Positions 1-64,000 of a stretch of DNA of 64,000 nucleotides are shown here, piece by piece. A program made the position numbers and the translations under genes. Under the pieces are notes generated by a model. It saw only the letters and a program-made list of their open reading frames with translations, did no database searches and was not told the origin of the DNA. Position 1 is the first letter of the stretch. The number at the start of each line of letters is the position of its first letter. Origin of the DNA: Thioalkalivibrio sp. ALJ12 (GTDB lineage: Bacteria; Pseudomonadota; Gammaproteobacteria; Ectothiorhodospirales; Ectothiorhodospiraceae); assembly GCF_000378305.1 (NCBI RefSeq), contig NZ_KB899538.1, positions 1,272,001-1,336,000 of the forward strand, read 5' to 3'.

Positions 1-611
1 GTTTCGGCGTCGCCGACCCAGAGACCGCCAACCATGGCGGCCAGCAGCAGCCCGAACAGCAGCGGCATCACCAGTGCTACACCGCGTTCCAGCCCGTTGC
101 GTAGCCCCAGGGCCACAATCGCGAAGGTCGCCGCAAGGACCAGTGTAGTCCACAGCAGCATCCCCGGAAGCGATGTCTGAACGCCTTCGAAGATCGCGAT
201 GACCTCGGGCGCGTCTACCCCGGCGAAGGCCCCGCTGGCGGCCCGTGGCACATAGGAGAAGACCCAGCCGGTGACCACGGCGTAGAAGGTCATGATCACG
301 AACAGGGCGATGATCCCGACCCAGCCAACCATCTGCCAGGCGTCGCGGACGCGCGCCTCGCGGGCGACGGCCAGTGCCGCGTACCCCGGAGAACGGCGCC
401 CGCGCCGTCCGATCATGACCTCGGCCATCATGATCGGGATTCCGATCAGGGCAATGGTCAGCAGGTACACGGCCAGAAAGGCGCCGCCGCCGTTCTGGCC
501 GAGGATGTAGGGAAACTTCCAGATGTTGCCGAGCCCGACCGCCGAGGCGGTGGCGGCCAGCACGAACGCATAGCCATGCGTCCAGCGCTGCCGGGTGGCG
601 ACGATGTCCAT
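1..611 (-). CDS. Sodium-dependent NSS-family transporter, N-terminal part (runs off window)
   Basis: The first 203 codons are present; the rest lies before base 1. The N-terminus carries the neurotransmitter:sodium symporter (SNF) signature GLGNIWKFPYILGQNGGGAF at residues about 27-45, which in this family lines the Na+ and substrate sites of TM1. Hydrophobic helices follow near residues 46-65, 95-115 and 150-200. By family it would be an inner-membrane Na+-coupled importer of an amino acid or similar solute; the substrate cannot be told from this part. The ATG at 611 was chosen because it immediately precedes the conserved region. It lies 22 bases after the phosphoglucomutase stop on the same strand, so the two may be co-transcribed. 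Confidence 0.88.
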   Translation of the reverse strand, partial: MDIVATRQRWTHGYAFVLAATASAVGLGNIWKFPYILGQNGGGAFLAVYLLTIALIGIPIMMAEVMIGRRGRRSPGYAALAVAREARVRDAWQMVGWVGIIALFVIMTFYAVVTGWVFSYVPRAASGAFAGVDAPEVIAIFEGVQTSLPGMLLWTTLVLAATFAIVALGLRNGLERGVALVMPLLFGLLLAAMVGGLWVGDAE

Positions 612-633
612 CAGCGGTGGACTGAAGGTCGGG

Positions 634-2271
634 TCAGGTAATCACATCGGGTTGGTCGCGCCCGGTCAGGCCCGGCAGGTCACCCAGCCGCACGGCAGCC
701 TCGATCAGCGGACGCAGCAGCTCCTGCGGCTCGCGGTCCAGGTGCTCCGGGTGGGTCTCGTACTGCTCGATGTAGATGCGCAGGGTCGCTCCTTCAGTGC
801 CAGTCCCGGAGAGACGGAACACGATGCGCGCGCCGCCCTCGAACAGGACCCGCAGGCCCTGGTGCTCGGTCACGCTGCCATCCACCGGGTCGCGGTAGGC
901 GAAGTCGTCCGCCTCCGTGACACGCATGCCGGCGAGCGACTGCCCCGGGAGGCTCGAGAGCTGTTCGCCGATGCGCGCCATCACCTGTTCGGCGCGGGCG
1001 GTGTCCAGCCCTTCGTAGTCATGCCGCGTGTAGTAGTGGCGACCGTAGTCGCGCCAGTGATCGCGCACGATCTCTTCCACCGACTGGCGGCGGGCGGCCA
1101 GCAGGTTCAGCCAGAACAGCACGGCCCACAGGCCATCCTTCTCGCGCACATGATCGGAGCTGGTGCCAAAGCTCTCCTCGCCGCACAGGCGGATGCGGCC
1201 GTCGTCCAGCAGGTTGCCGAAGAATTTCCAGCCGGTGGGTGTCTCGAAGCAGGGGATGCCGAGCGCCTCGGCGACCACGTCCACCGCCTGGCTAGTCGGC
1301 ATGCTGCGCGCCACACCCTTCAGCCCGTTGGAGAACGCGGGGATCAGGTGGGCGTTGGCCGCCATGATGGCCAGGCTGTCGGACGGCGTGACGAAGAAAT
1401 TCGGGCCCAGGATCAGATTGCGGTCGCCGTCGCCGTCGGAGGCCGCGCCAAAGTCCGGCGGGTTGCGCCCGTACAGGGCCTCGCACAGCTCGCGGGTATG
1501 GGCCAGGTTCGGGTCCGGGTGGCGTCCGCCGAAATCGGCCAGTGGTTCCGCACGCAGCAGGGTTTCGGCGGGGGCGCCCAGGCGGTTGATCAGGATTTCC
1601 TCGGCGTAGGGCCCCGTGACCGCATGCATCGCGTCGAAGCGCATGCGGAAAAAGTCCGAGCGCAGCAGTTCGCCGATGCGTTCGAGGTCGAACAGTGTCT
1701 CCATGTGGTCGGCGTAGGCACCCACGGGGTCGACGACCTCGATCGACATCTCGCCGAGATGGGTGGTGTGCAGATGATCGATATCGACGTGCGGCGTGCC
1801 GCTGGCGATGCGGTAATGGGTGAGCGACTTGCTGTGCTCGAAGATGGCATCGGTGACGCCGGGCGGTGCGGGCCCGCCGTTGGCCGTGTTCAGCTTGACA
1901 CCGAAGTCTCCCTCCGGCCCTCCGGCGTTATGGGAGGCCGAGAGGATGATGGCGCCGGTGGCACCGCGCGAGCGGATCAGGTGGCTGGCGGCCGGGGTCG
2001 ACAGGAGTCCGGCATAGCCGATCGCGACCTTCTTGACGTCGTTGGCCGCGGCCATGCGCAGGATGGTCTGGATCGCCTCGCGGTTGTGGAAGCGGCCATC
2101 CCCGCCGAGGATTAGCTCCCCTTCGCACAGGCTCGGGTGTGCCTCGAAGATGCTCTGGATGAAGTTTTCCAGATAGTGAGGCTGCCGGAACTGCCGTACC
2201 CGCTTGCGCAGGCCCGAGGTGCCGGGCTTCTGGTCGTTGAATGGCCGGGTCGTGACGACACTGATATCCAT
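634..2271 (-). CDS. pgm: Alpha-D-glucose phosphoglucomutase
   Basis: 545 residues, the usual length of the alpha-phosphoglucomutase family; interconverts glucose 1-phosphate and glucose 6-phosphate in the cytoplasm, linking glycolysis to glycogen and sugar-nucleotide synthesis. Visible motifs in order: N-terminal FNDQKPGTSGLRKRV, the phosphoserine loop SASHNAGG (Ser about 113), the metal loop DGDGDR (279-284), the sugar loop GEESFG (364-369) and the phosphate loop RLSGTGTEG near the C-terminus. The open frame extends upstream to 2541, but homologues start at MDISVV, so the ATG at 2271 was chosen. Upstream is the divergent DUF1249 gene. Confidence 0.96.
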   Translation of the reverse strand: MDISVVTTRPFNDQKPGTSGLRKRVRQFRQPHYLENFIQSIFEAHPSLCEGELILGGDGRFHNREAIQTILRMAAANDVKKVAIGYAGLLSTPAASHLIRSRGATGAIILSASHNAGGPEGDFGVKLNTANGGPAPPGVTDAIFEHSKSLTHYRIASGTPHVDIDHLHTTHLGEMSIEVVDPVGAYADHMETLFDLERIGELLRSDFFRMRFDAMHAVTGPYAEEILINRLGAPAETLLRAEPLADFGGRHPDPNLAHTRELCEALYGRNPPDFGAASDGDGDRNLILGPNFFVTPSDSLAIMAANAHLIPAFSNGLKGVARSMPTSQAVDVVAEALGIPCFETPTGWKFFGNLLDDGRIRLCGEESFGTSSDHVREKDGLWAVLFWLNLLAARRQSVEEIVRDHWRDYGRHYYTRHDYEGLDTARAEQVMARIGEQLSSLPGQSLAGMRVTEADDFAYRDPVDGSVTEHQGLRVLFEGGARIVFRLSGTGTEGATLRIYIEQYETHPEHLDREPQELLRPLIEAAVRLGDLPGLTGRDQPDVIT

Positions 2272-2521
2272 GAAGTCGTGAGTCCTTTTGGGTTGCACGC
2301 CGGGGATTCTCTTCTGGTTTGACGGTACCAAAAAGGGCTCGGGGTGTCCCGTGCCGGGCGAAGGGTTTGCGCATGGTTTTCGACACCCGCTGCGTGCCGC
2401 GCGCCTCGGAAGCGATGGATTCGGCTTGTATCGAGGCGGAAAGTCGATCGTGCAGAACCGGACATTATTCCTTGCGGGTACATTGGCCTGTGGTTGCCCG
2501 GGGGCTGTTAGACTGCGCGGC

Positions 2522-3004
2522 ATGTTGCTGGATACCCGCACCCCCGCCCACCTCGAGCCGCGCCCGGTGACCTTCGCGGCGCTGATGGAGATGTACGAGG
2601 AGAACTACCTGTCCATACGGCGTCTGTGCCCCGAGTTGCACTGTCAGCCGGTGCACTCGGTCTCGCGGGTCGAGGGGGCGCTGGATCTGCATCTGGAGGT
2701 GCTGGAGCGCACGCGGTACACGACCACGCTGCGACTGACCTATGCCTTTGCCGGGCGCGATGAACCGCGCCTGCAGCCGGATGCCCGGGTGCGCCTGTTC
2801 CACGATGCGCGGCAGGCCGAGGTGCTGGGGCGTCACTGCCGGCGCAGCGGCGAGGACCTGGTGATCGACACGATCGCGGGGCACCCGGGGCTGGGCTGCC
2901 GCTGGCGGCATAACCGCTTTCTGTTCAAGTGGCTGCGCTACTGCTTGCGCCAGGGCCACCGCTTCTACCCGGACGCCACGCCCGCGCCGCTGGCGACGGA
3001 CTAG
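2522..3004 (+). CDS. DUF1249 family protein (YqiB-like)
   Basis: 160 residues resembling the DUF1249/YqiB family of gammaproteobacteria, whose function is not established. Conserved-looking stretches are an N-terminal FAALMEMYEENYLSIRRL helix and a C-terminal RWRHNRFLFKWLRYCL. It lacks a signal peptide and membrane helices, so it is probably cytoplasmic. The same frame is open back to 2288, but that part would overlap the pgm 5' region and has no homologue-like content; the ATG at 2522 is used. It converges with fabA, with 30 bases between the stops. Confidence 0.8.
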   Translation: MLLDTRTPAHLEPRPVTFAALMEMYEENYLSIRRLCPELHCQPVHSVSRVEGALDLHLEVLERTRYTTTLRLTYAFAGRDEPRLQPDARVRLFHDARQAEVLGRHCRRSGEDLVIDTIAGHPGLGCRWRHNRFLFKWLRYCLRQGHRFYPDATPAPLATD

Positions 3005-3034
3005 TGCCCTGCCGGAGCAGGCTTGCCGGTCAGG

Positions 3035-3547
3035 TCAGAAGTTTTCGGTGGAGGTAAACAGGCCCACACGCAGGTCATGGGCCTCGTAGATCGGCCGGCC
3101 ATCGACCTCGACGATGCCGTCGCCAATGCCGAGCACCAGCTTGCGCGAGATCACCCGCTTCATGTCGATGCGGTAGGTGACCTTCTTCGCGGTGGGCAGG
3201 ACCTGACCGGTGAACTTCACTTCGCCCACACCCAGGGCGCGGCCGCGGCCGGGGTTGCCCAGCCAGGCCAGATAAAAGCCGACCAGCTGCCACATCGCGT
3301 CCAGCCCCAGGCAGCCGGGCATCACGGGATCACCAGGGAAGTGACAGGCGAAGAACCACAGGTCTGGATTGATATCCAGCTCGGCGATCATCTGGCCCTT
3401 GCCATGTTCGCCGCCATCGCTGTTGATCTCCAGGACGCGATCCATCATCAGCATGTTGGGGACCGGCAACTGGGCGTTGCCCGGGCCAAACATGTCGCCG
3501 TAGCCGCAGGCCAGGAGTTCGTCGCGATCGTACTGATTTTTCTGCAT
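3035..3547 (-). CDS. fabA: 3-hydroxydecanoyl-ACP dehydratase/isomerase
   Basis: 170 residues, the same size as E. coli FabA. It dehydrates 3-hydroxydecanoyl-ACP and isomerises trans-2- to cis-3-decenoyl-ACP, the entry to unsaturated fatty acids in type II synthesis. The catalytic His is in [20 protein letters not shown] (His69) and the partner Asp is Asp83, matching His70/Asp84 of E. coli. The N-terminus begins [15 protein letters not shown], typical of the family. fabB, the usual partner, is not adjacent here. A modifier of the same lipids, cyclopropane synthase, is at 40.9 kb. Confidence 0.96.
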
Positions 3548-3655
3548 GGGGGGCGTCGCTCGGGGAAAAGCCCGGTATTGGACCGAAACCCGCGCCTAAA
3601 AGCAATTGTGCCGGGCGAGGGCGCTGGCCGCCGGGCGGCGCCAGAGACGCAAGAA

Positions 3656-3970
3656 TCAGGCGTCGGACGGGTAGCGCAGCAGCTCGGCCAGGGTGTAGAA
3701 GCGCGACCCGCGCAGGTAGCCGGCCTGGATGTCGGCCACCAGGGCACCGGGGCGGCCCTCGGCGTCGCGCTCGGCGATCCAGGACGCGGGCAGGGTGTCT
3801 AGGATGTGCGTGCAGGCCAGTCGACCATCTTCCAGGTGGCTGGCATGCACCTCGCCCGTACCTCGATGACGGAACGCGGGCAGCCAGCCGGCGGTGAAGC
3901 CGGCATCCAGCCAGCCGGGTTGTTCCATGCGTTCTGGGCCGGCGATGGGAAGCAGGTCGGTCTGCAGCAT
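3656..3970 (-). CDS. Hypothetical protein, 104 aa
   Basis: Family not recognised. The predicted protein has no signal peptide or membrane helix. Its middle contains HLEDGRLACTHILDTLPASW and its end GSRFYTLAELLRYPSD. The start at 3970 is supported by a good ribosome binding site (GGAGAA on the minus strand, about 8 bases upstream); the frame is open further upstream without coding character. It is followed after about 110 bases by fabA on the same strand and is divergent from the membrane protein at 4164. Confidence 0.6.
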   Translation of the reverse strand: MLQTDLLPIAGPERMEQPGWLDAGFTAGWLPAFRHRGTGEVHASHLEDGRLACTHILDTLPASWIAERDAEGRPGALVADIQAGYLRGSRFYTLAELLRYPSDA

Positions 3971-4163
3971 TGGGATTCTCCGGAGATTTACCCTCCCTAT
4001 CGGCGCGCTTGTCGCAAACTTGAGCCAGGGGGCGCGCACCGGATGGTTGGATCGGCCATAATCGCGGCGGGGAGAACCGGCGACAGGTGAGTGCCGGTTG
4101 CAAGCAGGGTAGGTGTGGGGCCCGGCGTGTCCGGGCGACAGGCAGGACCGACGAGGGGGTGGC

Positions 4164-5552
4164 GTGGCGATCACAATCCTGATGGTGACTCTGGCGATCG
4201 TGGTCGCCATCGTGCTGCTGGACTGGGCGCGGAATCCGGTGCGCACGGTGCTGCTTGCGATCACGGGCGGGCTGGTCCACCTGGTATGTGCGCTGCGCCG
4301 GCATCTCGTACATGTGCGGGATGCCGTGACCGGTTGGCATCGCCGGTATCTGGCACGGCTGGAGGCCGATCGTATCCACGGGGCGGTGGAGGCCCTGGAA
4401 CGTCGGTATGCCCACCTGGTGGGGCATGACCTGGCGCAGATGCCGCAGCTTCGCCAGGAGTCCACCGAAACCTTGCGCGCCCTGCGCGAGGCCTACGAAC
4501 GGGACGAGACCCGCCTGCTCGAGGAACCCGCCTGGGTAAGCCGTCTCGAGGCACTGGCCAGCACCCCCGTCAGTGATACCCCGCAGAGTCAGCGTCTCGC
4601 GCAGGATCTCCAGGAGACGATCCTGCGTATCGCGCGGCTGGGCATGGAGGAACACCGGCAGCTGGCGCAGGGCATGCTGGCCGCCCGGCGGCGGCTGGAG
4701 AGCCCGGTGGATCAGCTGGTCGGCCGTCTGGAGGGTCTGCAAAGGCGTCTGGGCGACCTGCAGCGTCAGGGGGGCCGCCTGGACCACGCCCTGACGCGCT
4801 GCGAGCAGACCGAGCCTTCGATCCGCCATCAGATGCCTTCGTATATCCAGGCCGTCAGCCAGGGTTTGCTGGGCCTGCTGGGGCTTGCGCTGACGGTGCT
4901 GGCGGTCACGGTGTACCACCAGCTCTTCGGGCCGCCGTTTGACGGGCAGTTCCCGGGTGCCGAGGACGCGGGGCCCGGGACGCTCTCGGATCGGATCATT
5001 GCGCTGCTGCTGGGGATTGCGCTGGTAAGCGGGTGGCTGCTGGCCGAGAGCCGCGGGGCGGTCCGGCTGCTGCCGCAGGCGGTGATGGAGCGCGACAACT
5101 GGGCCCGAATGGGCCTGGTGGTCACGGCATTGCTGGTGCTGGCCGCCGTGGTGGTGCTGTCGGGCCTGGCCGGTTATCACCTGGAGTGGGTCCGCTATCG
5201 CAACGATTTGCTGGAGACCCTGATGGCCGGGGAGGTCGCGCCACCGCCCACGCTGTACTGGACCGAGCAGATGGTTGGTGCGGCGGTCGGGCTGGTGGTG
5301 CCGCTGGTGGTGGCGCTTGCGCCGCTGTGGCTGGTCTCCCTCCTGCAGGCGATACGGGTGCTGGTCGGAGGGCTTCTTGGCATCCTGCTGGCGCTGCTGA
5401 CGGGTGTGCTGCACCTGCTTGCCGTGATTGCATTGCAGCTGCGCAGGCTGCTGCCGGCCCTGTTCGAGCTGGTCACATTCCCGGCGCGCGCGGTGCGCGA
5501 ACGGCTCGCGGACCGTTCGACGTCGGCCCGGGATGCGGATGCCGGAGTGTGA
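4164..5552 (+). CDS. Multi-spanning membrane protein of unknown function
   Basis: 462 residues from a GTG start with a G-rich Shine-Dalgarno (GAGGGGG) just upstream; an ATG at 4113 in the same frame would add 17 residues without hydrophobic character. One membrane helix at residues 3-20, then about 200 mostly helical charged residues likely to form coiled coils, then about six hydrophobic segments from residue 230 to 435 (for example LLGLLGLALTVLAVTVY and LVVTALLVLAAVVVLSGLAG). The layout is loosely like mechanosensitive-channel or anchored signalling proteins, but no diagnostic motif was found, so no function is assigned. Confidence 0.7.
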   Translation: MAITILMVTLAIVVAIVLLDWARNPVRTVLLAITGGLVHLVCALRRHLVHVRDAVTGWHRRYLARLEADRIHGAVEALERRYAHLVGHDLAQMPQLRQESTETLRALREAYERDETRLLEEPAWVSRLEALASTPVSDTPQSQRLAQDLQETILRIARLGMEEHRQLAQGMLAARRRLESPVDQLVGRLEGLQRRLGDLQRQGGRLDHALTRCEQTEPSIRHQMPSYIQAVSQGLLGLLGLALTVLAVTVYHQLFGPPFDGQFPGAEDAGPGTLSDRIIALLLGIALVSGWLLAESRGAVRLLPQAVMERDNWARMGLVVTALLVLAAVVVLSGLAGYHLEWVRYRNDLLETLMAGEVAPPPTLYWTEQMVGAAVGLVVPLVVALAPLWLVSLLQAIRVLVGGLLGILLALLTGVLHLLAVIALQLRRLLPALFELVTFPARAVRERLADRSTSARDADAGV

Positions 5553-5675
5553 CGCGGATCACCCCGCAGGCGGTGCGTTGCCGCGAGCCACGAATGCCAC
5601 TGTAGAATGCGCCCCCGGCCATGCAGGCGACGTTGACTCCATGGTCGGATCAGGCAACCAGGCGAGAGGCAGGAC

Positions 5676-6371
5676 ATGGGCATGCAGATGCAGCGGGTGA
5701 TGCGCGGACTTACGGTATCCGGGATTCTGATCCTGGGCGGCTTGACCGCGACGGCGGTGATGGCCGAGACCACGCGTTTCGTCAGCGACGAGCTGGAGGT
5801 CGGGGTGCGGAATGGCACCGGGCCGAACAGCCGCATTATCAGTTCAGTGCGCTCGGGTCAGGAGGTCACGGTGCTCGAGGAGAGCGGCGATGGCCATACC
5901 CGTATTCGCCTGCCCAGCGGCACCGAGGCCTGGATCCTGACCCGTTACCTGCAGGACGAGCCGCATTCCCGTGAGCGCCTGGAAGAGGTCGAGGCCGAGC
6001 TGGCCGAGATTCGCTCGGGTGCGGACGACCAGGAAGGCCGGATTGCCGAACTGCTGGATACCCGCCGCGAACTCGAAGCCGAGCGCGATGGCCTGGAGAC
6101 GCAGGTGGCGGACATGGAGTCCGAGCTCGAGGAGCTGCGCGACGTCGCGGAACGGCCGCAGGAGATCCAGCGCGAAAACCGGCGCCTGGAAAGCGAGCTG
6201 GTAGAGGCCCGTGATTCCGCGGACGAGTATCGCCGCCAGGTGGAGGTGATGCAGGCCGACAGCCAGCGGCGGTGGTTCATGACGGGTGCGGCGGTGACGG
6301 TTGGCAGCCTGATTCTTGGCATTATCCTGACGCGCATCCCATTGCGCCGCCGCCGCAGCGACTGGTACTGA
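5676..6371 (+). CDS. SH3b-domain envelope protein, YgiM/TIGR04211-like
   Basis: 231 residues. Signal peptide at residues 1-30 ending VMAE; bacterial SH3 domain at about 35-95 (VRNGTGPNSRIISSVRSGQEVTVLE, then GTEAWILTRYLQ); a charged coiled coil at about 97-200; one C-terminal membrane helix (VTVGSLILGIILTRIPL) followed by a basic RRRR tail. This is the domain order of the YgiM/TIGR04211 family, anchored in the inner membrane with the SH3b part in the periplasm, where such domains often bind cell wall. ATG at 5676 and ATG at 5682 are both possible. Confidence 0.85.
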   Translation: MGMQMQRVMRGLTVSGILILGGLTATAVMAETTRFVSDELEVGVRNGTGPNSRIISSVRSGQEVTVLEESGDGHTRIRLPSGTEAWILTRYLQDEPHSRERLEEVEAELAEIRSGADDQEGRIAELLDTRRELEAERDGLETQVADMESELEELRDVAERPQEIQRENRRLESELVEARDSADEYRRQVEVMQADSQRRWFMTGAAVTVGSLILGIILTRIPLRRRRSDWY

Positions 6372-6591
6372 TCCCCCCTTCCGTCTCCGGGGTTGCCCGG
6401 GGACGCGCGCCGAAACGTGCCCCCATACGCGTTTCTTGCGTGCCGGCGATCGAGCCATTAGGCTTTCGCAGCTGTTTTGAAGCCGTCGCCGGTGGTCCTT
6501 GGTGGCGGACGCAACTCCAGGAGCGTGATTCCGGGCAGGTCGTACGGGGTCACGCGGATAACGCCCGACGCAAAAGGACTCAGCTGGCCGG

Positions 6592-8895
6592 ATGCTCTAC
6601 GCAATTCTGTCAACATTCCTGGTGGCCGCGATCGCACCCGCGGTCCATCGTGTCACCGGTCGCGCCAGCGGCTGGGTGCTGGGGCTCCTCCCGGCCGCGC
6701 TGTTCCTCTATTTCCTGAGTTTCCTCCCTGCGGTCTCCGCCGGCGAGTCCATCGTGCTCAGCTGGCCCTGGCTGCCGGGGCTGGATATCCACCTGTCGTT
6801 CCTGGTGGACGGCCTGTCGCTGCTGTTCGCGCTGCTGATCTCGGGTATCGGGTTCTTCATCGTCACCTATGCCGGGCGCTATCTCGAGGGGCACCGCGAC
6901 CTCGGGCGCTTCTACGTGATTATCCTGGCCTTCATGGGCTCCATGCTGGGGCTGGTGCTGGCGGACAACCTCATTGCGATGTTCGTGTTCTGGGAGCTGA
7001 CCAGCATCACGTCCTATCTGCTGATCGGCTATAACCACGAGAACGCGGACGCCCGGAAGTACGCACTGCAGGGCCTGATTGTCACGGTCGGTGGCGGCCT
7101 GGCGCTGCTCGCCGGGATCATCATGCTGGCGATGGCCGGCGGCTCCTACGAGCTCTCCGAGATCCTGGCCAACGGCGATGTCGTCCGCGAACACGCGCTG
7201 TACCTGCCTTTACTGATTCTGATACTGATCGGGGCCTTTACCAAGTCGGCCCAGGTCCCGTTCCACTTCTGGCTGCCGCGTGCGATGGCCGCGCCGACGC
7301 CGGTCTCCGCCTATCTGCACTCCGCCACCATGGTGAAGGCCGGGGTGTACCTGATGGCGCGCCTGAATCCTTCGCTGGGTGGCACCGATATCTGGTTCAC
7401 CACGCTCGCGCTGTTCGGCGCGATCACCATGTTCACGGGCGTCTTCCTGGCCTTCCGCAGCACGGGCGTGAAGCAGGTCCTGGCCTATTCCACCGTGATG
7501 GCGCTGGGCACGCTGACCATGCTGATTGGTATCGGCACCGAGACCGCGCTGATGGCCGCGATGGCCTTCCTGCTGGCGCATTCTCTGTACAAGGGCGCGC
7601 TGTTCATGGTCGCCGGCATCCTCGACCACGAGGCCGGGGCCAAGGACTTCCTGCAAACCGGGGGGCTGCGCACCGCGCTGCCGATCACGGCCGCCTTCGC
7701 GATTCTTGCAGCGTTGTCGCTGGGTGGGGTTATTCCGCTGTTCGGCTTTGTTGCCAAGGAGCTGATGCTGGAGTCGGTGCTCGAGGCACCGGGTCTGGTG
7801 GGTATCCTGACGCTGCTGGCGGTACTGACCGCGATCCTCGGGGTGGCGGTCGCCGCGATCGTCGGCATCCGGCCGTGGTTCGGGGCTCGGGTGGAAACAC
7901 CCAAGACCCCGCACCACGAGGCACCGCCGGCGATGCTGGCCGGCCCGGTCGTGCTGGCGAGCCTGGGACTGATCTTTGGCCTTGGGCCGGGGCTGGCGGA
8001 CGACGGGCTGGTCAACGCCGCGGCGGCGAGCGTGCAGGGCGCGCCGGTGGATGGTTACCTGGCGCTGTGGCACGGCATTAACTGGCCGCTGGCGATCTCC
8101 GCGTTCAGCCTGGTCGCGGGTGGTCTGCTCTACTGGCGCTGGGAGCAGGCGCGTCGGGCCCTGGCCTGGGTCGATCGGGCCGCTGAATACGGCCCGGAGA
8201 AGGGCTACTTCAAGATGATGGATGGCCTGGTCTGGATCTCCGAATGGCAGACCCGGGTCCTGCAGAACGGCTATCTGCGCTACTACGTGATCGTGATCGT
8301 CGCGATGACCGCGGGCCTGGTCGGAGTGACCGCGCAGCTGTTCAACGTGAGTGTCGGCACGGCGCACTTCGAGCGCCTGCAGATCCACGAGATGGCCATT
8401 ATCGCCATCCTGGTGGCGTCGATGCTGTTCGCGGTGCTGACGCGCTCGCGTCTGGGCGCCGTGGCAGCGCTGGGCTCTCTGGGCTTTACGGTCGCCCTGG
8501 TGTACGTGCTGTACAGCGCGGCCGATGTGGGGATCACCCAGGTGCTGGTTGAGACCCTGACGGTAATCCTGCTGGTGCTGGTGCTGTTCCGCCTGCCGGG
8601 CTTCTTGAATCTGTCGTCTACCGCGCTGCGGCTGCGCGATGCCGGTATCGCGCTGGTCACCGGCGGCATGATCACGCTGCTGATGCTGAGCACAATGGAT
8701 GCGCGCCTGTTCGACTCGATCTCGCAGTACTTCATCGAGGAGTCGGAGCCCTCGGGCTATGGCCGTAACATCGTGAACGTGGTGCTGGTGGACTTCCGGG
8801 CACTGGATACGCTGGGCGAGATCTTCGTGCTGGCCCTGGCCGCGATCGGGGTGTACGCGATGATTCGCTTCCGTGCGGAGGACCACCGCCGATGA
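6592..8895 (+). CDS. mrpA: Mrp Na+/H+ antiporter subunit A
   Basis: 767 residues, the typical length of MrpA/MnhA. The N-terminal two thirds is a NuoL/ND5-like proton-channel subunit, with the key Glu in [16 protein letters not shown] and Lys in [17 protein letters not shown]. The C-terminal third, from about residue 570, is the MrpA-specific part related to MbhD/MbhE. In the Mrp complex it catalyses Na+ export driven by proton entry, essential for pH homeostasis in alkaliphiles. AAAAGGA lies about 12 bases before the ATG. It is the first gene of mrpABCDEFG and overlaps mrpB by ATGA. Confidence 0.97.
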
Positions 8896-9317
8896 ACATG
8901 CACTCGCTGATCCTGCGCACGGCCGGGCACTTTCTGCTGCCGCTGCTGCTGCTGTTCTCCGTGTTCCTGCTGCTGCGCGGCCACGACGAGCCGGGTGGCG
9001 GGTTTATCGGTGGCCTGGTCGCGGCGGCGGCGATCGTGTTGTACCTGTTTTCCATGGACATCCGCTCCGCGCGCAAGGTGCTGCGCGTGGACCCGCGCGA
9101 CCTGCTGGGTGCCGGCATGGTGCTGGCGGTCGTGAGCGCACTGCCCGCCGCCTTCCTGGGGCAGGCGTTCTTCACGGCCCAGTGGTGGGAATTCACGGCC
9201 CCGGTCTTCGGCGAGATCAAGCTCTCTACCGTGCTGATCTTCGATATCGGCGTTTATCTCGTCGTGATCGGGTCGGTGCTGACGATCATGCTCAACCTGG
9301 CGGAGGCAGAAGACTGA
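8892..9317 (+). CDS. mrpB: Mrp Na+/H+ antiporter subunit B
   Basis: 141 residues with four hydrophobic helices and the MnhB signature [20 protein letters not shown] near residues 35-55. A small membrane subunit needed for assembly of the Mrp antiporter. The start overlaps the mrpA stop (ATGA) and the stop overlaps the mrpC start (TGATG), showing translational coupling. Confidence 0.96.
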
Positions 9318-9664
9318 TGGAAGTCGTCATGGCCTTCGTGGTCGGCGGTATGTACGCCGCGGCCATCTACATGATGCTCCGGCGCTCGATCGTCAAGCTG
9401 GTGATCGGCCTGGTGCTGCTGTCGAACGCGGCCAACCTGCTGATCTTTACGCTGGCCGGCATGCTGCCGGGCGCGCCGCCGCTGATCCCGCCGGGTGCCA
9501 CGGTTCCTGAAGGGCTGTCGGCCGATCCGCTGGCGCAAGCCGTGGTGCTGACCGCGATCGTGATCGGCTTCGGCGTACTGGCATTCGCCGTAGTGTTGAT
9601 ACATCGCGCCTACGAGGTGGTGAAGGTCGATGATCTGGACCAGATGAAGGACACGGATCGATGA
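9317..9664 (+). CDS. mrpC: Mrp Na+/H+ antiporter subunit C (NuoK-like)
   Basis: 115 residues with three membrane helices and the NuoK/MnhC pattern [17 protein letters not shown] and [17 protein letters not shown]. The longer open frame in this phase starts inside mrpB; the true start is the ATG at 9317 overlapping the mrpB stop. It ends in an ATGA overlap with mrpD. Confidence 0.95.
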
Positions 9665-11166
9665 ATATGTCCGTTGCCCTTCCGGTCATCATCCCGCTGC
9701 TCGCCGGCGCGCTGTCGGTGATGTTCTGGCGCTCGCATTTCGCGCAGCGTGCGCTGGGCGTGCTCGGCACCGGCGCCATGCTGGCGGCCACCGTCTGGCT
9801 GCTGTTGGAGACCTGGGAGAACGGCCATGTCGTGATGGAGATGGGCTCCTGGCCGGCGCCGTTCGGGATCGTGCTGGTCTCCGACATGCTGGCGGCGATC
9901 ATGGTGATGCTGACTGGCATCATCGGCTTTGCGACCGCGATCTATTCGCTCTCGGGCATCGGCAAGATGTCGGAGAAGTTCGGCTACTACCCGTTGCTGC
10001 ATCTGCTGCTGGCGGGCGTGAACGGCGCGTTCCTGACCGGCGACATCTTCAACCTCTATGTCTGGTTCGAGGTGATGCTGGTCGCGTCGTTTGCGCTGCT
10101 GATCCTGGGTGGCGAGCGCTCGCAGATGGAAGGGGCGATCAAGTACGTCACCCTGAACCTGCTGTCGTCGATGATCTTCCTGACTGCGATCGGCCTGACC
10201 TACGGCCTGACCGGCACGCTGAACATGGCGGATATCGGCGACAAGCTCTCCACGGTGGAGGACACCGGGCTGATCACCGTGATCGCGATGCTGTATCTGG
10301 TCGCGTTCGGGGTGAAGGCGGCGGCGTTCCCGTTCTTCTTCTGGCTGCCGGCCTCTTATCACACGCCGAAGGTCGCGGTCTCCGCGCTGTTCGCGGGCCT
10401 GCTGACCAAGGTTGGGGTGTACGCGCTGTACCGCGTGTTCACACTGATCTTCAACCAGGATGTGGACTACACCCACGAGATCCTCCTGTGGGTGGCCGCG
10501 GCCACGATGCTGACCGGCGTGCTTGGGGCGGCCGCCCACTACGAGTTCCGGCGCATTCTGTCGTTCCACATCATCAGCCAGATCGGTTACATGATCATGG
10601 GTCTGGCACTGTTCACACCGCTGGCACTGGTCGGTGGGGTGTTCTACATCATGCACCACATCATCGTGAAGGCGAATCTGTTCCTGATCAGCGGGATCAC
10701 CTTCGTGATGAAGGGGACCCATGAGCTCAAACTGATGGGCGGGGTCTACCGGACGAACCCGATGCTGGGCGTGCTGTTCTTGATCCCGGCGCTGTCACTG
10801 GCGGGTCTGCCGCCACTGTCCGGGTTCTTCGCCAAGTTCATCATCATCCGCGCTGGTATCGAGGCCGAGGCCTACTGGGCGGTGGGCGTGGCTCTGCTGG
10901 TGGGTCTGCTGACGTTGTATTCGATGATCAAGATCTGGGCCGAGGTGTTCTGGAAGGCGCAGCCGGAGGGCGTCGAGGGCGAGCTCCGTGATGTCAGTTC
11001 GGGCCCGATGATCTGGATGTGGGTGCCGGTGATCATGCTGGCGCTGATGACCGTGGCCATTGGCCTGTACGGCGAGCCGATCTACCAGATGGCGGCGATG
11101 TCCGCCGAGCAGCTCCTGGATCCGTCGCAGTATATTGAGGCCGTGCTGGGAGAATCACGGCAATGA
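9661..11166 (+). CDS. mrpD: Mrp Na+/H+ antiporter subunit D (NuoN/ND2-like)
   Basis: 501 residues and about 14 membrane helices. It is the second antiporter-like subunit of the complex, homologous to NuoM/NuoN. The conserved Glu of the proton path is in [17 protein letters not shown] and the conserved Lys in [21 protein letters not shown]. The start overlaps mrpC and the stop overlaps mrpE (ATGA at both ends). Confidence 0.97.
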
Positions 11167-11636
11167 TCGCGCTGACCTGGAATATCGCGCTGGCCCTGAT
11201 CTGGGTGTTCCTGACCGGGAACTTCACAGGGGGCAATCTGCTGATCGGGTTCTTCCTCGGCTATGTCCTGCTGGCGTTCGCGCTGCGTGACAAGCCGGCC
11301 TTCGCGAGCTACGCGCGACGGGTGCCCAAGTTCATCGCCTTCATTGGGTTCTTCCTGTGGGAGCTGTTCCTGTCGAACCTGAAGGTCGCCTACGATGTGA
11401 TGACGCCGACGCACCACATGGTGCCGGGCGTGATTGCCTTTCCGCTGGATGCGCAGACCGATGGCGAGATCACGATCGTCGCGAACCTGATCTCGCTGAC
11501 ACCGGGCACCCTGAGCCTGGACGTCTCGACCGACCGGAAGGTGCTCTACATCCATGTAATGTACCTGGAAGACCGCGATGCGGTGATTCGGTCGATCAAG
11601 TATCTGGAACACCGGGCCCTGGAGGTCCTGCGCTAG
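11163..11636 (+). CDS. mrpE: Mrp Na+/H+ antiporter subunit E
   Basis: 157 residues: two N-terminal membrane helices followed by a soluble domain with the MnhE-type pattern VIAFPLDAQTDGEITIVANL and LTPGTLSLDVSTD. It overlaps mrpD by four bases and is followed after 15 bases by mrpF. MrpE is not found in the related Nuo complex and is thought to help assembly. Confidence 0.95.
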   Translation: MIALTWNIALALIWVFLTGNFTGGNLLIGFFLGYVLLAFALRDKPAFASYARRVPKFIAFIGFFLWELFLSNLKVAYDVMTPTHHMVPGVIAFPLDAQTDGEITIVANLISLTPGTLSLDVSTDRKVLYIHVMYLEDRDAVIRSIKYLEHRALEVLR

Positions 11637-11651
11637 GCGCGGGGGACACAG

Positions 11652-11927
11652 ATGTTCGAAATCGCCATCATCGTGGCCAATGTACTGCTCAGCATCTCCC
11701 TGGTGCTGGGGTTCTGGCGTCTCTATCTCGGGCCGACGCTGCCCGATCGCGTGGTGGCGCTGGAACTGATCGCGTCCCTGACCATTGGCTTTATCGCGGT
11801 GTACGTGATCTCCAGTGGCCGGACCCCGTTTATCGACGTGGCGATGGTGCTGGCTCTGACCGCCTTCCTCGCCGCGGTCGGATTTGCCCGCTATCTCGAG
11901 AAAGGGGGGCACCGCGAAGATGATTGA
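11652..11927 (+). CDS. mrpF: Mrp Na+/H+ antiporter subunit F
   Basis: 91 residues with three membrane helices and the MnhF motif LGPTLPDRVVALELIAS, followed by an Asp in the third helix region (FIDVAMVLALTAF). It overlaps the start of mrpG by eight bases. Confidence 0.94.
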   Translation: MFEIAIIVANVLLSISLVLGFWRLYLGPTLPDRVVALELIASLTIGFIAVYVISSGRTPFIDVAMVLALTAFLAAVGFARYLEKGGHREDD

Positions 11928-12315
11928 GCTACTGACGGCGCTGTTCCTGGTGTCCGGGGCCGCTTTCATGGTGGTGGCCGCGCTGGGGCTTGTCCGCATG
12001 CCGGATTTGCCGATGCGCCTGCACGCCACCACCAAGGCGGGTGTGCTTGGGGCCGGCCTGATGATGGTGGGGGTCGCCGTCTATTTCGGCGACGGGGGCG
12101 TGACCACCCGCGCCGTGGCAGTGATTGGTTTTCTGCTGCTGACGGCCCCGGTGGCCGCGCATGCGATCGGCCGTGCAGGGTATTTTGTCGGGGTGCCGTT
12201 GTGGGAACACACACGCTCCGACGAACTCAAGGGTCGCTACGACAACAAGACCCACACCCTTGCCTCGCCCCCGGAGATGAACGAGTCTTCCTCGGACGAC
12301 GAACCCCGACGCTAA
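11920..12315 (+). CDS. mrpG: Mrp Na+/H+ antiporter subunit G
   Basis: 131 residues, three membrane helices, with the MnhG signature GLVRMPDLPMRLHATTKAGV at residues about 25-44. The start is the ATG at 11920; the frame is open to 11884 but that lies in mrpF. A hydrophilic acidic tail of about 30 residues follows the last helix. It is the last gene of the operon; no terminator for this strand was seen downstream. Confidence 0.94.
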   Translation: MIELLTALFLVSGAAFMVVAALGLVRMPDLPMRLHATTKAGVLGAGLMMVGVAVYFGDGGVTTRAVAVIGFLLLTAPVAAHAIGRAGYFVGVPLWEHTRSDELKGRYDNKTHTLASPPEMNESSSDDEPRR

Positions 12316-12350
12316 GTCCGACCTGGCTGGCATCATGGTCGGTCAGCCAT

Positions 12351-12377
12351 AAAAAAGCCGGGACGCAAGGTCCCGGC
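12351..12377 (-). terminator. Rho-independent terminator of the SOR-like gene
   Basis: On the minus strand a perfect 8-bp stem (GCCGGGAC/GTCCCGGC) with a 5-base loop is followed directly by six T. It lies about 60 bases past the stop of the gene at 12437-12889. Read on the plus strand the hairpin lacks a T tract, so it probably does not stop the mrp transcript efficiently. Confidence 0.88.
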
Positions 12378-12436
12378 AATGGGCACAGTCGCAGGAGAGA
12401 AATACGACTGGAGGTCACTCAGCCATCAGTGCAGGT

Positions 12437-12889
12437 TCAGGCCGCCTGATGGGTTTCCTTCGCCTCGCGAGCGGCCTTGGCCTCTTCCGGCGAATAGGCC
12501 GCGCCAGACCAGAGCATTTCGTAGGCAATCTCTTCGTTACCGTTTTCGCACAGCTCCAGGACCTCCTGGAACAGCGGCTGGAAGGTCTCGCTGCGATGCG
12601 AGGCTTCGTGTTCTTCGAAGCTGCGCCAGAAGGTGATGATCAGCGCCTCCTTGTCCTTCATCGGGCTCTCCACGGCCTGGCCGATGGTCGAGCCCTCGTT
12701 GGAGACGGCGCCGGAATTCAGCGCGACAAAGCCGCCGACGAAGCCGGTGTCCGAGTGATAGGTCTTTACGTTCTCGCACAGCATGGCGACGCGCTCCTGC
12801 AGGTCGTCGATGCTGTACTCCGGCTTCAGGATCACGCGGTTGATGGTGACGACGCCGTCGGCCGGGAAGTTGTGGATCAGCTGGCTCAT
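12437..12889 (-). CDS. Small dimeric alpha/beta-barrel protein resembling half of sulfur oxygenase reductase
   Basis: 150 residues, cytoplasmic. It resembles the ABM/SOR ferredoxin-like fold. Seen in the sequence: Cys38 before a Gly-Phe-Val-Gly-Gly turn, an FWRSFEEHEASH stretch giving His94 and His98, Cys114, and Glu119, Glu120 and Glu124. As remembered, sulfur oxygenase reductase (about 310 aa) uses Cys31, His86, His90, Glu114 and Cys101/104, so the order and spacing (38 to 94 versus 31 to 86) match well. It may therefore bind iron and act on sulfane sulfur, but this is inference; a plain ABM-domain protein is the alternative. A very strong ribosome binding site (AAAGGAGG) precedes the ATG. 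It is transcribed away from an ArsR-rhodanese regulator and ends in a good terminator. Confidence 0.7.
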   Translation of the reverse strand: MSQLIHNFPADGVVTINRVILKPEYSIDDLQERVAMLCENVKTYHSDTGFVGGFVALNSGAVSNEGSTIGQAVESPMKDKEALIITFWRSFEEHEASHRSETFQPLFQEVLELCENGNEEIAYEMLWSGAAYSPEEAKAAREAKETHQAA

Positions 12890-12937
12890 GGTTGTCCTCC
12901 TTTCGGGAACGGGTACCCCTCGGTTGGGGCACGGCTT

Positions 12938-12991
12938 GTTGGTTAGTTTGTTACCAACTGCTGATGAATAGTTCCTGAGTAATCTAGTCAA
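12938..12991 (-). promoter_or_regulatory. Putative promoter and operator of the SOR-like gene
   Basis: On the minus strand TTGACT (12991-12986) and TATTCA (12970-12965) are spaced by 15 bases, a slightly short sigma-70 pair. Just downstream, at the expected transcription start, is an inverted repeat GTTGGT/ACCAAC (arms 12938-12943 and 12953-12958). Its position would suit repression by the divergent ArsR-type protein. The promoter call is tentative. Confidence 0.4.
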
Positions 12992-13088
12992 GAAAAAATT
13001 CGGTGCAACAAACCCGCGTTCCTGTTCAGGCCTTGCGCGTCAGGGCAGGGCGGTCTACCTTGCCGACTTCCCCATCAGGAATGCGTTC

Positions 13089-13763
13089 ATGGCTGATCGC
13101 GAACTGAAAGATTTGCTCTATGACCAGGTCGCCCGGATCGGCAAGGCGGCGTCCAGCCCGAAGCGGCTGGAACTGATCGAGATCCTGGTGCAGGGGGAGA
13201 AGAGCGTCGATCAGCTCGCGGCGGATGCCCAGATCAGCGTCAAGCTGGCCAGTGCCCACCTGAAGGACCTCCGCCAGGCCTGCCTGGTGGAGTCCCGGCG
13301 CGATGGACGGCGTATCTTCTACCGGCTGGCAGACCCACGTGTGGCCGATTTCTGGGTCGTGCTGCGCGAGCTGGCCGAGAGCCGCTTGCTGGAGTTGCAG
13401 GGCGCTGTGCGCGACATGGCGGCCAGTGCCGGCGACATGGTGCCGCTAGGTGGCCAGGAGTTGCTGGAGCAGGCACGCAAGGGTGAGTTGATCGTGCTGG
13501 ACGTTCGTCCGGACACCGAGTACGCCACTGCGCACCTGCCGCACGCCCGGTCCATTCCTTTGCGCGAGCTAAAGCAGCGCCTGGACGAGTTGGCGCCGGA
13601 TGTCCCGGTCGTTGCCTACTGCCGGGGCCCGTACTGTCTGATGGCGCGCGACGCCGTCGCGATCCTGGGTGAGCATGGCTTCCGCGCCGTCCGTCTGGAT
13701 GACGGTGTGGCCGAGTGGCGCCACCAGGGGCTCCCTCTGGAGCAAGGCCCCGTCGATCGTTAG
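13089..13763 (+). CDS. ArsR-family regulator fused to a rhodanese domain
   Basis: 224 residues. Residues 1-95 form an ArsR/SmtB winged helix (KRLELIEILVQGEKSVDQLA, then SAHLKDLRQACLVESRRDGRR, a wing). Residues about 118-220 form a rhodanese domain (LIVLDVRPDTEYATAHLPHA) with the active loop CRGPYC at Cys178-Cys183. Such fusions are thought to sense or handle sulfane sulfur and control sulfur genes. The start at 13089 has AGGAAT about 7 bases upstream. It is divergent from the SOR-like gene, so autoregulation and control of that gene are likely. The second Cys in the active loop could allow a disulfide or trisulfide switch. Confidence 0.88.
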   Translation: MADRELKDLLYDQVARIGKAASSPKRLELIEILVQGEKSVDQLAADAQISVKLASAHLKDLRQACLVESRRDGRRIFYRLADPRVADFWVVLRELAESRLLELQGAVRDMAASAGDMVPLGGQELLEQARKGELIVLDVRPDTEYATAHLPHARSIPLRELKQRLDELAPDVPVVAYCRGPYCLMARDAVAILGEHGFRAVRLDDGVAEWRHQGLPLEQGPVDR

Positions 13764-14161
13764 CCCCTGCCGTCACTGGTGGCTGCGTACTGTGTGCCGG
13801 CACATCGCGCCGATCCCGAGTTGTGAGTGCCCCGGTGGTTGCCCAAGCCCCAGAGCCTTGAAGAACGACCCATCGGGTTTTGGATTCCCTCTCGAAGAAG
13901 GGGTCTCAAAATGGACTTCCGGACGGGCCGTGCTATTCAGCCGGATCCGTCGATATTCGACCTGCCGTATTTGACATCCCCCCCTCAAGCAGAATAACTT
14001 CGTTCTAACGAACATTAGAATGAAAGATGCTCGTGGTGCGCCGATCGGCCGTCTGGCACGTACGCCGACCTTGCTAGCCGGCACCAGCCCCGCCTCCATT
14101 AGGCAAGGAAGCCGGTCCTGCCGCGACTCTCACGGCCCGGGTGCGCCACAGAGGACCCCTT
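13764..14161 (+). promoter_or_regulatory. 398-base intergenic region with promoter and operator-like palindrome for the MFS gene
   Basis: No gene was seen here. At 13971-13976 there is a perfect TTGACA, with an AT-rich -10 candidate at 13993-13999 (AATAAC/ATAACT), 16-17 bases on. Immediately after it is the inverted repeat TTCTAA-6-TTAGAA (14003-14020), well placed to act as an operator around the transcription start. The remaining leader of about 140 bases to the MFS ATG shows nothing else recognisable. Confidence 0.5.
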
Positions 14162-15481
14162 ATGAGCGAACCATTCAGAGCCGCGCAGGCCTATGAACAC
14201 CTGACCCACGGGATTCGCGAGAACCTCGGGCAGTTTGGGCAGCAACTGATCCAGGTCTTCTTCGTGGGCCTGACGATCGGGATGATGCGCACCGTCATCC
14301 CGGCGCTGGCCGAGGACGAGTTCGGCGTGGCCGAGGGCTCGTTCATGCTGCTGACCGCGTTCGTCGTCGCGTTCGGCGTGGTCAAGGGCGTGCTCAATTT
14401 CGTTGCCGGGCGGCTGTCCGAACGCATGGGGCGCAAGACCGTTCTGATGCTCGGCTGGATGGCGGCCATCCCGATCCCGTTCATGATCCTCTACGCGCCA
14501 TCCTGGAGCTGGATTGTGGCCGCGACCGTCCTGTTAGGCGTGAATCAGGGGCTCGCCTGGTCGATGACCCAGACCGCGAAGATGGACATCACCCGGGGCG
14601 ACGAACGCGGCTTCACGATGGGCATGAACGAGTTCTCCGGCTATGTCGGGGTGGCCGTGGCCGGGATCGTGACCGGCTATATGGCCGCTGCCCTCGGGCC
14701 GCGCATGGGGGTGTTCGTGTTCGGCATAGTCGTGATCGCGATCGCGGTCCTGATGACTGCACTGTGGGTGCGCGAGACCCTGGACTGGGCCAAGGCCGAG
14801 GGGGCCCGGCATGCGGCCGGGCAGTCCACCGGGCCACAACCGCGCTATCCCAAATCGATCGCCGATACGCCGACCACCTGGGAGGTGTTCACGCTGATGT
14901 CCTGGCGTGACCGGCGCATGGCCGCGTTCAGCCAGGCGGGCCTGGTGGAGAAGTTCGTCGATGCCCTGGTCTGGGTGTTCTATCCGGTGTTCCTGTATCA
15001 GCAGGGGCTGAGCCTGGCCGCGATCGGCTGGGTCGTGGGGATCTACGGCTTTGTCTGGGGTGGCTCGCAGTTCGCCACTGGCAAGCTCTCCGACCATGTG
15101 GGGCGGTTGCAGCCCATCGTTTGGGGTATGTGGATCTGCGGTGCGGGCGTGGCCCTGACGCTGCTCGGCGAGGGGGTCGTCTGGTGGTCGTTCGCGGCGG
15201 CCGTAACCGGCCTTGGGATGGCGCTTCTGTATCCCAACCTGAGCGCGGCGGTCGCCGATATTGCCCATCCGAACTGGCGCGGCTCGGCGATCGGTACTTA
15301 CCGCTTCTGGCGGGACCTGGGCTATGGCATCGGTGCACTGGCCCTGGGGATCGTTGCCCACATCGGGGGTTCGGTCACCTGGGGCTTCTGGTTCGTGGCC
15401 ATCGCCATGTTCCTGTCCGGTGCGCTGGTACTGCTGTGGGGGGAGGAGACCCACCCGCGGCTGAATCCCGAGAAGGATTAG
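14162..15481 (+). CDS. Major facilitator superfamily transporter
   Basis: 439 residues with 12 predicted membrane helices. The MFS loop 2-3 motif is visible as GRLSERMGRKTVL (about 83-95), and a second copy after the central loop as GKLSDHVGRLQPIV. The central loop, about residues 205-240, is hydrophilic. AGAGGA precedes the ATG at 14162; an upstream ATG at 14141 in frame is less well placed. The substrate is unknown. Its position beside the ArsR-rhodanese and SOR-like genes, and its own operator-like palindrome, suggest an exporter induced by the same or a related stress. It converges on the DUF6231 gene. Confidence 0.88.
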   Translation: MSEPFRAAQAYEHLTHGIRENLGQFGQQLIQVFFVGLTIGMMRTVIPALAEDEFGVAEGSFMLLTAFVVAFGVVKGVLNFVAGRLSERMGRKTVLMLGWMAAIPIPFMILYAPSWSWIVAATVLLGVNQGLAWSMTQTAKMDITRGDERGFTMGMNEFSGYVGVAVAGIVTGYMAAALGPRMGVFVFGIVVIAIAVLMTALWVRETLDWAKAEGARHAAGQSTGPQPRYPKSIADTPTTWEVFTLMSWRDRRMAAFSQAGLVEKFVDALVWVFYPVFLYQQGLSLAAIGWVVGIYGFVWGGSQFATGKLSDHVGRLQPIVWGMWICGAGVALTLLGEGVVWWSFAAAVTGLGMALLYPNLSAAVADIAHPNWRGSAIGTYRFWRDLGYGIGALALGIVAHIGGSVTWGFWFVAIAMFLSGALVLLWGEETHPRLNPEKD

Positions 15482-15496
15482 GCACCCGCCGCGCGC

Positions 15497-15955
15497 CTAC
15501 CAGCGCGCCTTGTCCCACATGCCCGGGTTGGCCCAGAAGCGGGCATTCAGCCAGTCGGGCGTCAGCTTGTAGTCATACAGGCTGGTGCGGTAGACCGCAT
15601 GATCCGGCACGGCGGATTCGGCGTCCGGGTCCCGGCGAAAGCCCAGCGCAAGAAACTCGTTCAGCCCCCAGCGTTCATCGTCCAGCCGATGCAGGATCAG
15701 CACCTCGTCCGCCCAGCGATCCCGCAGCCCGCCGAGCAGGTTCTGGCCGGTCGGCCTATCCAGCGCGCTGAGGGTGTCCAGCAGCAGGACCAGTGGCACG
15801 CGGGATTCGGGCGGGTGTTCGAGAAAGTCCTCCACGGTGATCTGTTCCAGCCCCGGTGGGCTGTCCGGTGGCTTGGCCCCGGCCGCGAGCAGAACAGCCC
15901 GGCCCTCGCGCAGGCGGCGCGGCAGATGTCGGCGCAGGGCATCAATGTCGATCAA
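15497..15955 (-). CDS. DUF6231-like protein
   Basis: 152 residues, soluble. It begins with a helix rich in Arg, then has VLLLDTLSALDRPTGQNLLGG and a closing WLNARFWANPGMWDKARW. This resembles the DUF6231 family of gammaproteobacteria, uncharacterised. The central part reads like a Rossmann-type fold ([19 protein letters not shown]). It is divergent from the cyclic-nucleotide-binding protein at 16059. Confidence 0.65.
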   Translation of the reverse strand: MIDIDALRRHLPRRLREGRAVLLAAGAKPPDSPPGLEQITVEDFLEHPPESRVPLVLLLDTLSALDRPTGQNLLGGLRDRWADEVLILHRLDDERWGLNEFLALGFRRDPDAESAVPDHAVYRTSLYDYKLTPDWLNARFWANPGMWDKARW

Positions 15956-16058
15956 CGCAGGCCTCCTTGGTAATTCCCGTCGCCTGTGCCGACGGCGTGT
16001 TCGTTATACTCTAAATGACTCCCACTGCTACTGCGGACCCGTTAGAAGGAAGCCCCTC

Positions 16059-16541
16059 ATGTCCAAGGAACTGCTGACCGAATTCCTCTCCAAGCACCCG
16101 ATCTCCGCGTCCCTGACGCCTGCGGAGGTGGAAGTCCTGCTCGAATACCTGGAGGTGGTGGAGACCCACCACAAGCAGGTGATCGCGGATATCGGCGAGG
16201 TGGGCGAGTCGCTGTTTTTCGTGGTGAGCGGGACGGCCGCGTTGTATCACGACGACGGCAGCCAGGAGATCGAGGTGGGCCGCATGCAAACCGGCGAGCT
16301 GGCCGGGTCGATGTCGTTCTTTGACCGGGTGCCGCGCGGCGTGCGCATGCGTGCGCTGAGCGACAAGACGCGGCTGCTGCGCCTGTCGCGCTCGATGTAC
16401 GACCGCCTGCGTGTGGAGAACCCGTATATCGCGGTGAACCTGCTGGAGTTCGCGATCATCAGCCTGGATCACCTGATCCGCCGTGTCTCGGAGGACGTGG
16501 CGACCTACGCCCACTACCTCTACTCCCCGGGCAAGAAGTAA
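16059..16541 (+). CDS. Cyclic nucleotide-binding domain protein
   Basis: 160 residues made of one cNMP-binding (cupin-like) domain at about 25-130: HKQVIADIGEVGESLFFVVSG and RMQTGELAGSMSFFDRVPRG, the phosphate-binding cassette region with Glu and the Arg of the PRG turn. There is no DNA-binding domain, so it is not a complete CRP-type regulator. The start at 16059 follows AGAAGGA by about 8 bases. The YdcF-like gene follows after 17 bases, so co-transcription is likely. Ligand and target are unknown. Confidence 0.85.
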   Translation: MSKELLTEFLSKHPISASLTPAEVEVLLEYLEVVETHHKQVIADIGEVGESLFFVVSGTAALYHDDGSQEIEVGRMQTGELAGSMSFFDRVPRGVRMRALSDKTRLLRLSRSMYDRLRVENPYIAVNLLEFAIISLDHLIRRVSEDVATYAHYLYSPGKK

Positions 16542-16558
16542 GCCCCCCGGGACCGCCC

Positions 16559-17347
16559 ATGCTCGCGTCCCTGCAAACCATTGCGGAACACCTGTTGTTG
16601 CCGCCGGGGCTGGGTATCGCCCTGACGGTGCTGGGCGTGCTGTTGTGGCGGGCCGACTGGCGTGGTGGCCGGCCGCTCCTGGCGCTGGGGCTGCTGGCGC
16701 TGGTGCTGCCCAGCCTGCAGGTCGTGGCACAGCCCCTGGCGGATACCCTCGAGCGCGAGGTGCGCGACAGCGTACTGGCGACCGGGCGGGCGGATGCGAT
16801 CGTCATCCTGGGCGGTGGCCGCTGGGTGGGGCGCGCGGAGGACGCCGGACACGACGCCCTGAACCCCCGCACCCACGAGCGTGTGCGCGAGGGCGCGCGG
16901 CTGCATCGTGCCACCGATCTCCCCATTGTGGTCTCGGGCGGGGTACCGAGGGCCCTGCCCGGGCGGCGTTCGGAGGCCGAACTGATGGCCGCGACCCTGC
17001 AACAGGATCTCGGTGTCTCGGCACGCTGGCTCGAGAACACCTCGCGCAACACCTGCGAGAATGCCACGCATACACGCCAGCGCTTGCAGGGGCAGGGCGT
17101 GGATACCGTGCTGGTGGTGACCCAGGCGATGCATCTGCCGCGGGCCCTGGAGTGTTTCGAGCGCGCCGGGTTCGACGCCTACCCGGCGCCCGCCGGTTTC
17201 CGCGGTGCCACCGGTGACCCGCGTAGCCTGCGGGACTTCCTGCCCACGACCGAGTCTATCGAGACCTCGCGCTTTGCCCTGCGCGAGTGGCTGGCGCGGG
17301 CGGCGTTGCCCCTGCGCGAGCGTCAGCGCGGCAGTTCGGGAGACTGA
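16559..17347 (+). CDS. YdcF/ElyC-like (DUF218) protein
   Basis: 262 residues. Two N-terminal membrane helices (residues about 8-25 and 32-55), then a DUF218 domain: AIVILGGGRWVG, IVVSGGVPRALPGRRSEAE, ENTSRNTCENATHTRQRL and VLVVTQAMHLPRALECFERAG. This order is typical of the YdcF/ElyC/SanA group, envelope proteins linked in enterobacteria to cell-wall or lipid-carrier metabolism. The catalytic domain should face the periplasm. It is followed after only 5 bases by the YdbH-like gene, consistent with an envelope operon. Confidence 0.87.
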   Translation: MLASLQTIAEHLLLPPGLGIALTVLGVLLWRADWRGGRPLLALGLLALVLPSLQVVAQPLADTLEREVRDSVLATGRADAIVILGGGRWVGRAEDAGHDALNPRTHERVREGARLHRATDLPIVVSGGVPRALPGRRSEAELMAATLQQDLGVSARWLENTSRNTCENATHTRQRLQGQGVDTVLVVTQAMHLPRALECFERAGFDAYPAPAGFRGATGDPRSLRDFLPTTESIETSRFALREWLARAALPLRERQRGSSGD

Positions 17348-17352
17348 GGCCC

Positions 17353-19410
17353 GTGCCCCGTCCGGTGCGCTGGATACTGGCGGGGCTTTGCGCGGGCGGC
17401 ATCGTGGCGATGCCGTTTCCAGTGCTGGCCGAGTCCGATGTGTCTTTTGGGGCCGATCTGAACATCGAATCGCTGATGCACGAGGCCCTAAGCGCCGAGG
17501 GGCTGAGCTCCCGCATTGGCTGGCGTGACGGGCGCCTGAGCCTCGAGCTGCGTGCCGAGCGCATCGAGCTGCCGGAGCCGGTGGGCACCCTGACGGCCGC
17601 GCGGGTGGAATGTACCGAGCTGCGCCTGACCCGGCGCGAGGTGGTCTGTGACGACGCGCGTCTGTGGGGACGCTCGGGCGACCTGCGACTGGACGGGCAC
17701 CCCCTGTCGCTGGCCTGGGGCCGCGACAGCGGCGATCTCCGACTGGCTGGGGACTGGCCCGGTTGGTTCGGCGGGCGCGGGAGCCTGCGCGCGGATTTCG
17801 CCCCCGAACGCGGCTGGGATGTCGATGCCCGGTTGCGAGGATTGGATCTCCAGGCGCTGGCCGCATTCGACCGCTTGCCTCTGGAACTCCCCGTCGCCGT
17901 CGACGGGGGACGGGCGGACCTCGATCTGCGGTTGCGTCCGGATGGCCGGCTCACCGCACGTCTGGGGTTGGAAGATGTTGCGTTCAGCGATCCGCTGGGC
18001 CTGCAGGCCGGCGAGGAACTGCGCGGCCAGGCGCAGTTGTCCGGGGACGGCACGCGCTGGGACCTGGATCTCGCCCTGGAGGGTGGCGTGATCTACATCG
18101 ACCCGTGGTTTGTGGACCTGGACGACGAGGGGCCGGTGGAGATTTCCCTCAATGGGTTGGAGGGAGACCCCGGGCCCCTGACGTTCCGGATGGATGTCCT
18201 GGGTCTGCGCTACGGCGCTGCGCTGGAGGCTCGCGGCGAGGCGGTGGCCTACGATCCGGAGGCGGGGCTAGATGGCGTATTTCACGGGCGGGTCCATGCG
18301 CTCGCCCCAGTCTACGATTCCTTGTTGGCGCCCTGGCTGGCCGGGACGGTACTCGGCGATCTGGCCACCGGGGGGCAGATCGCAGGGCATGTGGAGCTGG
18401 CGGGCTCGCAGCCCCGGCGCGCGGATCTCGAGTGGGCGGAACTGGATGCCAGCGACCGGCGGGGGCGTTTCGGCCTGGCCGGTGCGCGCGGGGCACTTGA
18501 CTGGTCGGCGGACGAGGCGGGCAGCCCCGGGACCTTCGCGTTGGATGCCGCGCATCTGTATGGGCTGCCGTTCGATGCGTTCGAGGCGCAGGTCCGGGCC
18601 CTGCCAGCCGGCATGGAGCTGCTGGCCGAAACCGAGATCCCGATCTTCGATGGCGGGTTGCGGGTCGGGGCCTTCGAGTTGCGCCAGACCGACGCAGGAC
18701 CGGATGTGCGTTTCGAGGGTGGTATCCGCGCGATCAGTCTGGAGCCACTGACCGAGGTGCTGGGCTGGCCGCGATTCTCCGGGCGGTTGGCCGGCATGAT
18801 CCCCCGGGTGCGCTACGAGCGGGGGGATCTGAACGTCGATGGCCGTTTGCTGGTCCAGGTGTTCAACGGCGAGGTGGTGTTGCGCGATGTGTATATCCAC
18901 GACCTGCTGGGCTATGCCCCGGAGCTGGGCCTGTCGGCCGAGATCCAGCGGCTGGATCTGGATCCGTTGACGCAGGCGTTCGACTTCGGTCGCGTCCAGG
19001 GCCGTATCTCCGGGCATGTGCGCGATCTGGTGATGGTGGACTGGTCGCCGGTGCGCATGGATCTGGAGTTGATGACGCCGGAGCGTGATCGCGGGCGCCG
19101 ACGGATCAGCCAGCGGGCGGTGGAGAACATCACCGAGCTGGGCGGAGGGCTGCAGGCCGCGGCTTCGTCGGTCTTCCTGCGGGTGTTCGAGAACTTCAGC
19201 TACCGCCGTCTCGGGTTTCGCTGCGAGTTGCGTGGCGAGGTCTGCACCGCCTCCGGCGTGGCCGACCGTCCGGATAGCGGCTTCGTGCTGGTGCAGGGCG
19301 GGGGCATCCCGCAGATTCAGGTGATTGGCTACAACCGCCGGGTCGACTGGCCCGAACTAATCAACCGCCTGGCGACCATCCAGGCCGGAGATGGCCCGGT
19401 GGTGCAATAA
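17353..19410 (+). CDS. YdbH-like (AsmA superfamily) envelope protein
   Basis: 685 residues from a GTG start 5 bases after the previous stop, preceded by GGAGACTGAGG. Signal peptide or anchor at residues about 5-25, then a long beta-rich repetitive body (GNLQL-like strands, repeated R-x-D-x-D-L turns) and a C-terminal AsmA-like region (AVENITELGGGLQAAASSVF, then SGFVLVQGGGIPQIQVIGYN). Proteins of this type (YdbH, TamB, YhdP) form grooves that carry phospholipids between membranes. The next gene is a YnbE/YdbL-type lipoprotein, reproducing the ydbH-ynbE-ydbL order of E. coli, which supports the call. Confidence 0.8.
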   Translation: MPRPVRWILAGLCAGGIVAMPFPVLAESDVSFGADLNIESLMHEALSAEGLSSRIGWRDGRLSLELRAERIELPEPVGTLTAARVECTELRLTRREVVCDDARLWGRSGDLRLDGHPLSLAWGRDSGDLRLAGDWPGWFGGRGSLRADFAPERGWDVDARLRGLDLQALAAFDRLPLELPVAVDGGRADLDLRLRPDGRLTARLGLEDVAFSDPLGLQAGEELRGQAQLSGDGTRWDLDLALEGGVIYIDPWFVDLDDEGPVEISLNGLEGDPGPLTFRMDVLGLRYGAALEARGEAVAYDPEAGLDGVFHGRVHALAPVYDSLLAPWLAGTVLGDLATGGQIAGHVELAGSQPRRADLEWAELDASDRRGRFGLAGARGALDWSADEAGSPGTFALDAAHLYGLPFDAFEAQVRALPAGMELLAETEIPIFDGGLRVGAFELRQTDAGPDVRFEGGIRAISLEPLTEVLGWPRFSGRLAGMIPRVRYERGDLNVDGRLLVQVFNGEVVLRDVYIHDLLGYAPELGLSAEIQRLDLDPLTQAFDFGRVQGRISGHVRDLVMVDWSPVRMDLELMTPERDRGRRRISQRAVENITELGGGLQAAASSVFLRVFENFSYRRLGFRCELRGEVCTASGVADRPDSGFVLVQGGGIPQIQVIGYNRRVDWPELINRLATIQAGDGPVVQ

Positions 19411-19496
19411 GCGGCTTGGCGTTTGGTTACCGTTCAGGGTGTTGGTGTAGATTGGGCATCATGCGGGTTGAACCGCCTCGACAAGGGAAGTACGGC

Positions 19497-20129
19497 ATGA
19501 AGGCTTTATGGAGTGTTCCGGGATTGGCGCTGGTGTTCGCTCTGATGGCGGGCTGCGTGACCATCAATATCTATTTCCCGACGGCCGCGGCCGAGGAGGC
19601 GGCGCGCGCGATCGTGCGCGACGCGCTGCAGGTCGAGGAGGGTACCCGGGAGCCGGAAGCGTCGTCTGAAGCCGAGCCCGGTGCGATGCTGATGCCGCGC
19701 AACAACCCGGCGAACGCCAACCTGCCGGTGCTGGCCTGGGTGCTGGATCGACTGGTGAGCCCGGCCTCCGCGCAGAGCCCCGACCTGCAGATCCAGACCC
19801 CCGCGATCAACCGTATCCGCGCCTCCATGCGCGAGCGGGCGCCGCAGCTCGCGCCGCATTTTCGCAGCGGGGCAATCGGCTTTGGGCGCAACGCCGATGT
19901 GGTGATCCGTGATTTGTCCGAGGTTCCGCTGCGCGATCGCAGTACCGTGCAGCGGCTGGTGAGCGAGGAAAACTCGGACCGCGACTCGCTTTACCGCGAG
20001 ATCGCGCGCGCGAACGACCGCCCGGACTGGGAAGACCGGATTCGCGAGACCTTCGCCCGGGTCTGGGTGGAAGAGGCGCCCTCCGGTTACTGGTACCAGG
20101 ACCGCAACGGCCAGTGGCAGCAAAAATAG
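19497..20129 (+). CDS. Lipoprotein with DUF1318 (YdbL) domain and YnbE-like leader
   Basis: 210 residues. A lipoprotein signal ends in LMAGC (Cys19), followed by VTINIYFPTAAAEEAA, a leader like that of YnbE/DUF1318 lipoproteins. A variable linker follows, then a DUF1318 domain from about residue 100 (INRIRASMRERAPQLAPHF to GYWYQDRNGQWQQK, the last part matching the YdbL ending). In E. coli YnbE (lipoprotein) and YdbL (chaperone-like) are separate and work with YdbH; here both features are on one chain directly after the YdbH-like gene. Confidence 0.83.
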   Translation: MKALWSVPGLALVFALMAGCVTINIYFPTAAAEEAARAIVRDALQVEEGTREPEASSEAEPGAMLMPRNNPANANLPVLAWVLDRLVSPASAQSPDLQIQTPAINRIRASMRERAPQLAPHFRSGAIGFGRNADVVIRDLSEVPLRDRSTVQRLVSEENSDRDSLYREIARANDRPDWEDRIRETFARVWVEEAPSGYWYQDRNGQWQQK

Positions 20130-20165
20130 CCCGCTCATGAGCCTGCCAGGCACAGGGAGTGGTTC

Positions 20166-21524
20166 GTGCCGGCGCTGACGCTGGCCGAACGCATCGAGGC
20201 CCAGCGCCAGCGTCTGGTATCGCTGGTGCAGGATACCGACCTGACGCGGCTCCCGCGCTGGAAGGCCCTGCTGCTCGGGATCGTGCGGGGTGCGGGCGCG
20301 ATCGTGCACGAGGCCAAGGAAGGCCAGCTCACGCTGCGCGCGATGAGTCTGGTCTATACCACGCTGCTGTCCATCGTCCCGCTGATCGCGTTGTCGTTCT
20401 CCGTACTCAAGGCCTTCGGCGCGCACAACGCAGTCGAGCCGGTGGTGCTCGGGTTTCTCGAGCCGCTGGGGGAGCAGGGGGTCGAGATCGCGAACAACGT
20501 GATCGAATTCGTCGACAACATGCGGGTCGGCGTCCTCGGTTTTGTCGGTCTGCTGTTCCTCGTCTACACCGTGATCGCGCTGGTGCAGAAGATTGAACTG
20601 GCGTTCAACACCATCTGGCGGGTCGAGAACAGTCGCAACTTCGCCCAGCGCTTCTCCAACTACCTGTCGGTGATCCTGATTGGTCCGCTCCTGGTGGTCT
20701 CCGCCCTGGGTATCACCGCGACGGTGATGTCCACCACGGCCATGCAGACTCTGGCCGGGATCGAGCCGTTCGGCACGCTGATCACTGGCGCCTCGCGCAT
20801 GGTTCCGTATCTATTGATCATGGCCGCGTTCACTTTCATCTACGTGTTTGTGCCAAACACTCGAGTACGGTTGTTCCCGGCCCTGGTTGGGGCTGTTGTG
20901 GCCGGCTTGCTGTGGCAGAGCGTGGGCTGGGGGTTCGCGACCATGGTGGCCGGTTCCACTCGCTATGACGCGATCTATTCGGGCTTCGCGATCATGATCC
21001 TGTTGCTGATCTGGATCTATCTGGCCTGGCTGATCCTGCTGATCGGGGCCAATGTGGCCTTCTACGTACAGCACCCCGAGTACATGACGGTGCGCGGCCT
21101 GCGCCTGCGCCTGTCCGGCGCGGCGCGTGAACGCATGGGCCTGCATCTGATGCAGCAGGTGGGTCAGCGTTTCCTCGACGGCCGCTCGCCGCCAACACTG
21201 GACCATGTGGCGCATGACCTGTCAGTGCCGGGCAATGCCCTGGGCGAGGTCGCGCAGGCGCTCGAGTCGGCGGGCCTGCTGGTGCGGGCCGGCACCGATG
21301 CCACCTGTTATGTGCCGGGCCGTGATCTCGAGCGGATCCGGGTGGACGAGATCCTGGAGGCCCTGCGCCAGGATGCAGATGCCCGCGCCCTGCGCCGTTT
21401 GCAGGGCGACCCGGCAGTCGAGGCCACGCTGGAGGAACTGGAGACCGCACGCCGTGACCGCCTGGACGGGCGTACGCTGCGCGACCTGTTGAAAAGCGAG
21501 GGGGCCGCAGCGGCGGCCACCTGA
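20166..21524 (+). CDS. YihY/BrkB family membrane protein with C-terminal winged helix
   Basis: 452 residues from a GTG start with AGGGAG about 8 bases upstream. About six membrane helices at residues 60-310, with the family patterns LRAMSLVYTTLLSIVPLIALS and YSGFAIMILLLIWIYLAWLILLIGA. The C-terminal 120 residues are soluble and look like a winged helix (LDHVAHDLSVPGNALGEVAQAL). Often labelled ribonuclease BN or virulence factor BrkB, but the nuclease label is generally considered wrong; the role is unknown. Confidence 0.88.
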   Translation: MPALTLAERIEAQRQRLVSLVQDTDLTRLPRWKALLLGIVRGAGAIVHEAKEGQLTLRAMSLVYTTLLSIVPLIALSFSVLKAFGAHNAVEPVVLGFLEPLGEQGVEIANNVIEFVDNMRVGVLGFVGLLFLVYTVIALVQKIELAFNTIWRVENSRNFAQRFSNYLSVILIGPLLVVSALGITATVMSTTAMQTLAGIEPFGTLITGASRMVPYLLIMAAFTFIYVFVPNTRVRLFPALVGAVVAGLLWQSVGWGFATMVAGSTRYDAIYSGFAIMILLLIWIYLAWLILLIGANVAFYVQHPEYMTVRGLRLRLSGAARERMGLHLMQQVGQRFLDGRSPPTLDHVAHDLSVPGNALGEVAQALESAGLLVRAGTDATCYVPGRDLERIRVDEILEALRQDADARALRRLQGDPAVEATLEELETARRDRLDGRTLRDLLKSEGAAAAAT

Positions 21525-21539
21525 TTCCCGGCGCCGGGC

Positions 21540-22154
21540 TTACTGGCGCTGGGCCTCGAATTCGATGATCAGTTCGATCTCGTCACCCACGATGTCGCGC
21601 GTCAGGCCATAGGTCATGCCGAAGTCCGAGCGGTCGAAGCTGCCGCGCATCGAGGCGCCCAGCACGTAGGGCCGTCCGAACACCCCACCGAGCGGAAACG
21701 GATAGCGACCGACCTTGTTGATCTTGACGTCCAGGGTCACCGGGTGGGTCTCGCCCAGCAGCTCCAGGTCGCCGGTCAGGCGTCCGGTGTCGTCGCCGGT
21801 GGGCTCGTACTGGGTCGCCGTGAAGCGCATCTCCGGGTATTCCGCGACGTTCAGGAAGTCGTCGCTGCGCAGGTGGTCGTCGCGTTCCTCGTGGTTGGTG
21901 AACACGCTGTCGGTCTGCACGACGAAATACCCTTCGCGCAGCTCCCGCGTCTGCGGATCGAAGGTGAATTCGCCCTCGGCCTCCAGAAACATGCCCAGAA
22001 CCTTGGCGTAGCCGGCGTGATCCACCAGAAAGCCGACCGCGAAGTGTTCCGGGTCGATCTCCCAGCGATCGGCCTGGGCCAGCGCGGAAACGGGGAGGGC
22101 CAGGGCCAGCAGACCGGCCAGGAGCAGGGAGCGTGGGGTGCGGGCGTGGATCAT
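21540..22154 (-). CDS. Periplasmic YceI-like protein
   Basis: 204 residues. Signal peptide 1-26 (LLLAGLLALALPVSALAQA), then a YceI lipocalin-like domain: WEIDPEHFAVGFLVDHAGYA, the HLRSDDFLNVAEYPEMRF motif and a final DEIELIIEFEAQ strand. YceI proteins are secreted barrels that bind isoprenoid chains such as quinones. GGAGG precedes the ATG. The start overlaps the stop of the CDP-alcohol phosphotransferase gene by ATGA, so they form an operon. Elsewhere YceI often accompanies cytochrome b561; here it accompanies a lipid enzyme. Confidence 0.93.
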   Translation of the reverse strand: MIHARTPRSLLLAGLLALALPVSALAQADRWEIDPEHFAVGFLVDHAGYAKVLGMFLEAEGEFTFDPQTRELREGYFVVQTDSVFTNHEERDDHLRSDDFLNVAEYPEMRFTATQYEPTGDDTGRLTGDLELLGETHPVTLDVKINKVGRYPFPLGGVFGRPYVLGASMRGSFDRSDFGMTYGLTRDIVGDEIELIIEFEAQRQ

Positions 22155-22927
22155 GTCGAACCTCCGGGACGATGACGGTGTAGCCAGTGGATGTCGGTGG
22201 CGAACGAGCTGGTCAGGGCCGCAAGCCCCGCCAGGGCGACGGCGATCGCCGCCATCGGGGGCAGGCTCGGGAGCAGGGCGACCAGGAGTACGCCGGTCTG
22301 TAGTACGCAGACCGTCTGGCGCCGCCGGCTCGGGGGCAGGTCCGCGCCCAGCCAGGGCCAGATGCGCTGCGCACCCAGGAACAGATAGCGCATGGCACCG
22401 ATCAGCACGACCCAGGCCCCGACCGCGGTCATCCACCAGACCAGAATCGAGAGGACGAGGATGATGGCCGCGTCCAGTTCCATGTCAAAGCGGGCGCCGA
22501 AGGCCGTGCGACTGTTTGTGCGGCGGGCAACGGCACCATCCACGCCGTCCAGGATCAGGGCCGCTCCGGCCAGGCCCAGGATCCACAGCATGACAGTGGT
22601 GCCGGGGACCGCGCCCGAGGTCAGGACGAGCGCCCCCAGGGGCGTGGCGATGGCAGCACGGGCCAGCGTTACACGGTTGGCCGGGCCGGGTCCGCGGTGC
22701 GCATCGGTCAGACCGCCCTGCGGAGTGTTCAGGACCAGCATCAGCCCCAGCAGGATCCAGATCCCTGCGTGTGCGACCAGCAGGGCGGCCACGGCACCGA
22801 TCTGCCAGCCCAGCAGTGCGGAGAGTACGAGCCCGCCCGCGCCGGCCAGCGCCCAGTCCCGCGCCCAGGTGCGCAGGCCCGTGCGCGCGCGTTCCGGCCA
22901 GCGGTTGGAGCTCAGCGTGGAATCCAT
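22151..22927 (-). CDS. CDP-alcohol phosphatidyltransferase family enzyme
   Basis: 258 residues with about seven membrane helices. The full family motif D-G-x2-A-R-x8-G-x3-D-x3-D is present (Asp130, Arg135, Gly144, Asp148, Asp152), so it should be active. Such enzymes transfer a phosphate-linked group from a CDP-alcohol to an acceptor alcohol in the membrane. The acceptor is unknown; it is not an obvious PgsA or PssA. The frame continues to 23002, but the ATG at 22927 is preferred. It is divergent from the dehydrogenase-PTPS-glycosyltransferase-methyltransferase run and may belong to the same pathway. Confidence 0.85.
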   Translation of the reverse strand: MDSTLSSNRWPERARTGLRTWARDWALAGAGGLVLSALLGWQIGAVAALLVAHAGIWILLGLMLVLNTPQGGLTDAHRGPGPANRVTLARAAIATPLGALVLTSGAVPGTTVMLWILGLAGAALILDGVDGAVARRTNSRTAFGARFDMELDAAIILVLSILVWWMTAVGAWVVLIGAMRYLFLGAQRIWPWLGADLPPSRRRQTVCVLQTGVLLVALLPSLPPMAAIAVALAGLAALTSSFATDIHWLHRHRPGGST

Positions 22928-23037
22928 GGCTCGAGTGTAGTCGCCTCGGGGAAACACGGTGGAAACGCCCGCGAGTTGCCGGGAATCACGACCATCGACC
23001 ACACTGGCCCTATGTTTGACGATGATCGAACCGCTCC

Positions 23038-24015
23038 ATGAGCGCTCCCTCTGCCACCGCCTTCTGGGTCACCGGGCCGGGCCAGGGCGAGCTGCGTGAT
23101 GAGCCCCTGGAGGCACCCGGTGTCGACGAGGTGCGGGTGCGCAGCCACTATTCCGCGATCAGCCGCGGGACCGAGTCTCTGGTGTTTCATGGCCGCGTCC
23201 CCCCCAGCCAGTACGCCGCGATGCGCGCGCCTTTTCAGGCGGGCGAATTCCCGGCGCCGGTCAAGTACGGCTATATCAGTGTCGGCGACGTCGTCGAGGG
23301 CCCCGGGGCGGGGCAGATGGTGTTCTGCCTGCACCCGCACCAGTCCGACTATGTTGTTCCGACCCAGGCTGTAGTGCCGGTGCCGGCGGGCGTCCCGGCC
23401 GAGCGTGCCGTGCTGGCGGCCAACATGGAGACGGCGATCAACGCGGTCTGGGACAGCGCCGCCGGCCCCGGGGATCGCATCGCCGTGATCGGCGCGGGTG
23501 TGGTGGGCCTGCTCGCCGCCTGGTTGTTGCGAAGGATTCCCGGAACCGAGGTCTCCGTGATCGACCCCAACCCTGCGCGCGAAGACATCTGTGCCGCACT
23601 GGGCCTGGCCCTTCTGACCCCGGAGCAGGCCGCCTCCTTGCAGGACCTGGACCTCGTGGTGCATGCCAGTGGAAACCCGGCTGGCCTGCGCCAGGCGCTG
23701 AGCTTGGCGGGTGTCGAGGCGCGGGTGGTGGAGATGAGCTGGTACGGTGACGCAGGCGTGGATCTGCCGCTGGGGGAGGGCTTTCACGCGCGTCGCTTGA
23801 CCTTGCGCAGCTCGCAGGTCGGGCGCATCCCGCCCGAGCGGTCGTCGCGCTGGGATTACCGTCGCCGGCTGGCGCTCGCACTCGCACTGCTTGATGACCC
23901 GGCACTGGACGGCCTGATTACCGGTGAGGATGCGTTTGCCAATCTCCCGGCCGTGATGCAGCGGGTGACAGGGCCAGAGGCGGACCGTACGCTGTGCCAC
24001 CGAATTCGCTACTGA
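23038..24015 (+). CDS. Medium-chain (MDR) zinc-free dehydrogenase-like protein
   Basis: 325 residues. N-terminal GroES-like part with the [14 protein letters not shown] pattern, then a Rossmann fold with [17 protein letters not shown] (about 150-166) and an acidic residue after the second strand (SVIDPN), suggesting NAD. The catalytic and structural zinc Cys ligands of alcohol dehydrogenases are absent. The closest type is the BchC/sorbitol-dehydrogenase-like MDR group. It is the first gene of a run with a PTPS-like protein (31 bases later), a glycosyltransferase and a methyltransferase. Confidence 0.82.
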
Positions 24016-24046
24016 TCCTGCTCACCCAAACGCGCAAGGAAACCGC

Positions 24047-24445
24047 ATGTACAGCCTGAATGTCCGTGACCACTTCATGATCGCCCATAGTTTCTCCGGC
24101 GACACGTTTGGTCCGGCGCAGAACCTGCACGGCGCCACCTATGTGGTGGACGTGACCTTCCGCCGCGTGGCACTGGATGCCGATGGGCTGGTGGTGGATA
24201 TCGGCCGGGCAAGCGAGGTCCTGCGGGCCATCCTGGCCGAGCTCAATTACCAGAACCTCGACGATCGTGAAGACTTCCGTGGTCAGAACACGACCACCGA
24301 ATTTCTCGCTCATGCGATCCACCAGCGCGTGGCGCAGGCCATCGCCCAGGGGGAACTCGGTGAGTCGGCCCGGGGACTGGACGCCGTCGCGGTGACGCTA
24401 CACGAGTCCCATGTGGCCTGGGCGAGCTACGAGGGCGCTCCCTGA
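24047..24445 (+). CDS. Degenerate 6-pyruvoyl-tetrahydropterin-synthase-fold protein
   Basis: 132 residues with the PTPS/QueD tunnelling fold pattern: AHSF (His14), [12 protein letters not shown] (His28), [27 protein letters not shown] and [12 protein letters not shown] (Glu120). Compared with QueD, the catalytic Cys (Ala24 here), the third zinc His of HGH (Ala30) and the catalytic His after LD (Gln69) are replaced, while two zinc-type His and the pterin-anchoring Glu remain. It should therefore not catalyse the QueD or PTPS reaction in the usual way; it may bind a pterin-like substrate or do other chemistry. It sits between a dehydrogenase and a glycosyltransferase. Confidence 0.82.
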
Positions 24446-24448
24446 GAT

Positions 24449-25492
24449 ATGCCCGAGCTTGGTTTCGTGGTCCCGGGGGCACTGGACCAGCCCACGGGCG
24501 GGTACCGCTACGACGCGCGCATGATCGCCGGGCTGCGCGAGCAGGGCTGGCGGGTCGAGCTGCGCGAGCTGGAGGGCGAGTTCCCCGGGCCTGATGCGCG
24601 CGCGGAACGGGCCCTCGAAGAGGCCCTGGCGAGCTTTCCGGATGGCATGCGGGTGCTGGTCGACGGACTGGCCGCGGGTGCGCATCCCGCCACCTTGCGG
24701 CGTCACGCAGGGCGCCTGCGGCTCGTCTACCTGATGCATCACCCGCTGGGCCTGGAGGCGGGGCTTGCGTCTGCGCGCTCCCAGGAACTCCTCGAGTCGG
24801 AACGTGCGGCCGTGGCCCTCGCCTCGCGGGCGGTCGTGACCAGTGACTACACGCGGGCGCAGGTGGCCGACTGGGGTGTGCCGTCCGAACGCCTTTGCAG
24901 CATCCCGCCTGGCGTGGAACCGGCGCCGCTGGCCCGTGGCCCGGAGGATGAGGTGCCGGTGCTGTTGTGCGTGGCCGCCTGGGTGCCCCGCAAGGGACAG
25001 CTCGAGCTGGTGCGCGCGCTGTCCGGCCTGCGCGATCGGTCCTGGCGGGCCGAGCTGGCTGGTGCCATGGATCGCGATCCGGACTACACGGCCGCTGTGC
25101 GTGCTGCCATTGCCGAGAGTGGTCTGGATGCGCGAATCTCGGCCCCGGGAGTGCTGACACACGAGGGCTTGGCGGAGCTCTATGACCAGGCCTCGATCTT
25201 CGTGCTGCCGAGCGCCTACGAGGGTTTCGGCATGGCCTTTACCGAGGCAATGATGCGCGGCCTGCCGGTCGTTGGGACCACGGGGGGCGCCATCCCCCAG
25301 ACCGTGCCGGAGACTGCGGGCCTGCTGGTGCCGCCCGGGGACGTGGAGGCCTTGCGCCGGGCACTGGGGAGTCTGCTGTGCGACGCCGAACAGCGTCGGG
25401 GCATGGGCCGCGCGGGTCGCGCGCATGCCGAGTCTCTACCGGGCTGGACGGAGGGTGCCCGTCGTCTGGCTCTGTGGCTGGAGGTGGCCTGA
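24449..25492 (+). CDS. Family 4-type glycosyltransferase
   Basis: 347 residues, GT-B fold. N-terminal acceptor domain starts GFVVPGALDQPTGGYRYDARM. The C-terminal nucleotide-sugar domain contains CVAAWVPRKGQLELV, the EX7E-type stretch VLPSAYEGFGMAFTEAMMRG and VVGTTGGAIPQTVP, characteristic of GT4 retaining enzymes. It starts 3 bases after the PTPS-like stop and ends 1 base before the methyltransferase ATG. Acceptor and sugar are unknown. The absence of nearby capsule or O-antigen genes argues for a small-molecule or lipid acceptor. Confidence 0.9.
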   Translation: MPELGFVVPGALDQPTGGYRYDARMIAGLREQGWRVELRELEGEFPGPDARAERALEEALASFPDGMRVLVDGLAAGAHPATLRRHAGRLRLVYLMHHPLGLEAGLASARSQELLESERAAVALASRAVVTSDYTRAQVADWGVPSERLCSIPPGVEPAPLARGPEDEVPVLLCVAAWVPRKGQLELVRALSGLRDRSWRAELAGAMDRDPDYTAAVRAAIAESGLDARISAPGVLTHEGLAELYDQASIFVLPSAYEGFGMAFTEAMMRGLPVVGTTGGAIPQTVPETAGLLVPPGDVEALRRALGSLLCDAEQRRGMGRAGRAHAESLPGWTEGARRLALWLEVA

Positions 25493-25493
25493 G

Positions 25494-26294
25494 ATGGCCG
25501 AGCGCTTTGCCGGAGACTGGCTGGCTCTGCGCGAACCGGCGGATCATGCGGCCCGGCCGGAATCCCTGCTCGGGCCCTTAAACGACGCGCTTGCGGGGTG
25601 CAAGACACCCCTGCAGGTCTTGGATCTAGGTAGCGGGGCCGGTTCCAACCTGCGCTATCTGGCACCGCGCCTGACCGGGCCGCAGAACTGGACCCTGGTG
25701 GATCACGACGCCGACTTGCTGGCGACGATCTCAGCGCCGGACGGGGCCGTTACCGTCACCCCGCAGGTGCTCGATTTCTCGGGTGCCCCACCCCCGGTCC
25801 CGCCGGATGCAGGTTTGGTGACGGCGTCCGCCCTGCTGGATCTGGTCTCGGCGAGCTGGCTCGACCGCCTGGTGATCACGCTGACCGAATGGCCGGTCCC
25901 GGCGCTGTTCGCGCTCAGCTACGATGGGCGTATCGAGTGGAGTCACCCGCATGCGGCCGACGAGCGCGTGCGTAATGCGGTGAATCGCCATCAGCGCACG
26001 GACAAGGGCTTTGGCCCGGCCCTGGGGCCCGAGGCTGCGGCTTATTGTGCTCGAGCCTTGACCGCCAACGGCCTTCGCGTGATCACCGAGACCAGTGACT
26101 GGCAGCTGGGGCAGGGCCAGGCGGCGCTTGCGGCTGCCCTGATCGGAGGCTGGGCGGAGGCGGCGGCCGAGATGGAGCCGCAGGGTCGTCCATTGTTCCA
26201 GGACTGGGCGCGTTCCCGAGTCAGGGATATCGCGGACGGGCGGGTGCATCTGAGCGTTGGGCACTGCGATATGCTGGTGTTAGGGAAACACTGA
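25494..26294 (+). CDS. SAM-dependent methyltransferase
   Basis: 266 residues. SAM motif I is VLDLGSGAGSNLRYLAPRL (about 42-60), with the acidic end of strand 2 at LVDHDADLL. The middle has GLVTASALLDLVSASWLDRL. Class I Rossmann methyltransferase. A longer frame begins inside the glycosyltransferase gene; the ATG at 25494 right after the glycosyltransferase stop fits coupling. It is the last gene of the four-gene run. The substrate is unknown, possibly the same glycosylated product. Confidence 0.85.
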   Translation: MAERFAGDWLALREPADHAARPESLLGPLNDALAGCKTPLQVLDLGSGAGSNLRYLAPRLTGPQNWTLVDHDADLLATISAPDGAVTVTPQVLDFSGAPPPVPPDAGLVTASALLDLVSASWLDRLVITLTEWPVPALFALSYDGRIEWSHPHAADERVRNAVNRHQRTDKGFGPALGPEAAAYCARALTANGLRVITETSDWQLGQGQAALAAALIGGWAEAAAEMEPQGRPLFQDWARSRVRDIADGRVHLSVGHCDMLVLGKH

Positions 26295-26424
26295 TCTGCC
26301 CTCGTGTAATTGGCGGGAGTAACTGCGGCGATTGTGTTGTCACACGCCTTGAGGAGAACGTGCAGTTCGCCGGAATCCCGCATGGCGGTTGAATCTGGCG
26401 GCGCCTGGAGAAGGAGCCCAAAAC

Positions 26425-27060
26425 ATGAAACGACCACAACACTTTTTTTGGGGTTTTGCATGCGTTGCCGGCCTGCTACTGGCGGGGCCGGCGCTGGCCC
26501 AGGATGCAGATTCCGCGTCTGACAGGCCGGGTGCCATGCACGCGCCCACTATCCCCGGTCCCTATGGCTACCCGGGAATGCACGGTCAGGGTGGACATCC
26601 TGGCGGGCCGGGCATGATGCATCGAGAGGCGGTCCCGGGGCCGTATGGTCAAGGCCCCCGGGGGGCTGGCCATAGAGGCATGATGTACGGGCCCATGGGT
26701 TCGGGCCCCCATGGTTCCGGGCATGGCTACGGGCCTGGTTACGGCTATGGCTACGGGTACGGCTATGGTCCCGGTTACGGCCAGCGGCCACATCACGGTC
26801 CCTATCACGGCGGGCCGATGCAGTACGGCATGCCGTATGGCCCCGGCGGGAAGGAGCGCATGCGCGACTTTGACCCGGACTTCGATCCCGAGGACCGCGA
26901 GGCGATGCGCGAGCACATGCGCGAACGCCAGGCCGAGCACGAAAAAATGCGCGAAGCACACCGCCAGGCTGCGGAGCGCGCGCGCGAGGTCTATCGCGAG
27001 GAAATGCGCCGTCACCGCGAGGCCATGCAAGAGCAGCAAGACGACGCCAACGGATCCTGA
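26425..27060 (+). CDS. Secreted Gly/Tyr/His/Met-rich low-complexity protein
   Basis: 211 residues with a clear signal peptide (to GPALAQ, about residue 26). Residues 30-150 are low complexity: Gly, Pro, Tyr, His and Met dominate, with a tract of alternating Gly-Tyr near residues 108-122. From about 155 the protein becomes a charged helix (many REHMRERQ-like heptads). The ATG at 26425 is preceded by AGAAGGAG. The His/Met content would allow metal binding and the tail could form a coiled coil, but no family was recognised. A second low-complexity secreted protein follows. Confidence 0.7.
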   Translation: MKRPQHFFWGFACVAGLLLAGPALAQDADSASDRPGAMHAPTIPGPYGYPGMHGQGGHPGGPGMMHREAVPGPYGQGPRGAGHRGMMYGPMGSGPHGSGHGYGPGYGYGYGYGYGPGYGQRPHHGPYHGGPMQYGMPYGPGGKERMRDFDPDFDPEDREAMREHMRERQAEHEKMREAHRQAAERAREVYREEMRRHREAMQEQQDDANGS

Positions 27061-27137
27061 ACCCTGGCGCGACCTACGGGGGCCGGGCGTTCGTCCAGCC
27101 CCGAATTCACATAGTCAGCTCCGACGGAGGTTTCGTC

Positions 27138-27851
27138 ATGAGCCAGTCACGCAGTCTTCTCAAGGCCGGGGTCTTTGGCGCCCTGATGGCCGTCCCCTTC
27201 GCCGTTTCCGCGCAGTACGCACCTGGCGACAACTCTGGCCTTGCGCCTTACTCCGGGCCTGCCGGTCTGGGTGAGCGCCCCGCCTTTGAGAGCGAGCGGG
27301 GCCACGGTCTGGATCAAGCCCAGGCACCTGGTGGTGGTTCGGGTGGCGACCCGGGTGGCCCGGCTGGCGGTGCCCCTCCGGGTGGCGAGCCAGGGGGTCC
27401 CCCGGGTGGAGCGCCTCCGGGCGGTACCCCGGGCGGTGCACCGCCGCCTGGGCAGGACCGAGGCGGAATGCCGGGGCAGGGCGAACCGCCGCAGCAACGA
27501 GACCCGCAGCAGCGCGATGTCGAGCCGGGCGAGCCCCCGGGCGCGCGTGATCCCCAAGGTCGTGACCCGCAGGGCGCGCCGCCAGGACAAGGGCCGCAGG
27601 GCCAGCCGCCCCAAGGGCAACCGCCTCAGGGCCAGCCTCCGCAGGGTCAGCCACCTCAGGGCCAGCCTCCGCAAGGGCAACCGCCCCAGGGCCAGCCGCC
27701 GGGTGGTCAGGGCATGCCCCCTCGTGATGCCGAGCCCCCGGGTGGGGCCAGCGGGGATGGCCCCGGCGATCCTCCCCCTACCGAGGGTGGTATGGGTGAT
27801 GAACCGTCCTTTGACGACGACACTGACCTGACCCCGGAGATGAACGATTGA
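27138..27851 (+). CDS. Secreted Pro/Gly/Gln-repeat protein
   Basis: 237 residues. Signal peptide to about residue 25 (VPFAVSAQ), then a Pro-Gly-rich region with PPGG repeats (about 70-115) and seven tandem GQPPQ pentapeptides (residues 155-189), ending in an acidic tail (DDDTDLTPEMND). Collagen-like or proline-rich extracellular proteins have this look, but no domain was identified. The start at 27138 follows GGAGG by about 8 bases. The preceding gene also encodes a secreted low-complexity protein. Confidence 0.7.
   Translation: MSQSRSLLKAGVFGALMAVPFAVSAQYAPGDNSGLAPYSGPAGLGERPAFESERGHGLDQAQAPGGGSGGDPGGPAGGAPPGGEPGGPPGGAPPGGTPGGAPPPGQDRGGMPGQGEPPQQRDPQQRDVEPGEPPGARDPQGRDPQGAPPGQGPQGQPPQGQPPQGQPPQGQPPQGQPPQGQPPQGQPPGGQGMPPRDAEPPGGASGDGPGDPPPTEGGMGDEPSFDDDTDLTPEMND
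27600..27704 (+). repeat. Seven tandem 15-bp units encoding GQPPQ
   Basis: Seven in-frame 15-base units (27600, 27615, 27630, 27645, 27660, 27675, 27690) encode GQPPQ six times and GQPPG once. Third-codon positions vary between units, so the array is not a very recent expansion, but length variation between strains would be expected. Confidence 0.92.
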
Positions 27852-27936
27852 CCGTTCCGGGCGAATAACGCGCGGTGCGGACCGGCCGCTACAGAGGATG
27901 TAGGATTGAACTGGAAGGTAAATCGAAAGGTGACGC

Positions 27937-28650
27937 ATGGATAACGCAGACAAGCCGCGAAGCTTTATCAACCGCTACTTCATCGTGATCGTGATCGTGC
28001 TCTGGTTCATCGCCTGGTCGGCACGTGACGTGCTGGCCCCGAGCGCCGAGGCGGTCCCCGAGGACGAGACCGCCGAGCAGGCCGACGCAGTGCCCGCCGA
28101 CGATGCCGATGCGCAGGACGAGGCAGCCGCGAAGGATGAAGCCACGGAGGACGATGTTCGCCCTGGCCCGGCCCGTGAACTCGATGACGAGGGGGACCCC
28201 GATCCCATGACCGGGGCTGCGCATGATCAGCCGTACGTTCAGGAGGACGCGGAGGATGAGGCGGCTGCCGACCTGGCTACCGAGCGCGAGCCCGCGTTCG
28301 AAGGTGATGCAGCGGTCGAGGTGGACGCCGAGCGTGCCGCGCAGTCTGCCCAGGCGGCTCTGCAGGCTGGGCGTGATGCCTACTGGCGTGCGGGACCGCG
28401 CGCGGCGGTAGCGGTACTGCGCGAGGGGCTGGAGGCGCTGCCTAAGGATTCGGTGCAACGTGCGGATCTGTATGGCGAGCTCGGCAACGCGTTGTTTGCC
28501 ATGCGCGATTTCGGGGCCGCGATGGATGCCTGGGAAGGTGCCCTCAAGGTGCTGCCCGAGAGCGAGCGGCAGCGTATGATCGAGCGCCTCGCCCCGGTTT
28601 ACGACCGTCATCATGAGGAGGGTGCGGCGCACCTGGATGAGTATCGATAG
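27937..28650 (+). CDS. Membrane-anchored acidic protein with TPR-like domain
   Basis: 237 residues. Membrane helix at residues about 12-30 (FIVIVIVLWFIAWSARDV), then about 100 residues very rich in Asp, Glu and Ala, then a C-terminal helical repeat region (about 145-230) resembling tetratricopeptides: ALQAGRDAYWRAGPRAAVAV and LYGELGNALFAMRDFGAAMD. The TPR part should be periplasmic. No family assigned. An acidic linker of this kind fits a halophilic or alkaliphilic exterior. Confidence 0.65.
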   Translation: MDNADKPRSFINRYFIVIVIVLWFIAWSARDVLAPSAEAVPEDETAEQADAVPADDADAQDEAAAKDEATEDDVRPGPARELDDEGDPDPMTGAAHDQPYVQEDAEDEAAADLATEREPAFEGDAAVEVDAERAAQSAQAALQAGRDAYWRAGPRAAVAVLREGLEALPKDSVQRADLYGELGNALFAMRDFGAAMDAWEGALKVLPESERQRMIERLAPVYDRHHEEGAAHLDEYR

Positions 28651-28699
28651 AAGAACGTGAGCCAGTAAGCGTTTCTTCGGCGTTTTCGAACCTTTGTGA

Positions 28700-28727
28700 G
28701 GGAAACGCTGGATCGCCAGCGTTTCCC
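28700..28727. repeat. Perfect 12-bp inverted repeat between TPR and GTPase genes
   Basis: GGGAAACGCTGG, loop ATCG, CCAGCGTTTCCC. The hairpin lies about 50 bases past the stop of the TPR gene. No T tract follows on the plus strand, so it may act as an RNA stabiliser or a weak terminator rather than a standard terminator. Confidence 0.8.
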
Positions 28728-28864
28728 GGGGTCGTAACCCATACCGCGGACCACACAGGCGTGGGCGCAATGGGTATGATGAATGGAGCCAATTCACATC
28801 GCGGAGGCGTCCGGGCACGGAGTAGCTGTGTCTGCCGGGTGGCCGCCGCCGCAACGGAGTCCCC

Positions 28865-30454
28865 ATGTTTAATCGTCCTGGTCGCCGCGTGCGCAAGCAG
28901 CTCAAGCTGCTGAGCGATCGCCTCGCCGAAGAAAATCCAGTCCTCAAAGGGGTTGTCGACCCCTTCCGTGATCTGGATCGAGTCGGCTATGCCTCGGGAC
29001 TGTTGAATCCTCAGGAGGATTCTTACGCCTTTACGATCTCCTGGTGGCCGATGATTGCGGTGCTCGGGACGTTCTCGTCGGGCAAGTCGACGTTCATCAA
29101 CGAGTACGTCGGGACCACTGTTCAACGCAGTGGTTCGCAGGCGGTGGACGACAAGTTCACCGTCATCAGCTATGGCGGCAGCGAGCGGGTGCAGGAGCTT
29201 CCGGGGTTGGCGCTGGATGGTGATCCGCGCTTCCCGTTCTACCGCGTCTCCGACGAGATCGAGCGTATTACCGATGGTGGTGGCCGCACCGTGGACCATT
29301 TCCTGGCGATGAAGACCGCCAATTCCGAGCGCCTGCGCGGGCGTATCCTGATCGACTCGCCCGGGTTCGACGCCGACGAGCAGCGTGCGACGATCCTGCA
29401 ACTGACCGACCACATCATCGATCTGTCCGATCTTGTGGTCGTCTTCTTCGATGCGCGGCACCCGGAGCCGGGCGCGATGCGCGATACGCTGGAGCACCTG
29501 GTTAATCGGGTTGCCGAGCGCAACGACTTCAACAAGTTGGTGTTCGTGCTCAACCAGATCGATACCACCTGGCGCGAGGACAACCTGGAGGAGGTCGTCT
29601 CCGCCTGGCAACGTGCGGTCGTTCGCCAGGGGAATGCCACTGGCCGTTTCTACTGCATGTTCAACGAGAGCGCCGGGGTCGAGATCGGCGACGAGCAGGT
29701 GCGCGAACGCTACGAGGAAAAGTCGCAGCGTGATCGCGCGGAGATCCACGAGAAGATCCAGGAAATCAGCTCGTCACGCTCGTATCGTATCCTCGGCTCG
29801 CTGCAGGCGATCGCCGAATCCATCGAAATGGATGCGTTGCCTGCACTGCGAAGGGCACTGGAGCGGTGGCGGCGGCGGGTGTTTCAGTTCGATGCCGCCA
29901 TGTTTGCGGTGATTGCCGTGATCCTGGGTGTGATCGGGTACAACACGGCGGGCGGATTCGGGCCCTGGATGGACGGTTCGGCCTGGGCGTCGATGGGCGA
30001 GCACCCGATCTGGACGTCGACCGGCATTGTTGTATTGGTCCTTGTGCTGGCCGGGCTCCACTTCTTTAACCGCCGCTGGATCGCCCGGCGCATCGCGCGC
30101 ACGCTGCCGACCGAGTCGGCCGCCGGTAACTGGCGGGCGGCTTTCGAAAAGAACACGCGCCCGTGGCGCTGGATGCTGCGTCGCGCACCGCTGGGCCTGG
30201 GACGGCGCAAGATCGGCCGCCTGCATGCGTTGCGCGATCGCGCCGAGGCCTATATCCAGCGCCTGAACAACCAGTTCGTCGATGCCCGGCCCGTATCGCG
30301 TACGGGGGGCCGAGCCTCGGCTGCCGATGTGCATCGCTCGGCAGAACAGGCACAATCGGATACTGTATCGGAGTCGACCGGTGATGCTGTACATCAGTCA
30401 GCGGCCGCCGAGACGCCAGGGGACCTGACCGCGGAGCGCCCCGAAGCGCGTTAG
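28865..30454 (+). CDS. Dynamin-like membrane GTPase
   Basis: 529 residues. P-loop GTFSSGKST (68-76), switch-type DSPGFDADEQRAT and the NKxD-like NQID of a dynamin/EHD-type GTPase domain (about 60-310). A pair of membrane helices follows at about 340-360 and 380-400 (FAVIAVILGVIGY and IVVLVLVLAGLHFF), then a basic amphipathic region and a variable, probably disordered tail. Bacterial dynamin-like proteins remodel or stabilise the inner membrane. A single copy here, without a partner GTPase next to it. Confidence 0.85.
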   Translation: MFNRPGRRVRKQLKLLSDRLAEENPVLKGVVDPFRDLDRVGYASGLLNPQEDSYAFTISWWPMIAVLGTFSSGKSTFINEYVGTTVQRSGSQAVDDKFTVISYGGSERVQELPGLALDGDPRFPFYRVSDEIERITDGGGRTVDHFLAMKTANSERLRGRILIDSPGFDADEQRATILQLTDHIIDLSDLVVVFFDARHPEPGAMRDTLEHLVNRVAERNDFNKLVFVLNQIDTTWREDNLEEVVSAWQRAVVRQGNATGRFYCMFNESAGVEIGDEQVRERYEEKSQRDRAEIHEKIQEISSSRSYRILGSLQAIAESIEMDALPALRRALERWRRRVFQFDAAMFAVIAVILGVIGYNTAGGFGPWMDGSAWASMGEHPIWTSTGIVVLVLVLAGLHFFNRRWIARRIARTLPTESAAGNWRAAFEKNTRPWRWMLRRAPLGLGRRKIGRLHALRDRAEAYIQRLNNQFVDARPVSRTGGRASAADVHRSAEQAQSDTVSESTGDAVHQSAAAETPGDLTAERPEAR

Positions 30455-30462
30455 TCAGGAGG

Positions 30463-30486
30463 ACGCCGAGCGGCGTTTCCTTGTTT
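30463..30486 (+). terminator. Weak terminator after the GTPase gene
   Basis: Stem ACGCC/GGCGT with loop GAGC followed by a T-rich stretch (TTTCCTTGTTT), 9 bases past the stop. The short stem makes the call uncertain. Confidence 0.4.
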
Positions 30487-30542
30487 AGTCCGCGATGCAT
30501 GGTTTCCTCGTCGGGGGGCGAGGGCCATGACGGAGTATCACC

Positions 30543-30686
30543 ATGACGGTTGTCGCCTGGATGCTCTTCGCGCTGGCCATGATTCTGGTCCCGATCTCGG
30601 TCTGGGGCAGTTTGGCAGCGCTCGGGGTATGTGCGGGGTGTGCATTGATCCGGGACTGGCGCAAGGCGCGCCTGGCCTCGAAATAG
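30543..30686 (+). CDS. Small membrane protein, 47 aa
   Basis: MTVVAWMLFALAMILVPISV begins a 47-residue frame with one long or two short hydrophobic segments and a basic C-terminus (RDWRKARLASK), consistent with the positive-inside rule. GGAG lies 6 bases before the ATG. It has no recognised family and is too short for ordinary gene finding, so it is a modest-confidence call. Confidence 0.45.
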   Translation: MTVVAWMLFALAMILVPISVWGSLAALGVCAGCALIRDWRKARLASK

Positions 30687-30802
30687 CCAGCCCGCACTAG
30701 ATCGAAATATTGGGGTCGCACGGGGCGGCCCCGATCCACAGGGGGGTGGGGTTACGCGCAGGGGGCTGTGGCGGACCATCCTCCACCACCAAGGAGGAGT
30801 GA

Positions 30803-31273
30803 ATGAGCGATACCAAGAAATTGGCCATCATTGCGACCAAGGGCAGTCTGGACTGGGGCTATCCCCCGTTCATTCTGGCCTCGACCGCTGCCGCGCTCGG
30901 CTATGAAGTCGAAGTGTTCTTCACCTTTTACGGGCTGCAGCTGCTGCGCAAGAAGATGGATTTGCAGGTGACGTCGCTGGGTAACCCGGGGATGCCCATG
31001 CCTATGCCCATGCCGGTCATGCTCCAGGGGCTGCCGGGCATGCAGCGCATGATGACGACGATGATGAAAAAGAAGATGAAGGCGAAAGGCGTCTCCGATC
31101 TCGAGGATTTGCGGGAACTGTGTCAGGAGGCCGAGGTGCGCATGATCGCCTGCCAGATGACGGTGGATCTGTTCGATATGGACACCAGCGAGTTCATTGA
31201 CGGCATCGAGTATGCCGGCGCCGCCGCGTTCTTCGAGTTCGCCGGCGAGTCGGACATCTGTCTGTTTATCTAG
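30803..31273 (+). CDS. DsrE2-type sulfur-carrier protein
   Basis: 156 residues. DsrE/F-like fold start (KLAIIATKGSLDWGYPPFIL), a central Met-rich hydrophobic insert (residues about 64-92, with repeated MP and a KKKMK run), then Cys107 and Cys117 (RMIACQMTVDLF) and a DGIEYAGAAAFFEFA end. This matches DsrE2-like proteins, which carry sulfane sulfur on the conserved Cys in dissimilatory sulfur oxidation (Dsr or sHdr systems). A strong AAGGAGG precedes the ATG. It stands alone, with no dsr, hdr, tusA or rhodanese gene adjacent, and is followed by a good terminator. Confidence 0.85.
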   Translation: MSDTKKLAIIATKGSLDWGYPPFILASTAAALGYEVEVFFTFYGLQLLRKKMDLQVTSLGNPGMPMPMPMPVMLQGLPGMQRMMTTMMKKKMKAKGVSDLEDLRELCQEAEVRMIACQMTVDLFDMDTSEFIDGIEYAGAAAFFEFAGESDICLFI

Positions 31274-31310
31274 GCGGATGTGAAGCCCCGGGCGGCCCGT
31301 CCGCCTGTCC

Positions 31311-31341
31311 CGGCCCCGCGGCATCTGCCCGGGGCCGTTTT
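31311..31341 (+). terminator. Rho-independent terminator after dsrE2
   Basis: 8-bp stem CGGCCCCG/CGGGGCCG with an 11-base loop, followed by TTTTCGTT, about 40 bases past the stop. Confidence 0.8.
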
Positions 31342-31430
31342 CGTTCTGGCAGGCCAAAATACTCCCGTGCCGGAACTTCTGGCGCGTTCGGCGGGACCAC
31401 GTGGGTAAGGTTCCGAAGGATAGCCGTCGC

Positions 31431-32372
31431 ATGGCGAGAGTCCCGAATCAGCGTTCGCGCCGGTCGTTTCTGCAGTGGATGGCCGGTTCGGCCATTGCCG
31501 CCGGTACCGGCTGGCCGCTCGCAGGCGCGGCCGGCGAGGGACGCGAACCGAACAGGAAGGCGATTCCCTCCTCGGGCGAGGAGATCCCCGTGATCGGCAT
31601 GGGCACCTGGATCACCTTCAACGTCGCGGATGACCCGGATGCCCTCGCGCTGCGCACCGAGATTGTCGATACCTTCTTCCGGCGCGGCGGCGGCATGATC
31701 GACTCCTCGCCGATGTACGGGCGCGCGGAGGCGGTAGTGGGGCACTGCCTGCAGGAGCTGGGCCACCCCGAAGGGCTGATTTCGGCGACCAAGATCTGGA
31801 CAGGTAGCACCGGCACAGGGCGCAACCAGCATGCGAAGTCGCTGGACCTGTGGGGCGTGGATACCCTGGATGTGCAGCAGGTGCACAACCTGCAGAACTG
31901 GGAGGCGCATCTGGAGACGATGCGCGAGAAGCGCGAGGCGGGCGAGATCCGCTATATCGGGGTGACCACCTCCCACGGGCGCCGCCACGACCAGCTGGAG
32001 CGCATCCTGGAACGCGAGGACCTGGACTTCGTACAGCTGACCTACAACATCCTCGACCGCGAGGTGGAGGAACGCCTGCTGCCGCTGGCCCGAGAACGCG
32101 AGGTGGCGGTCATCGCCAATCGCCCGTTCCGCCGCAAGGAGCTGATCAAGCGCTTCGAGAGCGAACCACTGCCCGATTGGGCGGGGGAGATCGACTGCGA
32201 GAACTGGCCGCAACTCCTGCTCAAGTTCATCGTCTCGCACCCCGATGTCACCTGTGCGATCCCGGCGACCTCGGTCGTGGAGCACATGCGGGAGAATATG
32301 GGAGCCCTCTACGGCCCGATGCCGGATGACGACATGCGCCAGCGCATGATCGAATACGTCGAAGCCCTTTAA
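31431..32372 (+). CDS. Tat-exported aldo/keto reductase
   Basis: 313 residues. The N-terminus has a twin-arginine signal (SRRSFLQW, then a hydrophobic stretch to about residue 35). An aldo/keto reductase barrel follows, with the tetrad visible: Asp in MIDSSP, Tyr in MYGRAE, Lys in SATKIW and His in VQQVHN. AKRs use NADPH, which is not normally periplasmic, so the Tat signal is notable, though annotated in related genomes. The ATG at 31431 has GAAGGA 10 bases upstream; an ATG at 31401 in frame would put extra residues before the Tat motif. Followed by the membrane protein at 32398. Confidence 0.85.
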   Translation: MARVPNQRSRRSFLQWMAGSAIAAGTGWPLAGAAGEGREPNRKAIPSSGEEIPVIGMGTWITFNVADDPDALALRTEIVDTFFRRGGGMIDSSPMYGRAEAVVGHCLQELGHPEGLISATKIWTGSTGTGRNQHAKSLDLWGVDTLDVQQVHNLQNWEAHLETMREKREAGEIRYIGVTTSHGRRHDQLERILEREDLDFVQLTYNILDREVEERLLPLAREREVAVIANRPFRRKELIKRFESEPLPDWAGEIDCENWPQLLLKFIVSHPDVTCAIPATSVVEHMRENMGALYGPMPDDDMRQRMIEYVEAL

Positions 32373-32397
32373 GTCTCAAAGTTTACCGGGAGTGCGG

Positions 32398-33090
32398 ATG
32401 CTGCCATTTGCCGCCGAAACCCTGCTGTCGATCTTCGGGCAATACAATCGCGCCATCTGGCCGCTGCACGGGGTCGCGGCCCTGATGGTGCTCGTTACAC
32501 TGGCGCTGGCCCTTGTAGGCGGGCGCGGGGCCGGACGCGTCGTGGGCCTGCTGCTCGCTGTGATGTGGGTCTGGATCGGGGTCGTGTTCATCGGGGGTGT
32601 GCTTGCCGAATTCCATTTCTGGGCGGGCCGGCTGGCGGGCGTGTTCGTCGCGCAGGGCCTGATGCTCCTGTTCGCCCTCACGCTGCTGGGGCGCCACGGC
32701 TTTGGCTGGCCGGGTGGTGTGGCCGGCCTTGTCGCGATCGTGGTGATGGCCTATGCCATGGTCGGCCATGCCCTGCTGGAGGTCCTGCTCCTGGGGGTGT
32801 CCTGGGCCCAGGCCCAGTACGTGGGTGTCGCGCCGGGACCCACCATGCTGTTCACCCTCGGCATCCTGCTGCTGGCCCAGCCGCGCCCGTCGCTGATCCT
32901 GGCAATCATTCCCTTCCTCTGGACCCTGGTGACCGCCTACATCGCCTGGGAGCTGGGCATTTGGCTGGAGTATCTACCGGCCGCGCTGGGCCTGATCGCT
33001 TTCGTATTGTTGCTCGTTCGCCGGCTTTACCCGGGCGAGAGGGGCCTGTTTCGCTCCGATACTTTTGGCGCCCGGTCGCGGTCCCGTTAG
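32398..33090 (+). CDS. DUF6064-like membrane protein
   Basis: 230 residues with about seven membrane helices covering nearly the whole chain, and an N-terminal LPFAAETLLSIFGQYNRAIWP typical of the DUF6064 family. Function unknown. A GTG at 32392 is a possible alternative start; GGGAG spacing favours the ATG. It follows the Tat aldo/keto reductase by 25 bases. Confidence 0.72.
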   Translation: MLPFAAETLLSIFGQYNRAIWPLHGVAALMVLVTLALALVGGRGAGRVVGLLLAVMWVWIGVVFIGGVLAEFHFWAGRLAGVFVAQGLMLLFALTLLGRHGFGWPGGVAGLVAIVVMAYAMVGHALLEVLLLGVSWAQAQYVGVAPGPTMLFTLGILLLAQPRPSLILAIIPFLWTLVTAYIAWELGIWLEYLPAALGLIAFVLLLVRRLYPGERGLFRSDTFGARSRSR

Positions 33091-33123
33091 GCTTGCCATT
33101 TCCCCCAGACAGAGGAGACCGTC

Positions 33124-33399
33124 ATGTCCATCGAAGTGATCCATCGGCCGGAGCAGGACCATCTGGAACGCCTCGGCGTATTCGACTGGCCGGTCTGGGA
33201 AAAGGAGGTCTCGACCTTCCCCTGGCACTACGACGAGCGCGAGGTCTGCTACATCCTGGAGGGGCAGGTGACGGTCACCCCGGACGGTGGTGGCGAGCCG
33301 GTGACGGTCGGTGAGGGCGACCTGGTGACCTTCCCCGAGGGCATGGACTGCACCTGGGAGATCCACCGCGACATCCGCAAGCACTACCGCTTCGGCTGA
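33124..33399 (+). CDS. Small cupin-domain protein
   Basis: 91 residues, a single cupin of the DUF861 type: FPWHYDEREVCYILEGQVTVTP and VGEGDLVTFPEGMDCTWEI. The metal ligands of motif 1 are partly visible (His and Glu). Cytoplasmic. AGAGGAGA precedes the ATG by about 4 bases. Substrate unknown. Confidence 0.85.
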   Translation: MSIEVIHRPEQDHLERLGVFDWPVWEKEVSTFPWHYDEREVCYILEGQVTVTPDGGGEPVTVGEGDLVTFPEGMDCTWEIHRDIRKHYRFG

Positions 33400-33489
33400 G
33401 TGTATCGTCGCAGGTCCGACACGGACGCTACGACGTGGTGTGTCCGGTGGAGCGTGCTTGCGCACGAATGCAGGGCCTTTTCCAAACGG

Positions 33490-33579
33490 CGTAGGGTGCC
33501 GTTGAGCGTAGCGAAACGCGCCATTCCCCACGCCTTGTCCGACCCCTGATGCGTTTCGCTGCGCTCAACGCATCCTACG
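33490..33579. repeat. Long imperfect palindrome (REP/MITE-like)
   Basis: Two 29-30-base arms (33490-33519 and 33551-33579) are near-perfect reverse complements (CGTAGGGTGCCGTTGAGCGT... versus ...CGCTCAACGCATCCTACG) around a 31-base centre. The sequence GTTGAGCG(C/T)AGCGAAACGC is a repeat type common between genes in proteobacteria. The surrounding 33400-33722 interval holds no gene; near 33695-33720 there is also a half-site (GCGGCCGAGGCCGCTCCCACAG) of another REP type. Confidence 0.8.
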
Positions 33580-33722
33580 AGTAGGCGGTTGGTCGAACAG
33601 CGTTGCGAATCAGGTCGGTCAGTGCGTCTTGCCGGCCTTTGTGGGGTTCGCCGGTGCCTGCAGATGCGCCGGTGGTGAAATCAGGTTTCGTGTTCGCGGC
33701 CGAGGCCGCTCCCACAGGGCCT

Positions 33723-34400
33723 TCAGCGGGCGAGCCACTGGCTGTCGAGGCGGGTGCTGAAGGTTTCTTCGACGCGGCGCAGGTAGTAGAGCATGTCGAC
33801 GGGCAGGTTGATGCCGTCGTGCATTTGCAGGGGGTAGAGGTCGGCGGCGATTACGCAGTCGGCGATGGAAGGGTGGCCGAGATAGAAGCGACTGGCCGCC
33901 AGGTGCTTCGCCAGTTCCGGCAGGCGGCTCAGTTTCGCGAGCTGGTTGTAGCCGTCGTAGCGGTCGTTGGCGAGTTCTTCCAGCGACAGGCCGAAGCGGT
34001 GCTGCACCTGGGCCTTGTAGTCGGCCAGGGTTTCGGCGCTCTCGCCGATGCCGTGGAAGCCCGGCGCCAGCGGGGCGTACAGCCGATCGAGCACCACATC
34101 GACCTTGCCGCGCCAGTCGACCAGGGCCTGCCAGGCATCCTCGGGGATTACGCCTTCCGCCAGGGGCTCGCCGGTCGGGAACAGGTGGTCGATGTCGCGC
34201 AGCGCCGTGAGCGTGTCGGTTACCAGGGTACCGTCATCCATCTGCAGGACCGGCGACTGGCGGGCCACGCCCAGCTCGAAGAAGGTCTCGTCGTCGAACC
34301 AGTCCAGCGCGACGGTTTCGAGCTCCACACCCTTGTAGCCACAGGCCAGGCGCAGGCGGTCGGCCTTTGCGTCGTGCGGGAAGTGGTAGAGCGTGGCCAC
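33723..34400 (-). CDS. Glutathione S-transferase family protein
   Basis: 225 residues. N-terminal thioredoxin-like domain (MATLYHFPHDAKADRLRLAC, cis-Pro in ARQSPVLQMDDGTLVTDTLT with the substrate-side Asp-Thr) and an all-helical C-terminal domain with the N-capping ASRFYLGHPSIADCVIAADL motif. Soluble. It ends 4 bases from the EVE-domain gene on the same strand, so both are likely co-transcribed with the cyclo-ligase gene. Confidence 0.86.
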   Translation of the reverse strand: MATLYHFPHDAKADRLRLACGYKGVELETVALDWFDDETFFELGVARQSPVLQMDDGTLVTDTLTALRDIDHLFPTGEPLAEGVIPEDAWQALVDWRGKVDVVLDRLYAPLAPGFHGIGESAETLADYKAQVQHRFGLSLEELANDRYDGYNQLAKLSRLPELAKHLAASRFYLGHPSIADCVIAADLYPLQMHDGINLPVDMLYYLRRVEETFSTRLDSQWLAR

Positions 34401-34404
34401 GCGG

Positions 34405-34869
34405 CTACTTTCCGCGCTGGGCGTGGCTCAGGATGAAGTCCCACTGCTCCTGGGTGATGGGCATGACCGACAGGCGGTTGCCGCGGCGGACCAGCGGGCA
34501 GTCCTCGAGCTGCGGCTGCCGCTTCAGCCAGTCGAGGGTGATGATGTCGCCGAACTTTTCCTCGAAGGCGACGTCCACCCGCAGCCAGCGCGGGTTGTCC
34601 GGGTCGCTCTTCGGATCGTAGTGCGGGTCCTCGGGGTCGAAGGCGCAGGAGTCCGGGTAGGCCTCTTTCTCGATGCGCAGGATGCCGACGATGCCCGGTG
34701 GCTTGGCGTTGGAGTGGTAGAAGAAGGCCAGATCACCCTTCTTCATTTCGTCGCGCATCATGTTGCGCACCTGGTAGTTGCGGATGCCGTCCCAGGGCTC
34801 CACGCCCACGCGTTCCAGGTCATCGATGCTGAACTCGTCGGGCTCGGATTTCATCAGCCAGTAGGCCAT
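34405..34869 (-). CDS. EVE domain protein
   Basis: 154 residues. Begins MAYWLMKSEPDEFSIDDLER and continues WDGIRNYQVRNMMRDEMKKGD and AFFYHSN, the signature of EVE (PUA-like) domain proteins, homologous to human thymocyte nuclear protein 1. EVE domains bind modified bases in nucleic acid. AAGGAG precedes the ATG at 34869. Confidence 0.95.
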   Translation of the reverse strand: MAYWLMKSEPDEFSIDDLERVGVEPWDGIRNYQVRNMMRDEMKKGDLAFFYHSNAKPPGIVGILRIEKEAYPDSCAFDPEDPHYDPKSDPDNPRWLRVDVAFEEKFGDIITLDWLKRQPQLEDCPLVRRGNRLSVMPITQEQWDFILSHAQRGK

Positions 34870-34901
34870 GCGGGCTCCTTGTGCCGGATCGGGCGTGTGG
34901 G

Positions 34902-35537
34902 TCAGGTGTGCGTATTGTGCCGCGCACGGCGGGGCAGCGCATGCCAGCCGTCCTCGGTGACCACGCCGTCCAGTGGGACGTCCCATGGCTGGCTGGGGAG
35001 GGCCTCGACCCCCTGCAGGGCATGGGCCACGCCGATCAGCTTCGGGCGGTGGATGCCGAAGCGGCGACGGGCGAAGTAGCGGTCGTAATAGCCCGCGCCC
35101 ATGCCCATGCGGTTGCCGGCATGGTCGAAGGCGACCAGCGGCAGCAGGACCACCTGCATCTCGCGGCGCCAGATGCGCGGGGCATCGGGGCAGGGCTCGG
35201 CAATGCCGAAGCCGTTCTGGCAAAGCGGCACGTCTGGCCCCCAGGCGTGAAAGTGCATGCGCCCGGGGCGTTTGGCATCCATCACCGGCAGGGCGATGCG
35301 GGTGCCGCGCCGGGCCAGGGACACGGTCAGGGGGGTCAGATCCACCTCGCCGCGCAGGCCCCGATAGGCACCGATGCAATGCGGTTGCCAGCGCTGGAAC
35401 CAGCGCAGCAGGTGATCGCAGATCAGGGCGGAATGAATCTCGAGCCGCTCGTCGGACAGCGCGGCGCGCTCGCGGCGCAGGCGCAGTCGTAGCTGGCGCA
35501 GTTCGTCAGGCGTGAAGGAGGTCTCGTCCCTGGACAT
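34902..35537 (-). CDS. fau: 5-formyltetrahydrofolate cyclo-ligase
   Basis: 211 residues. Converts 5-formyl-THF to 5,10-methenyl-THF with ATP. N-terminal Arg-rich helix RLRLRRERAALS, then the ATP/substrate loop GMGAGYYDRYFA near residue 150, the family signature, and CIGAYRGLRGEVDLTPL. The ATG at 35537 was chosen because the upstream extension to 35666 runs through the 6S RNA. The gene directly follows 6S RNA, the same order as ssrS-ygfA in E. coli. Confidence 0.93.
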   Translation of the reverse strand: MSRDETSFTPDELRQLRLRLRRERAALSDERLEIHSALICDHLLRWFQRWQPHCIGAYRGLRGEVDLTPLTVSLARRGTRIALPVMDAKRPGRMHFHAWGPDVPLCQNGFGIAEPCPDAPRIWRREMQVVLLPLVAFDHAGNRMGMGAGYYDRYFARRRFGIHRPKLIGVAHALQGVEALPSQPWDVPLDGVVTEDGWHALPRRARHNTHT

Positions 35538-35555
35538 ACGATCCGCAAAATAATG

Positions 35556-35752
35556 AGGTGGACGCGCCCCGCGGGCGCCGAAGTGACCATCGACCTTGAA
35601 CCAGAGGTTCAGGTGGGAGAAGCCTCCGAATCTTAAGGCTTTCCGCTCGATGACGGACATGCGCAACGAAACGGAAGTGCTCGGTCCCGTGGTGAAGAAT
35701 TAAGGCTCAAGGGTACCACCAGGCCACTTTCGCACGCCGCAGCGACGCGTCC
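35556..35752 (-). ncRNA. ssrS: 6S RNA
   Basis: On the minus strand there is clear match to 6S RNA: GTGCGAAAGTGGCCTGGTGG...CCCTTGAGCC in the 5' half, GAGCGGAAAGCCTTAAG after the central bubble, and CACCTGAACCTCTGGTTCAAGG in the 3' half, comparable with the GAAGCCTTAAAACTGCG and CACCTTGAACCAAGGGTTCAAGG segments of E. coli. The ends GGCGGACGCG and GCGCGTCC can pair to close the hairpin. A -10-like CATAAT sits at 35764-35759. 6S RNA binds sigma-70 RNA polymerase in stationary phase. It lies upstream of fau as usual, but no zapA gene precedes it. Ends are approximate. Confidence 0.87.
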
Positions 35753-35974
35753 GCCACCATTATGAACCAATCCCCCGGGGGTGTGCGCAACCATGATCAC
35801 ATCAGGGTTGCACGATCCACCCAGGACGGAATCCGGCCGCTTGGGAGACTCGCCGGTTTGGATGGGTTTTAGCAATCACGCTCGGGTGACGTAGGATTCG
35901 CGTTTTCCGGATGGATGCGAGCGGGCGGTGCGCGATCGAGTACCGGCCTTCTCCGGACTGTGCAGAGGAGCTCT

Positions 35975-37141
35975 ATGGAATCGCCGCAGAAACTGATCCC
36001 GGGATACGCCAACGCCAAGGCGACGCGCCGGTATGCGGAGCACTACATCGCCGAGGGCAAGGCCGCCGAGGGCCACTACAGCGAGTTCTCGCGCGCCAAG
36101 ATGCGCCTGTCCAGCCTGGGCATTGGCACCTTTGGCGGCGCCGCCACAGCCGAGGTGGATGCCGCGATCTCCGCCATCGTCGCCCGCGGGCTGACCGAAG
36201 GCATCAATGTCGTCGACACCGGTGCCCACTACCGCTATGGTCGTTCGCTGGCGGCCGTTGGGGCAGGCGTGCGTACGGCCCTGGAGGCTGGGGTCCCGCG
36301 CGAGGCGATGTTCCTGATCTCCAAGGGCGGATTCATGACGCTGCGCGGCGGGCCGCCGGACGACATGGATGCCTGGTTCCAGCGGGAGATCGAGTCCCAG
36401 GGCATGGGTACCCGGGACGATCTCGCCAAGGGCGCGCACCTGCTGACGCCAGAGTACATCCACTATCAGATGGAGCTGTCGCGCTCGCTGATGGGGGTCG
36501 AGACGCTGGATGCCTTCGTCATTGATCAGCCCGAGGTCCATATCCACGAGATTGGCAAGGAGGCGACCAACCGTAAGCTGGAGCCAGTGTTCCAGATGCT
36601 GGAGCGGGCGGCGCGGGAAAAGAAGATCCGCGCCTACGGGATCTCCACGTTCGAGGGCTTCCGCGAGGAGACCGATGCCGCCGTGTTTCAGTCGCTGACC
36701 TCCATGCAGGGGCTGGCCGAACGTGCGGCCCAGACCGTGACCGGCGACGACCACGCCCGGCACCACTTCAAGATCGGGATGCTCCCGTTCAACCAGGTGA
36801 TGCTGGAAGGCTTTACCCGCTTCAACACCGCGACCGGGCAGGGCAATGTGGCCAGCCCGTTGCAGGCCGCGCACCAGCTGGAGGTGTACATGTTCGCCTC
36901 CCACTCCATGCTGAAGGGACACCTCGCCCAGCAGTCGGTGGAGGTGGTCGAACAGCAGCTGGCGAACCTGCCCAATCCGGCGCAGCGCGCGATGCAGTTC
37001 AACCGCTCCACGCCGGGCTTGGGCACCTCCCTGGTTGGTATGAGCACGCCGGAACACCTGGACGACATGCTGGCGGTGATGCGCGAACCGCTGCTGGAGA
37101 AAAAGGCCTACCTCGGGATGTTCAAGAAGGCCGAGGAGTAA
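35975..37141 (+). CDS. Aldo/keto reductase family protein with altered catalytic His
   Basis: 388 residues, longer than usual AKRs (about 320). TIM-barrel signatures: LGIGTFGGAAT, NVVDTGAHYRYGRS (Asp and Tyr), FLISKGGFM (Lys), then LDAFVIDQPEVH where the usual His of the tetrad is replaced by Asp. A 60-residue insert lies between the strands with Lys and the altered His. AGAGGAG precedes the ATG at 35975; the frame runs further upstream without support. Substrate unknown, and activity might be reduced or different. Confidence 0.82.
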   Translation: MESPQKLIPGYANAKATRRYAEHYIAEGKAAEGHYSEFSRAKMRLSSLGIGTFGGAATAEVDAAISAIVARGLTEGINVVDTGAHYRYGRSLAAVGAGVRTALEAGVPREAMFLISKGGFMTLRGGPPDDMDAWFQREIESQGMGTRDDLAKGAHLLTPEYIHYQMELSRSLMGVETLDAFVIDQPEVHIHEIGKEATNRKLEPVFQMLERAAREKKIRAYGISTFEGFREETDAAVFQSLTSMQGLAERAAQTVTGDDHARHHFKIGMLPFNQVMLEGFTRFNTATGQGNVASPLQAAHQLEVYMFASHSMLKGHLAQQSVEVVEQQLANLPNPAQRAMQFNRSTPGLGTSLVGMSTPEHLDDMLAVMREPLLEKKAYLGMFKKAEE

Positions 37142-37159
37142 GCCGGAGTCTGGTCTTCC

Positions 37160-37243
37160 CCTTGTGGGAGCGTGCTTGCACGCGAAGCCCCTGCCAAAGC
37201 CGGATGCAGGCAGGGGCTTCGCCGGCAAGCCGGCTCCCACACA
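37160..37243. repeat. REP-like palindrome
   Basis: TTGTGGGAGCGTGCTTGCACGCGAAGCCCCTGCC and its near reverse complement GGCAGGGGCTTCGCCGGCAAGCCGGCTCCCACA flank a short centre. The GTGGGAGC/GCTCCCAC ends resemble the REP families of Pseudomonas. It lies between the aldo/keto reductase and MutS2-like genes; a half-site of the same kind is at 33695-33720. Confidence 0.82.
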
Positions 37244-37294
37244 CAGGGTCCCGGGCTCCGGCTGCAATAGCGAATTCATGCACAAGGGTATGTC

Positions 37295-38884
37295 ATGCAG
37301 GTTGATCTGAAGGCCCTCGAATTCCCCGCGATCCAGCGTCTGCTGGAGCGCCTGACCGCGACGCCCTACGGCGCGGATGCCGCGCGCGGGCTGGAGCCGG
37401 CACCGAACCTGGATGCGGCGCGCGCACTGCAGACCGCGGTGACCGTTGCGCGCCAGCGTCTGGATGCCGGGACCCTGCCGCGTCTGGGGCAACTGCCGGA
37501 CGTGCGCGCGGCGCTGCGCCAGGCGTCCAACCCCGGGGCTGCGCTGCCGGTGCAGGCCCTGCACAACCTCCAGACAATCATGCGTCAGGCCCGCGAGCTG
37601 GCGGATCAACTGGCGGACACCCCCGAGATCTATCCGGCGGACCTGAACAAGCTGTATCCGCCCGAGGGGCTGGAAGAGCGCCTGTCGGCGTGCCTGAACC
37701 CCGGCGGGTCGCTGCGCGAGGACGCGAGCCCCGCGTTGATCGAGGCCTTCGAGCAGCGTGGGCGCCTGCGCTACGAGGTCGAGGCGGTGGTGAAAAAGCG
37801 CCTGGCGGCCTCCGATGTCGCGCAAAAGGGCGAGGACGCGCTGAAGGTGCAGTGGCACCAGGAACGCGCGGTGATGGTGCTGCGTGGCGAGGCGGCCAAT
37901 GCGGTCAAGGGTGTGCGTCGCGGCACCGCGATGGGCGGGCGCGACCAGATCGTCGAGCCGATCGAGGCGGTGCCGCTGAACAACCAGTTGGATACGGTCA
38001 ACAGCCAGATCAATACCGAGCAGCAGCGCCTGCTGCGCGAGCTGACCGACGTGGTGCGCCAGTATGGCGAGCCGCTGGAACTGATGCTGACCGCACTGAC
38101 CTGGATCGACCTGGCATCCGCCGCCGCGCAGCTATCCGCACAGATGAATGCCCATGCCCCGCGGTTGGAGGCGGAGGCCGGGGTGGAGCTGATCGAGGCC
38201 TACCACCCGCTGCTGCTGTTGCAGTTCGCCGAGGGCAACGGGCCGCAGCCGGTGCCTCTGTCGATCCGGCTGGATGGCGAGCAGCCCCTGTTGCTGATCA
38301 CCGGGCCGAATACCGGCGGCAAGACGGTCGCGCTGAAGACGCTCGGGCTGCTGGTCACCATGGCCTGGTGCGGGCTGCATATCCCGGCCGAGCAGGACTG
38401 CCGCATCGGGCGCTTCGATCAGGTGATGGTCGATGTCGGCGACCATCAAAGCCTGTTCCACCACCTGTCCACGTTTGCCGGCCATGTGGAGGTTCTGAAG
38501 CGGATTCTTGATCACGCGGGGTCGGAGACCCTGATCCTGCTGGACGAGCTGGGTACGGGCACCGACCCCGACGAGGGCGCGGCACTGGCGATGGCGATGC
38601 TGGACGAGTTGCGTGCGCGTGGCACGCGCGGGATTGTGAATACCCACCTGGCGCCCCTGAAGGACTATGCCGCCCAGCACGCGGGCATCGTGAACGCCTC
38701 GATGCAGTTCGATGCCGAGACGCTGTCCCCGACCTACCGGCTGCTGATTGGCGAGCCGGGTGTGTCCTTTGGTCTTACGATTGCCGAGAAGAACGGGCTG
38801 CCGGCCCAGCTGGTTGCCCGTGCGCGCGAGCATTTCGCCGAACTCCCCACCGCCCAGGCCGGGGGCGATGCCGGCAAGGCGTGA
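37295..38884 (+). CDS. MutS2-like ATPase lacking the Smr domain
   Basis: 529 residues. The N-terminal half is a MutS core/lever helical region; the C-terminal half is the MutS ATPase with Walker A GPNTGGKT (337-344), then DVGDHQSLFHHLSTFAGHV, Walker B LILLDELGTGTDPDEGAAL and NTHLAPLKDYA. This is the MutS2 pattern, but bacterial MutS2 is usually about 780 aa with KOW and Smr regions after the ATPase; here the protein ends about 85 residues after Walker B. It is probably a natural short paralogue, because the end is clean and the stop is followed by a convergent gene. Confidence 0.88.
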   Translation: MQVDLKALEFPAIQRLLERLTATPYGADAARGLEPAPNLDAARALQTAVTVARQRLDAGTLPRLGQLPDVRAALRQASNPGAALPVQALHNLQTIMRQARELADQLADTPEIYPADLNKLYPPEGLEERLSACLNPGGSLREDASPALIEAFEQRGRLRYEVEAVVKKRLAASDVAQKGEDALKVQWHQERAVMVLRGEAANAVKGVRRGTAMGGRDQIVEPIEAVPLNNQLDTVNSQINTEQQRLLRELTDVVRQYGEPLELMLTALTWIDLASAAAQLSAQMNAHAPRLEAEAGVELIEAYHPLLLLQFAEGNGPQPVPLSIRLDGEQPLLLITGPNTGGKTVALKTLGLLVTMAWCGLHIPAEQDCRIGRFDQVMVDVGDHQSLFHHLSTFAGHVEVLKRILDHAGSETLILLDELGTGTDPDEGAALAMAMLDELRARGTRGIVNTHLAPLKDYAAQHAGIVNASMQFDAETLSPTYRLLIGEPGVSFGLTIAEKNGLPAQLVARAREHFAELPTAQAGGDAGKA

Positions 38885-38899
38885 GCCCCGAGCGAGGCG

Positions 38900-39469
38900 T
38901 TACCACATGAGGTCGTCGGGGACGACGTAGTCCTTGTACGGGTCGTCGGGATCGGGCTCGGAACCGCCGCTTTCCTCGGCCGGGATAACCAGCGGCCATT
39001 CGGCATCCCGCTCGCGGATCTTGTCCGCTATATCGCGCGGGATTACGCGGAACCCCTTGCTCGGGTGCAGCTCCAGGCCGGCCAGCGCCGCGCGGCCGTC
39101 GACCAGGCGCTTGCGGGTGTCCTCGGTCACCGGCAGGTGGCGGACCTGCCCGTCGAACTGGAAGTGATAGTCGATCGCGGCGTCGCCAGTGGGGATCGGG
39201 GCCAGGTGCTGGTTCACCAGCTCGCGAATCTGCGCCCGGCGCGCGCGGCGTTCGGCCTTTTCCTGCCGTTCCTGGTTCTTCTCCCGCGAGCGTTGGGCCT
39301 GCTCGGCTTGACGAGCCGCAGCGGCGCTAGCCTCGGCGTCGGCGGGCTTGCCCTTTTTCTTTTTCGGTTGTGTCTTCTGGGCCTTGTGCTTCTGGCTCTT
39401 GGCCTTGCGCACCTGTTTTTCGTCCACCAGTCCGGCCTTCAGGAGCTGATTGCGCAGATCGTCCGACAT
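38900..39469 (-). CDS. DUF2058 family protein
   Basis: 189 residues. MSDDLRNQLLKAGLVDEKQV then a Lys/Ala/Glu-rich basic coiled region (residues 20-80, including PKKKKGKP), and a C-terminal domain (INELVNQHLAPI-like IRELVNQHLAPIP, YHFQFDGQVRHLPVTEDTRK). This is the DUF2058 (YaiL-like) family, described as nucleic-acid-associated; function is unclear. ATG at 39469 is used; the frame continues upstream without support. Confidence 0.87.
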   Translation of the reverse strand: MSDDLRNQLLKAGLVDEKQVRKAKSQKHKAQKTQPKKKKGKPADAEASAAAARQAEQAQRSREKNQERQEKAERRARRAQIRELVNQHLAPIPTGDAAIDYHFQFDGQVRHLPVTEDTRKRLVDGRAALAGLELHPSKGFRVIPRDIADKIRERDAEWPLVIPAEESGGSEPDPDDPYKDYVVPDDLMW

Positions 39470-39516
39470 GCCGCTTGCCTGTAGAAAATGTGTCGGGAGG
39501 ATAGCCCGAACCTCTG

Positions 39517-40002
39517 CTATGTGCAGCCGACGTGTGTAAGTTCGGGTAATCCGTCCAGGATCTCGGTCATGGGAAGGGTGGGAAACAGCAGGTGTAAACG
39601 CCGCGCAAGATCGGGGGTCGCAGCGGGATTGCCCAGCGCCTGCGTGCGCTGACACAGTCGCATCGCAGCCGTGCGCTCGCAAGCCAGCTCCAGCCCTTTC
39701 ACGGCGTCGTACAGGGCTTGGCGTTGTCGCTCATCGGGGCTGTTGGGCTTGAGACGGCGGCGCAGGGCGCGCACGCGCGAGGTGGTTTGCTCGCGCCAGC
39801 GCGCGGCGGCCTGCATCAGCGCCTGCCAGTCGTGTGTGTGTACTCGCCGTGGGTACCACAGGGCGAACAGGGCGAGGATGGCATCGACGTCATGGGCGTC
39901 CTGCCAGTGCAGCAGGCGTTTCCGTGCGGGGGCGCAGGCCCATATCCGCAGGGCGAAATCCCAGAAGCAGTCGAAGTCGTGTGGCCGGGCGGCCTCAGGC
40001 AC
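39517..40002 (-). CDS. TIGR02444 (DUF2390) family protein
   Basis: 161 residues, helical, with DCFWDFALRIWACAPARKRLL and a Leu-rich end, resembling TIGR02444, a conserved hypothetical of gammaproteobacteria. The start overlaps the end of fnr by 8 bases, so the two are co-transcribed. Function unknown. Confidence 0.8.
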   Translation of the reverse strand: MPEAARPHDFDCFWDFALRIWACAPARKRLLHWQDAHDVDAILALFALWYPRRVHTHDWQALMQAAARWREQTTSRVRALRRRLKPNSPDERQRQALYDAVKGLELACERTAAMRLCQRTQALGNPAATPDLARRLHLLFPTLPMTEILDGLPELTHVGCT

Positions 40003-40726
40003 TACTGGCGGCGGGCGTAAAGGTCACGCCGGCGGTGCTGCGCAGGGTCGTCGGCTCGAGGATCTCGAGATCCCGGGTGTGCAGGTTGATTACGCCCTGG
40101 TTGCGCAGCTGTGTGAACAGGCGGCTGATGGTCTCCTGGGTCAGCCCCAGGTGGTTCGCGATGTCGGCGCGCGACATCGGGAGGTAGAAGCGCTCGGTGG
40201 ACAGGCCCCGTGCACGATGCCGCTCCGACAGGGTGACGAGGAATGTGGCCAGGCGCTGCTCCGCCGTGCGCTGCCCGAGCAGGGCATGCAGGCTTTCGTC
40301 CTGAGCCAGCCCCTGGCTCATCACGTTCATCATGTGCTGGCGGAATGTCGGAAGCCTGCCGGCGAGGTCGTCCACATGGGTGTACGGGACTGCGCAGACA
40401 CTGGTGGATTCGAGGGCGACCGCGCTGACCGGATGTTTTCTGGAGTGGATCGCATCCAGCCCCAGCAGATCGCCTGCGAGGGCGAAGCCGGTGATTTGCT
40501 CGGTACCGTCGTCGCCGATCAGAACGGTCTTCAACGCCCCGGTGCGTACGGCAAACAGGGTGTCGAAGCGCTCGCCCATGCCGAACAGCAAGGCCCCCTT
40601 TTCGATCGGACGGCGTTGCTGCACGATCTCGTCGAGTTGCCAGAGTTCGTTTTGTGGCAGCCCCATCGGCAGACAGAGCTGGCGCAGGGTGCAGTGTTCG
40701 CAGGCTTGGGTCGGGCGCAGTGTCAT
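39995..40726 (-). CDS. fnr: FNR-type oxygen-sensing regulator
   Basis: 243 residues. N-terminal Cys cluster CEHCTLRQLC gives Cys9, Cys12 and Cys18, and Cys111 (TSVCAVPY) is the fourth likely ligand of a [4Fe-4S] cluster, matching the Cys20/23/29/122 arrangement of E. coli FNR. A cNMP-like sensor domain follows, and the HTH has SRADIANHLGLTQETISRLF, keeping the Glu-Ser-Arg contacts that read TTGAT half-sites. It should activate anaerobic genes. Downstream and overlapping is the TIGR02444 gene. Confidence 0.95.
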   Translation of the reverse strand: MTLRPTQACEHCTLRQLCLPMGLPQNELWQLDEIVQQRRPIEKGALLFGMGERFDTLFAVRTGALKTVLIGDDGTEQITGFALAGDLLGLDAIHSRKHPVSAVALESTSVCAVPYTHVDDLAGRLPTFRQHMMNVMSQGLAQDESLHALLGQRTAEQRLATFLVTLSERHRARGLSTERFYLPMSRADIANHLGLTQETISRLFTQLRNQGVINLHTRDLEILEPTTLRSTAGVTFTPAASSA

Positions 40727-40931
40727 GTGCTCAGGTTAGCGGTTTTGCCATCGGTGAGGGAAGGTGTGTGAGGCCCCCGTATAGAGGTTGCCCGTATGAG
40801 GAATTCCGGTATTGTGAGTGTGGAACCTTTTGGAGTGGCAGGGATCAGCCAATTCAGAGGCTTGCGGCGGAGCGAGTGCGATATCTAGACTCTGTTTAAT
40901 ATAGCAGGCGATTCGCATGGGAAGGGACGCA

Positions 40932-42170
40932 ATGATCGAACGGATGCTGAACGAATACATGCACCACGGCACGCTGATCCTGCGCGAGCCGGACGGGAGC
41001 GAGCGCCGTTTCGGGCAGGGGGCACCCGAGATCACGCTGCAGGTCCATGATCGGGCGGCCCTCAAGCGCATCGCGCGAGATCCCGGGTTTCAGCTGGGCG
41101 AAACCTATATGGACGGGCTCTGGTCGCCGGGTCCCGAGGGCATCCGGGTGTTTCTGGATGTGGCCATGCGCAACTTCGCGCCCAGATTCCAGCGTCGTGT
41201 GCACCCGCTGGTGTGCATGTTTCGCGCGGTCCTCGAGCAGGGCAACCGTATCGCGCGCAGCTACCAGAACATCTCCCATCATTACGACGTGGACGAGTGG
41301 CTGTTCCGCCGTTTTCTCGACGAAGGCATGTTCTACAGCTGTGCCTATTTCGAGCGCCCGGACATGACCCTGGAGGAGGCCCAGCAGGCCAAGTGCGCGA
41401 TGCTGCGCAAGAAGCTGGTGCTGGAGCCCGGTCAGCGGGTGCTGGATATCGGCTGCGGCTGGGGTGGGCTGGCCTTTCACCTGGCCGAGAACGCCGATGT
41501 CCAGGTGGACGGAATCACCCTGTCCCGGGAGCAGCTGCGAGTGGCCCAGGCCGAGGCGAAGCGCCGCGGGCTGGACGATCGCGTGCGCTTTTTCTATCAG
41601 GACTACCGCGAACACGACGACCAGTACGACCGGATCGTCAGTGTCGGCATGTTCGAGCATGTCGGCGTGCCCAATTACGGCACGTTCTTCCAGCGGGTGA
41701 ACGACCTGCTCAAGGACGATGGCGTGGCCGTCCTGCACACGATTGGCCGCCAGGGGCCTCCGGGGACCACCAACCCCTGGCTGAGCAAGTACATCTTCCC
41801 TGGCGGTTATACCCCGGCACTGTCCGAGGTGATGGAGGCGTTGGAGCCGACCCCGCTGCATACCACCGATATCGAGTTCTGGCGGCTGCACTATGCGGAG
41901 ACGCTCGCCGAGTGGTATCGGCGGTTCCAGAACATCCGTGCCGAGGCAGTGGGCCACTTCGACGAGCGCTTCTGCCGCATGTGGGAGTTCTATCTGGCCA
42001 GTTGCGAGGCGACCTTCCGCTGGTGGCGCCAGGTGGTGTTCCACATCCAGGTGGCCAAACAGCAGGATGCCGTGCCGCTCACCCGCGACTATCTGTATGC
42101 CGACGAGGCGCCCAAGGTGGTTTCGACGCCGCCGGGGGAGGCGGCAGTCCGGGGTCGCAGTGCTGCGTAG
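40932..42170 (+). CDS. cfa: Cyclopropane-fatty-acyl-phospholipid synthase
   Basis: 412 residues. Methylates unsaturated chains of membrane phospholipids with SAM. N-terminal lipid-binding part (RFGQGAPEITLQVHDRAAL), then YQNISHHYDVDEWLFRRFLD, FYSCAYFERPDMTLEEAQQAK, the SAM motif VLDIGCGWGGLAFHLAENA and SVGMFEHVGVPNYGTFF. The catalytic pocket Glu-His pair of FEHVG is present. GAAGGGA precedes the ATG at 40932 by four bases; ATG at 40917 is an in-frame alternative. Confidence 0.95.
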   Translation: MIERMLNEYMHHGTLILREPDGSERRFGQGAPEITLQVHDRAALKRIARDPGFQLGETYMDGLWSPGPEGIRVFLDVAMRNFAPRFQRRVHPLVCMFRAVLEQGNRIARSYQNISHHYDVDEWLFRRFLDEGMFYSCAYFERPDMTLEEAQQAKCAMLRKKLVLEPGQRVLDIGCGWGGLAFHLAENADVQVDGITLSREQLRVAQAEAKRRGLDDRVRFFYQDYREHDDQYDRIVSVGMFEHVGVPNYGTFFQRVNDLLKDDGVAVLHTIGRQGPPGTTNPWLSKYIFPGGYTPALSEVMEALEPTPLHTTDIEFWRLHYAETLAEWYRRFQNIRAEAVGHFDERFCRMWEFYLASCEATFRWWRQVVFHIQVAKQQDAVPLTRDYLYADEAPKVVSTPPGEAAVRGRSAA

Positions 42171-42280
42171 GGATTGCGGACTACTTCCTGGCTCCCTGAA
42201 CATTTTTTCCTGACCGGGCACCCGCAACCTGTCTGTTTTCCCTACACTTCACGGAAACGCTGAGGGGGCAGGGACGACGC

Positions 42281-44179
42281 GTGTTTGGCAGGTTTCGCAA
42301 GCGGCAACAGCGGCAGGAGGCCCCCCAGGCCGCCAGTCCGAGCCAGGACCATGTGCTGATCGAGGCGGCCGGGCGCAGCCGGATCACCGAGGTCGCGGCG
42401 ACCGCGCGCAAGGTGCCCTGGTCGCTCAACATGCTGCAGCTGCTGTGGGCGGCCGGCCCGGTGACCTTCCTCGCGATGCAGGGGGGCTATTTCCTGGGCT
42501 TTGGCCACGCCGCCCCGGCCCAGAATTTCATCTTTTTTGCCGTCTACACGCTGCTGTTCGGGGTGATTGGCCTGCTGGCGCGGTTTATTGCCGATGCCAC
42601 GCGGGGCAAGCGGCAGGAGCGCTCACGCGATCAGCTGCGCAATACGATCGACTTTTTGCCGGACCTGCTGTTCGTGACCCGCGACCTGGCGATGGCCGAG
42701 ATGGCGCCGGACATGCGGCGACGCAAGGCCGCCGAGGTTCTGCTTCATGAGGTGGATATCTCGCCGGAAGGCGTCGCGGTCGCGGTGCGCGAGATGACCG
42801 GCGATACCAGCCTCGCAGCAGCGGCCGAGCAGATCGAGATCTATCGTCGGCTGGGGCTGCGCTCGCGCGTCGCGGATCTGGTGGATGCCACTGCGGATGC
42901 TCGTCTGGCCGCGCTGGAAAAACTGCACCACGATGCCTCCGAACTGGCGGATCCGCTGCGCGACCGGCTTCAGGGCGTCGCGCCAACCCGTGAGGATGGC
43001 GTCCGGCGGATCGATCAATTTCTGGACCGCCTGTTTTCAGCGGCGGACTCGGATGACCTGTCGCGCTGCACACTGGATGATACGCAGGCCATGTTTGTAC
43101 TGGCCTTCGAGATGGTCAACGGGCGGCAGATCCGGCGGCTGAGTTTCGAATGGTCGGGTGGTTGGCGGTTGGGGCATGCGCTGGATCGGCTGGAGTATCA
43201 GGGCAACCGTTTCCGCGTCGCTCAGGCGGGTGTGGTCAGTCGCCTGCGCTCGCTCGCGATGTTGCTGGCGCAAAGCCCGGCCAGTGGCCTGGATCCGCAG
43301 GTCCTGCGTTCGCCGACTCTGGGTATCGGGCGCGAGGTGCTGGATGCACTTTCGCAACTGGAACAGTCCCGCCCCGCTGTGAATTCGCCGGAAGGCCGCC
43401 TGCTGGGGCGGGCGCTGCGTCATGTCGAAGACCTGCGCGCGGCGCGGGACCAGCTCATGCAGGCGCAGAGTCGCTATACCGCCGCGGTCGAGCGCTGGGA
43501 GGCGCTGCGACGACAGCAGGTCGAGAGAAAGGGGCAGCAGAGCTGGTTCAAGCGCAGTGCGCGCGGTATCCGCGTGAGCGAGGAGGTGATCGAGCTGGCG
43601 GACGACCAGAAGCTGCGCCTGGCCGACCGGTTCTGTGAGTACCTGTCCGAGCTCGGCATCCGGCGCGAGGGCGACCTGTTCTACTTTGGTGGGCACCCAC
43701 TGGATGCGGACACCGCCAAGCGCATCGGCATCCAGCTCGCACTGATTCTGGAGCCTCTGGTCGACCTGACCAACCCGAGTATCCAGCGCGCGATCTATGC
43801 GAATCCCGCCGCCTATCTCGGAGGCCTGTACGTCGGCATGAGTGCGGATGCCAAGGCGGGGTTGGGTTCGGCGATGGTGCGTATGGTGCGTCAGGATCTC
43901 AGCCGTATGGCGGAATGGCTGGCCCTGCGTCTGACGCGCATCTACCATCTGCCGCTGTCCGACTCCATGCGTGATTTCCTGGTACGGCAATATGGCGCCA
44001 ATCCCGACCGCCTGGAGATGCTGGCCGCCCATCCGGTGGAGGAGGGCGCGCAGGCGGCGCCGGTGGCTTTGCGTGCCGAACGGTCGCCGGAATTTGACGC
44101 CATGCTGCAGGACAAGTCCTGGGGGCGGTTGCTCAAGAGCGGCGCACGTTATGTGCAGGCCGAGGCCCAGCGATCCTGA
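42281..44179 (+). CDS. Large protein with two membrane helices, unknown function
   Basis: 632 residues from a GTG start. A charged N-terminus of about 45 residues, two membrane helices at about 48-67 (LLWAAGPVTFLAMQGGYFLG) and 80-97 (FFAVYTLLFGVIGLLARF), then about 530 mostly helical soluble residues without recognised motif (for example RRIDQFLDRLFSAADSDDLS). It is probably a cytoplasm-facing anchored protein. It ends 60 bases before the B12 riboswitch region. No function is assigned. Confidence 0.72.
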   Translation: MFGRFRKRQQRQEAPQAASPSQDHVLIEAAGRSRITEVAATARKVPWSLNMLQLLWAAGPVTFLAMQGGYFLGFGHAAPAQNFIFFAVYTLLFGVIGLLARFIADATRGKRQERSRDQLRNTIDFLPDLLFVTRDLAMAEMAPDMRRRKAAEVLLHEVDISPEGVAVAVREMTGDTSLAAAAEQIEIYRRLGLRSRVADLVDATADARLAALEKLHHDASELADPLRDRLQGVAPTREDGVRRIDQFLDRLFSAADSDDLSRCTLDDTQAMFVLAFEMVNGRQIRRLSFEWSGGWRLGHALDRLEYQGNRFRVAQAGVVSRLRSLAMLLAQSPASGLDPQVLRSPTLGIGREVLDALSQLEQSRPAVNSPEGRLLGRALRHVEDLRAARDQLMQAQSRYTAAVERWEALRRQQVERKGQQSWFKRSARGIRVSEEVIELADDQKLRLADRFCEYLSELGIRREGDLFYFGGHPLDADTAKRIGIQLALILEPLVDLTNPSIQRAIYANPAAYLGGLYVGMSADAKAGLGSAMVRMVRQDLSRMAEWLALRLTRIYHLPLSDSMRDFLVRQYGANPDRLEMLAAHPVEEGAQAAPVALRAERSPEFDAMLQDKSWGRLLKSGARYVQAEAQRS

Positions 44180-44235
44180 CGCCGCGCATTTCCCGGGTCT
44201 GGTAATTTCTTGACCAACTGTGTAGGCTTTCGTGC

Positions 44236-44460
44236 GTTTTCTGGTGCCCCTCGGCGTGTCTCGCCGAGGGGTTAAACGGGAAGTTCGGTGAGCCCGCTAC
44301 AGGTATCTGGATGCCTGCGGACGAATCCGACGCTGCCCCCGCAACGGTAATCGAGCGAGAGGCCATGACGGCCTCTGATGGTCGCGGCACACGCCACTGA
44401 ACGGAATCGTTCGGGAAGGCGCCGCACCGGAACGCTCGTCAGCCCGGAGACCGGCCAGGG
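44236..44460 (+). promoter_or_regulatory. Cobalamin riboswitch
   Basis: The AdoCbl-type core is complete: GGTGCCCCTC with a 5' hairpin, TTAAACGGGAAGTTCGGTGAG, the AATCCGACGCTGCCCCCGCAACGGTAA core, GCCACTGAACGG, GGGAAGGCGCCGC and the B12 box AGCCCGGAGACCGGCCAG at 44441-44458. It precedes btuB by about 155 bases, so binding of adenosylcobalamin should switch off expression of btuB and perhaps the whole downstream run. A TTGACC (44210-44215) upstream is a possible -35 site. The part between the box and the btuB ATG holds the expression platform; no clear terminator was seen there, suggesting translational control. Confidence 0.95.
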
Positions 44461-44616
44461 AATGATCGCGCGGCATGCGGCGGGCATGCGAGGCGGATGA
44501 TCGGGCCTGGTCGCATAGCGGCTGTGCCCGGTCCCCCTCGTGTCTCTCTCCCCCCTGCCTGCGTGGTCCCGACGAATTTACGGCGTGCGGGCGGCTCGCC
44601 GGGAGACACGGACGAC

Positions 44617-46461
44617 ATGAAACGCACAGCACTTTCCACGGCCATCCTGCTGGCCACCACCCCGGTCCTCGCCGAGACGCCGGACGCCGATTCCGAAGCG
44701 CACACCCTCGACGTGGTCCAGGTCACGGCCGCGCGCGTCGCGCAGACGGTCGACGAGACCCTGTCCTCGGTCACCGTCATCGACCGCGAAGAGATCGAGC
44801 GCCTGCAGCCGCAGCAGTTCACCGACCTGCTGGAGGGCCGCGCCGGGATCGAGACCTCCCAGAACAGTGCGTTTGGCAAGACTACTTCGGTCTATACGCG
44901 TGGCACGAGTTCCGACCACACCCTGCTCCTGATCGACGGCGTGCGCATGGGGTCGGCCACCAGTGGCGGGGCAAGCTGGCAGTTCCTGCCACCGGAGGAG
45001 ATCGAGCGCGTCGAAGTGGTGCGCGGACCGCGTACCAGCATCTACGGCTCCGACGCCATTGGCGGCGTGGTGCAGGTCTTTACCCGCGAGGGCCAGAAGG
45101 GGCCGCCCAGGGTCAACGCGTTTGTCGGGGGCGGCAGCTTCAACACCTGGGAAACGGGTGTGGGCGTCGCCGGCGGAACCGAGAACACGAACTACAGCTT
45201 CTCGCTCAGCCATTTCGAGACCGACGGCATCAATGTGCAGGATGACGTTGGAGACGATGACCGTGACGGCTACGACAACACCTCGCTTGCGACCAAGGTG
45301 ACCCATCGACTAGACAATGGGATTGAGGTTTTCGGCAACGTACTGTACTCGGAAGGGGAGTCAGAGTTTGACAGTACGGAGGGAGATGACTACACCGACT
45401 TTGTCCATGCAGCCCTCCGTGCGGGGTTCCGCATCCCGGTGAATAACCGTTGGGATACTGAGCTGAGTGTTGCACATGCACGTGATGAAAATGATCGCTA
45501 TGTGGATGGGGAATTCACATCGCGTTATGACACGAAGCGTGATTCGATCGACTGGTTGAACGAAATCGTCCTGTCGGACCAGCTGTTCCTCACGGCAGGC
45601 GTTGACGCCCGTGAGGACCGTATTCAGGTCGATGATCCTGGGCTAAGAGAGGGATTCGGTACGGACGAATATGAGGAGACCAGCCGCTACAACATTGGTG
45701 GGTTTGGGGTTCTCCAAGCCGATCTAGGCCGGCATACTTTGGAGGGTTCGTTACGATACGACGACAATGAACAGTTCGGTAGTAAAACTACCGGTCAAGT
45801 CGCCTGGGGATTCCAGGTCGCGGAAGCATGGCGACTGCGGGCTTCTTACGGGACAGCATTCAAGGCCCCAACGTTTAACGAACTTTACCATCCTGACATC
45901 GGGTTTTTCCGCGGCAACCCTGACCTTGATCCAGAGGAATCTGAAACTTTCGAAATAGGGGCCCGTTATTCGGCGGGATCCGGATATCTTGATTTGAGCG
46001 CTTTCGAGACACGAGTTGAAAACTTGATTGCAGGGTTCGCTCCACCGGAAAACGTTGAGGAAGCACGAATTCGGGGAGTCGAAGTGGATGGCCGATACGA
46101 ATTTGGCCAATGGCTTTCAGGCGCTTCACTGACCCTACTGGATGCCCGAGACCGGGAAACGGGAAACGAGTTGCAGAGACGCTCTCCCATTACGGCCCGT
46201 ATGGATCTCGATCGGAAGTTTCAGCGTTTCTCAATGGGCGGGTCGGTGATTGCGAAGAGCCGTTCGTATAACGACGCCAATAACGACGAGCGCCTTTCCG
46301 GCTACGGCCTGCTCAATCTGCGTGCGAGCTATCAGATTGCGCCGGAATGGCAGATTCAGGCTACGGTCAATAACGTGTTCGACAAGGACTACGAGACCGC
46401 CGGAGGGTACAACCAGCCGGGTCGGGCCGCTTTCGTCAAGCTGCGCTACCAGCAGAGGTGA
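44617..46461 (+). CDS. btuB: TonB-dependent outer-membrane cobalamin receptor
   Basis: 614 residues, as for BtuB. Signal peptide 1-19 (TTPVLA), TonB box DVVQVTA (32-38), plug domain with VYTRGTSSDHTLLLIDGVRMG and EIERVEVVRGPRTSIYGSDA, then a 22-strand beta barrel. It imports corrinoids across the outer membrane. The barrel half from about 45300 to 46260 has visibly lower GC (about 50% in sampled lines versus 73% before it) and different codon choice, suggesting a replaced segment. The last residues are RYQQR rather than a final aromatic, slightly unusual for an outer-membrane protein. The upstream frame to 44497 lies in the riboswitch leader. Confidence 0.96.
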   Translation: MKRTALSTAILLATTPVLAETPDADSEAHTLDVVQVTAARVAQTVDETLSSVTVIDREEIERLQPQQFTDLLEGRAGIETSQNSAFGKTTSVYTRGTSSDHTLLLIDGVRMGSATSGGASWQFLPPEEIERVEVVRGPRTSIYGSDAIGGVVQVFTREGQKGPPRVNAFVGGGSFNTWETGVGVAGGTENTNYSFSLSHFETDGINVQDDVGDDDRDGYDNTSLATKVTHRLDNGIEVFGNVLYSEGESEFDSTEGDDYTDFVHAALRAGFRIPVNNRWDTELSVAHARDENDRYVDGEFTSRYDTKRDSIDWLNEIVLSDQLFLTAGVDAREDRIQVDDPGLREGFGTDEYEETSRYNIGGFGVLQADLGRHTLEGSLRYDDNEQFGSKTTGQVAWGFQVAEAWRLRASYGTAFKAPTFNELYHPDIGFFRGNPDLDPEESETFEIGARYSAGSGYLDLSAFETRVENLIAGFAPPENVEEARIRGVEVDGRYEFGQWLSGASLTLLDARDRETGNELQRRSPITARMDLDRKFQRFSMGGSVIAKSRSYNDANNDERLSGYGLLNLRASYQIAPEWQIQATVNNVFDKDYETAGGYNQPGRAAFVKLRYQQR

Positions 46462-46464
46462 TGC

Positions 46465-47019
46465 ATGGGTAATCGACTGTCAAAGATTGCGACCCGCACG
46501 GGTGACGAAGGCCGGACTGGCCTGGGGGATGGCTCGCGGGTGGGTAAGGACAGCCACCGCGTCGAGGCGTTTGGTGACGTGGACGAGCTGAACAGTGTCG
46601 TGGGCCGGGTCCTGGTCCACGATCTCCCGGAAGAGGTTCGGCGCGTGCTGGCCCTGGTTCAGCACGAGCTGTTCGACCTGGGGGCGGAGCTGGCGGTGCC
46701 GGGGCATCAGGCGCTACCGGATGCCTCTGTCGAGCGGCTCGATGTCGAGCTGGAAAGCTTCAACGCCGATCTGCCGCCGCTCGAGGAGTTCATCCTGCCG
46801 GGCGGTGGCCCGGCCACGGCCGACTGCCATATCGCCCGTACGGTATGCCGCCGTGCGGAACGTCGTCTGGTGGCGGTGAATCACCATGAGGCGCTGCGGC
46901 CGAGTTCACTGGCCTACATCAACCGCCTGTCGGATCTTCTGTTCGTGCTCTGCCGTGTGCTTGCACGTCACGAGAACGGCGCGGAAGTCCTCTGGCAGCC
47001 GGCCAACAAACGCGGCTGA
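46465..47019 (+). CDS. pduO: Cob(I)alamin adenosyltransferase, PduO type
   Basis: 184 residues. ATP motif KIATRTGDEGRTGLGDGSRV at the N-terminus, FGDVDELNSVVGRV, FILPGGGPATADCHIARTVCRRAERRLV (the corrinoid/ATP helix) and a final NRLSDLLFVLCRV, all typical of PduO-type (CobO-independent) enzymes. It makes adenosylcobalamin from imported or salvaged corrinoid, fitting its place 3 bases after btuB. A second, unrelated adenosyltransferase (CobO) lies at 52.5 kb. Confidence 0.94.
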   Translation: MGNRLSKIATRTGDEGRTGLGDGSRVGKDSHRVEAFGDVDELNSVVGRVLVHDLPEEVRRVLALVQHELFDLGAELAVPGHQALPDASVERLDVELESFNADLPPLEEFILPGGGPATADCHIARTVCRRAERRLVAVNHHEALRPSSLAYINRLSDLLFVLCRVLARHENGAEVLWQPANKRG

Positions 47020-47143
47020 TTGCATCTGCCGTTGCTGGTTTTCGGGTGCCGTTTCCACGGCACCTTCCTGCGTATAACGGATTGGCGACGCCACCATTGC
47101 ACCGGTGGCGTCGCCCCATCGAATTTTCTTCGGGGTTTATCGC
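47020..47143 (+). repeat. Two stem-loops before the CobN-like gene
   Basis: GGTGCCGT/ACGGCACC (47045-47064) with loop TTCC, and a 12-bp perfect stem GGCGACGCCACC/GGTGGCGTCGCC (47084-47115) with an 8-base loop. Between them is an AT-rich spacer, and TTTTCTTC follows the second with an 8-base gap. They may act as an attenuator, processing site or stabiliser between pduO and the CobN-like gene; no second riboswitch core is visible. Confidence 0.7.
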
Positions 47144-50100
47144 ATGTCCTTCTGGAAACGCAGCCTGGTCCTGCTGATCGTCGGCCTGTGGAGCACGCCC
47201 GTATGGGCAGGGCCCCAGATCGTCGGCATCGTCTCCGAGCGCTCGGCCCCCGAGGTGGCCGCCGGTGCGCATCGATTCCTGGAGGCCGTGCCGGATGCCG
47301 AGGTGGTGCTGCGCACGCCTGAGCAGCTGGCGGACAAGTCGGACTCGTCAATCCGGGCGTTGTGGCGCGATGCCGACGCGGTGCTCGTGGCAGCGGTGTT
47401 CGGGGACCAGGCCGGTCGTCTCGAACGTCTGCTGCGCGAAGAGGCACCGGCCGAGTCAGCGCCGATCCTTGCAATCAACAGCGAACGGCGCCTGACCGCG
47501 CTGTCCCGCATCGACGGCCAGGCGGTGCTGGAGGAGCTGGACGAGGAGGCCCGGACCGAACTGACCGAGAACCCTGAAGCGGGCGAGGATCCGCGCGAGC
47601 ACCTGGCCCGGCAGCAGGAGCGCTTCTCAAACCAGGCCGACTGGCTAACCGGACGTGCGTTCTATCAGGGCCGCACACCGGAGAACATGGAGGGTCTGAT
47701 GCGCTGGCTGGGCGCTCGGGGCGGGCACTCGATTGACGTGCCGGAACCGGATCCGCGCGAGACCATCCGCTATTACCGGGATGGCCAGTCGGTGGCCGAC
47801 CCGGGGGATCTTGGCCTGGATGCCAGGCCGGCCGTGGCCGTGCTGGACCTGGATACCGGTGACCGTCCCGGTGACCGCGAGCTTCTGGATGCGACCTGCG
47901 AGGCGCTGGAGGCCCGGGATACCCAGTGCTTCGCGGTCCTCGCGCGCTGGGGTGGGGCCAGCCGCGAGGCAGTCGAGAACCTCGCCGCATCGGCGGCACC
48001 CGCCGAGCTGAGCGGGATCGTCAGCCTGCAGGACTTCGTAGTGGGCGGCGGTGGCAACCGCGAGGCGGTGGCCGAGGCCTTCGCCGAGCTGGATGTCCCT
48101 GTGGTCAAGGGGATTCGTCTGGCGGACGTGAGCGAGACCGAGTGGCGGCTCTCGCACGAGGGCATCCCCTGGGACAAGGTCCACTATCACGTGGCCATGC
48201 CGGAATTGCAGGGCGCCAGTCAGCCGATGGTGCTGGCGACTGCGGGCGAGCCCACGCAGGACGAACGCACTGGCGTGCGATTGGCGCTGCCCGAACCGGT
48301 GGGCGAGCGGGTGGAGGCCCTGGCCGACCGGATGCAGCGCTGGAACCGGCTGCGCCAGCTGGACAACACAGACAAGCGGGTCGCGGTCGTGTACTACAAC
48401 CATCCGCCCGGTCGCCAGAACATTGGCGCCGACAAGCTGGATGTCCCGGAATCACTGCTGGAGATCCTGCAACGGCTGGAGGCCGCCGGGTATGACCTCG
48501 GGGACGAGGTGCCGGAGGATGCCGAGGCCCTGCTGGACATGATCCAGGACCGGGCGGTGAATCTGCCGGAACAGGCGGACGCGCTGGACGCGATCGCCGG
48601 CCGGGTCGCCTCGCTGGATCGAGATCAGTACCAGGCGTATTTCGACGGCTTGCCTGCCGCGGTGCAGGCGGAGCTGGTCGACGGACCGATCGGCTACCTG
48701 CAGGCGCGTCTGGAGGCGGCCAGGGACGCGGACAAGCACGAACTGGCGGAGGCCGCGCTGGACAGCGGTGTCGGCGATCTACGGCATATGCTCGAGAGCT
48801 ACCCGCACGACGCCCAGGAACGGGCGCTGGACCTGCTCGCCCAATACGAGGCCGCCTGGGAGGCCACGCTGGCCGGTGAAGACGAACACGAAACCACCGA
48901 ACAGCTGCGCAAGGCCCTGGTGCGTACAGGCATCCCGGGTCTGACCGGATGGGGCGAGCCGCCGGGCGAGGCCATGACGCGCGACGGCGAGATGCTCTTC
49001 CCCGGCATCGAGTTCGGCAACGTGTTCATCGGCCCGCAGCCGCCGCGCGGGTGGGAGGTCAGCGAGCGCTTGCTGCATGCGAACACGACCTTCCCGCCGA
49101 CTCACCAGTACGCCGGTTTCTATCACTGGATTCGCGAGCACTTCGAGGCGGATGCGCTGGTCTACGTCGGACGTCATTCCACTCGCGAGTTCCTCCCGCG
49201 CCGCCGCGCGGGTCTCGCCCCGGACGACTACCCCGAGATCCTCGGCGGTGACCTGCCGATCATCTATCCCTACATCGTCGATGGTGTCGGCGAGGGCATC
49301 CAGGCCAAGCGGCGGGCGATGGGCGTGATGATCAGCCACCTGACGCCGCCGCTGGCGGCCACCGAGCTCTACGACAGCCTGCTGGAACTGCGCCAGCTGG
49401 TGGAGACCTACGAGGCCGCGGCCCAGCCCGATGCGGCCACCCGCTCGCGCGCCGCCCAGACGCTGCGCGAGCGTATCGACGAGCTGGGCCTGACCGAGAC
49501 CATCGAACGCGAACTGGCGCGCGGCCATCACCATCACGGCCACGACGACGGAGATGGGCACCACGATGACCACTCCGACGGGCATGAGCAGGACGGTGGC
49601 CATGGACATGACGACCATGGCAGGGACGATGATCATGGGGATGACCACGGGCACGACCACGGTGACACTCCGCTCGCGGAGATGGATGAAGAGCTGCTGG
49701 TGCACGAGATCGGCCACTACCTGACCGACATGCAGGAGGACCAGATGCCGCTGGGTCTGCATGTGTTCGGTCGCGACTGGTCGGACGAAGCCGTGGACAC
49801 GATGCTCGAGTCGATGGCCGGGGATGGTGAGGCCGGTGACGACTGGGACGCCAGGCTGCGGGGTTCGCCCGCCAGTGAACGCGCCCATCTGCTGGCCGCC
49901 CTGGAGGGTCGGTTCGTGCCACCGGGTCAGGGCAACGATCCGATCCGCACGCCGGATGTACTGCCCACCGGGACAAACTTCCATGCCCTGTCGGCGGACC
50001 TGGTGCCAACACGAATCGCCTGGGGCATCGGTCAGGAACTCGCCGCGGATGCCCGCGAGCACGGTGATCCGGAAGCGGATGGCAGTGAGGCCATCATCCT

Positions 50101-51607
50101 CTGGGCCTCCGACACCGTACGTGACGAGGGGGTGATGATCGCCTTCGGCATGGACATGCTTGGAATCCGGCCCGCCTGGAACAGTCGCGGGATCGTCGAG
50201 GGTCTGGAGCGCATGGATCTCGACGAGGCCGGGCGCGACCGTCGCCGGGATGCCCTGTTCACCACCTCCGGGCTGTTCCGCGATCTCTACGAGGACCAGC
50301 TCGTGTGGCTGGACCGGGCCGCACGGCTGGCGCTGGATGGCGCCTCGGAGACCATCCTCGAGGAGCACCCGGAACTGGAAGAGGCACTGGAAGCAGCCCT
50401 CGCTCCGCTGGCGGAGGATCTGCGCGATCCCGGCGGCGAGTCGTTGGCGCGTAATGATGTCGCCGCGCAGTGGGTGGAGGACACCGAGGCCTTGCGCGCG
50501 GCCGGACTGGACGGTGCCGCCGCCGGGGAGCAGGCCGCGTTGCGCGTGTTCGGCACCGCACCGGGGGCGTACGGCGCCGGGGTCAACCGCCTGGCGGACC
50601 GTTCCGGCGCCTGGGAGGATCGCGCCGAACTGGGCGCGGCCTACCTGCGCCGCATGGGGCATGCCTACGGCACAACGGCATCCGGCGATGCGGCACACGA
50701 GGCGTTCGAGTCGCGCGTGGCCGGGGTCGGGCGCACCTATCTGGGCCGTGCCTCGCACCTGTACGGGCTGCTGGACAACGACGACGGCTTCGATTTCCAG
50801 GGTGGGCTGTCCACTGCCGTGGAAAGCCTGCGCGGCGAGGTGCCGGACAACCGCGTGCTGCAGCATGCCGACCCGGACAACCCGCAGGTGGAGACGCTGG
50901 GGCGCGCGCTGATGCGCGAGCTGCAGGGGCAGAACCTGAACCCGCAGTGGATCGAGCCGCTGATGGATCACGGTTATGCCGGGGCCCGCACCATGGCCCG
51001 CGACTTCGTCGACAACCTTTGGGGCTGGCAGGCCACCAACCCCGAGATCGTGCGCTCCTGGGTCTGGGACGAGGTGCACGACATCTACCTGCAGGACCGG
51101 CACGGACTGGGCGTGGACGAATTTCTCGCCGACGGCCACAACGTGCATGTGAAGACCCACCTGCAGGCCGTGCATCTGGTGGCTGCCAGTCGCGGGTTCT
51201 GGGAGGCCGAGCCGGAGGTACTGGACGCCCTGTCCGAACGCTTCGCCGAATTGGTTGCGGAACACGGCCTGCCGGGCAGCGGGCACACGCGCCCCGACCA
51301 CCCGATGCTGGACGAGGTGGCCGAGCGCCTGGAGGACCCCGAACTGCGCGAGGCCTTCGAGGCCGTGCGCGCGTCCGCGCAGATCGATCGTGCACAGGCG
51401 GAGGCCGACCCCAGTCGTGTCACCGAGATCCAGCCGCTGGAGGACCCGGACGCCCGGGAGATGCAGGAGATGCCGGAAGCGGCCGAGGCCGAGAGTGGCC
51501 AGGAGACCGGCGACGAGGCAGCCGGCATGCCCTGGCTTCCCTGGCTAGTCGCCGCCGCGCTGTTCCTGCTGCTGATTGGCGGTATCGCCGCAGGCCGCCG
51601 CCGATAA
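47144..51607 (+). CDS. Exported, membrane-anchored CobN-like chelatase
   Basis: 1487 residues. It carries the CobN/BchH core: FGNVFIGPQPPRGW (about 622-635), FPPTHQYAGFYHWIREHFEADALVY, YVGRHSTREFLP in place of HVGKHGTLEWLP, and YPYIVDGVGEGIQAKRRAMG. Unlike cytoplasmic CobN it begins with a signal peptide (residues 1-22, ending TPVWA), has an insert of about 50 residues made mostly of His, Asp and Gly at about 793-843, and ends with a membrane helix (about 1462-1482) followed by GRRR. So the chelatase body should be periplasmic. It is followed by ExbB-like and DUF2149 genes and lies between pduO and cobO. The same trio as in bacteroidete hmuSTU haem operons suggests a chelatase or dechelatase working with a proton channel. 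Cobalt chelation in the cytoplasm would then need another CobN. Confidence 0.85.
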   Translation: MSFWKRSLVLLIVGLWSTPVWAGPQIVGIVSERSAPEVAAGAHRFLEAVPDAEVVLRTPEQLADKSDSSIRALWRDADAVLVAAVFGDQAGRLERLLREEAPAESAPILAINSERRLTALSRIDGQAVLEELDEEARTELTENPEAGEDPREHLARQQERFSNQADWLTGRAFYQGRTPENMEGLMRWLGARGGHSIDVPEPDPRETIRYYRDGQSVADPGDLGLDARPAVAVLDLDTGDRPGDRELLDATCEALEARDTQCFAVLARWGGASREAVENLAASAAPAELSGIVSLQDFVVGGGGNREAVAEAFAELDVPVVKGIRLADVSETEWRLSHEGIPWDKVHYHVAMPELQGASQPMVLATAGEPTQDERTGVRLALPEPVGERVEALADRMQRWNRLRQLDNTDKRVAVVYYNHPPGRQNIGADKLDVPESLLEILQRLEAAGYDLGDEVPEDAEALLDMIQDRAVNLPEQADALDAIAGRVASLDRDQYQAYFDGLPAAVQAELVDGPIGYLQARLEAARDADKHELAEAALDSGVGDLRHMLESYPHDAQERALDLLAQYEAAWEATLAGEDEHETTEQLRKALVRTGIPGLTGWGEPPGEAMTRDGEMLFPGIEFGNVFIGPQPPRGWEVSERLLHANTTFPPTHQYAGFYHWIREHFEADALVYVGRHSTREFLPRRRAGLAPDDYPEILGGDLPIIYPYIVDGVGEGIQAKRRAMGVMISHLTPPLAATELYDSLLELRQLVETYEAAAQPDAATRSRAAQTLRERIDELGLTETIERELARGHHHHGHDDGDGHHDDHSDGHEQDGGHGHDDHGRDDDHGDDHGHDHGDTPLAEMDEELLVHEIGHYLTDMQEDQMPLGLHVFGRDWSDEAVDTMLESMAGDGEAGDDWDARLRGSPASERAHLLAALEGRFVPPGQGNDPIRTPDVLPTGTNFHALSADLVPTRIAWGIGQELAADAREHGDPEADGSEAIILWASDTVRDEGVMIAFGMDMLGIRPAWNSRGIVEGLERMDLDEAGRDRRRDALFTTSGLFRDLYEDQLVWLDRAARLALDGASETILEEHPELEEALEAALAPLAEDLRDPGGESLARNDVAAQWVEDTEALRAAGLDGAAAGEQAALRVFGTAPGAYGAGVNRLADRSGAWEDRAELGAAYLRRMGHAYGTTASGDAAHEAFESRVAGVGRTYLGRASHLYGLLDNDDGFDFQGGLSTAVESLRGEVPDNRVLQHADPDNPQVETLGRALMRELQGQNLNPQWIEPLMDHGYAGARTMARDFVDNLWGWQATNPEIVRSWVWDEVHDIYLQDRHGLGVDEFLADGHNVHVKTHLQAVHLVAASRGFWEAEPEVLDALSERFAELVAEHGLPGSGHTRPDHPMLDEVAERLEDPELREAFEAVRASAQIDRAQAEADPSRVTEIQPLEDPDAREMQEMPEAAEAESGQETGDEAAGMPWLPWLVAAALFLLLIGGIAAGRRR

Positions 51608-51618
51608 CCGCCGCTTGG

Positions 51619-51703
51619 GCATCTCCTGTAGGAGGCCAGCCCCCTGGCCGATGGGCCGCCGGATATACCCCATCGGCCAGAGGGCTGGCCTCCTACACAG
51701 GAA
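51619..51703. repeat. REP-like palindrome after the CobN-like gene
   Basis: TGTAGGAGGCCAGCCCCCTG...GGGATGGG-like left arm and its reverse complement around a 12-base centre (CCGCCGGATATA); the outer ends are TGTAGGAGGCCAGCCC and GGGCTGGCCTCCTACA. It is a third, distinct REP-type palindrome in the window, lying between genes of the putative CobN-ExbB-DUF2149 transcript. Confidence 0.83.
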
Positions 51704-51743
51704 GGTGAGAAGCGCTGAACAAAGGTTAGTGAGGTAAACGCGA

Positions 51744-52187
51744 ATGCCGTTCTCGATCACGATGGAACTGATGGATACCGTAGTGCGCTGGCTGCTGGAG
51801 CCGGTGATTGTCGGCCTGCTGGTGCTGGTGGCGGTCGCCGTCTGGGAGTTTGGGCTCGCACTGGGCGAACGCTCCGGCGGGGTGCGCCGGCTGGAGGCCA
51901 CCGGCGATGCCGAGCGCCTGGCCTACCGCGCACGGCGCCGCATTGACCGCGCGGATCTGCTGGCACGCATCGGCCCGATGCTCGGGCTGATGGGGACGCT
52001 GATCCCGCTGGGTCCAGGGCTGGCCGCGATGGGCCGGGGCGAACTGGAAATCCTCGCTCAGGCCGTTACGGTGGCGTTCAACACCACGGTGCTGGGGCTG
52101 CTGGTTGGCATCCTCGGTTTCCTGCTCGGACGCCTCCGGCGGCGCTGGTATGACGCCGCGATGGAGCGCCTGGAGGCGGCGGCATGA
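51744..52187 (+). CDS. MotA/TolQ/ExbB-like proton-channel protein
   Basis: 147 residues, shorter than ExbB. One membrane helix at about 18-38, a positively charged cytoplasmic stretch (about 45-75), then the family core RIGPMLGLMGTLIPLGPGLA and VTVAFNTTVLGLLVGILGFLLG, where TolQ/ExbB channel helices and the conserved Thr lie. It should form the proton-conducting half of a motor. The stop overlaps the DUF2149 start by ATGA, and the CobN-like gene is upstream; in haem hmu operons the ExbB-like gene (hmuT) is at the same place. Confidence 0.87.
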   Translation: MPFSITMELMDTVVRWLLEPVIVGLLVLVAVAVWEFGLALGERSGGVRRLEATGDAERLAYRARRRIDRADLLARIGPMLGLMGTLIPLGPGLAAMGRGELEILAQAVTVAFNTTVLGLLVGILGFLLGRLRRRWYDAAMERLEAAA

Positions 52188-52474
52188 GGGTCCCGCACTA
52201 CCGCGCCAGCCGCTTCGATGCCCCTGACGAGGAACCAATGGGGCCATTGGCCAACCTGGCCGACATCATGCTGGTGTTCGCCGTCGGCCTGATGGTGGTG
52301 ATGGCCGCCTCGGGGAGTGGCCTGGAACCGGCCAGCGGCGGCGCCGAGATCGAACCAGGGCGCGAGATCCCGGACCCGCCCGAGGGTGCCGGCGAGGCCG
52401 GCTCCGGCTTCGAGTCGATGGGCCAAGTCTACCGTGACCCGGAGACCGGACGAATGATCCTGATCGGCGAGTAG
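52184..52474 (+). CDS. DUF2149 protein (ExbD-like partner)
   Basis: 96 residues. A single membrane helix at about 26-44 (LADIMLVFAVGLMVVMAAS) contains Asp27 near its cytoplasmic end, the same design as the proton-accepting Asp of ExbD, TolR and MotB. A short periplasmic Pro/Gly-rich region and a conserved-looking GQVYRDPETGRMILIGE end follow. Belongs to DUF2149. The overlap with the ExbB-like gene indicates they act together, probably coupling proton flow to the CobN-like protein. Confidence 0.85.
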   Translation: MRVPHYRASRFDAPDEEPMGPLANLADIMLVFAVGLMVVMAASGSGLEPASGGAEIEPGREIPDPPEGAGEAGSGFESMGQVYRDPETGRMILIGE

Positions 52475-52526
52475 GCCCGCCCCCTGCGCACCCCGAACAA
52501 GCAATGAACTCAAGGAGTACATCAAC

Positions 52527-53141
52527 ATGACCGACGACACCGAAGCGGCACGCGCCGAACGCCACGCCCAGCGCATGGCCCGCAAGAAGGAGATCGTGGA
52601 TCGCAAGATTGCCGAGGCCCAGGAAGAAAAGGGCGTGTTCCTGATCCTGACCGGAAACGGCAAGGGCAAGAGCTCCTCCGGCTTCGGCATGGTCGCGCGC
52701 GCCCTGGGGCACGGCATGCAGGTCGGCATCGTGCAGTTCATCAAGGGTCAGTTCGCCACCGGCGAGGAAGCCTTTTTCCGGGGGCAGGACAACGTGCAGT
52801 ACCACGTGATGGGCGAGGGCTACACCTGGGAGACCCAGGACCGCGAGAAGGACGTGGCGGCGGCCCGCGAGGCCTGGGCGCATGCCCGCGACATGCTGCG
52901 CGACCCGAACGTCGACCTGGTGCTGCTCGACGAGCTGCACATCGCGCTGAAATATCAGTACCTGGATGTGGACGAGGTGCTGGAAGATCTCGCCAATCGC
53001 CCGCCGATGCAACACGTGATCACCACCGGTCGCGCCGCGCCCAAGGCTCTGATCGAGGCCGCCGACACCGTCAGCGAGATCGGTGTGGTCAAGCACGCCT
53101 TCCAGGCCGGCATCAAGGCGCAGAAGGGGATCGAGCTGTGA
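52527..53141 (+). CDS. cobO: Cob(I)yrinic acid a,c-diamide adenosyltransferase
   Basis: 204 residues. P-loop FLILTGNGKGKSSSGFG (about 39-55), VQFIKGQFATGEEAFF, VDLVLLDELHIALKYQYLD and HVITTGRAAPKALIEAADTV are typical of BtuR/CobO. Transfers the 5'-deoxyadenosyl group of ATP to the Co(I) corrinoid in the cytoplasm. AAGGAG precedes the ATG. It is the first gene of a run of biosynthetic genes overlapping by 4 bases. Confidence 0.96.
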   Translation: MTDDTEAARAERHAQRMARKKEIVDRKIAEAQEEKGVFLILTGNGKGKSSSGFGMVARALGHGMQVGIVQFIKGQFATGEEAFFRGQDNVQYHVMGEGYTWETQDREKDVAAAREAWAHARDMLRDPNVDLVLLDELHIALKYQYLDVDEVLEDLANRPPMQHVITTGRAAPKALIEAADTVSEIGVVKHAFQAGIKAQKGIEL

Positions 53142-54430
53142 GTGTGAGCTGCCCCGCCGCGTTCGTGGCGGCGCCGGCCTCGGGCCAGGGCAAGACCACG
53201 ATCACCGCCGCCATCGCCCGCTACCACCGCAACCAGGGTTTGCGAGTGCGCGTGTTCAAGACCGGCCCCGACTTCCTCGACCCGATGATCCTGGAACAGG
53301 CCTCCGGGCATCCGGTCGACGCCTTGCATCTGTGGATGGTCGGGGAAGAAGCCTGTCGAGCGATGCTGTACGAGGCGGCCCAGGAGTCCGATCTGATCCT
53401 GGTGGAAGGCTCGATGGGGCTGTTTGACGGGGATCCGTCCGGTGCGGATCTGGCCCAGGCCTTCGGCTTGCCGATCCTGGCCATGGTGGATGCCAGTGGC
53501 ATGGGCCAGACCTTCGGGGCGCTGGTGCATGGCTTGTCGACCTACCGTCCGGGCCTGTCGTTTGCCGGCGTGATTGCCAACCGGGTGGGCAGTCCCGGCC
53601 ATGCGCGGATGCTGGAGGATTGCACCCCGGAGGCGATCCGCTTCTTTGGTGCTGTGCAGCGTAACGAGACGCTGAGTGTCCCGGATCGTCACCTGGGTCT
53701 GGTGCAGGCAGGCGAGATCGCCGATCTGGATGCGCGGCTGGAGGCGGCAGCGGCCGCGATTGAAGAGGCTGGGGTGACCGGACTCCCGGAGCCGGTGACC
53801 TTTCATCCAGAAACAATTGCGCCGACCGAGGCGGCGCTGTCCGGCGTGCGCATTGCGATCGCGCGGGATGCGGCTTTTGCTTTCATGTATCCGGCCAACC
53901 TGCGCCTGCTGGAGAAGATGGGCGCCGAACTGCGGTTCTTTTCCCCGCTTGCGGGGGACGGTTTGCCAGAGGCCGATGCCGTCTGGCTGCCGGGTGGCTA
54001 CCCCGAGTTGTATCTGGATCAGCTGTCCGCCAATGCTGCCCTGAAGTCGGACCTGGAGGCCCATCATGCGGCGGGCCGCCCCATCCTGGCGGAGTGCGGG
54101 GGCTTTCTCTACCTGCTGGACGAACTGGCCGACCGCGAGGGCCATGCTGCGGCTATGGCCGGGCTGGTGCCGGGCAAAGCCCAGCTGGCGGACCGCCTGC
54201 AGGGTCTGGGTCTTCAGGCGGCCCCGCTGCCGGAGGGCGAGCTGCGCGGGCACACCTTCCATCACACCCACTCCGAGGTCGGGCTCGAGCCCTATGGCCA
54301 TTGCTGGCGCGCGCGCGGGACGGGGTCGCAGGGCGAGGCGATCTATCGCGACGGCCGCCTGACCGCGACCTATCTGCATGCCTGGTTCCCCTCCAACCCG
54401 GAGGCCACGGCCCAGCTGTTTCGAGCATGA
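53138..54430 (+). CDS. cobB: Cobyrinic acid a,c-diamide synthase
   Basis: 430 residues from a GTG overlapping the cobO stop. N-terminal ATP-binding domain (VAAPASGQGKTTITAAIARY, then VFKTGPDFLDPMILEQASG and GLFDG) and a C-terminal glutamine amidotransferase-like domain with the nucleophile in LAECGGFLYL (Cys320) and HTHSEVGL. This amidates the a and c side chains using glutamine (CbiA/CobB). Whether it works on hydrogenobyrinic or cobyrinic acid cannot be told from the sequence; with cobG present the first is expected. Confidence 0.95.
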   Translation: MSVSCPAAFVAAPASGQGKTTITAAIARYHRNQGLRVRVFKTGPDFLDPMILEQASGHPVDALHLWMVGEEACRAMLYEAAQESDLILVEGSMGLFDGDPSGADLAQAFGLPILAMVDASGMGQTFGALVHGLSTYRPGLSFAGVIANRVGSPGHARMLEDCTPEAIRFFGAVQRNETLSVPDRHLGLVQAGEIADLDARLEAAAAAIEEAGVTGLPEPVTFHPETIAPTEAALSGVRIAIARDAAFAFMYPANLRLLEKMGAELRFFSPLAGDGLPEADAVWLPGGYPELYLDQLSANAALKSDLEAHHAAGRPILAECGGFLYLLDELADREGHAAAMAGLVPGKAQLADRLQGLGLQAAPLPEGELRGHTFHHTHSEVGLEPYGHCWRARGTGSQGEAIYRDGRLTATYLHAWFPSNPEATAQLFRA

Positions 54431-55281
54431 GTGATCGACCGCGGGACAATGTGACGCGGATCGAGCCCGGGGCGCGCGCCGGGGCCCGCCTCCCGTTGTG
54501 CGGCGAGCGAAAGCCCGGTTGCGTGGATCTGGTCGGGGCAGGGCCGGGCGATCCGGGCTTGCTGACACTGGACGCCGCCGCAGCGATGCAGCACGCCGAT
54601 GTCCTGCTGCACGACCGCCTGATCCCGGAGGCGATCCTCGATCTGGCCAACCCGGAGGCGCAACGCCTGTATGTGGGCAAGGCCCGCTCACGGCACAGCT
54701 GCGATCAGGGGGATCTGAACGATCGCATGGTTGCACTGGCCCGGGAGGGGCACTATGTGGTGCGCCTGAAGGGCGGCGACCCGTTTGTCTACGGGCGGGG
54801 TGGCGAGGAGGCTGCCGCGATTGCCGCTGCCGGGGTGCCCGTGCGCATCGTGCCGGGGATTACCGCGGCGGGTGGTTGTGCGGCCTATGCAGGAATCCCG
54901 CTGACCCATCGCGATCATGCCTATCGCTGCCAGTTTGTTACCGCCCACCGGCGTGCCGGCGAGACCGATCTGGACTGGGCCTCGCTGGTCCATCCGCAGC
55001 AGACCCTGGTTGTCTACATGGGGCTGCATACCCTGGCCGAGGTCTGCGGCGAGATGATGGCGGCGGGTGCGGATGGCGCGATGCCGGCCGCGCTGGTTGA
55101 ACAGGGGACGCGACCGGGCCAGCGTGTCATCGAAGGCGTTCTGGCCGATCTCCCCGCGCGGGTGGCGGATCTGGATATCCAGTCGCCGGCGCTGCTGATC
55201 GTGGGCGAGGTCGTGCGTCTGCGCGAGACGATCGCCATGCAGGGTGCCGAGTCCGTCCCGGGAGCGCATGAAACCGGCTGA
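54427..55281 (+). CDS. cobA: Uroporphyrinogen-III C-methyltransferase
   Basis: 284 residues. SUMT core: VDLVGAGPGDPGLLTLDAA, HDRLIPEAIL, VRLKGGDPFVYGRGGEEAAA, AGGCAAYAGIPLTHRD and VVYMGL. Methylates uroporphyrinogen III at C2 and C7 to precorrin-2, the branch point to B12 and siroheme. A 30-residue N-terminal extension is atypical. ATGA overlap with cobB. Confidence 0.95.
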   Translation: MSDRPRDNVTRIEPGARAGARLPLCGERKPGCVDLVGAGPGDPGLLTLDAAAAMQHADVLLHDRLIPEAILDLANPEAQRLYVGKARSRHSCDQGDLNDRMVALAREGHYVVRLKGGDPFVYGRGGEEAAAIAAAGVPVRIVPGITAAGGCAAYAGIPLTHRDHAYRCQFVTAHRRAGETDLDWASLVHPQQTLVVYMGLHTLAEVCGEMMAAGADGAMPAALVEQGTRPGQRVIEGVLADLPARVADLDIQSPALLIVGEVVRLRETIAMQGAESVPGAHETG

Positions 55282-56413
55282 GCAGAACAGCTCGGCGGGC
55301 GCCATGCGCCCGGAGACTCCCGAGACCAGCGGGCGTCTGCGCACGGGGCTGACCACCGGTGTGTGTGCGACCGCCGCCGCCGTTGCCGGCGCACGCTGGC
55401 TGCTGGAGGGGCGGCGGCTCGAGATGGTGGAAGTCATCCTGCCGAAGGGGCAGGTGGTGAGCCTGACACTGAACGACCTCGAACCCACTCCGGGTGGCGC
55501 GGTTGCCGGGGTCATCAAGGATGCCGGCGACGACCCGGATGCCACCCACGGGGCCCGAGTTTGGGTGGAGATAAACCTGTGCGGTGCGCCCGGTGTCGAG
55601 TTCGTGGCGGGTGCCGGGGTCGGGACGGTTACACGCCCGGGCCTGGTGCTGGAGCCGGGCGAGGCCGCCATTAATCCGGTCCCACGACGCATGATCCAGG
55701 GGCATCTGGAGACATTCGCTGCAGCCGCCGGGTACAGCGGGGGCTTCAGGGTTACGGTTGGCGTGGACGGTGGCGAGCGCATTGCCGGGCGGACCATGAA
55801 CGCTCGCCTGGGGATCCTCGGGGGGCTCTCGATCCTGGGCACGACCGGCATCGTCCGGCCATTCTCCTGCGCCGCCTATATCGCATCCATCCATCAGGCC
55901 ATAGACGTGGCCCGCGCCAACGGTTGTCCGCGCGTGGCCTGCTGCACCGGGGGTACCAGCGAGGCCGCGATGCGTGAACAGTACGGTCTGGACGACATGG
56001 CGCTGATCGAGATGGGGGATCTGTTCGGGGCGGCACTGAAGTATCTGAGGCGTCACCCCCTGCCCGCGGTGGTGCTGGCCGCGGGGTTCGGCAAGCTCAG
56101 CAAATTCGCGGCCGGGCACCTGGATGCCCACAGCCGCAAGTCACGCATCGATCTCGACGCGCTGGCGGAGGAGGCGGCGGATCTGGGAGGCAGCCAGGCA
56201 CTGGTCGCGCGCATCCGCGCGGCCAATACCAGCGCCCAGGCGCTTGCGGATTGCCTGGAGCAGGGTGTGGAGCTGGCCGACCGTATCAGTGCGCGCGCCT
56301 GGCAGCGGGCGCGCGGGATGCTGCCGGAGACCACGGCGCTGGAGGTCTGCGCGGTGGATCGGGCCGGACGCATCGTCGGGTTTGCCGATGGTGCCGGGGG
56401 GCTCGCGCCATGA
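55268..56413 (+). CDS. cbiD: C1-methyltransferase CbiD
   Basis: 381 residues. LRTGLTTGVCATAAAVAGARW near the N-terminus, then VEINLCGAPGVEFVAGAGVG, INPVPRRMIQ, ILGGLSILGTTGIVRPFSCA, matching CbiD, cobalt-precorrin-5B C1-methyltransferase. In aerobic pathways this step is done by CobF; here a CbiD appears with CobG, so CbiD may replace CobF. The ATG at 55268 overlaps cobA by 14 bases; GGGAG precedes it. Confidence 0.93.
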   Translation: MKPAEQNSSAGAMRPETPETSGRLRTGLTTGVCATAAAVAGARWLLEGRRLEMVEVILPKGQVVSLTLNDLEPTPGGAVAGVIKDAGDDPDATHGARVWVEINLCGAPGVEFVAGAGVGTVTRPGLVLEPGEAAINPVPRRMIQGHLETFAAAAGYSGGFRVTVGVDGGERIAGRTMNARLGILGGLSILGTTGIVRPFSCAAYIASIHQAIDVARANGCPRVACCTGGTSEAAMREQYGLDDMALIEMGDLFGAALKYLRRHPLPAVVLAAGFGKLSKFAAGHLDAHSRKSRIDLDALAEEAADLGGSQALVARIRAANTSAQALADCLEQGVELADRISARAWQRARGMLPETTALEVCAVDRAGRIVGFADGAGGLAP

Positions 56414-57354
56414 CGGCCGCCGCGATTGCCCTGCAGTCGGTGGCCAAGCGCTACGCCGGTGGCCGGGTTGGGCTGGCGAACGTGGATCTGGAGGTGCCGG
56501 CGGGCAGCTTTTTCGGCCTGCTGGGGCCGAACGGGGCTGGCAAGACCACTCTGGTGGGGTTGTTGACCACGCTGGTGCGGGCGGATCGGGGCTCGATCCG
56601 CGTCTGCGGGTACGACGTGGCCACGCAGGCGGTTGCGGCGAAGGCGTGCATGGGCGTGGTACCGCAGGAGGTCAACTTCAACAGCTTCGAACCGGTGGGC
56701 GAGATCGTCGAGGCCCAGGCGGCTTACTACGGGCTGTCCCCAAGGCGGGCGCGCGAGCGAACCGGCGAGGTGCTGGAACAGGCGGGGTTGCTGGACCGGC
56801 GCGAACAGTCGGCCTGGGGCCTGTCGGGTGGCATGAAGCGGCGGCTGATGATTGCCCGGGCCCTGGTGCACCGCCCCCGCGTCCTGCTCCTGGACGAGCC
56901 GACGGCGGGGGTGGACCTGGAGGGGCGCCATGCCACCTGGGAGCTGTTGCGTGGCTTGAACGCGGACGGCGTGACGATCCTGCTGACCACCCACTACCTG
57001 GAGGAGGCAGAGACCCTGTGCGACACCCTGGCGATCCTGGATCAGGGCGAGATCGTCGCGCGCGGTGATACGGGCGAACTGCTGCACGGGCTGAACGTGC
57101 AGACCCTGGTGCTGGAACTGAGCATGCCGCTGGACGCGGCCCCGGCGCTGGACGGTTTGGCGATTCGTTTGAATGATCGCTGGACCCTGGAGGTCGACCT
57201 GCCGCAGGGCATGGAGGTGAATGACCTGTTCGACCGCCTGGGCGCAAGCGGGGTGCGTGTCGCGGGAGTCCGCAACAAGCGCAACCGGCTCGAGTCGCTG
57301 TTCCTGCAGCGCATCGCGGAACGCGCTGCCGCCCCGCCGGGGAGGGAGACATGA
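56410..57354 (+). CDS. ABC transporter ATPase subunit
   Basis: 314 residues. Walker A LLGPNGAGKTTLVG, Q-loop VVPQEVNFNSF, signature LSGGMKRRLMIARALVHRPR, Walker B LLLDEPTAGVDLEGRH and H-loop TTHYLEEAE. A C-terminal region of about 75 residues follows. It belongs to the drug/polysaccharide-exporter (ABC-2) class with the permease in the next gene. Overlaps cbiD by 4 bases. Its place inside a B12 operon is unusual; the substrate is not known. Confidence 0.93.
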   Translation: MTAAAIALQSVAKRYAGGRVGLANVDLEVPAGSFFGLLGPNGAGKTTLVGLLTTLVRADRGSIRVCGYDVATQAVAAKACMGVVPQEVNFNSFEPVGEIVEAQAAYYGLSPRRARERTGEVLEQAGLLDRREQSAWGLSGGMKRRLMIARALVHRPRVLLLDEPTAGVDLEGRHATWELLRGLNADGVTILLTTHYLEEAETLCDTLAILDQGEIVARGDTGELLHGLNVQTLVLELSMPLDAAPALDGLAIRLNDRWTLEVDLPQGMEVNDLFDRLGASGVRVAGVRNKRNRLESLFLQRIAERAAAPPGRET

Positions 57355-58124
57355 GGCTCGCGGCGTACGGATTTGCCTATCGCGGGATGGTGGTCAAACA
57401 GGTGCGGCGTTTCCTGCGCGCCTGGGTGCAGAACCTCCTGCCATCAGTGGTGACGACGGTCCTGTTCCTGGTGATCTTCGGTCACCTGATCGGGCGCGAG
57501 CTCGGCACCATGCGGGGGGTCGATTACGCTGATTTTATCCTGCCCGGCCTGATCATCCTGGCGGTGGCCACCAATGCCTACAGCAATGTGACACTGGCGT
57601 TCTACGGGGCGCGGCTGCAGCGACATATCGAGGAGCTGCTGGTCGCGCCGCTGCCCGCCTGGCTGATTGTGGCCGGCTTCGCCACCGGTGGTGTCATCCG
57701 GGGCCTGCTGGCCGGGGCGCTGGTCGCGCTGGTCGCGATTCCGTTTACCAATCTCCAGTTGCACCACCTGGCGGCCACGCTGGGGATCGCGCTGATCAGC
57801 GCCTTGCTGTTCGCCCTGGCCGGGCTCCTGAACGGCCTGTATGCGCGCAGCTTCGACCATACCTCCGTGGTGGCCACGTTCGTGCTGACCCCGCTGATCT
57901 ACCTGGGCGGCCTGTTCTACCCGGTAGAACGGATGCCCGAGCCCTGGCAGTCCCTGGCCGTACTCAACCCGCTTTATTACATGATCGAGGGCTTTCGCTA
58001 CGGCCTGCTGGGGACCGGCTCCTTTGCCTGGGCCGCGACCTTCTGGGTCCTCGCAGGGGCAACCCTCGTCGTTGGCGTGCTGGCCTGGGCCCTGGTCGCC
58101 CGCGGCGTGCGGATCCGGACATGA
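57351..58124 (+). CDS. ABC-2 type transporter permease
   Basis: 257 residues, six membrane helices. FLRAWVQNLLPSVVTTVLFLVIFG, FILPGLIILAVATNAYSN, LGGLFYPVERMPEPWQSLAVLNPLYYMIEGFRYG are signatures of YadH-like ABC-2 permeases. Overlaps the ATPase by 4 bases. Together they make a half-size exporter. The cobG-like gene starts 19 bases after the stop. Confidence 0.92.
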   Translation: MRLAAYGFAYRGMVVKQVRRFLRAWVQNLLPSVVTTVLFLVIFGHLIGRELGTMRGVDYADFILPGLIILAVATNAYSNVTLAFYGARLQRHIEELLVAPLPAWLIVAGFATGGVIRGLLAGALVALVAIPFTNLQLHHLAATLGIALISALLFALAGLLNGLYARSFDHTSVVATFVLTPLIYLGGLFYPVERMPEPWQSLAVLNPLYYMIEGFRYGLLGTGSFAWAATFWVLAGATLVVGVLAWALVARGVRIRT

Positions 58125-58143
58125 GTGGGGGCGGGGTGCAGCG

Positions 58144-59538
58144 ATGAGTGCCGATCATTCGCGGGTGCGCCGGGCCTGTCCGGGGGTGGCCGCGCCGATG
58201 GCCACCGGGGACGGTCTGTTGATGCGGGTGCGTCACCCGATCGAGGGGCTGGATGCGGGGCAGGCGGAGACCATTGCGGAGGTGGCGCGGCGTTGTGGGT
58301 CCGGTGTCCTCGAGCTGACCAGCCGCGGCAATCTGCAGCTGCGTGGTTTGGACGCGGCGGGCCTGGAGCCGGCGCGCGCCGAGCTGGAGGGGGCGGGGTT
58401 GGCAGATCGCGATCCTGCGGCGGAGGCGGTGCGTAATGTCCTGGCGGCCCCGGTGACGGATATCGACCCGGAGGCGGCCATGGATGTGCAGCCGGTCGCG
58501 CGGGATCTCGTGCGAGCACTGGGGGAGCACCCGCGCTTGCGGGCATTGCCCCCGAAGGTGGGGGTGGTGGTGGAGGCGGGTGGCGGTTTGCCGCTGGATG
58601 GGGTGCCGGCGGATTTGCGACTGGAGGCCTGTACGGCGCTGGGAGGGGTGTGGTTCCGAGTGGCCTTGGGGGCGTCCAGTCGCACGGCCACGGTGCTGGG
58701 CTGGACACGCGCGGAGAATGTGGTGGACGTCGCCCTCGCGGTGTTCGAACGCTTCGTTGCGTTGCGCGAGGGCGATGTGGATCCGCCGGGACGGCTCGCG
58801 GGTGCCGTAGCCCGATGGGGCCCGGAGGCGTTGACGCCGCCCGGGCTGGAGCGGGTGCTCCCGGGCGGGGACTGGGTCGCGGCGCGGATCCCCGAATACG
58901 CGGATGCCGGGATGGGGACGTGCCTGAACGGGCGCGCCTTCGGGATCGCGTTTCCGTTCGGTGCCCTGCGCGCCGAGGCGCTGCAGGGGCTGGCCGAGCA
59001 CATTCGGGCGCACGACGGACGCCTGCGCCTGACACCGTGGCGCAGCCTGCTTCTGACCGGGGTACCTCCTGTGGAGCCGGACCGTGTCGCCGAGTGGGGT
59101 GGCGTGACCGATCCGGACGACCCGCGCCTGGCGGTGAGTGCCTGTATCGGGCAGACGGGTTGCTCCGCGGGCAGTACCGCCACGCGGGCGGATGCCGAGA
59201 GGGCCGGGGTCGCTGCCTGCGGGTTGCTTGCGGGGGGCGGGCAAGTACATGTGAGTGGCTGCGACAAGCACTGTGGGCGTCCCGCGAATGCGCAGGTCCT
59301 GCTCACGGCGTGGGAAGGCCGCTATGAGCTCTCGCTGCAACGCGCCCCCGCGCGATGGGAGACCGTGCTGACGAGGCTGGCGCCGGGGCAGGTCGAGCCG
59401 GCCCTGGCAGCCCTCGATGCCATCGCCCGCGAAGAGGGTGGCCGGCATGAGTCGGGGCTCGAGGCCCTGCAACGGTTGGAGGGAACAGCGCTGACGAGAC
59501 GTATGAACGCGATGATGAACAACGGAGATCCAGCATGA
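58144..59538 (+). CDS. cobG: Precorrin-3B synthase-like nitrite/sulfite reductase family protein
   Basis: 464 residues. Two ferredoxin-like half-domains followed by the [4Fe-4S]-siroheme type Cys pattern ACIGQTGC (about 334 and 340) and GCDKHCGRP (about 373 and 377), as in sulfite and nitrite reductases and in CobG. N-terminal RVRHPIEGLDAGQAETIAEV and LELTSRGNLQLRGL (the strand with the Arg of the anion site). By context CobG, which with O2 makes precorrin-3B from precorrin-3A. It ends overlapping cobH. CobG needs oxygen, which fits an aerobic organism. Confidence 0.85.
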   Translation: MSADHSRVRRACPGVAAPMATGDGLLMRVRHPIEGLDAGQAETIAEVARRCGSGVLELTSRGNLQLRGLDAAGLEPARAELEGAGLADRDPAAEAVRNVLAAPVTDIDPEAAMDVQPVARDLVRALGEHPRLRALPPKVGVVVEAGGGLPLDGVPADLRLEACTALGGVWFRVALGASSRTATVLGWTRAENVVDVALAVFERFVALREGDVDPPGRLAGAVARWGPEALTPPGLERVLPGGDWVAARIPEYADAGMGTCLNGRAFGIAFPFGALRAEALQGLAEHIRAHDGRLRLTPWRSLLLTGVPPVEPDRVAEWGGVTDPDDPRLAVSACIGQTGCSAGSTATRADAERAGVAACGLLAGGGQVHVSGCDKHCGRPANAQVLLTAWEGRYELSLQRAPARWETVLTRLAPGQVEPALAALDAIAREEGGRHESGLEALQRLEGTALTRRMNAMMNNGDPA

Positions 59539-60188
59539 CGCAGAGCGATACGGCCGGGGCCGTACCCGACTATATCCGCGACGGGGCGGCCATCTATCGG
59601 GAGTCGTTTGCGATTATCCGATCCGAGGCGGAACTGGACCGCTTTCCGCAGGAGCTGGTGCCCGCGGTGGTGCGCATGATCCACGCCTGCGGCATGACCG
59701 ACCTGCCACGGGACGTCGGGTTTTCGGCCGGCGTGGCCCGGGCGGCCACTGATGCGCTGGCCGCCGGCGCGCCGATCCTGTGCGACAGCAACATGGTGGC
59801 CCACGGGATCACTCGGACCCGGCTACCGGCGGACAACCCGGTGATCTGCAGCCTGCGGGAGGAGGGTGTGGCGGCGGCCGCCGAACGCCTGGGTACCACG
59901 CGATCGGCGGCCGCCCTGGAATGGTGGCGACCGCATCTGGAGGGTGCGGTCGTGGCCATCGGGAATGCACCCACGGCCCTGTTTCACCTGCTGGAGATGC
60001 TGCACCAGGGCGCGCCACGTCCGGCCGCGGTACTCGGTATCCCGGTGGGCTTTGTCGGTGCGGTGGAGAGCAAGGAGGCGCTGGCCGCCAGCCCGCTGGA
60101 CCTCGAGTACCTGACCATCTTCGGACGTCGCGGTGGCAGCGCCATGGCCGCGGCGGCCATCAATGCCTTTGCGAGTGACCGGATATGA
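59535..60188 (+). CDS. cobH: Precorrin-8X methylmutase
   Basis: 217 residues, as for CobH/CbiC. Catalytic His in VRMIHACGM (His49-50), then ILCDSNMVAHGITRTRL, VAIGNAPTALFHLLEML and GFVGAVESKEAL. Moves the C11 methyl to C12 to form hydrogenobyrinic acid. Overlaps cobG and cobI by ATGA-type junctions. Confidence 0.95.
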   Translation: MTQSDTAGAVPDYIRDGAAIYRESFAIIRSEAELDRFPQELVPAVVRMIHACGMTDLPRDVGFSAGVARAATDALAAGAPILCDSNMVAHGITRTRLPADNPVICSLREEGVAAAAERLGTTRSAAALEWWRPHLEGAVVAIGNAPTALFHLLEMLHQGAPRPAAVLGIPVGFVGAVESKEALAASPLDLEYLTIFGRRGGSAMAAAAINAFASDRI

Positions 60189-60940
60189 CGACTTCTCCCC
60201 CTGTGAATGGATCCCCGGAGGCGGGCTGCCTGTATGGAGTCGGCACCGGGCCTGGCGATCCCGAGCTGCTGACGTTGAAGGCCGCGCGTCTGATCGCACA
60301 GAGTCCGGTAGTGGCCTACTTCTGCCGCCGTGGCGGGCGCGGTCAGGCGCGTGCGATCGTGGATGCCCACCTGGGTACCGGCCAGTGCGAGATGCCGCTG
60401 GAGTACCCGGTGACCAACGAGATTCCGCACGGCTCCGAGGAATACCGCCGCCGCATCGAACAGTTCTTCGACGCCTGTGCCGAGCAGCTGGCGGCCGAAC
60501 TGGAAGCCGGGCGCTCGGTCGTGGTGCTGAACGAGGGCGACCCGTTCTTCTACGGCTCCTTCATGCACGTATACCTGCGGCTCAAGGAGCGCTTTCGCAC
60601 GAGTATTGTGCCCGGAGTGACTTCGATGATGGCCTCTGCCGCCCAACTGCCAACTCCGTTGACCATGCGCGATGACCTGCTGACGGTGATCCCGGGCACG
60701 ATGCCGATCGACGATCTGCGCCAGGCCCTGCAGGGGACGGATGCAGCGGTCATCATGAAAGTGGGGACCCATCGCGATGCGGTGGTCGGTGTCCTGCAGG
60801 AGCTGGGGCTGAGTGAGCGCGCCTGGTACGTGGAACGCGCGAGCACCGCCGAGGAGCGGGTCCTGCCGCTGTCCGAGATCCCGGAACGGGTGCCCTATTT
60901 CTCGATGATCGTGATCCCCGGGCGCGGGGTTCGGCGATGA
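60185..60940 (+). CDS. cobI: Precorrin-2 C20-methyltransferase
   Basis: 251 residues. LYGVGTGPGDPELLTLKAARL, VVLNEGDPFFYGSFMHVY, TSIVPGVTSMMASAAQLPTP and ADDLLTVIPG-like DDLLTVIPGTMP match CobI/CbiL, which methylates C20 of precorrin-2 or its cobalt form. Overlaps both neighbours by 4 bases. Confidence 0.94.
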   Translation: MTTSPPVNGSPEAGCLYGVGTGPGDPELLTLKAARLIAQSPVVAYFCRRGGRGQARAIVDAHLGTGQCEMPLEYPVTNEIPHGSEEYRRRIEQFFDACAEQLAAELEAGRSVVVLNEGDPFFYGSFMHVYLRLKERFRTSIVPGVTSMMASAAQLPTPLTMRDDLLTVIPGTMPIDDLRQALQGTDAAVIMKVGTHRDAVVGVLQELGLSERAWYVERASTAEERVLPLSEIPERVPYFSMIVIPGRGVRR

Positions 60941-61728
60941 GCGGGGATGGCGGTCCGGTGGTCGGTCGGTTGAGTGTGGTCGGGGTGGGTCCGGCGGGGC
61001 CGGAATGGATCACACCGGAGGTCGCTGCCCGTCTCGAAGCGGCCACCGATCTGGTGGGGTACGGGCCGTACCTGGAACGGATTGCGGGCCCTCATCACCG
61101 TGTTCACGCCTCGGATAACCGCGAGGAACTGGCGCGTGCGATGCACGCCCTGGACATGGCCGCGGAGGGGCGGGACGTGGTCGTGGTCTCGGGGGGCGAC
61201 CCGGGCGTATTCGCCATGGCGGCGGCGGTCTTCGAGGCGCTGGAAGGGGCGCAGGCACAACGCTGGGCGGGAGTCGAGGTGGACGTGACTCCCGGGGTCT
61301 CGGCGATGCAGGCCGCCGCCGCGCGGCTGGGTGCGCCGCTGGGCAACGATTTCTGCGTGATTTCGCTGTCGGACAACCTCAAGCCCTGGTCGCTGATCCA
61401 GCGCCGGGTGCGGCTGGCGGCCGAGGCCGACTTCGCCATGGCGTTCTATAACCCGATCTCGCGCGCGCGACCATGGCAGCTTGGGGAGGCCCTGGGCATC
61501 GTGCGCGAGGCCCAGGGTCCGGACACCCTGGTCATGCTGGCCACCGCGGTGGGACGCGGCGAACGCGAAGACGTGCAGATCTCCACTCTCGGCGAGGTGG
61601 ACCCGACGATGGCGAACATGAGCACGCTGGTGATCGTTGGCGCCGCCTCCACCCGGGTGCTGGAGCGCCCCTCCGGCCGGCGCCACGTGTACACCCCGCG
61701 TTATGTCGAGTCGGCGGAGTCGCGGTGA
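60937..61728 (+). CDS. cobJ: Precorrin-3B C17-methyltransferase
   Basis: 263 residues. LSVVGVGPAGPEWITPEVAARL, YLERIAGPH, VVVVSGGDPGVFAMAAAVFEAL, GVSAMQAAAARLGAPLGNDFC and FYNPISRARPWQL match CobJ/CbiH, which methylates C17 with ring contraction. The stop lies inside the 3' end of convergent cobK (28-base overlap). Confidence 0.94.
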   Translation: MSGDGGPVVGRLSVVGVGPAGPEWITPEVAARLEAATDLVGYGPYLERIAGPHHRVHASDNREELARAMHALDMAAEGRDVVVVSGGDPGVFAMAAAVFEALEGAQAQRWAGVEVDVTPGVSAMQAAAARLGAPLGNDFCVISLSDNLKPWSLIQRRVRLAAEADFAMAFYNPISRARPWQLGEALGIVREAQGPDTLVMLATAVGRGEREDVQISTLGEVDPTMANMSTLVIVGAASTRVLERPSGRRHVYTPRYVESAESR

Positions 61729-62519
61729 ACGCGCGCGAGGCCTTCCAGCCACTCCAGGGCCGCCTGCGGGGCGTGGAAGCGGGGCACCCCGGGGGCGTCC
61801 GGCGGCCGGTCCACCATCACCACCGGGATGCCGCGTTCGCGGGCCGCCTGCAGCTTGGGGGCGGTGGCCTCGCCGCCGCTGTCCTTGGTGACCAGCACGT
61901 CGATAGCGTGGGTCTCCAGCAGCCGGTGCTCGTCGGCCAGGCTGAATGGGCCGCGGGCCCGCAGCCAGGTGACCCGGGGCAGCGCCGGCAACGGTTCGGG
62001 CGGGTCGATGGTGCGGATGACGTAGTCCAGCTCGGGCGCCGCCTCGAAGGCCTCCAGGTGCTGGCGCCCGGTAGTGATGAGCACGCGCCGGCCGAGGCCG
62101 GGGAGCGCGCAGGCGGCGGCCTCCAGGTCGGGCACGCGCAGCCAGTGATCCCCGGGGCCGGCCTGCCACGGCGGCCGGGTCAGCCGGGCCAGGGGTACGC
62201 CGGCGTGGCGCGTGGCGGCGACGGCATTGGCCGAGATCTGCCGCGCGAACGGGTGGGTCGCGTCCACCAGGGCGTCGACCGCGTGTTCGTGCAGCCAGGC
62301 GGCAAGGCCCTCGGCGCCGCCGAACCCGCCGGTGCGCCGCGGCAGTCGCGAGGGCGCGGGCCTGCGCGTGCGTCCGGCCAGCGACACGGTGGCGTGCAGC
62401 CGCGGGTGGCCGTCCAGCAGCGGTTCCAGCGCCGCGGCCTCGGTGGTGCCGCCCAGCAGCAGGATCTGCCGCGGGCGCGCCGCCCGGGGGCTGGAGTCAG
62501 GAGATGAACGGGAGCTCAT
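61701..62519 (-). CDS. cobK: Precorrin-6A reductase
   Basis: 272 residues on the opposite strand to the rest of the cluster. NADPH-fold start ILLLGGTTEAAALEPLL, then VDATHPFARQISANAVAA, YVIRTIDPP, VLVTKDSGGEATAPKLQAARERGIPVVMVDRP, all typical of CobK/CbiJ. The same frame runs open far upstream (to 63935) as antisense to cobL; only this part is coding. The ATG at 62519 overlaps the start of cobL on the other strand. No good ribosome binding site precedes it. Confidence 0.92.
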   Translation of the reverse strand: MSSRSSPDSSPRAARPRQILLLGGTTEAAALEPLLDGHPRLHATVSLAGRTRRPAPSRLPRRTGGFGGAEGLAAWLHEHAVDALVDATHPFARQISANAVAATRHAGVPLARLTRPPWQAGPGDHWLRVPDLEAAACALPGLGRRVLITTGRQHLEAFEAAPELDYVIRTIDPPEPLPALPRVTWLRARGPFSLADEHRLLETHAIDVLVTKDSGGEATAPKLQAARERGIPVVMVDRPPDAPGVPRFHAPQAALEWLEGLARVHRDSADST

Positions 62520-62523
62520 GAGG

Positions 62524-63759
62524 ATGACCAGTCTAGCCACGAACGAGGAGCGAGCGCCATGGCTGAATATCGTCGGCGTGGGCGCGGAGGGGCTCGCCGG
62601 GCTGGCCCCGGATGCCCGCATGGCGCTGGACACGGCGGCGACGGTGATCGGCGGCGCACGGCATCTGGAGATGCTGCCGGAGCGGCCGGGGCAGGAGCGC
62701 CTGGTGTGGCCGTCGCCGCTGGAGACCGCGCTGGACTGGATCGAGGCGCGCGCCGGGCAGCCGCTGTGCGTGCTCGCCAGCGGCGACCCCTTCTGGTTCG
62801 GGGTGGGCGCGACCCTGATGCGGCGTTTTCCGGCCGCGCAGACCTGCGTCTGGCCGGCGCCCTCGGCGTTCAGTCTGGCCGCCGCGCGCATGGGCTGGCC
62901 GCTGCAGCAGACCCGCTGCCTGTCGGTGCACGGCCGGCCGATGGAGGCGCTGCGGCCCTGGCTGCATGACGGCGCGCGGCTGCTGATCCTGAGCCGCGAC
63001 GGGGATACCCCGGCGGAACTGGCGCACTGGCTGACCGGGCTCGGCTTCGGCGATTCCACCCTGACCGTACTGCAGTCCCTGGGTGCGGACCGCGAGGCGG
63101 CGGTCCGCGAGCGCGCCGGGGCCTGGCCGGAGGTCGCGATCGAGGCGCTGAACACCGTGGCGCTGGAGTGCCGGGCCGATCCGGCGGCGCAGGTGCTGGC
63201 GGCCAGTGCCGGCCGGCCGGAGGCGCAGTTCGAGCAGGACGGACAGATCACCAAGCGCGAGGTGCGGGCGGTGGCGCTGGCCCTGCTGGCGCCCGGACGC
63301 GGCGAGCGGCTGTGGGACGTGGGCGCGGGCTCCGGTGCCATCGGCATCGAGTGGATGCTGGCGGATCCGGCCAACACCGCCGTGGCCATCGAGCCGCGCG
63401 CGGAGCGCCTGGAACGCATCGCGCGCAACGCGAGCACGCTGGGGGTGCCGACGCTGCGGTGCATCCACGGGCGGGCGCCGGGGGCACTGGGAGACCTGCC
63501 GCCACCCGATGCGATCTTCATCGGTGGCGGGCTGACCACGCCGGGGCTGGTGGAGCACTGCATCGGCCAACTGCGCCCGGGCGGGCGGCTGGTCGCCAGC
63601 AGCGTGACCGTGGAAGGGGACGCGGTGCTGGCGGCGGCGCACGAGCGCCACGGCGGCGAGCTCACGCGGATCAACGTCAGCCGCGCGGAGCCGCTGGGCG
63701 GCATGGCCGGCTGGAAGCCGCTGCGGCCGGTGACCCTGTGGTCGCTGCGCCGGAGCTGA
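62524..63759 (+). CDS. cobL: Precorrin-6Y C5,15-methyltransferase (decarboxylating), CbiE-CbiT fusion
   Basis: 411 residues in two parts. CbiE-like N-terminal half: LNIVGVGAEGLAGLAPDARM, VLASGDPFWFGVGATLMRR, SAFSLAAARMGWPLQQTRC. CbiT-like C-terminal half: LWDVGAGSGAIGIEWML and IFIGGGLTTPGLVEHCI. This is CobL, which methylates C5 and C15 and decarboxylates. GGGAG sits 9 bases before the ATG at 62524, better than the ATG at 62518. Divergent from cobK with overlapping start codons. Confidence 0.95.
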   Translation: MTSLATNEERAPWLNIVGVGAEGLAGLAPDARMALDTAATVIGGARHLEMLPERPGQERLVWPSPLETALDWIEARAGQPLCVLASGDPFWFGVGATLMRRFPAAQTCVWPAPSAFSLAAARMGWPLQQTRCLSVHGRPMEALRPWLHDGARLLILSRDGDTPAELAHWLTGLGFGDSTLTVLQSLGADREAAVRERAGAWPEVAIEALNTVALECRADPAAQVLAASAGRPEAQFEQDGQITKREVRAVALALLAPGRGERLWDVGAGSGAIGIEWMLADPANTAVAIEPRAERLERIARNASTLGVPTLRCIHGRAPGALGDLPPPDAIFIGGGLTTPGLVEHCIGQLRPGGRLVASSVTVEGDAVLAAAHERHGGELTRINVSRAEPLGGMAGWKPLRPVTLWSLRRS

Positions 63760-64000
63760 GGGAAACGCCGAGCGGGGCGCGTGTCCGGGTGACCCCCGGG
63801 GTCGGCTTCGCCTCGGCCTGCACGGCCGGCGAGCTGGAGGCATTGGTCCGCGAGGTGCTGGCCGAGGCGCACGCCGTGTTGCGGGCGGGGGGCGGCGAGG
63901 CGATCGAGATCCGGCAGCTGGCGGCCCCGGGGCACAAGGGCGACAGCCCGGTGCTGTGGACGGCCGCGCGCGACCTGGAGCTGGAGCCGGTGTTCGCGTC
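63738..64000 (+). CDS. cobE: CobE/CbiG C-terminal-type protein, N-terminal part (runs off window)
   Basis: The first 87 codons only. After a short start the chain reads VTPGVGFASACTAGELEALV and AAPGHKGDSPVLWTAARDLELE, matching the CobE / CbiG C-terminal domain (DHFQ of anaerobic CbiG, or aerobic CobE). The most likely start is a GTG at 63738, overlapping the end of cobL; a GTG at 63789 is possible. Fits the aerobic-type order cobL-cobE. Confidence 0.75.
   Translation, partial: MVAAPELRETPSGARVRVTPGVGFASACTAGELEALVREVLAEAHAVLRAGGGEAIEIRQLAAPGHKGDSPVLWTAARDLELEPVFA

Follow-up and report, generated by a model that had tools for sequence, protein, structure and literature searches.

A conserved half-size relative of sulfur oxygenase reductase with a predicted iron site in sulfur-oxidizing bacteria and their phages

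Results

We analysed a stretch of 64,000 nucleotides from Thioalkalivibrio sp. ALJ12 (the window), in which a half-size gene resembling sulfur oxygenase reductase (SOR) lies at 12437 to 12889 on the minus strand. Its 150-residue product, with C38, H94, H98, C114, E119, E120 and E124 in the translation, has the Cys/His/His/Glu layout at about half the length of SOR that a preliminary description had reported; H94, H98 and E120 are predicted iron ligands, and C38 is predicted to be persulfidable. The very strong ribosome binding site and the terminator of its own that had been ascribed to the gene were both found, i.e., a Shine-Dalgarno AAAGGAGG, read from the sequence, at 12896 to 12903 (minus strand), 6 nt 5' of the ATG, and an intrinsic terminator at 12377 to 12357 (minus strand; GCCGGGAC-CTTGC-GTCCCGGC-TTTTTT). 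Upstream lie an IscR type-1-like site, TTTTCTTGACTAGATTACTCAGGAAC, at 12971 to 12996 on the minus strand (about 82 to 107 nt 5' of the ATG) and a divergent gene for an ArsR-rhodanese fusion regulator. Open reading frames at 8892 to 12315 resemble an Mrp-type multisubunit Na+/H+ antiporter operon, which ends just short of the terminator of the half-size gene.

Relatives at 70 to 100% identity occur in hundreds of genomes, and mean column identity across 39 non-redundant half-size sequences is 82%; thus, 12437 to 12889 is no chance open reading frame. Among 87 half-size sequences, C38, H45, H94, H98, C114, E119 and E120 are invariant and E124 is variable. The predicted AF2 model (pLDDT 91.4) is a single alpha+beta domain of ABM/SOR topology, in which C38 lies in the first helix, one helix bears both H94 and H98, and E120 opens the last strand. 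The protein is small and soluble-looking, and its family is undescribed, unnamed and extremely conserved. In one genome, a partial second copy lies just 3' of the intact gene (G273:C1:1972508-1972609; C-terminal 34 residues, 71% identity).

The survey of the family covered Pseudomonadota. The half-size gene is present in 34 of 58 relatives and in 8 genomes of a phylum-wide sample of 299; before profiles were applied, genomes had either a copy of about 70% identity or more or no match at all. Profile searches brought in a shorter form with 32 to 39% identity to the window protein (subfamily II; the window protein belongs to subfamily I), and within the class, subfamily I or II was then found in 48 of 232 genomes. 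Both subfamilies occur together in three genomes. Across the 232 genomes, dsrA is over cut-off in 78 and soxB in 99. All 48 carriers have dsrA or soxB and by this measure are sulfur oxidizers, as opposed to 58 of 184 non-carriers (106 of 232 overall), with a Fisher p of 2.6e-20 that is only indicative because the genomes are related; for dsrA alone, the counts are 42 of 48 and 36 of 184. The window's genome has two soxB genes and no dsrA over cut-off. Two dsrA-bearing genomes of 1.0 to 1.1 Mb carry subfamily I, suggesting its retention during genome reduction. Full-length SOR was found in 13 of 58 relatives, several of which have the half-size gene alongside it, and is absent from the window's genome. 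Thioalkalivibrio relatives have two clearly distinct full-length SOR types, sometimes both in one genome.

Bacterial gene context is uninformative because neighbours differ by lineage, and none is conserved beyond single lineages: the Thiobacillus loci lie near mutL/amiC and an S24-type gene, and other loci have cbb3 oxidase or sec genes close by. In the bacterial loci examined, the half-size gene was not in an operon with sulfur genes (sox, dsr or shdr clusters). In two genomes, a ccoNOPG-like cluster for cbb3 oxidase directly precedes a subfamily II gene. Alvin_2515, taken from a transcriptome paper and suspected to be a homologue, proved to be SgpD.

SOR has about 308 residues in two fused ferredoxin-like domains and forms a 24-mer hollow sphere with O2-dependent sulfur oxygenase and reductase activity. 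Before profiles were used, the window protein as a single sequence gave only a faint SOR match; the match to the SOR family is weak for all 39 members (best E 2.8e-4), and hhalign of subfamily I alone against SOR is likewise weak (probability 32%). A profile of 48 members from both subfamilies has SOR as its top match in the PDB (E 7.8e-6); all of its seven best matches are to the SOR N-terminal domain, and hhalign of the two-subfamily profile against Thioalkalivibrio SORs gives a P of 5.9e-6. Twenty-two columns are invariant across the two subfamilies. Four of these hold C38, H94, H98 and E120, which the joint alignment places on SOR C31, H86, H90 and E114, and replacement of any one of the latter by Ala abolishes SOR activity (PMC7398979). 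The ligand set H-x3-H...E of SOR is thus matched by H94, H98 and E120, which are predicted to bind iron. The carboxylate had earlier been placed in Glu119-124; E120 fits this role, while E119 varies across subfamilies and E124 varies among the half-size sequences. C38, the invariant counterpart of catalytic Cys31, lies 3 to 5 residues farther from the GFVG motif than in SOR, and therefore the Cys may sit differently. The Cys101/Cys104 pair of SOR, mutants of which lose activity about ten-fold (PMC7398979), is reduced to the single C114, which aligns with C101, varies across the subfamilies and is missing in some subfamily II members.

The curated SOR cut-offs are missed (Pfam PF07682, 16.1 vs 25 bits; NCBIfam NF047630, 17.9 vs 400 bits), and the protein has one domain where SOR has two. 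In a tree whose root is arbitrary, SOR stands apart from the half-size proteins, and viral copies are nested among subfamily II. By length, cut-off and cysteine pair, the half-size protein is not SOR (EC 1.13.11.55; PDB 6m35, 2cb2). Judged by profile and alignment, its resemblance to the N-terminal domain of SOR, with the same fold and four matched residues, reflects true homology in which the catalytic set is conserved, and its mode of action is probably that of the SOR iron/persulfide centre. The SOR-like reading of the preliminary description was in this way borne out and sharpened.

The fold of the AF2 model is common to SOR and all ABM proteins; therefore, fold alone is indecisive, and sequence profile and residues decide. 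In the structural comparison with SOR and ABM proteins envisaged in the preliminary description, the match is not to ABM proteins only, as SOR is among the longest alignments (2cb2, Z 11.6 over 123 residues), but ABM dimers reach higher Z over about 97 residues, with SnoaB at the top (Z 14.3). ABM-superfamily dimers (SnoaB, IsdG/IsdI, YgiN) have the same dimeric alpha+beta barrel fold at about 100 to 150 residues; unlike SOR, they are not preferred by the half-size sequence profile. Pfam ABM (PF03992) gives a weak match of 14.0 bits, below the cut-off of 23.1. The best ABM protein in the PDB profile search is IsdI, a single weak match (query 75 to 112 on chain 46 to 83) with E 0.56 vs 7.8e-6 for SOR. 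The haem-degrading IsdG/IsdI enzymes have an Asn-Trp-His catalytic triad with a haem-ligand His; in what we take to be the IsdI numbering, this His would fall on the invariant F107 of the half-size protein. We know of no ABM-superfamily dimer with a His-x3-His plus Glu set and a Cys. PDB matches to triosephosphate isomerase (E about 0.02) were taken as chance.

The GTTGGT-N9-ACCAAC repeat at 12938 to 12958, previously proposed as operator, exists but is not conserved in relatives, even within the genus; the family-wide element is that at 12971 to 12996. De novo search in 69 non-redundant upstreams of subfamily I genes yielded the motif AATAcTTGACTAATTTACTCAG about 60 to 105 nt 5' of the genes, with a likelihood of 710 vs 342 to 359 in shuffles. 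A weight matrix built from the subfamily I sites scores 47 of 50 iscR upstreams of relatives above 99% of background, and its sole matches above 12 bits in the 64-kb window are the two strands of 12970 to 12996. Positions 12971 to 12995 agree with the IscR type-1 consensus, ATASYYGACTRWWWYAGTCRRSTAT (PMC6599224), at 19 of 25 positions, the joint best in 64 kb; because shuffles also reach 17 to 19, support for an IscR-type site comes from conservation of the motif before subfamily I and iscR genes. From this conservation and the fit to the type-1 consensus, IscR is predicted to bind at 12971 to 12996 and before subfamily I genes generally. Six further subfamily I loci, a hold-out that is not fully independent because at least one motif-bearing locus repeats a matrix site, include three with the motif, unreached by any shuffle, and one more in which it is weaker. 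The motif was found in 1 of 14 subfamily II upstreams and in 0 of 8 upstreams of full-length SOR, and is absent from most viral copies and from two roughly 1-Mb genomes. A hand-written CTGAGTA-N4-TACTCAG pattern failed as a motif and was replaced by the de novo motif. Two IscR-like genes (paralogues) are present in the window's genome, each with a type-1-like site upstream, and both are among the 47; the strict pattern TTGACTANNTTACTCRG has no match before iscR in this genome, whereas the weight matrix does match.

The ArsR-rhodanese regulator with CRGPYC that had been described as divergent from the half-size gene is indeed there, at 13089 to 13763 on the plus strand; it has 224 residues, and Pfam HTH_5 (36.8 bits) and Rhodanese (52.8 bits) are both above cut-off. 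Like the ArsR sulfane-sulfur repressors SqrR/BigR and SoxR/sHdrR, it has an ArsR-type HTH and belongs to a sulfur oxidizer. It differs from them in the rhodanese fusion and in the score against the BigR NCBIfam model (49.9 bits, below the cut-off of 155). Moreover, BigR/SqrR proteins have two conserved cysteines in the ArsR domain, whereas the neighbour has only C65, which is H, N or R in relatives; the rhodanese cysteines C178 and C183, both in CRGPYC, are conserved. The regulator adjoins the half-size gene in 28 of 114 loci (strain duplicates included), all in one Thioalkalivibrio subclade. The compact sulfane-sulfur response that the preliminary description had seen in the gene pair may hold in this subclade; with the neighbour in only these loci and C65 not conserved, this regulatory reading is weaker than the SOR-like one, and family-wide Fe-S/iron homeostasis plus sulfur oxidation is the better link. 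In eight ArsR-rhodanese loci, the window's strain not among them, an exact AACTTC-N5-GAAGTT palindrome lies about 80 nt 5' of the half-size gene; it is a candidate second operator, possibly for the ArsR-rhodanese protein.

Subfamily II is also present on 26 IMG/VR contigs, taken as viral from the IMG/VR assignment and the phage genes that they carry. These contigs were found only with a profile including subfamily II; subfamily I by itself had no match among viral, plasmid and phage sequences. On 10 of the 26 contigs there is a dsrC gene, mostly about 124 nt upstream of the half-size gene and on the same strand; iscU adjoins the half-size gene on four (two near-identical viruses), and iscA also lies beside some copies. 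The half-size gene lies just downstream of dsrC on 8 of the 54 recovered phage contigs with dsrC. Some contigs with the half-size gene also carry a T4-type baseplate wedge gp53 and a tail gene, and on two of them gp53, dsrC and the half-size gene occur together. By their pairwise dN/dS, mostly 0.03 to 0.3, the viral copies are under purifying selection, and they keep C38, H94, H98 and E120. No copy was found in the cultured phages of INPHARED, and no PHROG family matches the gene. In several phage DsrC copies, the C-terminus reads ...LPKPTGCV and has only one Cys; the other Cys that is conserved in canonical DsrC is lacking. Two papers describe auxiliary genes of sulfur-oxidizer phages (dsrA, dsrC/tusE, soxYZ), as well as nifU and iscA (PMC8190135, PMC4164917); the contigs here likewise carry dsrC, nifU/iscU and iscA. 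The half-size gene, which is not named in the passages of these papers that the search covered, is a candidate new auxiliary gene.

Discussion

We propose, with a probability of roughly 0.5, that the half-size protein is a non-haem-iron enzyme of the SOR type that acts on cytoplasmic persulfide or polysulfide and is linked to Fe-S supply. Its single domain is homologous to the N-terminal half of SOR, the catalytic one. Because each product has one SOR/ABM domain, the protein probably works as a homodimer, most likely as an alpha+beta barrel of the kind whose two halves are fused in SOR. H94, H98 and E120 would hold one mononuclear non-haem iron, C38 would take up sulfane sulfur as a persulfide, and the iron/Cys pair would oxygenate or disproportionate cytoplasmic persulfide or polysulfide in sulfur-oxidizing bacteria. 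An O2-dependent reaction fits poorly with the carrier Halochromatium, a phototroph. An IscR-type Fe-S sensor would set the synthesis of subfamily I, with high levels whenever Fe-S clusters run short; the ArsR-rhodanese regulator of this Thioalkalivibrio subclade may contribute a sulfane-sulfur signal. With their diverged copy, often beside dsrC or iscU, phages of sulfur oxidizers would presumably steer the same sulfur flux. ETHE1-type persulfide dioxygenase, too, acts on persulfide through a mononuclear 2-His-1-carboxylate iron site, the site type and substrate proposed here, but has an unrelated metallo-beta-lactamase fold; Pfam and NCBIfam searches gave no match to a metallo-beta-lactamase domain in the half-size protein, and its predicted fold is different.

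Other explanations have to be weighed against this proposal. A possible, though less probable, one is that the protein is a carrier of sulfur, and perhaps iron, with no oxygenase activity, in which a C38 persulfide near the iron site would feed IscU Fe-S assembly or DsrC/TusE-type carriers. The promoter motif of IscR type shared with iscR, the phage copies adjoining iscU and iscA or dsrC, the presence of only one invariant Cys across both subfamilies and a mean identity of 82%, which suggests partner surfaces, all agree with such a role. However, an invariant 2-His-1-Glu set is what a mononuclear iron enzyme would have, whereas DsrC and TusA carriers need none, and iscU was not a neighbour in the bacterial genomes examined. 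It is unlikely that an SOR-descended iron enzyme here has another substrate or is mainly protective, clearing harmful reactive sulfur or O2 under Fe-S stress rather than serving energy metabolism: restriction to dsrA/soxB genomes and the pairing with dsrC in phages both speak against this, even though the IscR-type motif points to stress or Fe-S limitation, the gene stands separately, outside sox, dsr and shdr clusters, and some relatives have full-length SOR as well.

Least probable, and by our estimate very improbable, is an ordinary ABM-fold protein, either a cofactor-free oxygenase or a haem-binding protein of the IsdG type, in which the His/Glu set is no metal site. The Z-score of SnoaB and those of other ABM proteins, together with the 14 bits to Pfam ABM, would be expected of such a protein; the sequence profile nevertheless favours SOR over every ABM protein, all four SOR-essential residues are invariant across subfamilies at 32 to 39% identity, and in the genomes sampled the gene is restricted to sulfur oxidizers.

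For sulfur-oxidizing bacteria, it is an open question how cytoplasmic sulfane sulfur is oxidized and how this flux stays separate from Fe-S assembly, and the half-size protein, highly conserved and confined to sulfur oxidizers in our sample, offers a testable active site. Tentatively, and with rather more doubt than confidence in the whole, we suggest that single-domain, homodimeric iron enzymes of the SOR type form a class not described before, which in sulfur-oxidizing proteobacteria would process cytoplasmic sulfane sulfur under the control of IscR, and which phages would carry as a new auxiliary metabolic gene coupled to DsrC/IscU. If the proposal is true, no other living model would stand closer to the ancestor of SOR before fusion. 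Through the iscR-type promoter, sulfur oxidation would for the first time be tied to Fe-S sensing, and with the phage copies adjoining dsrC, marine sulfur cycling would gain a new viral sulfur gene.
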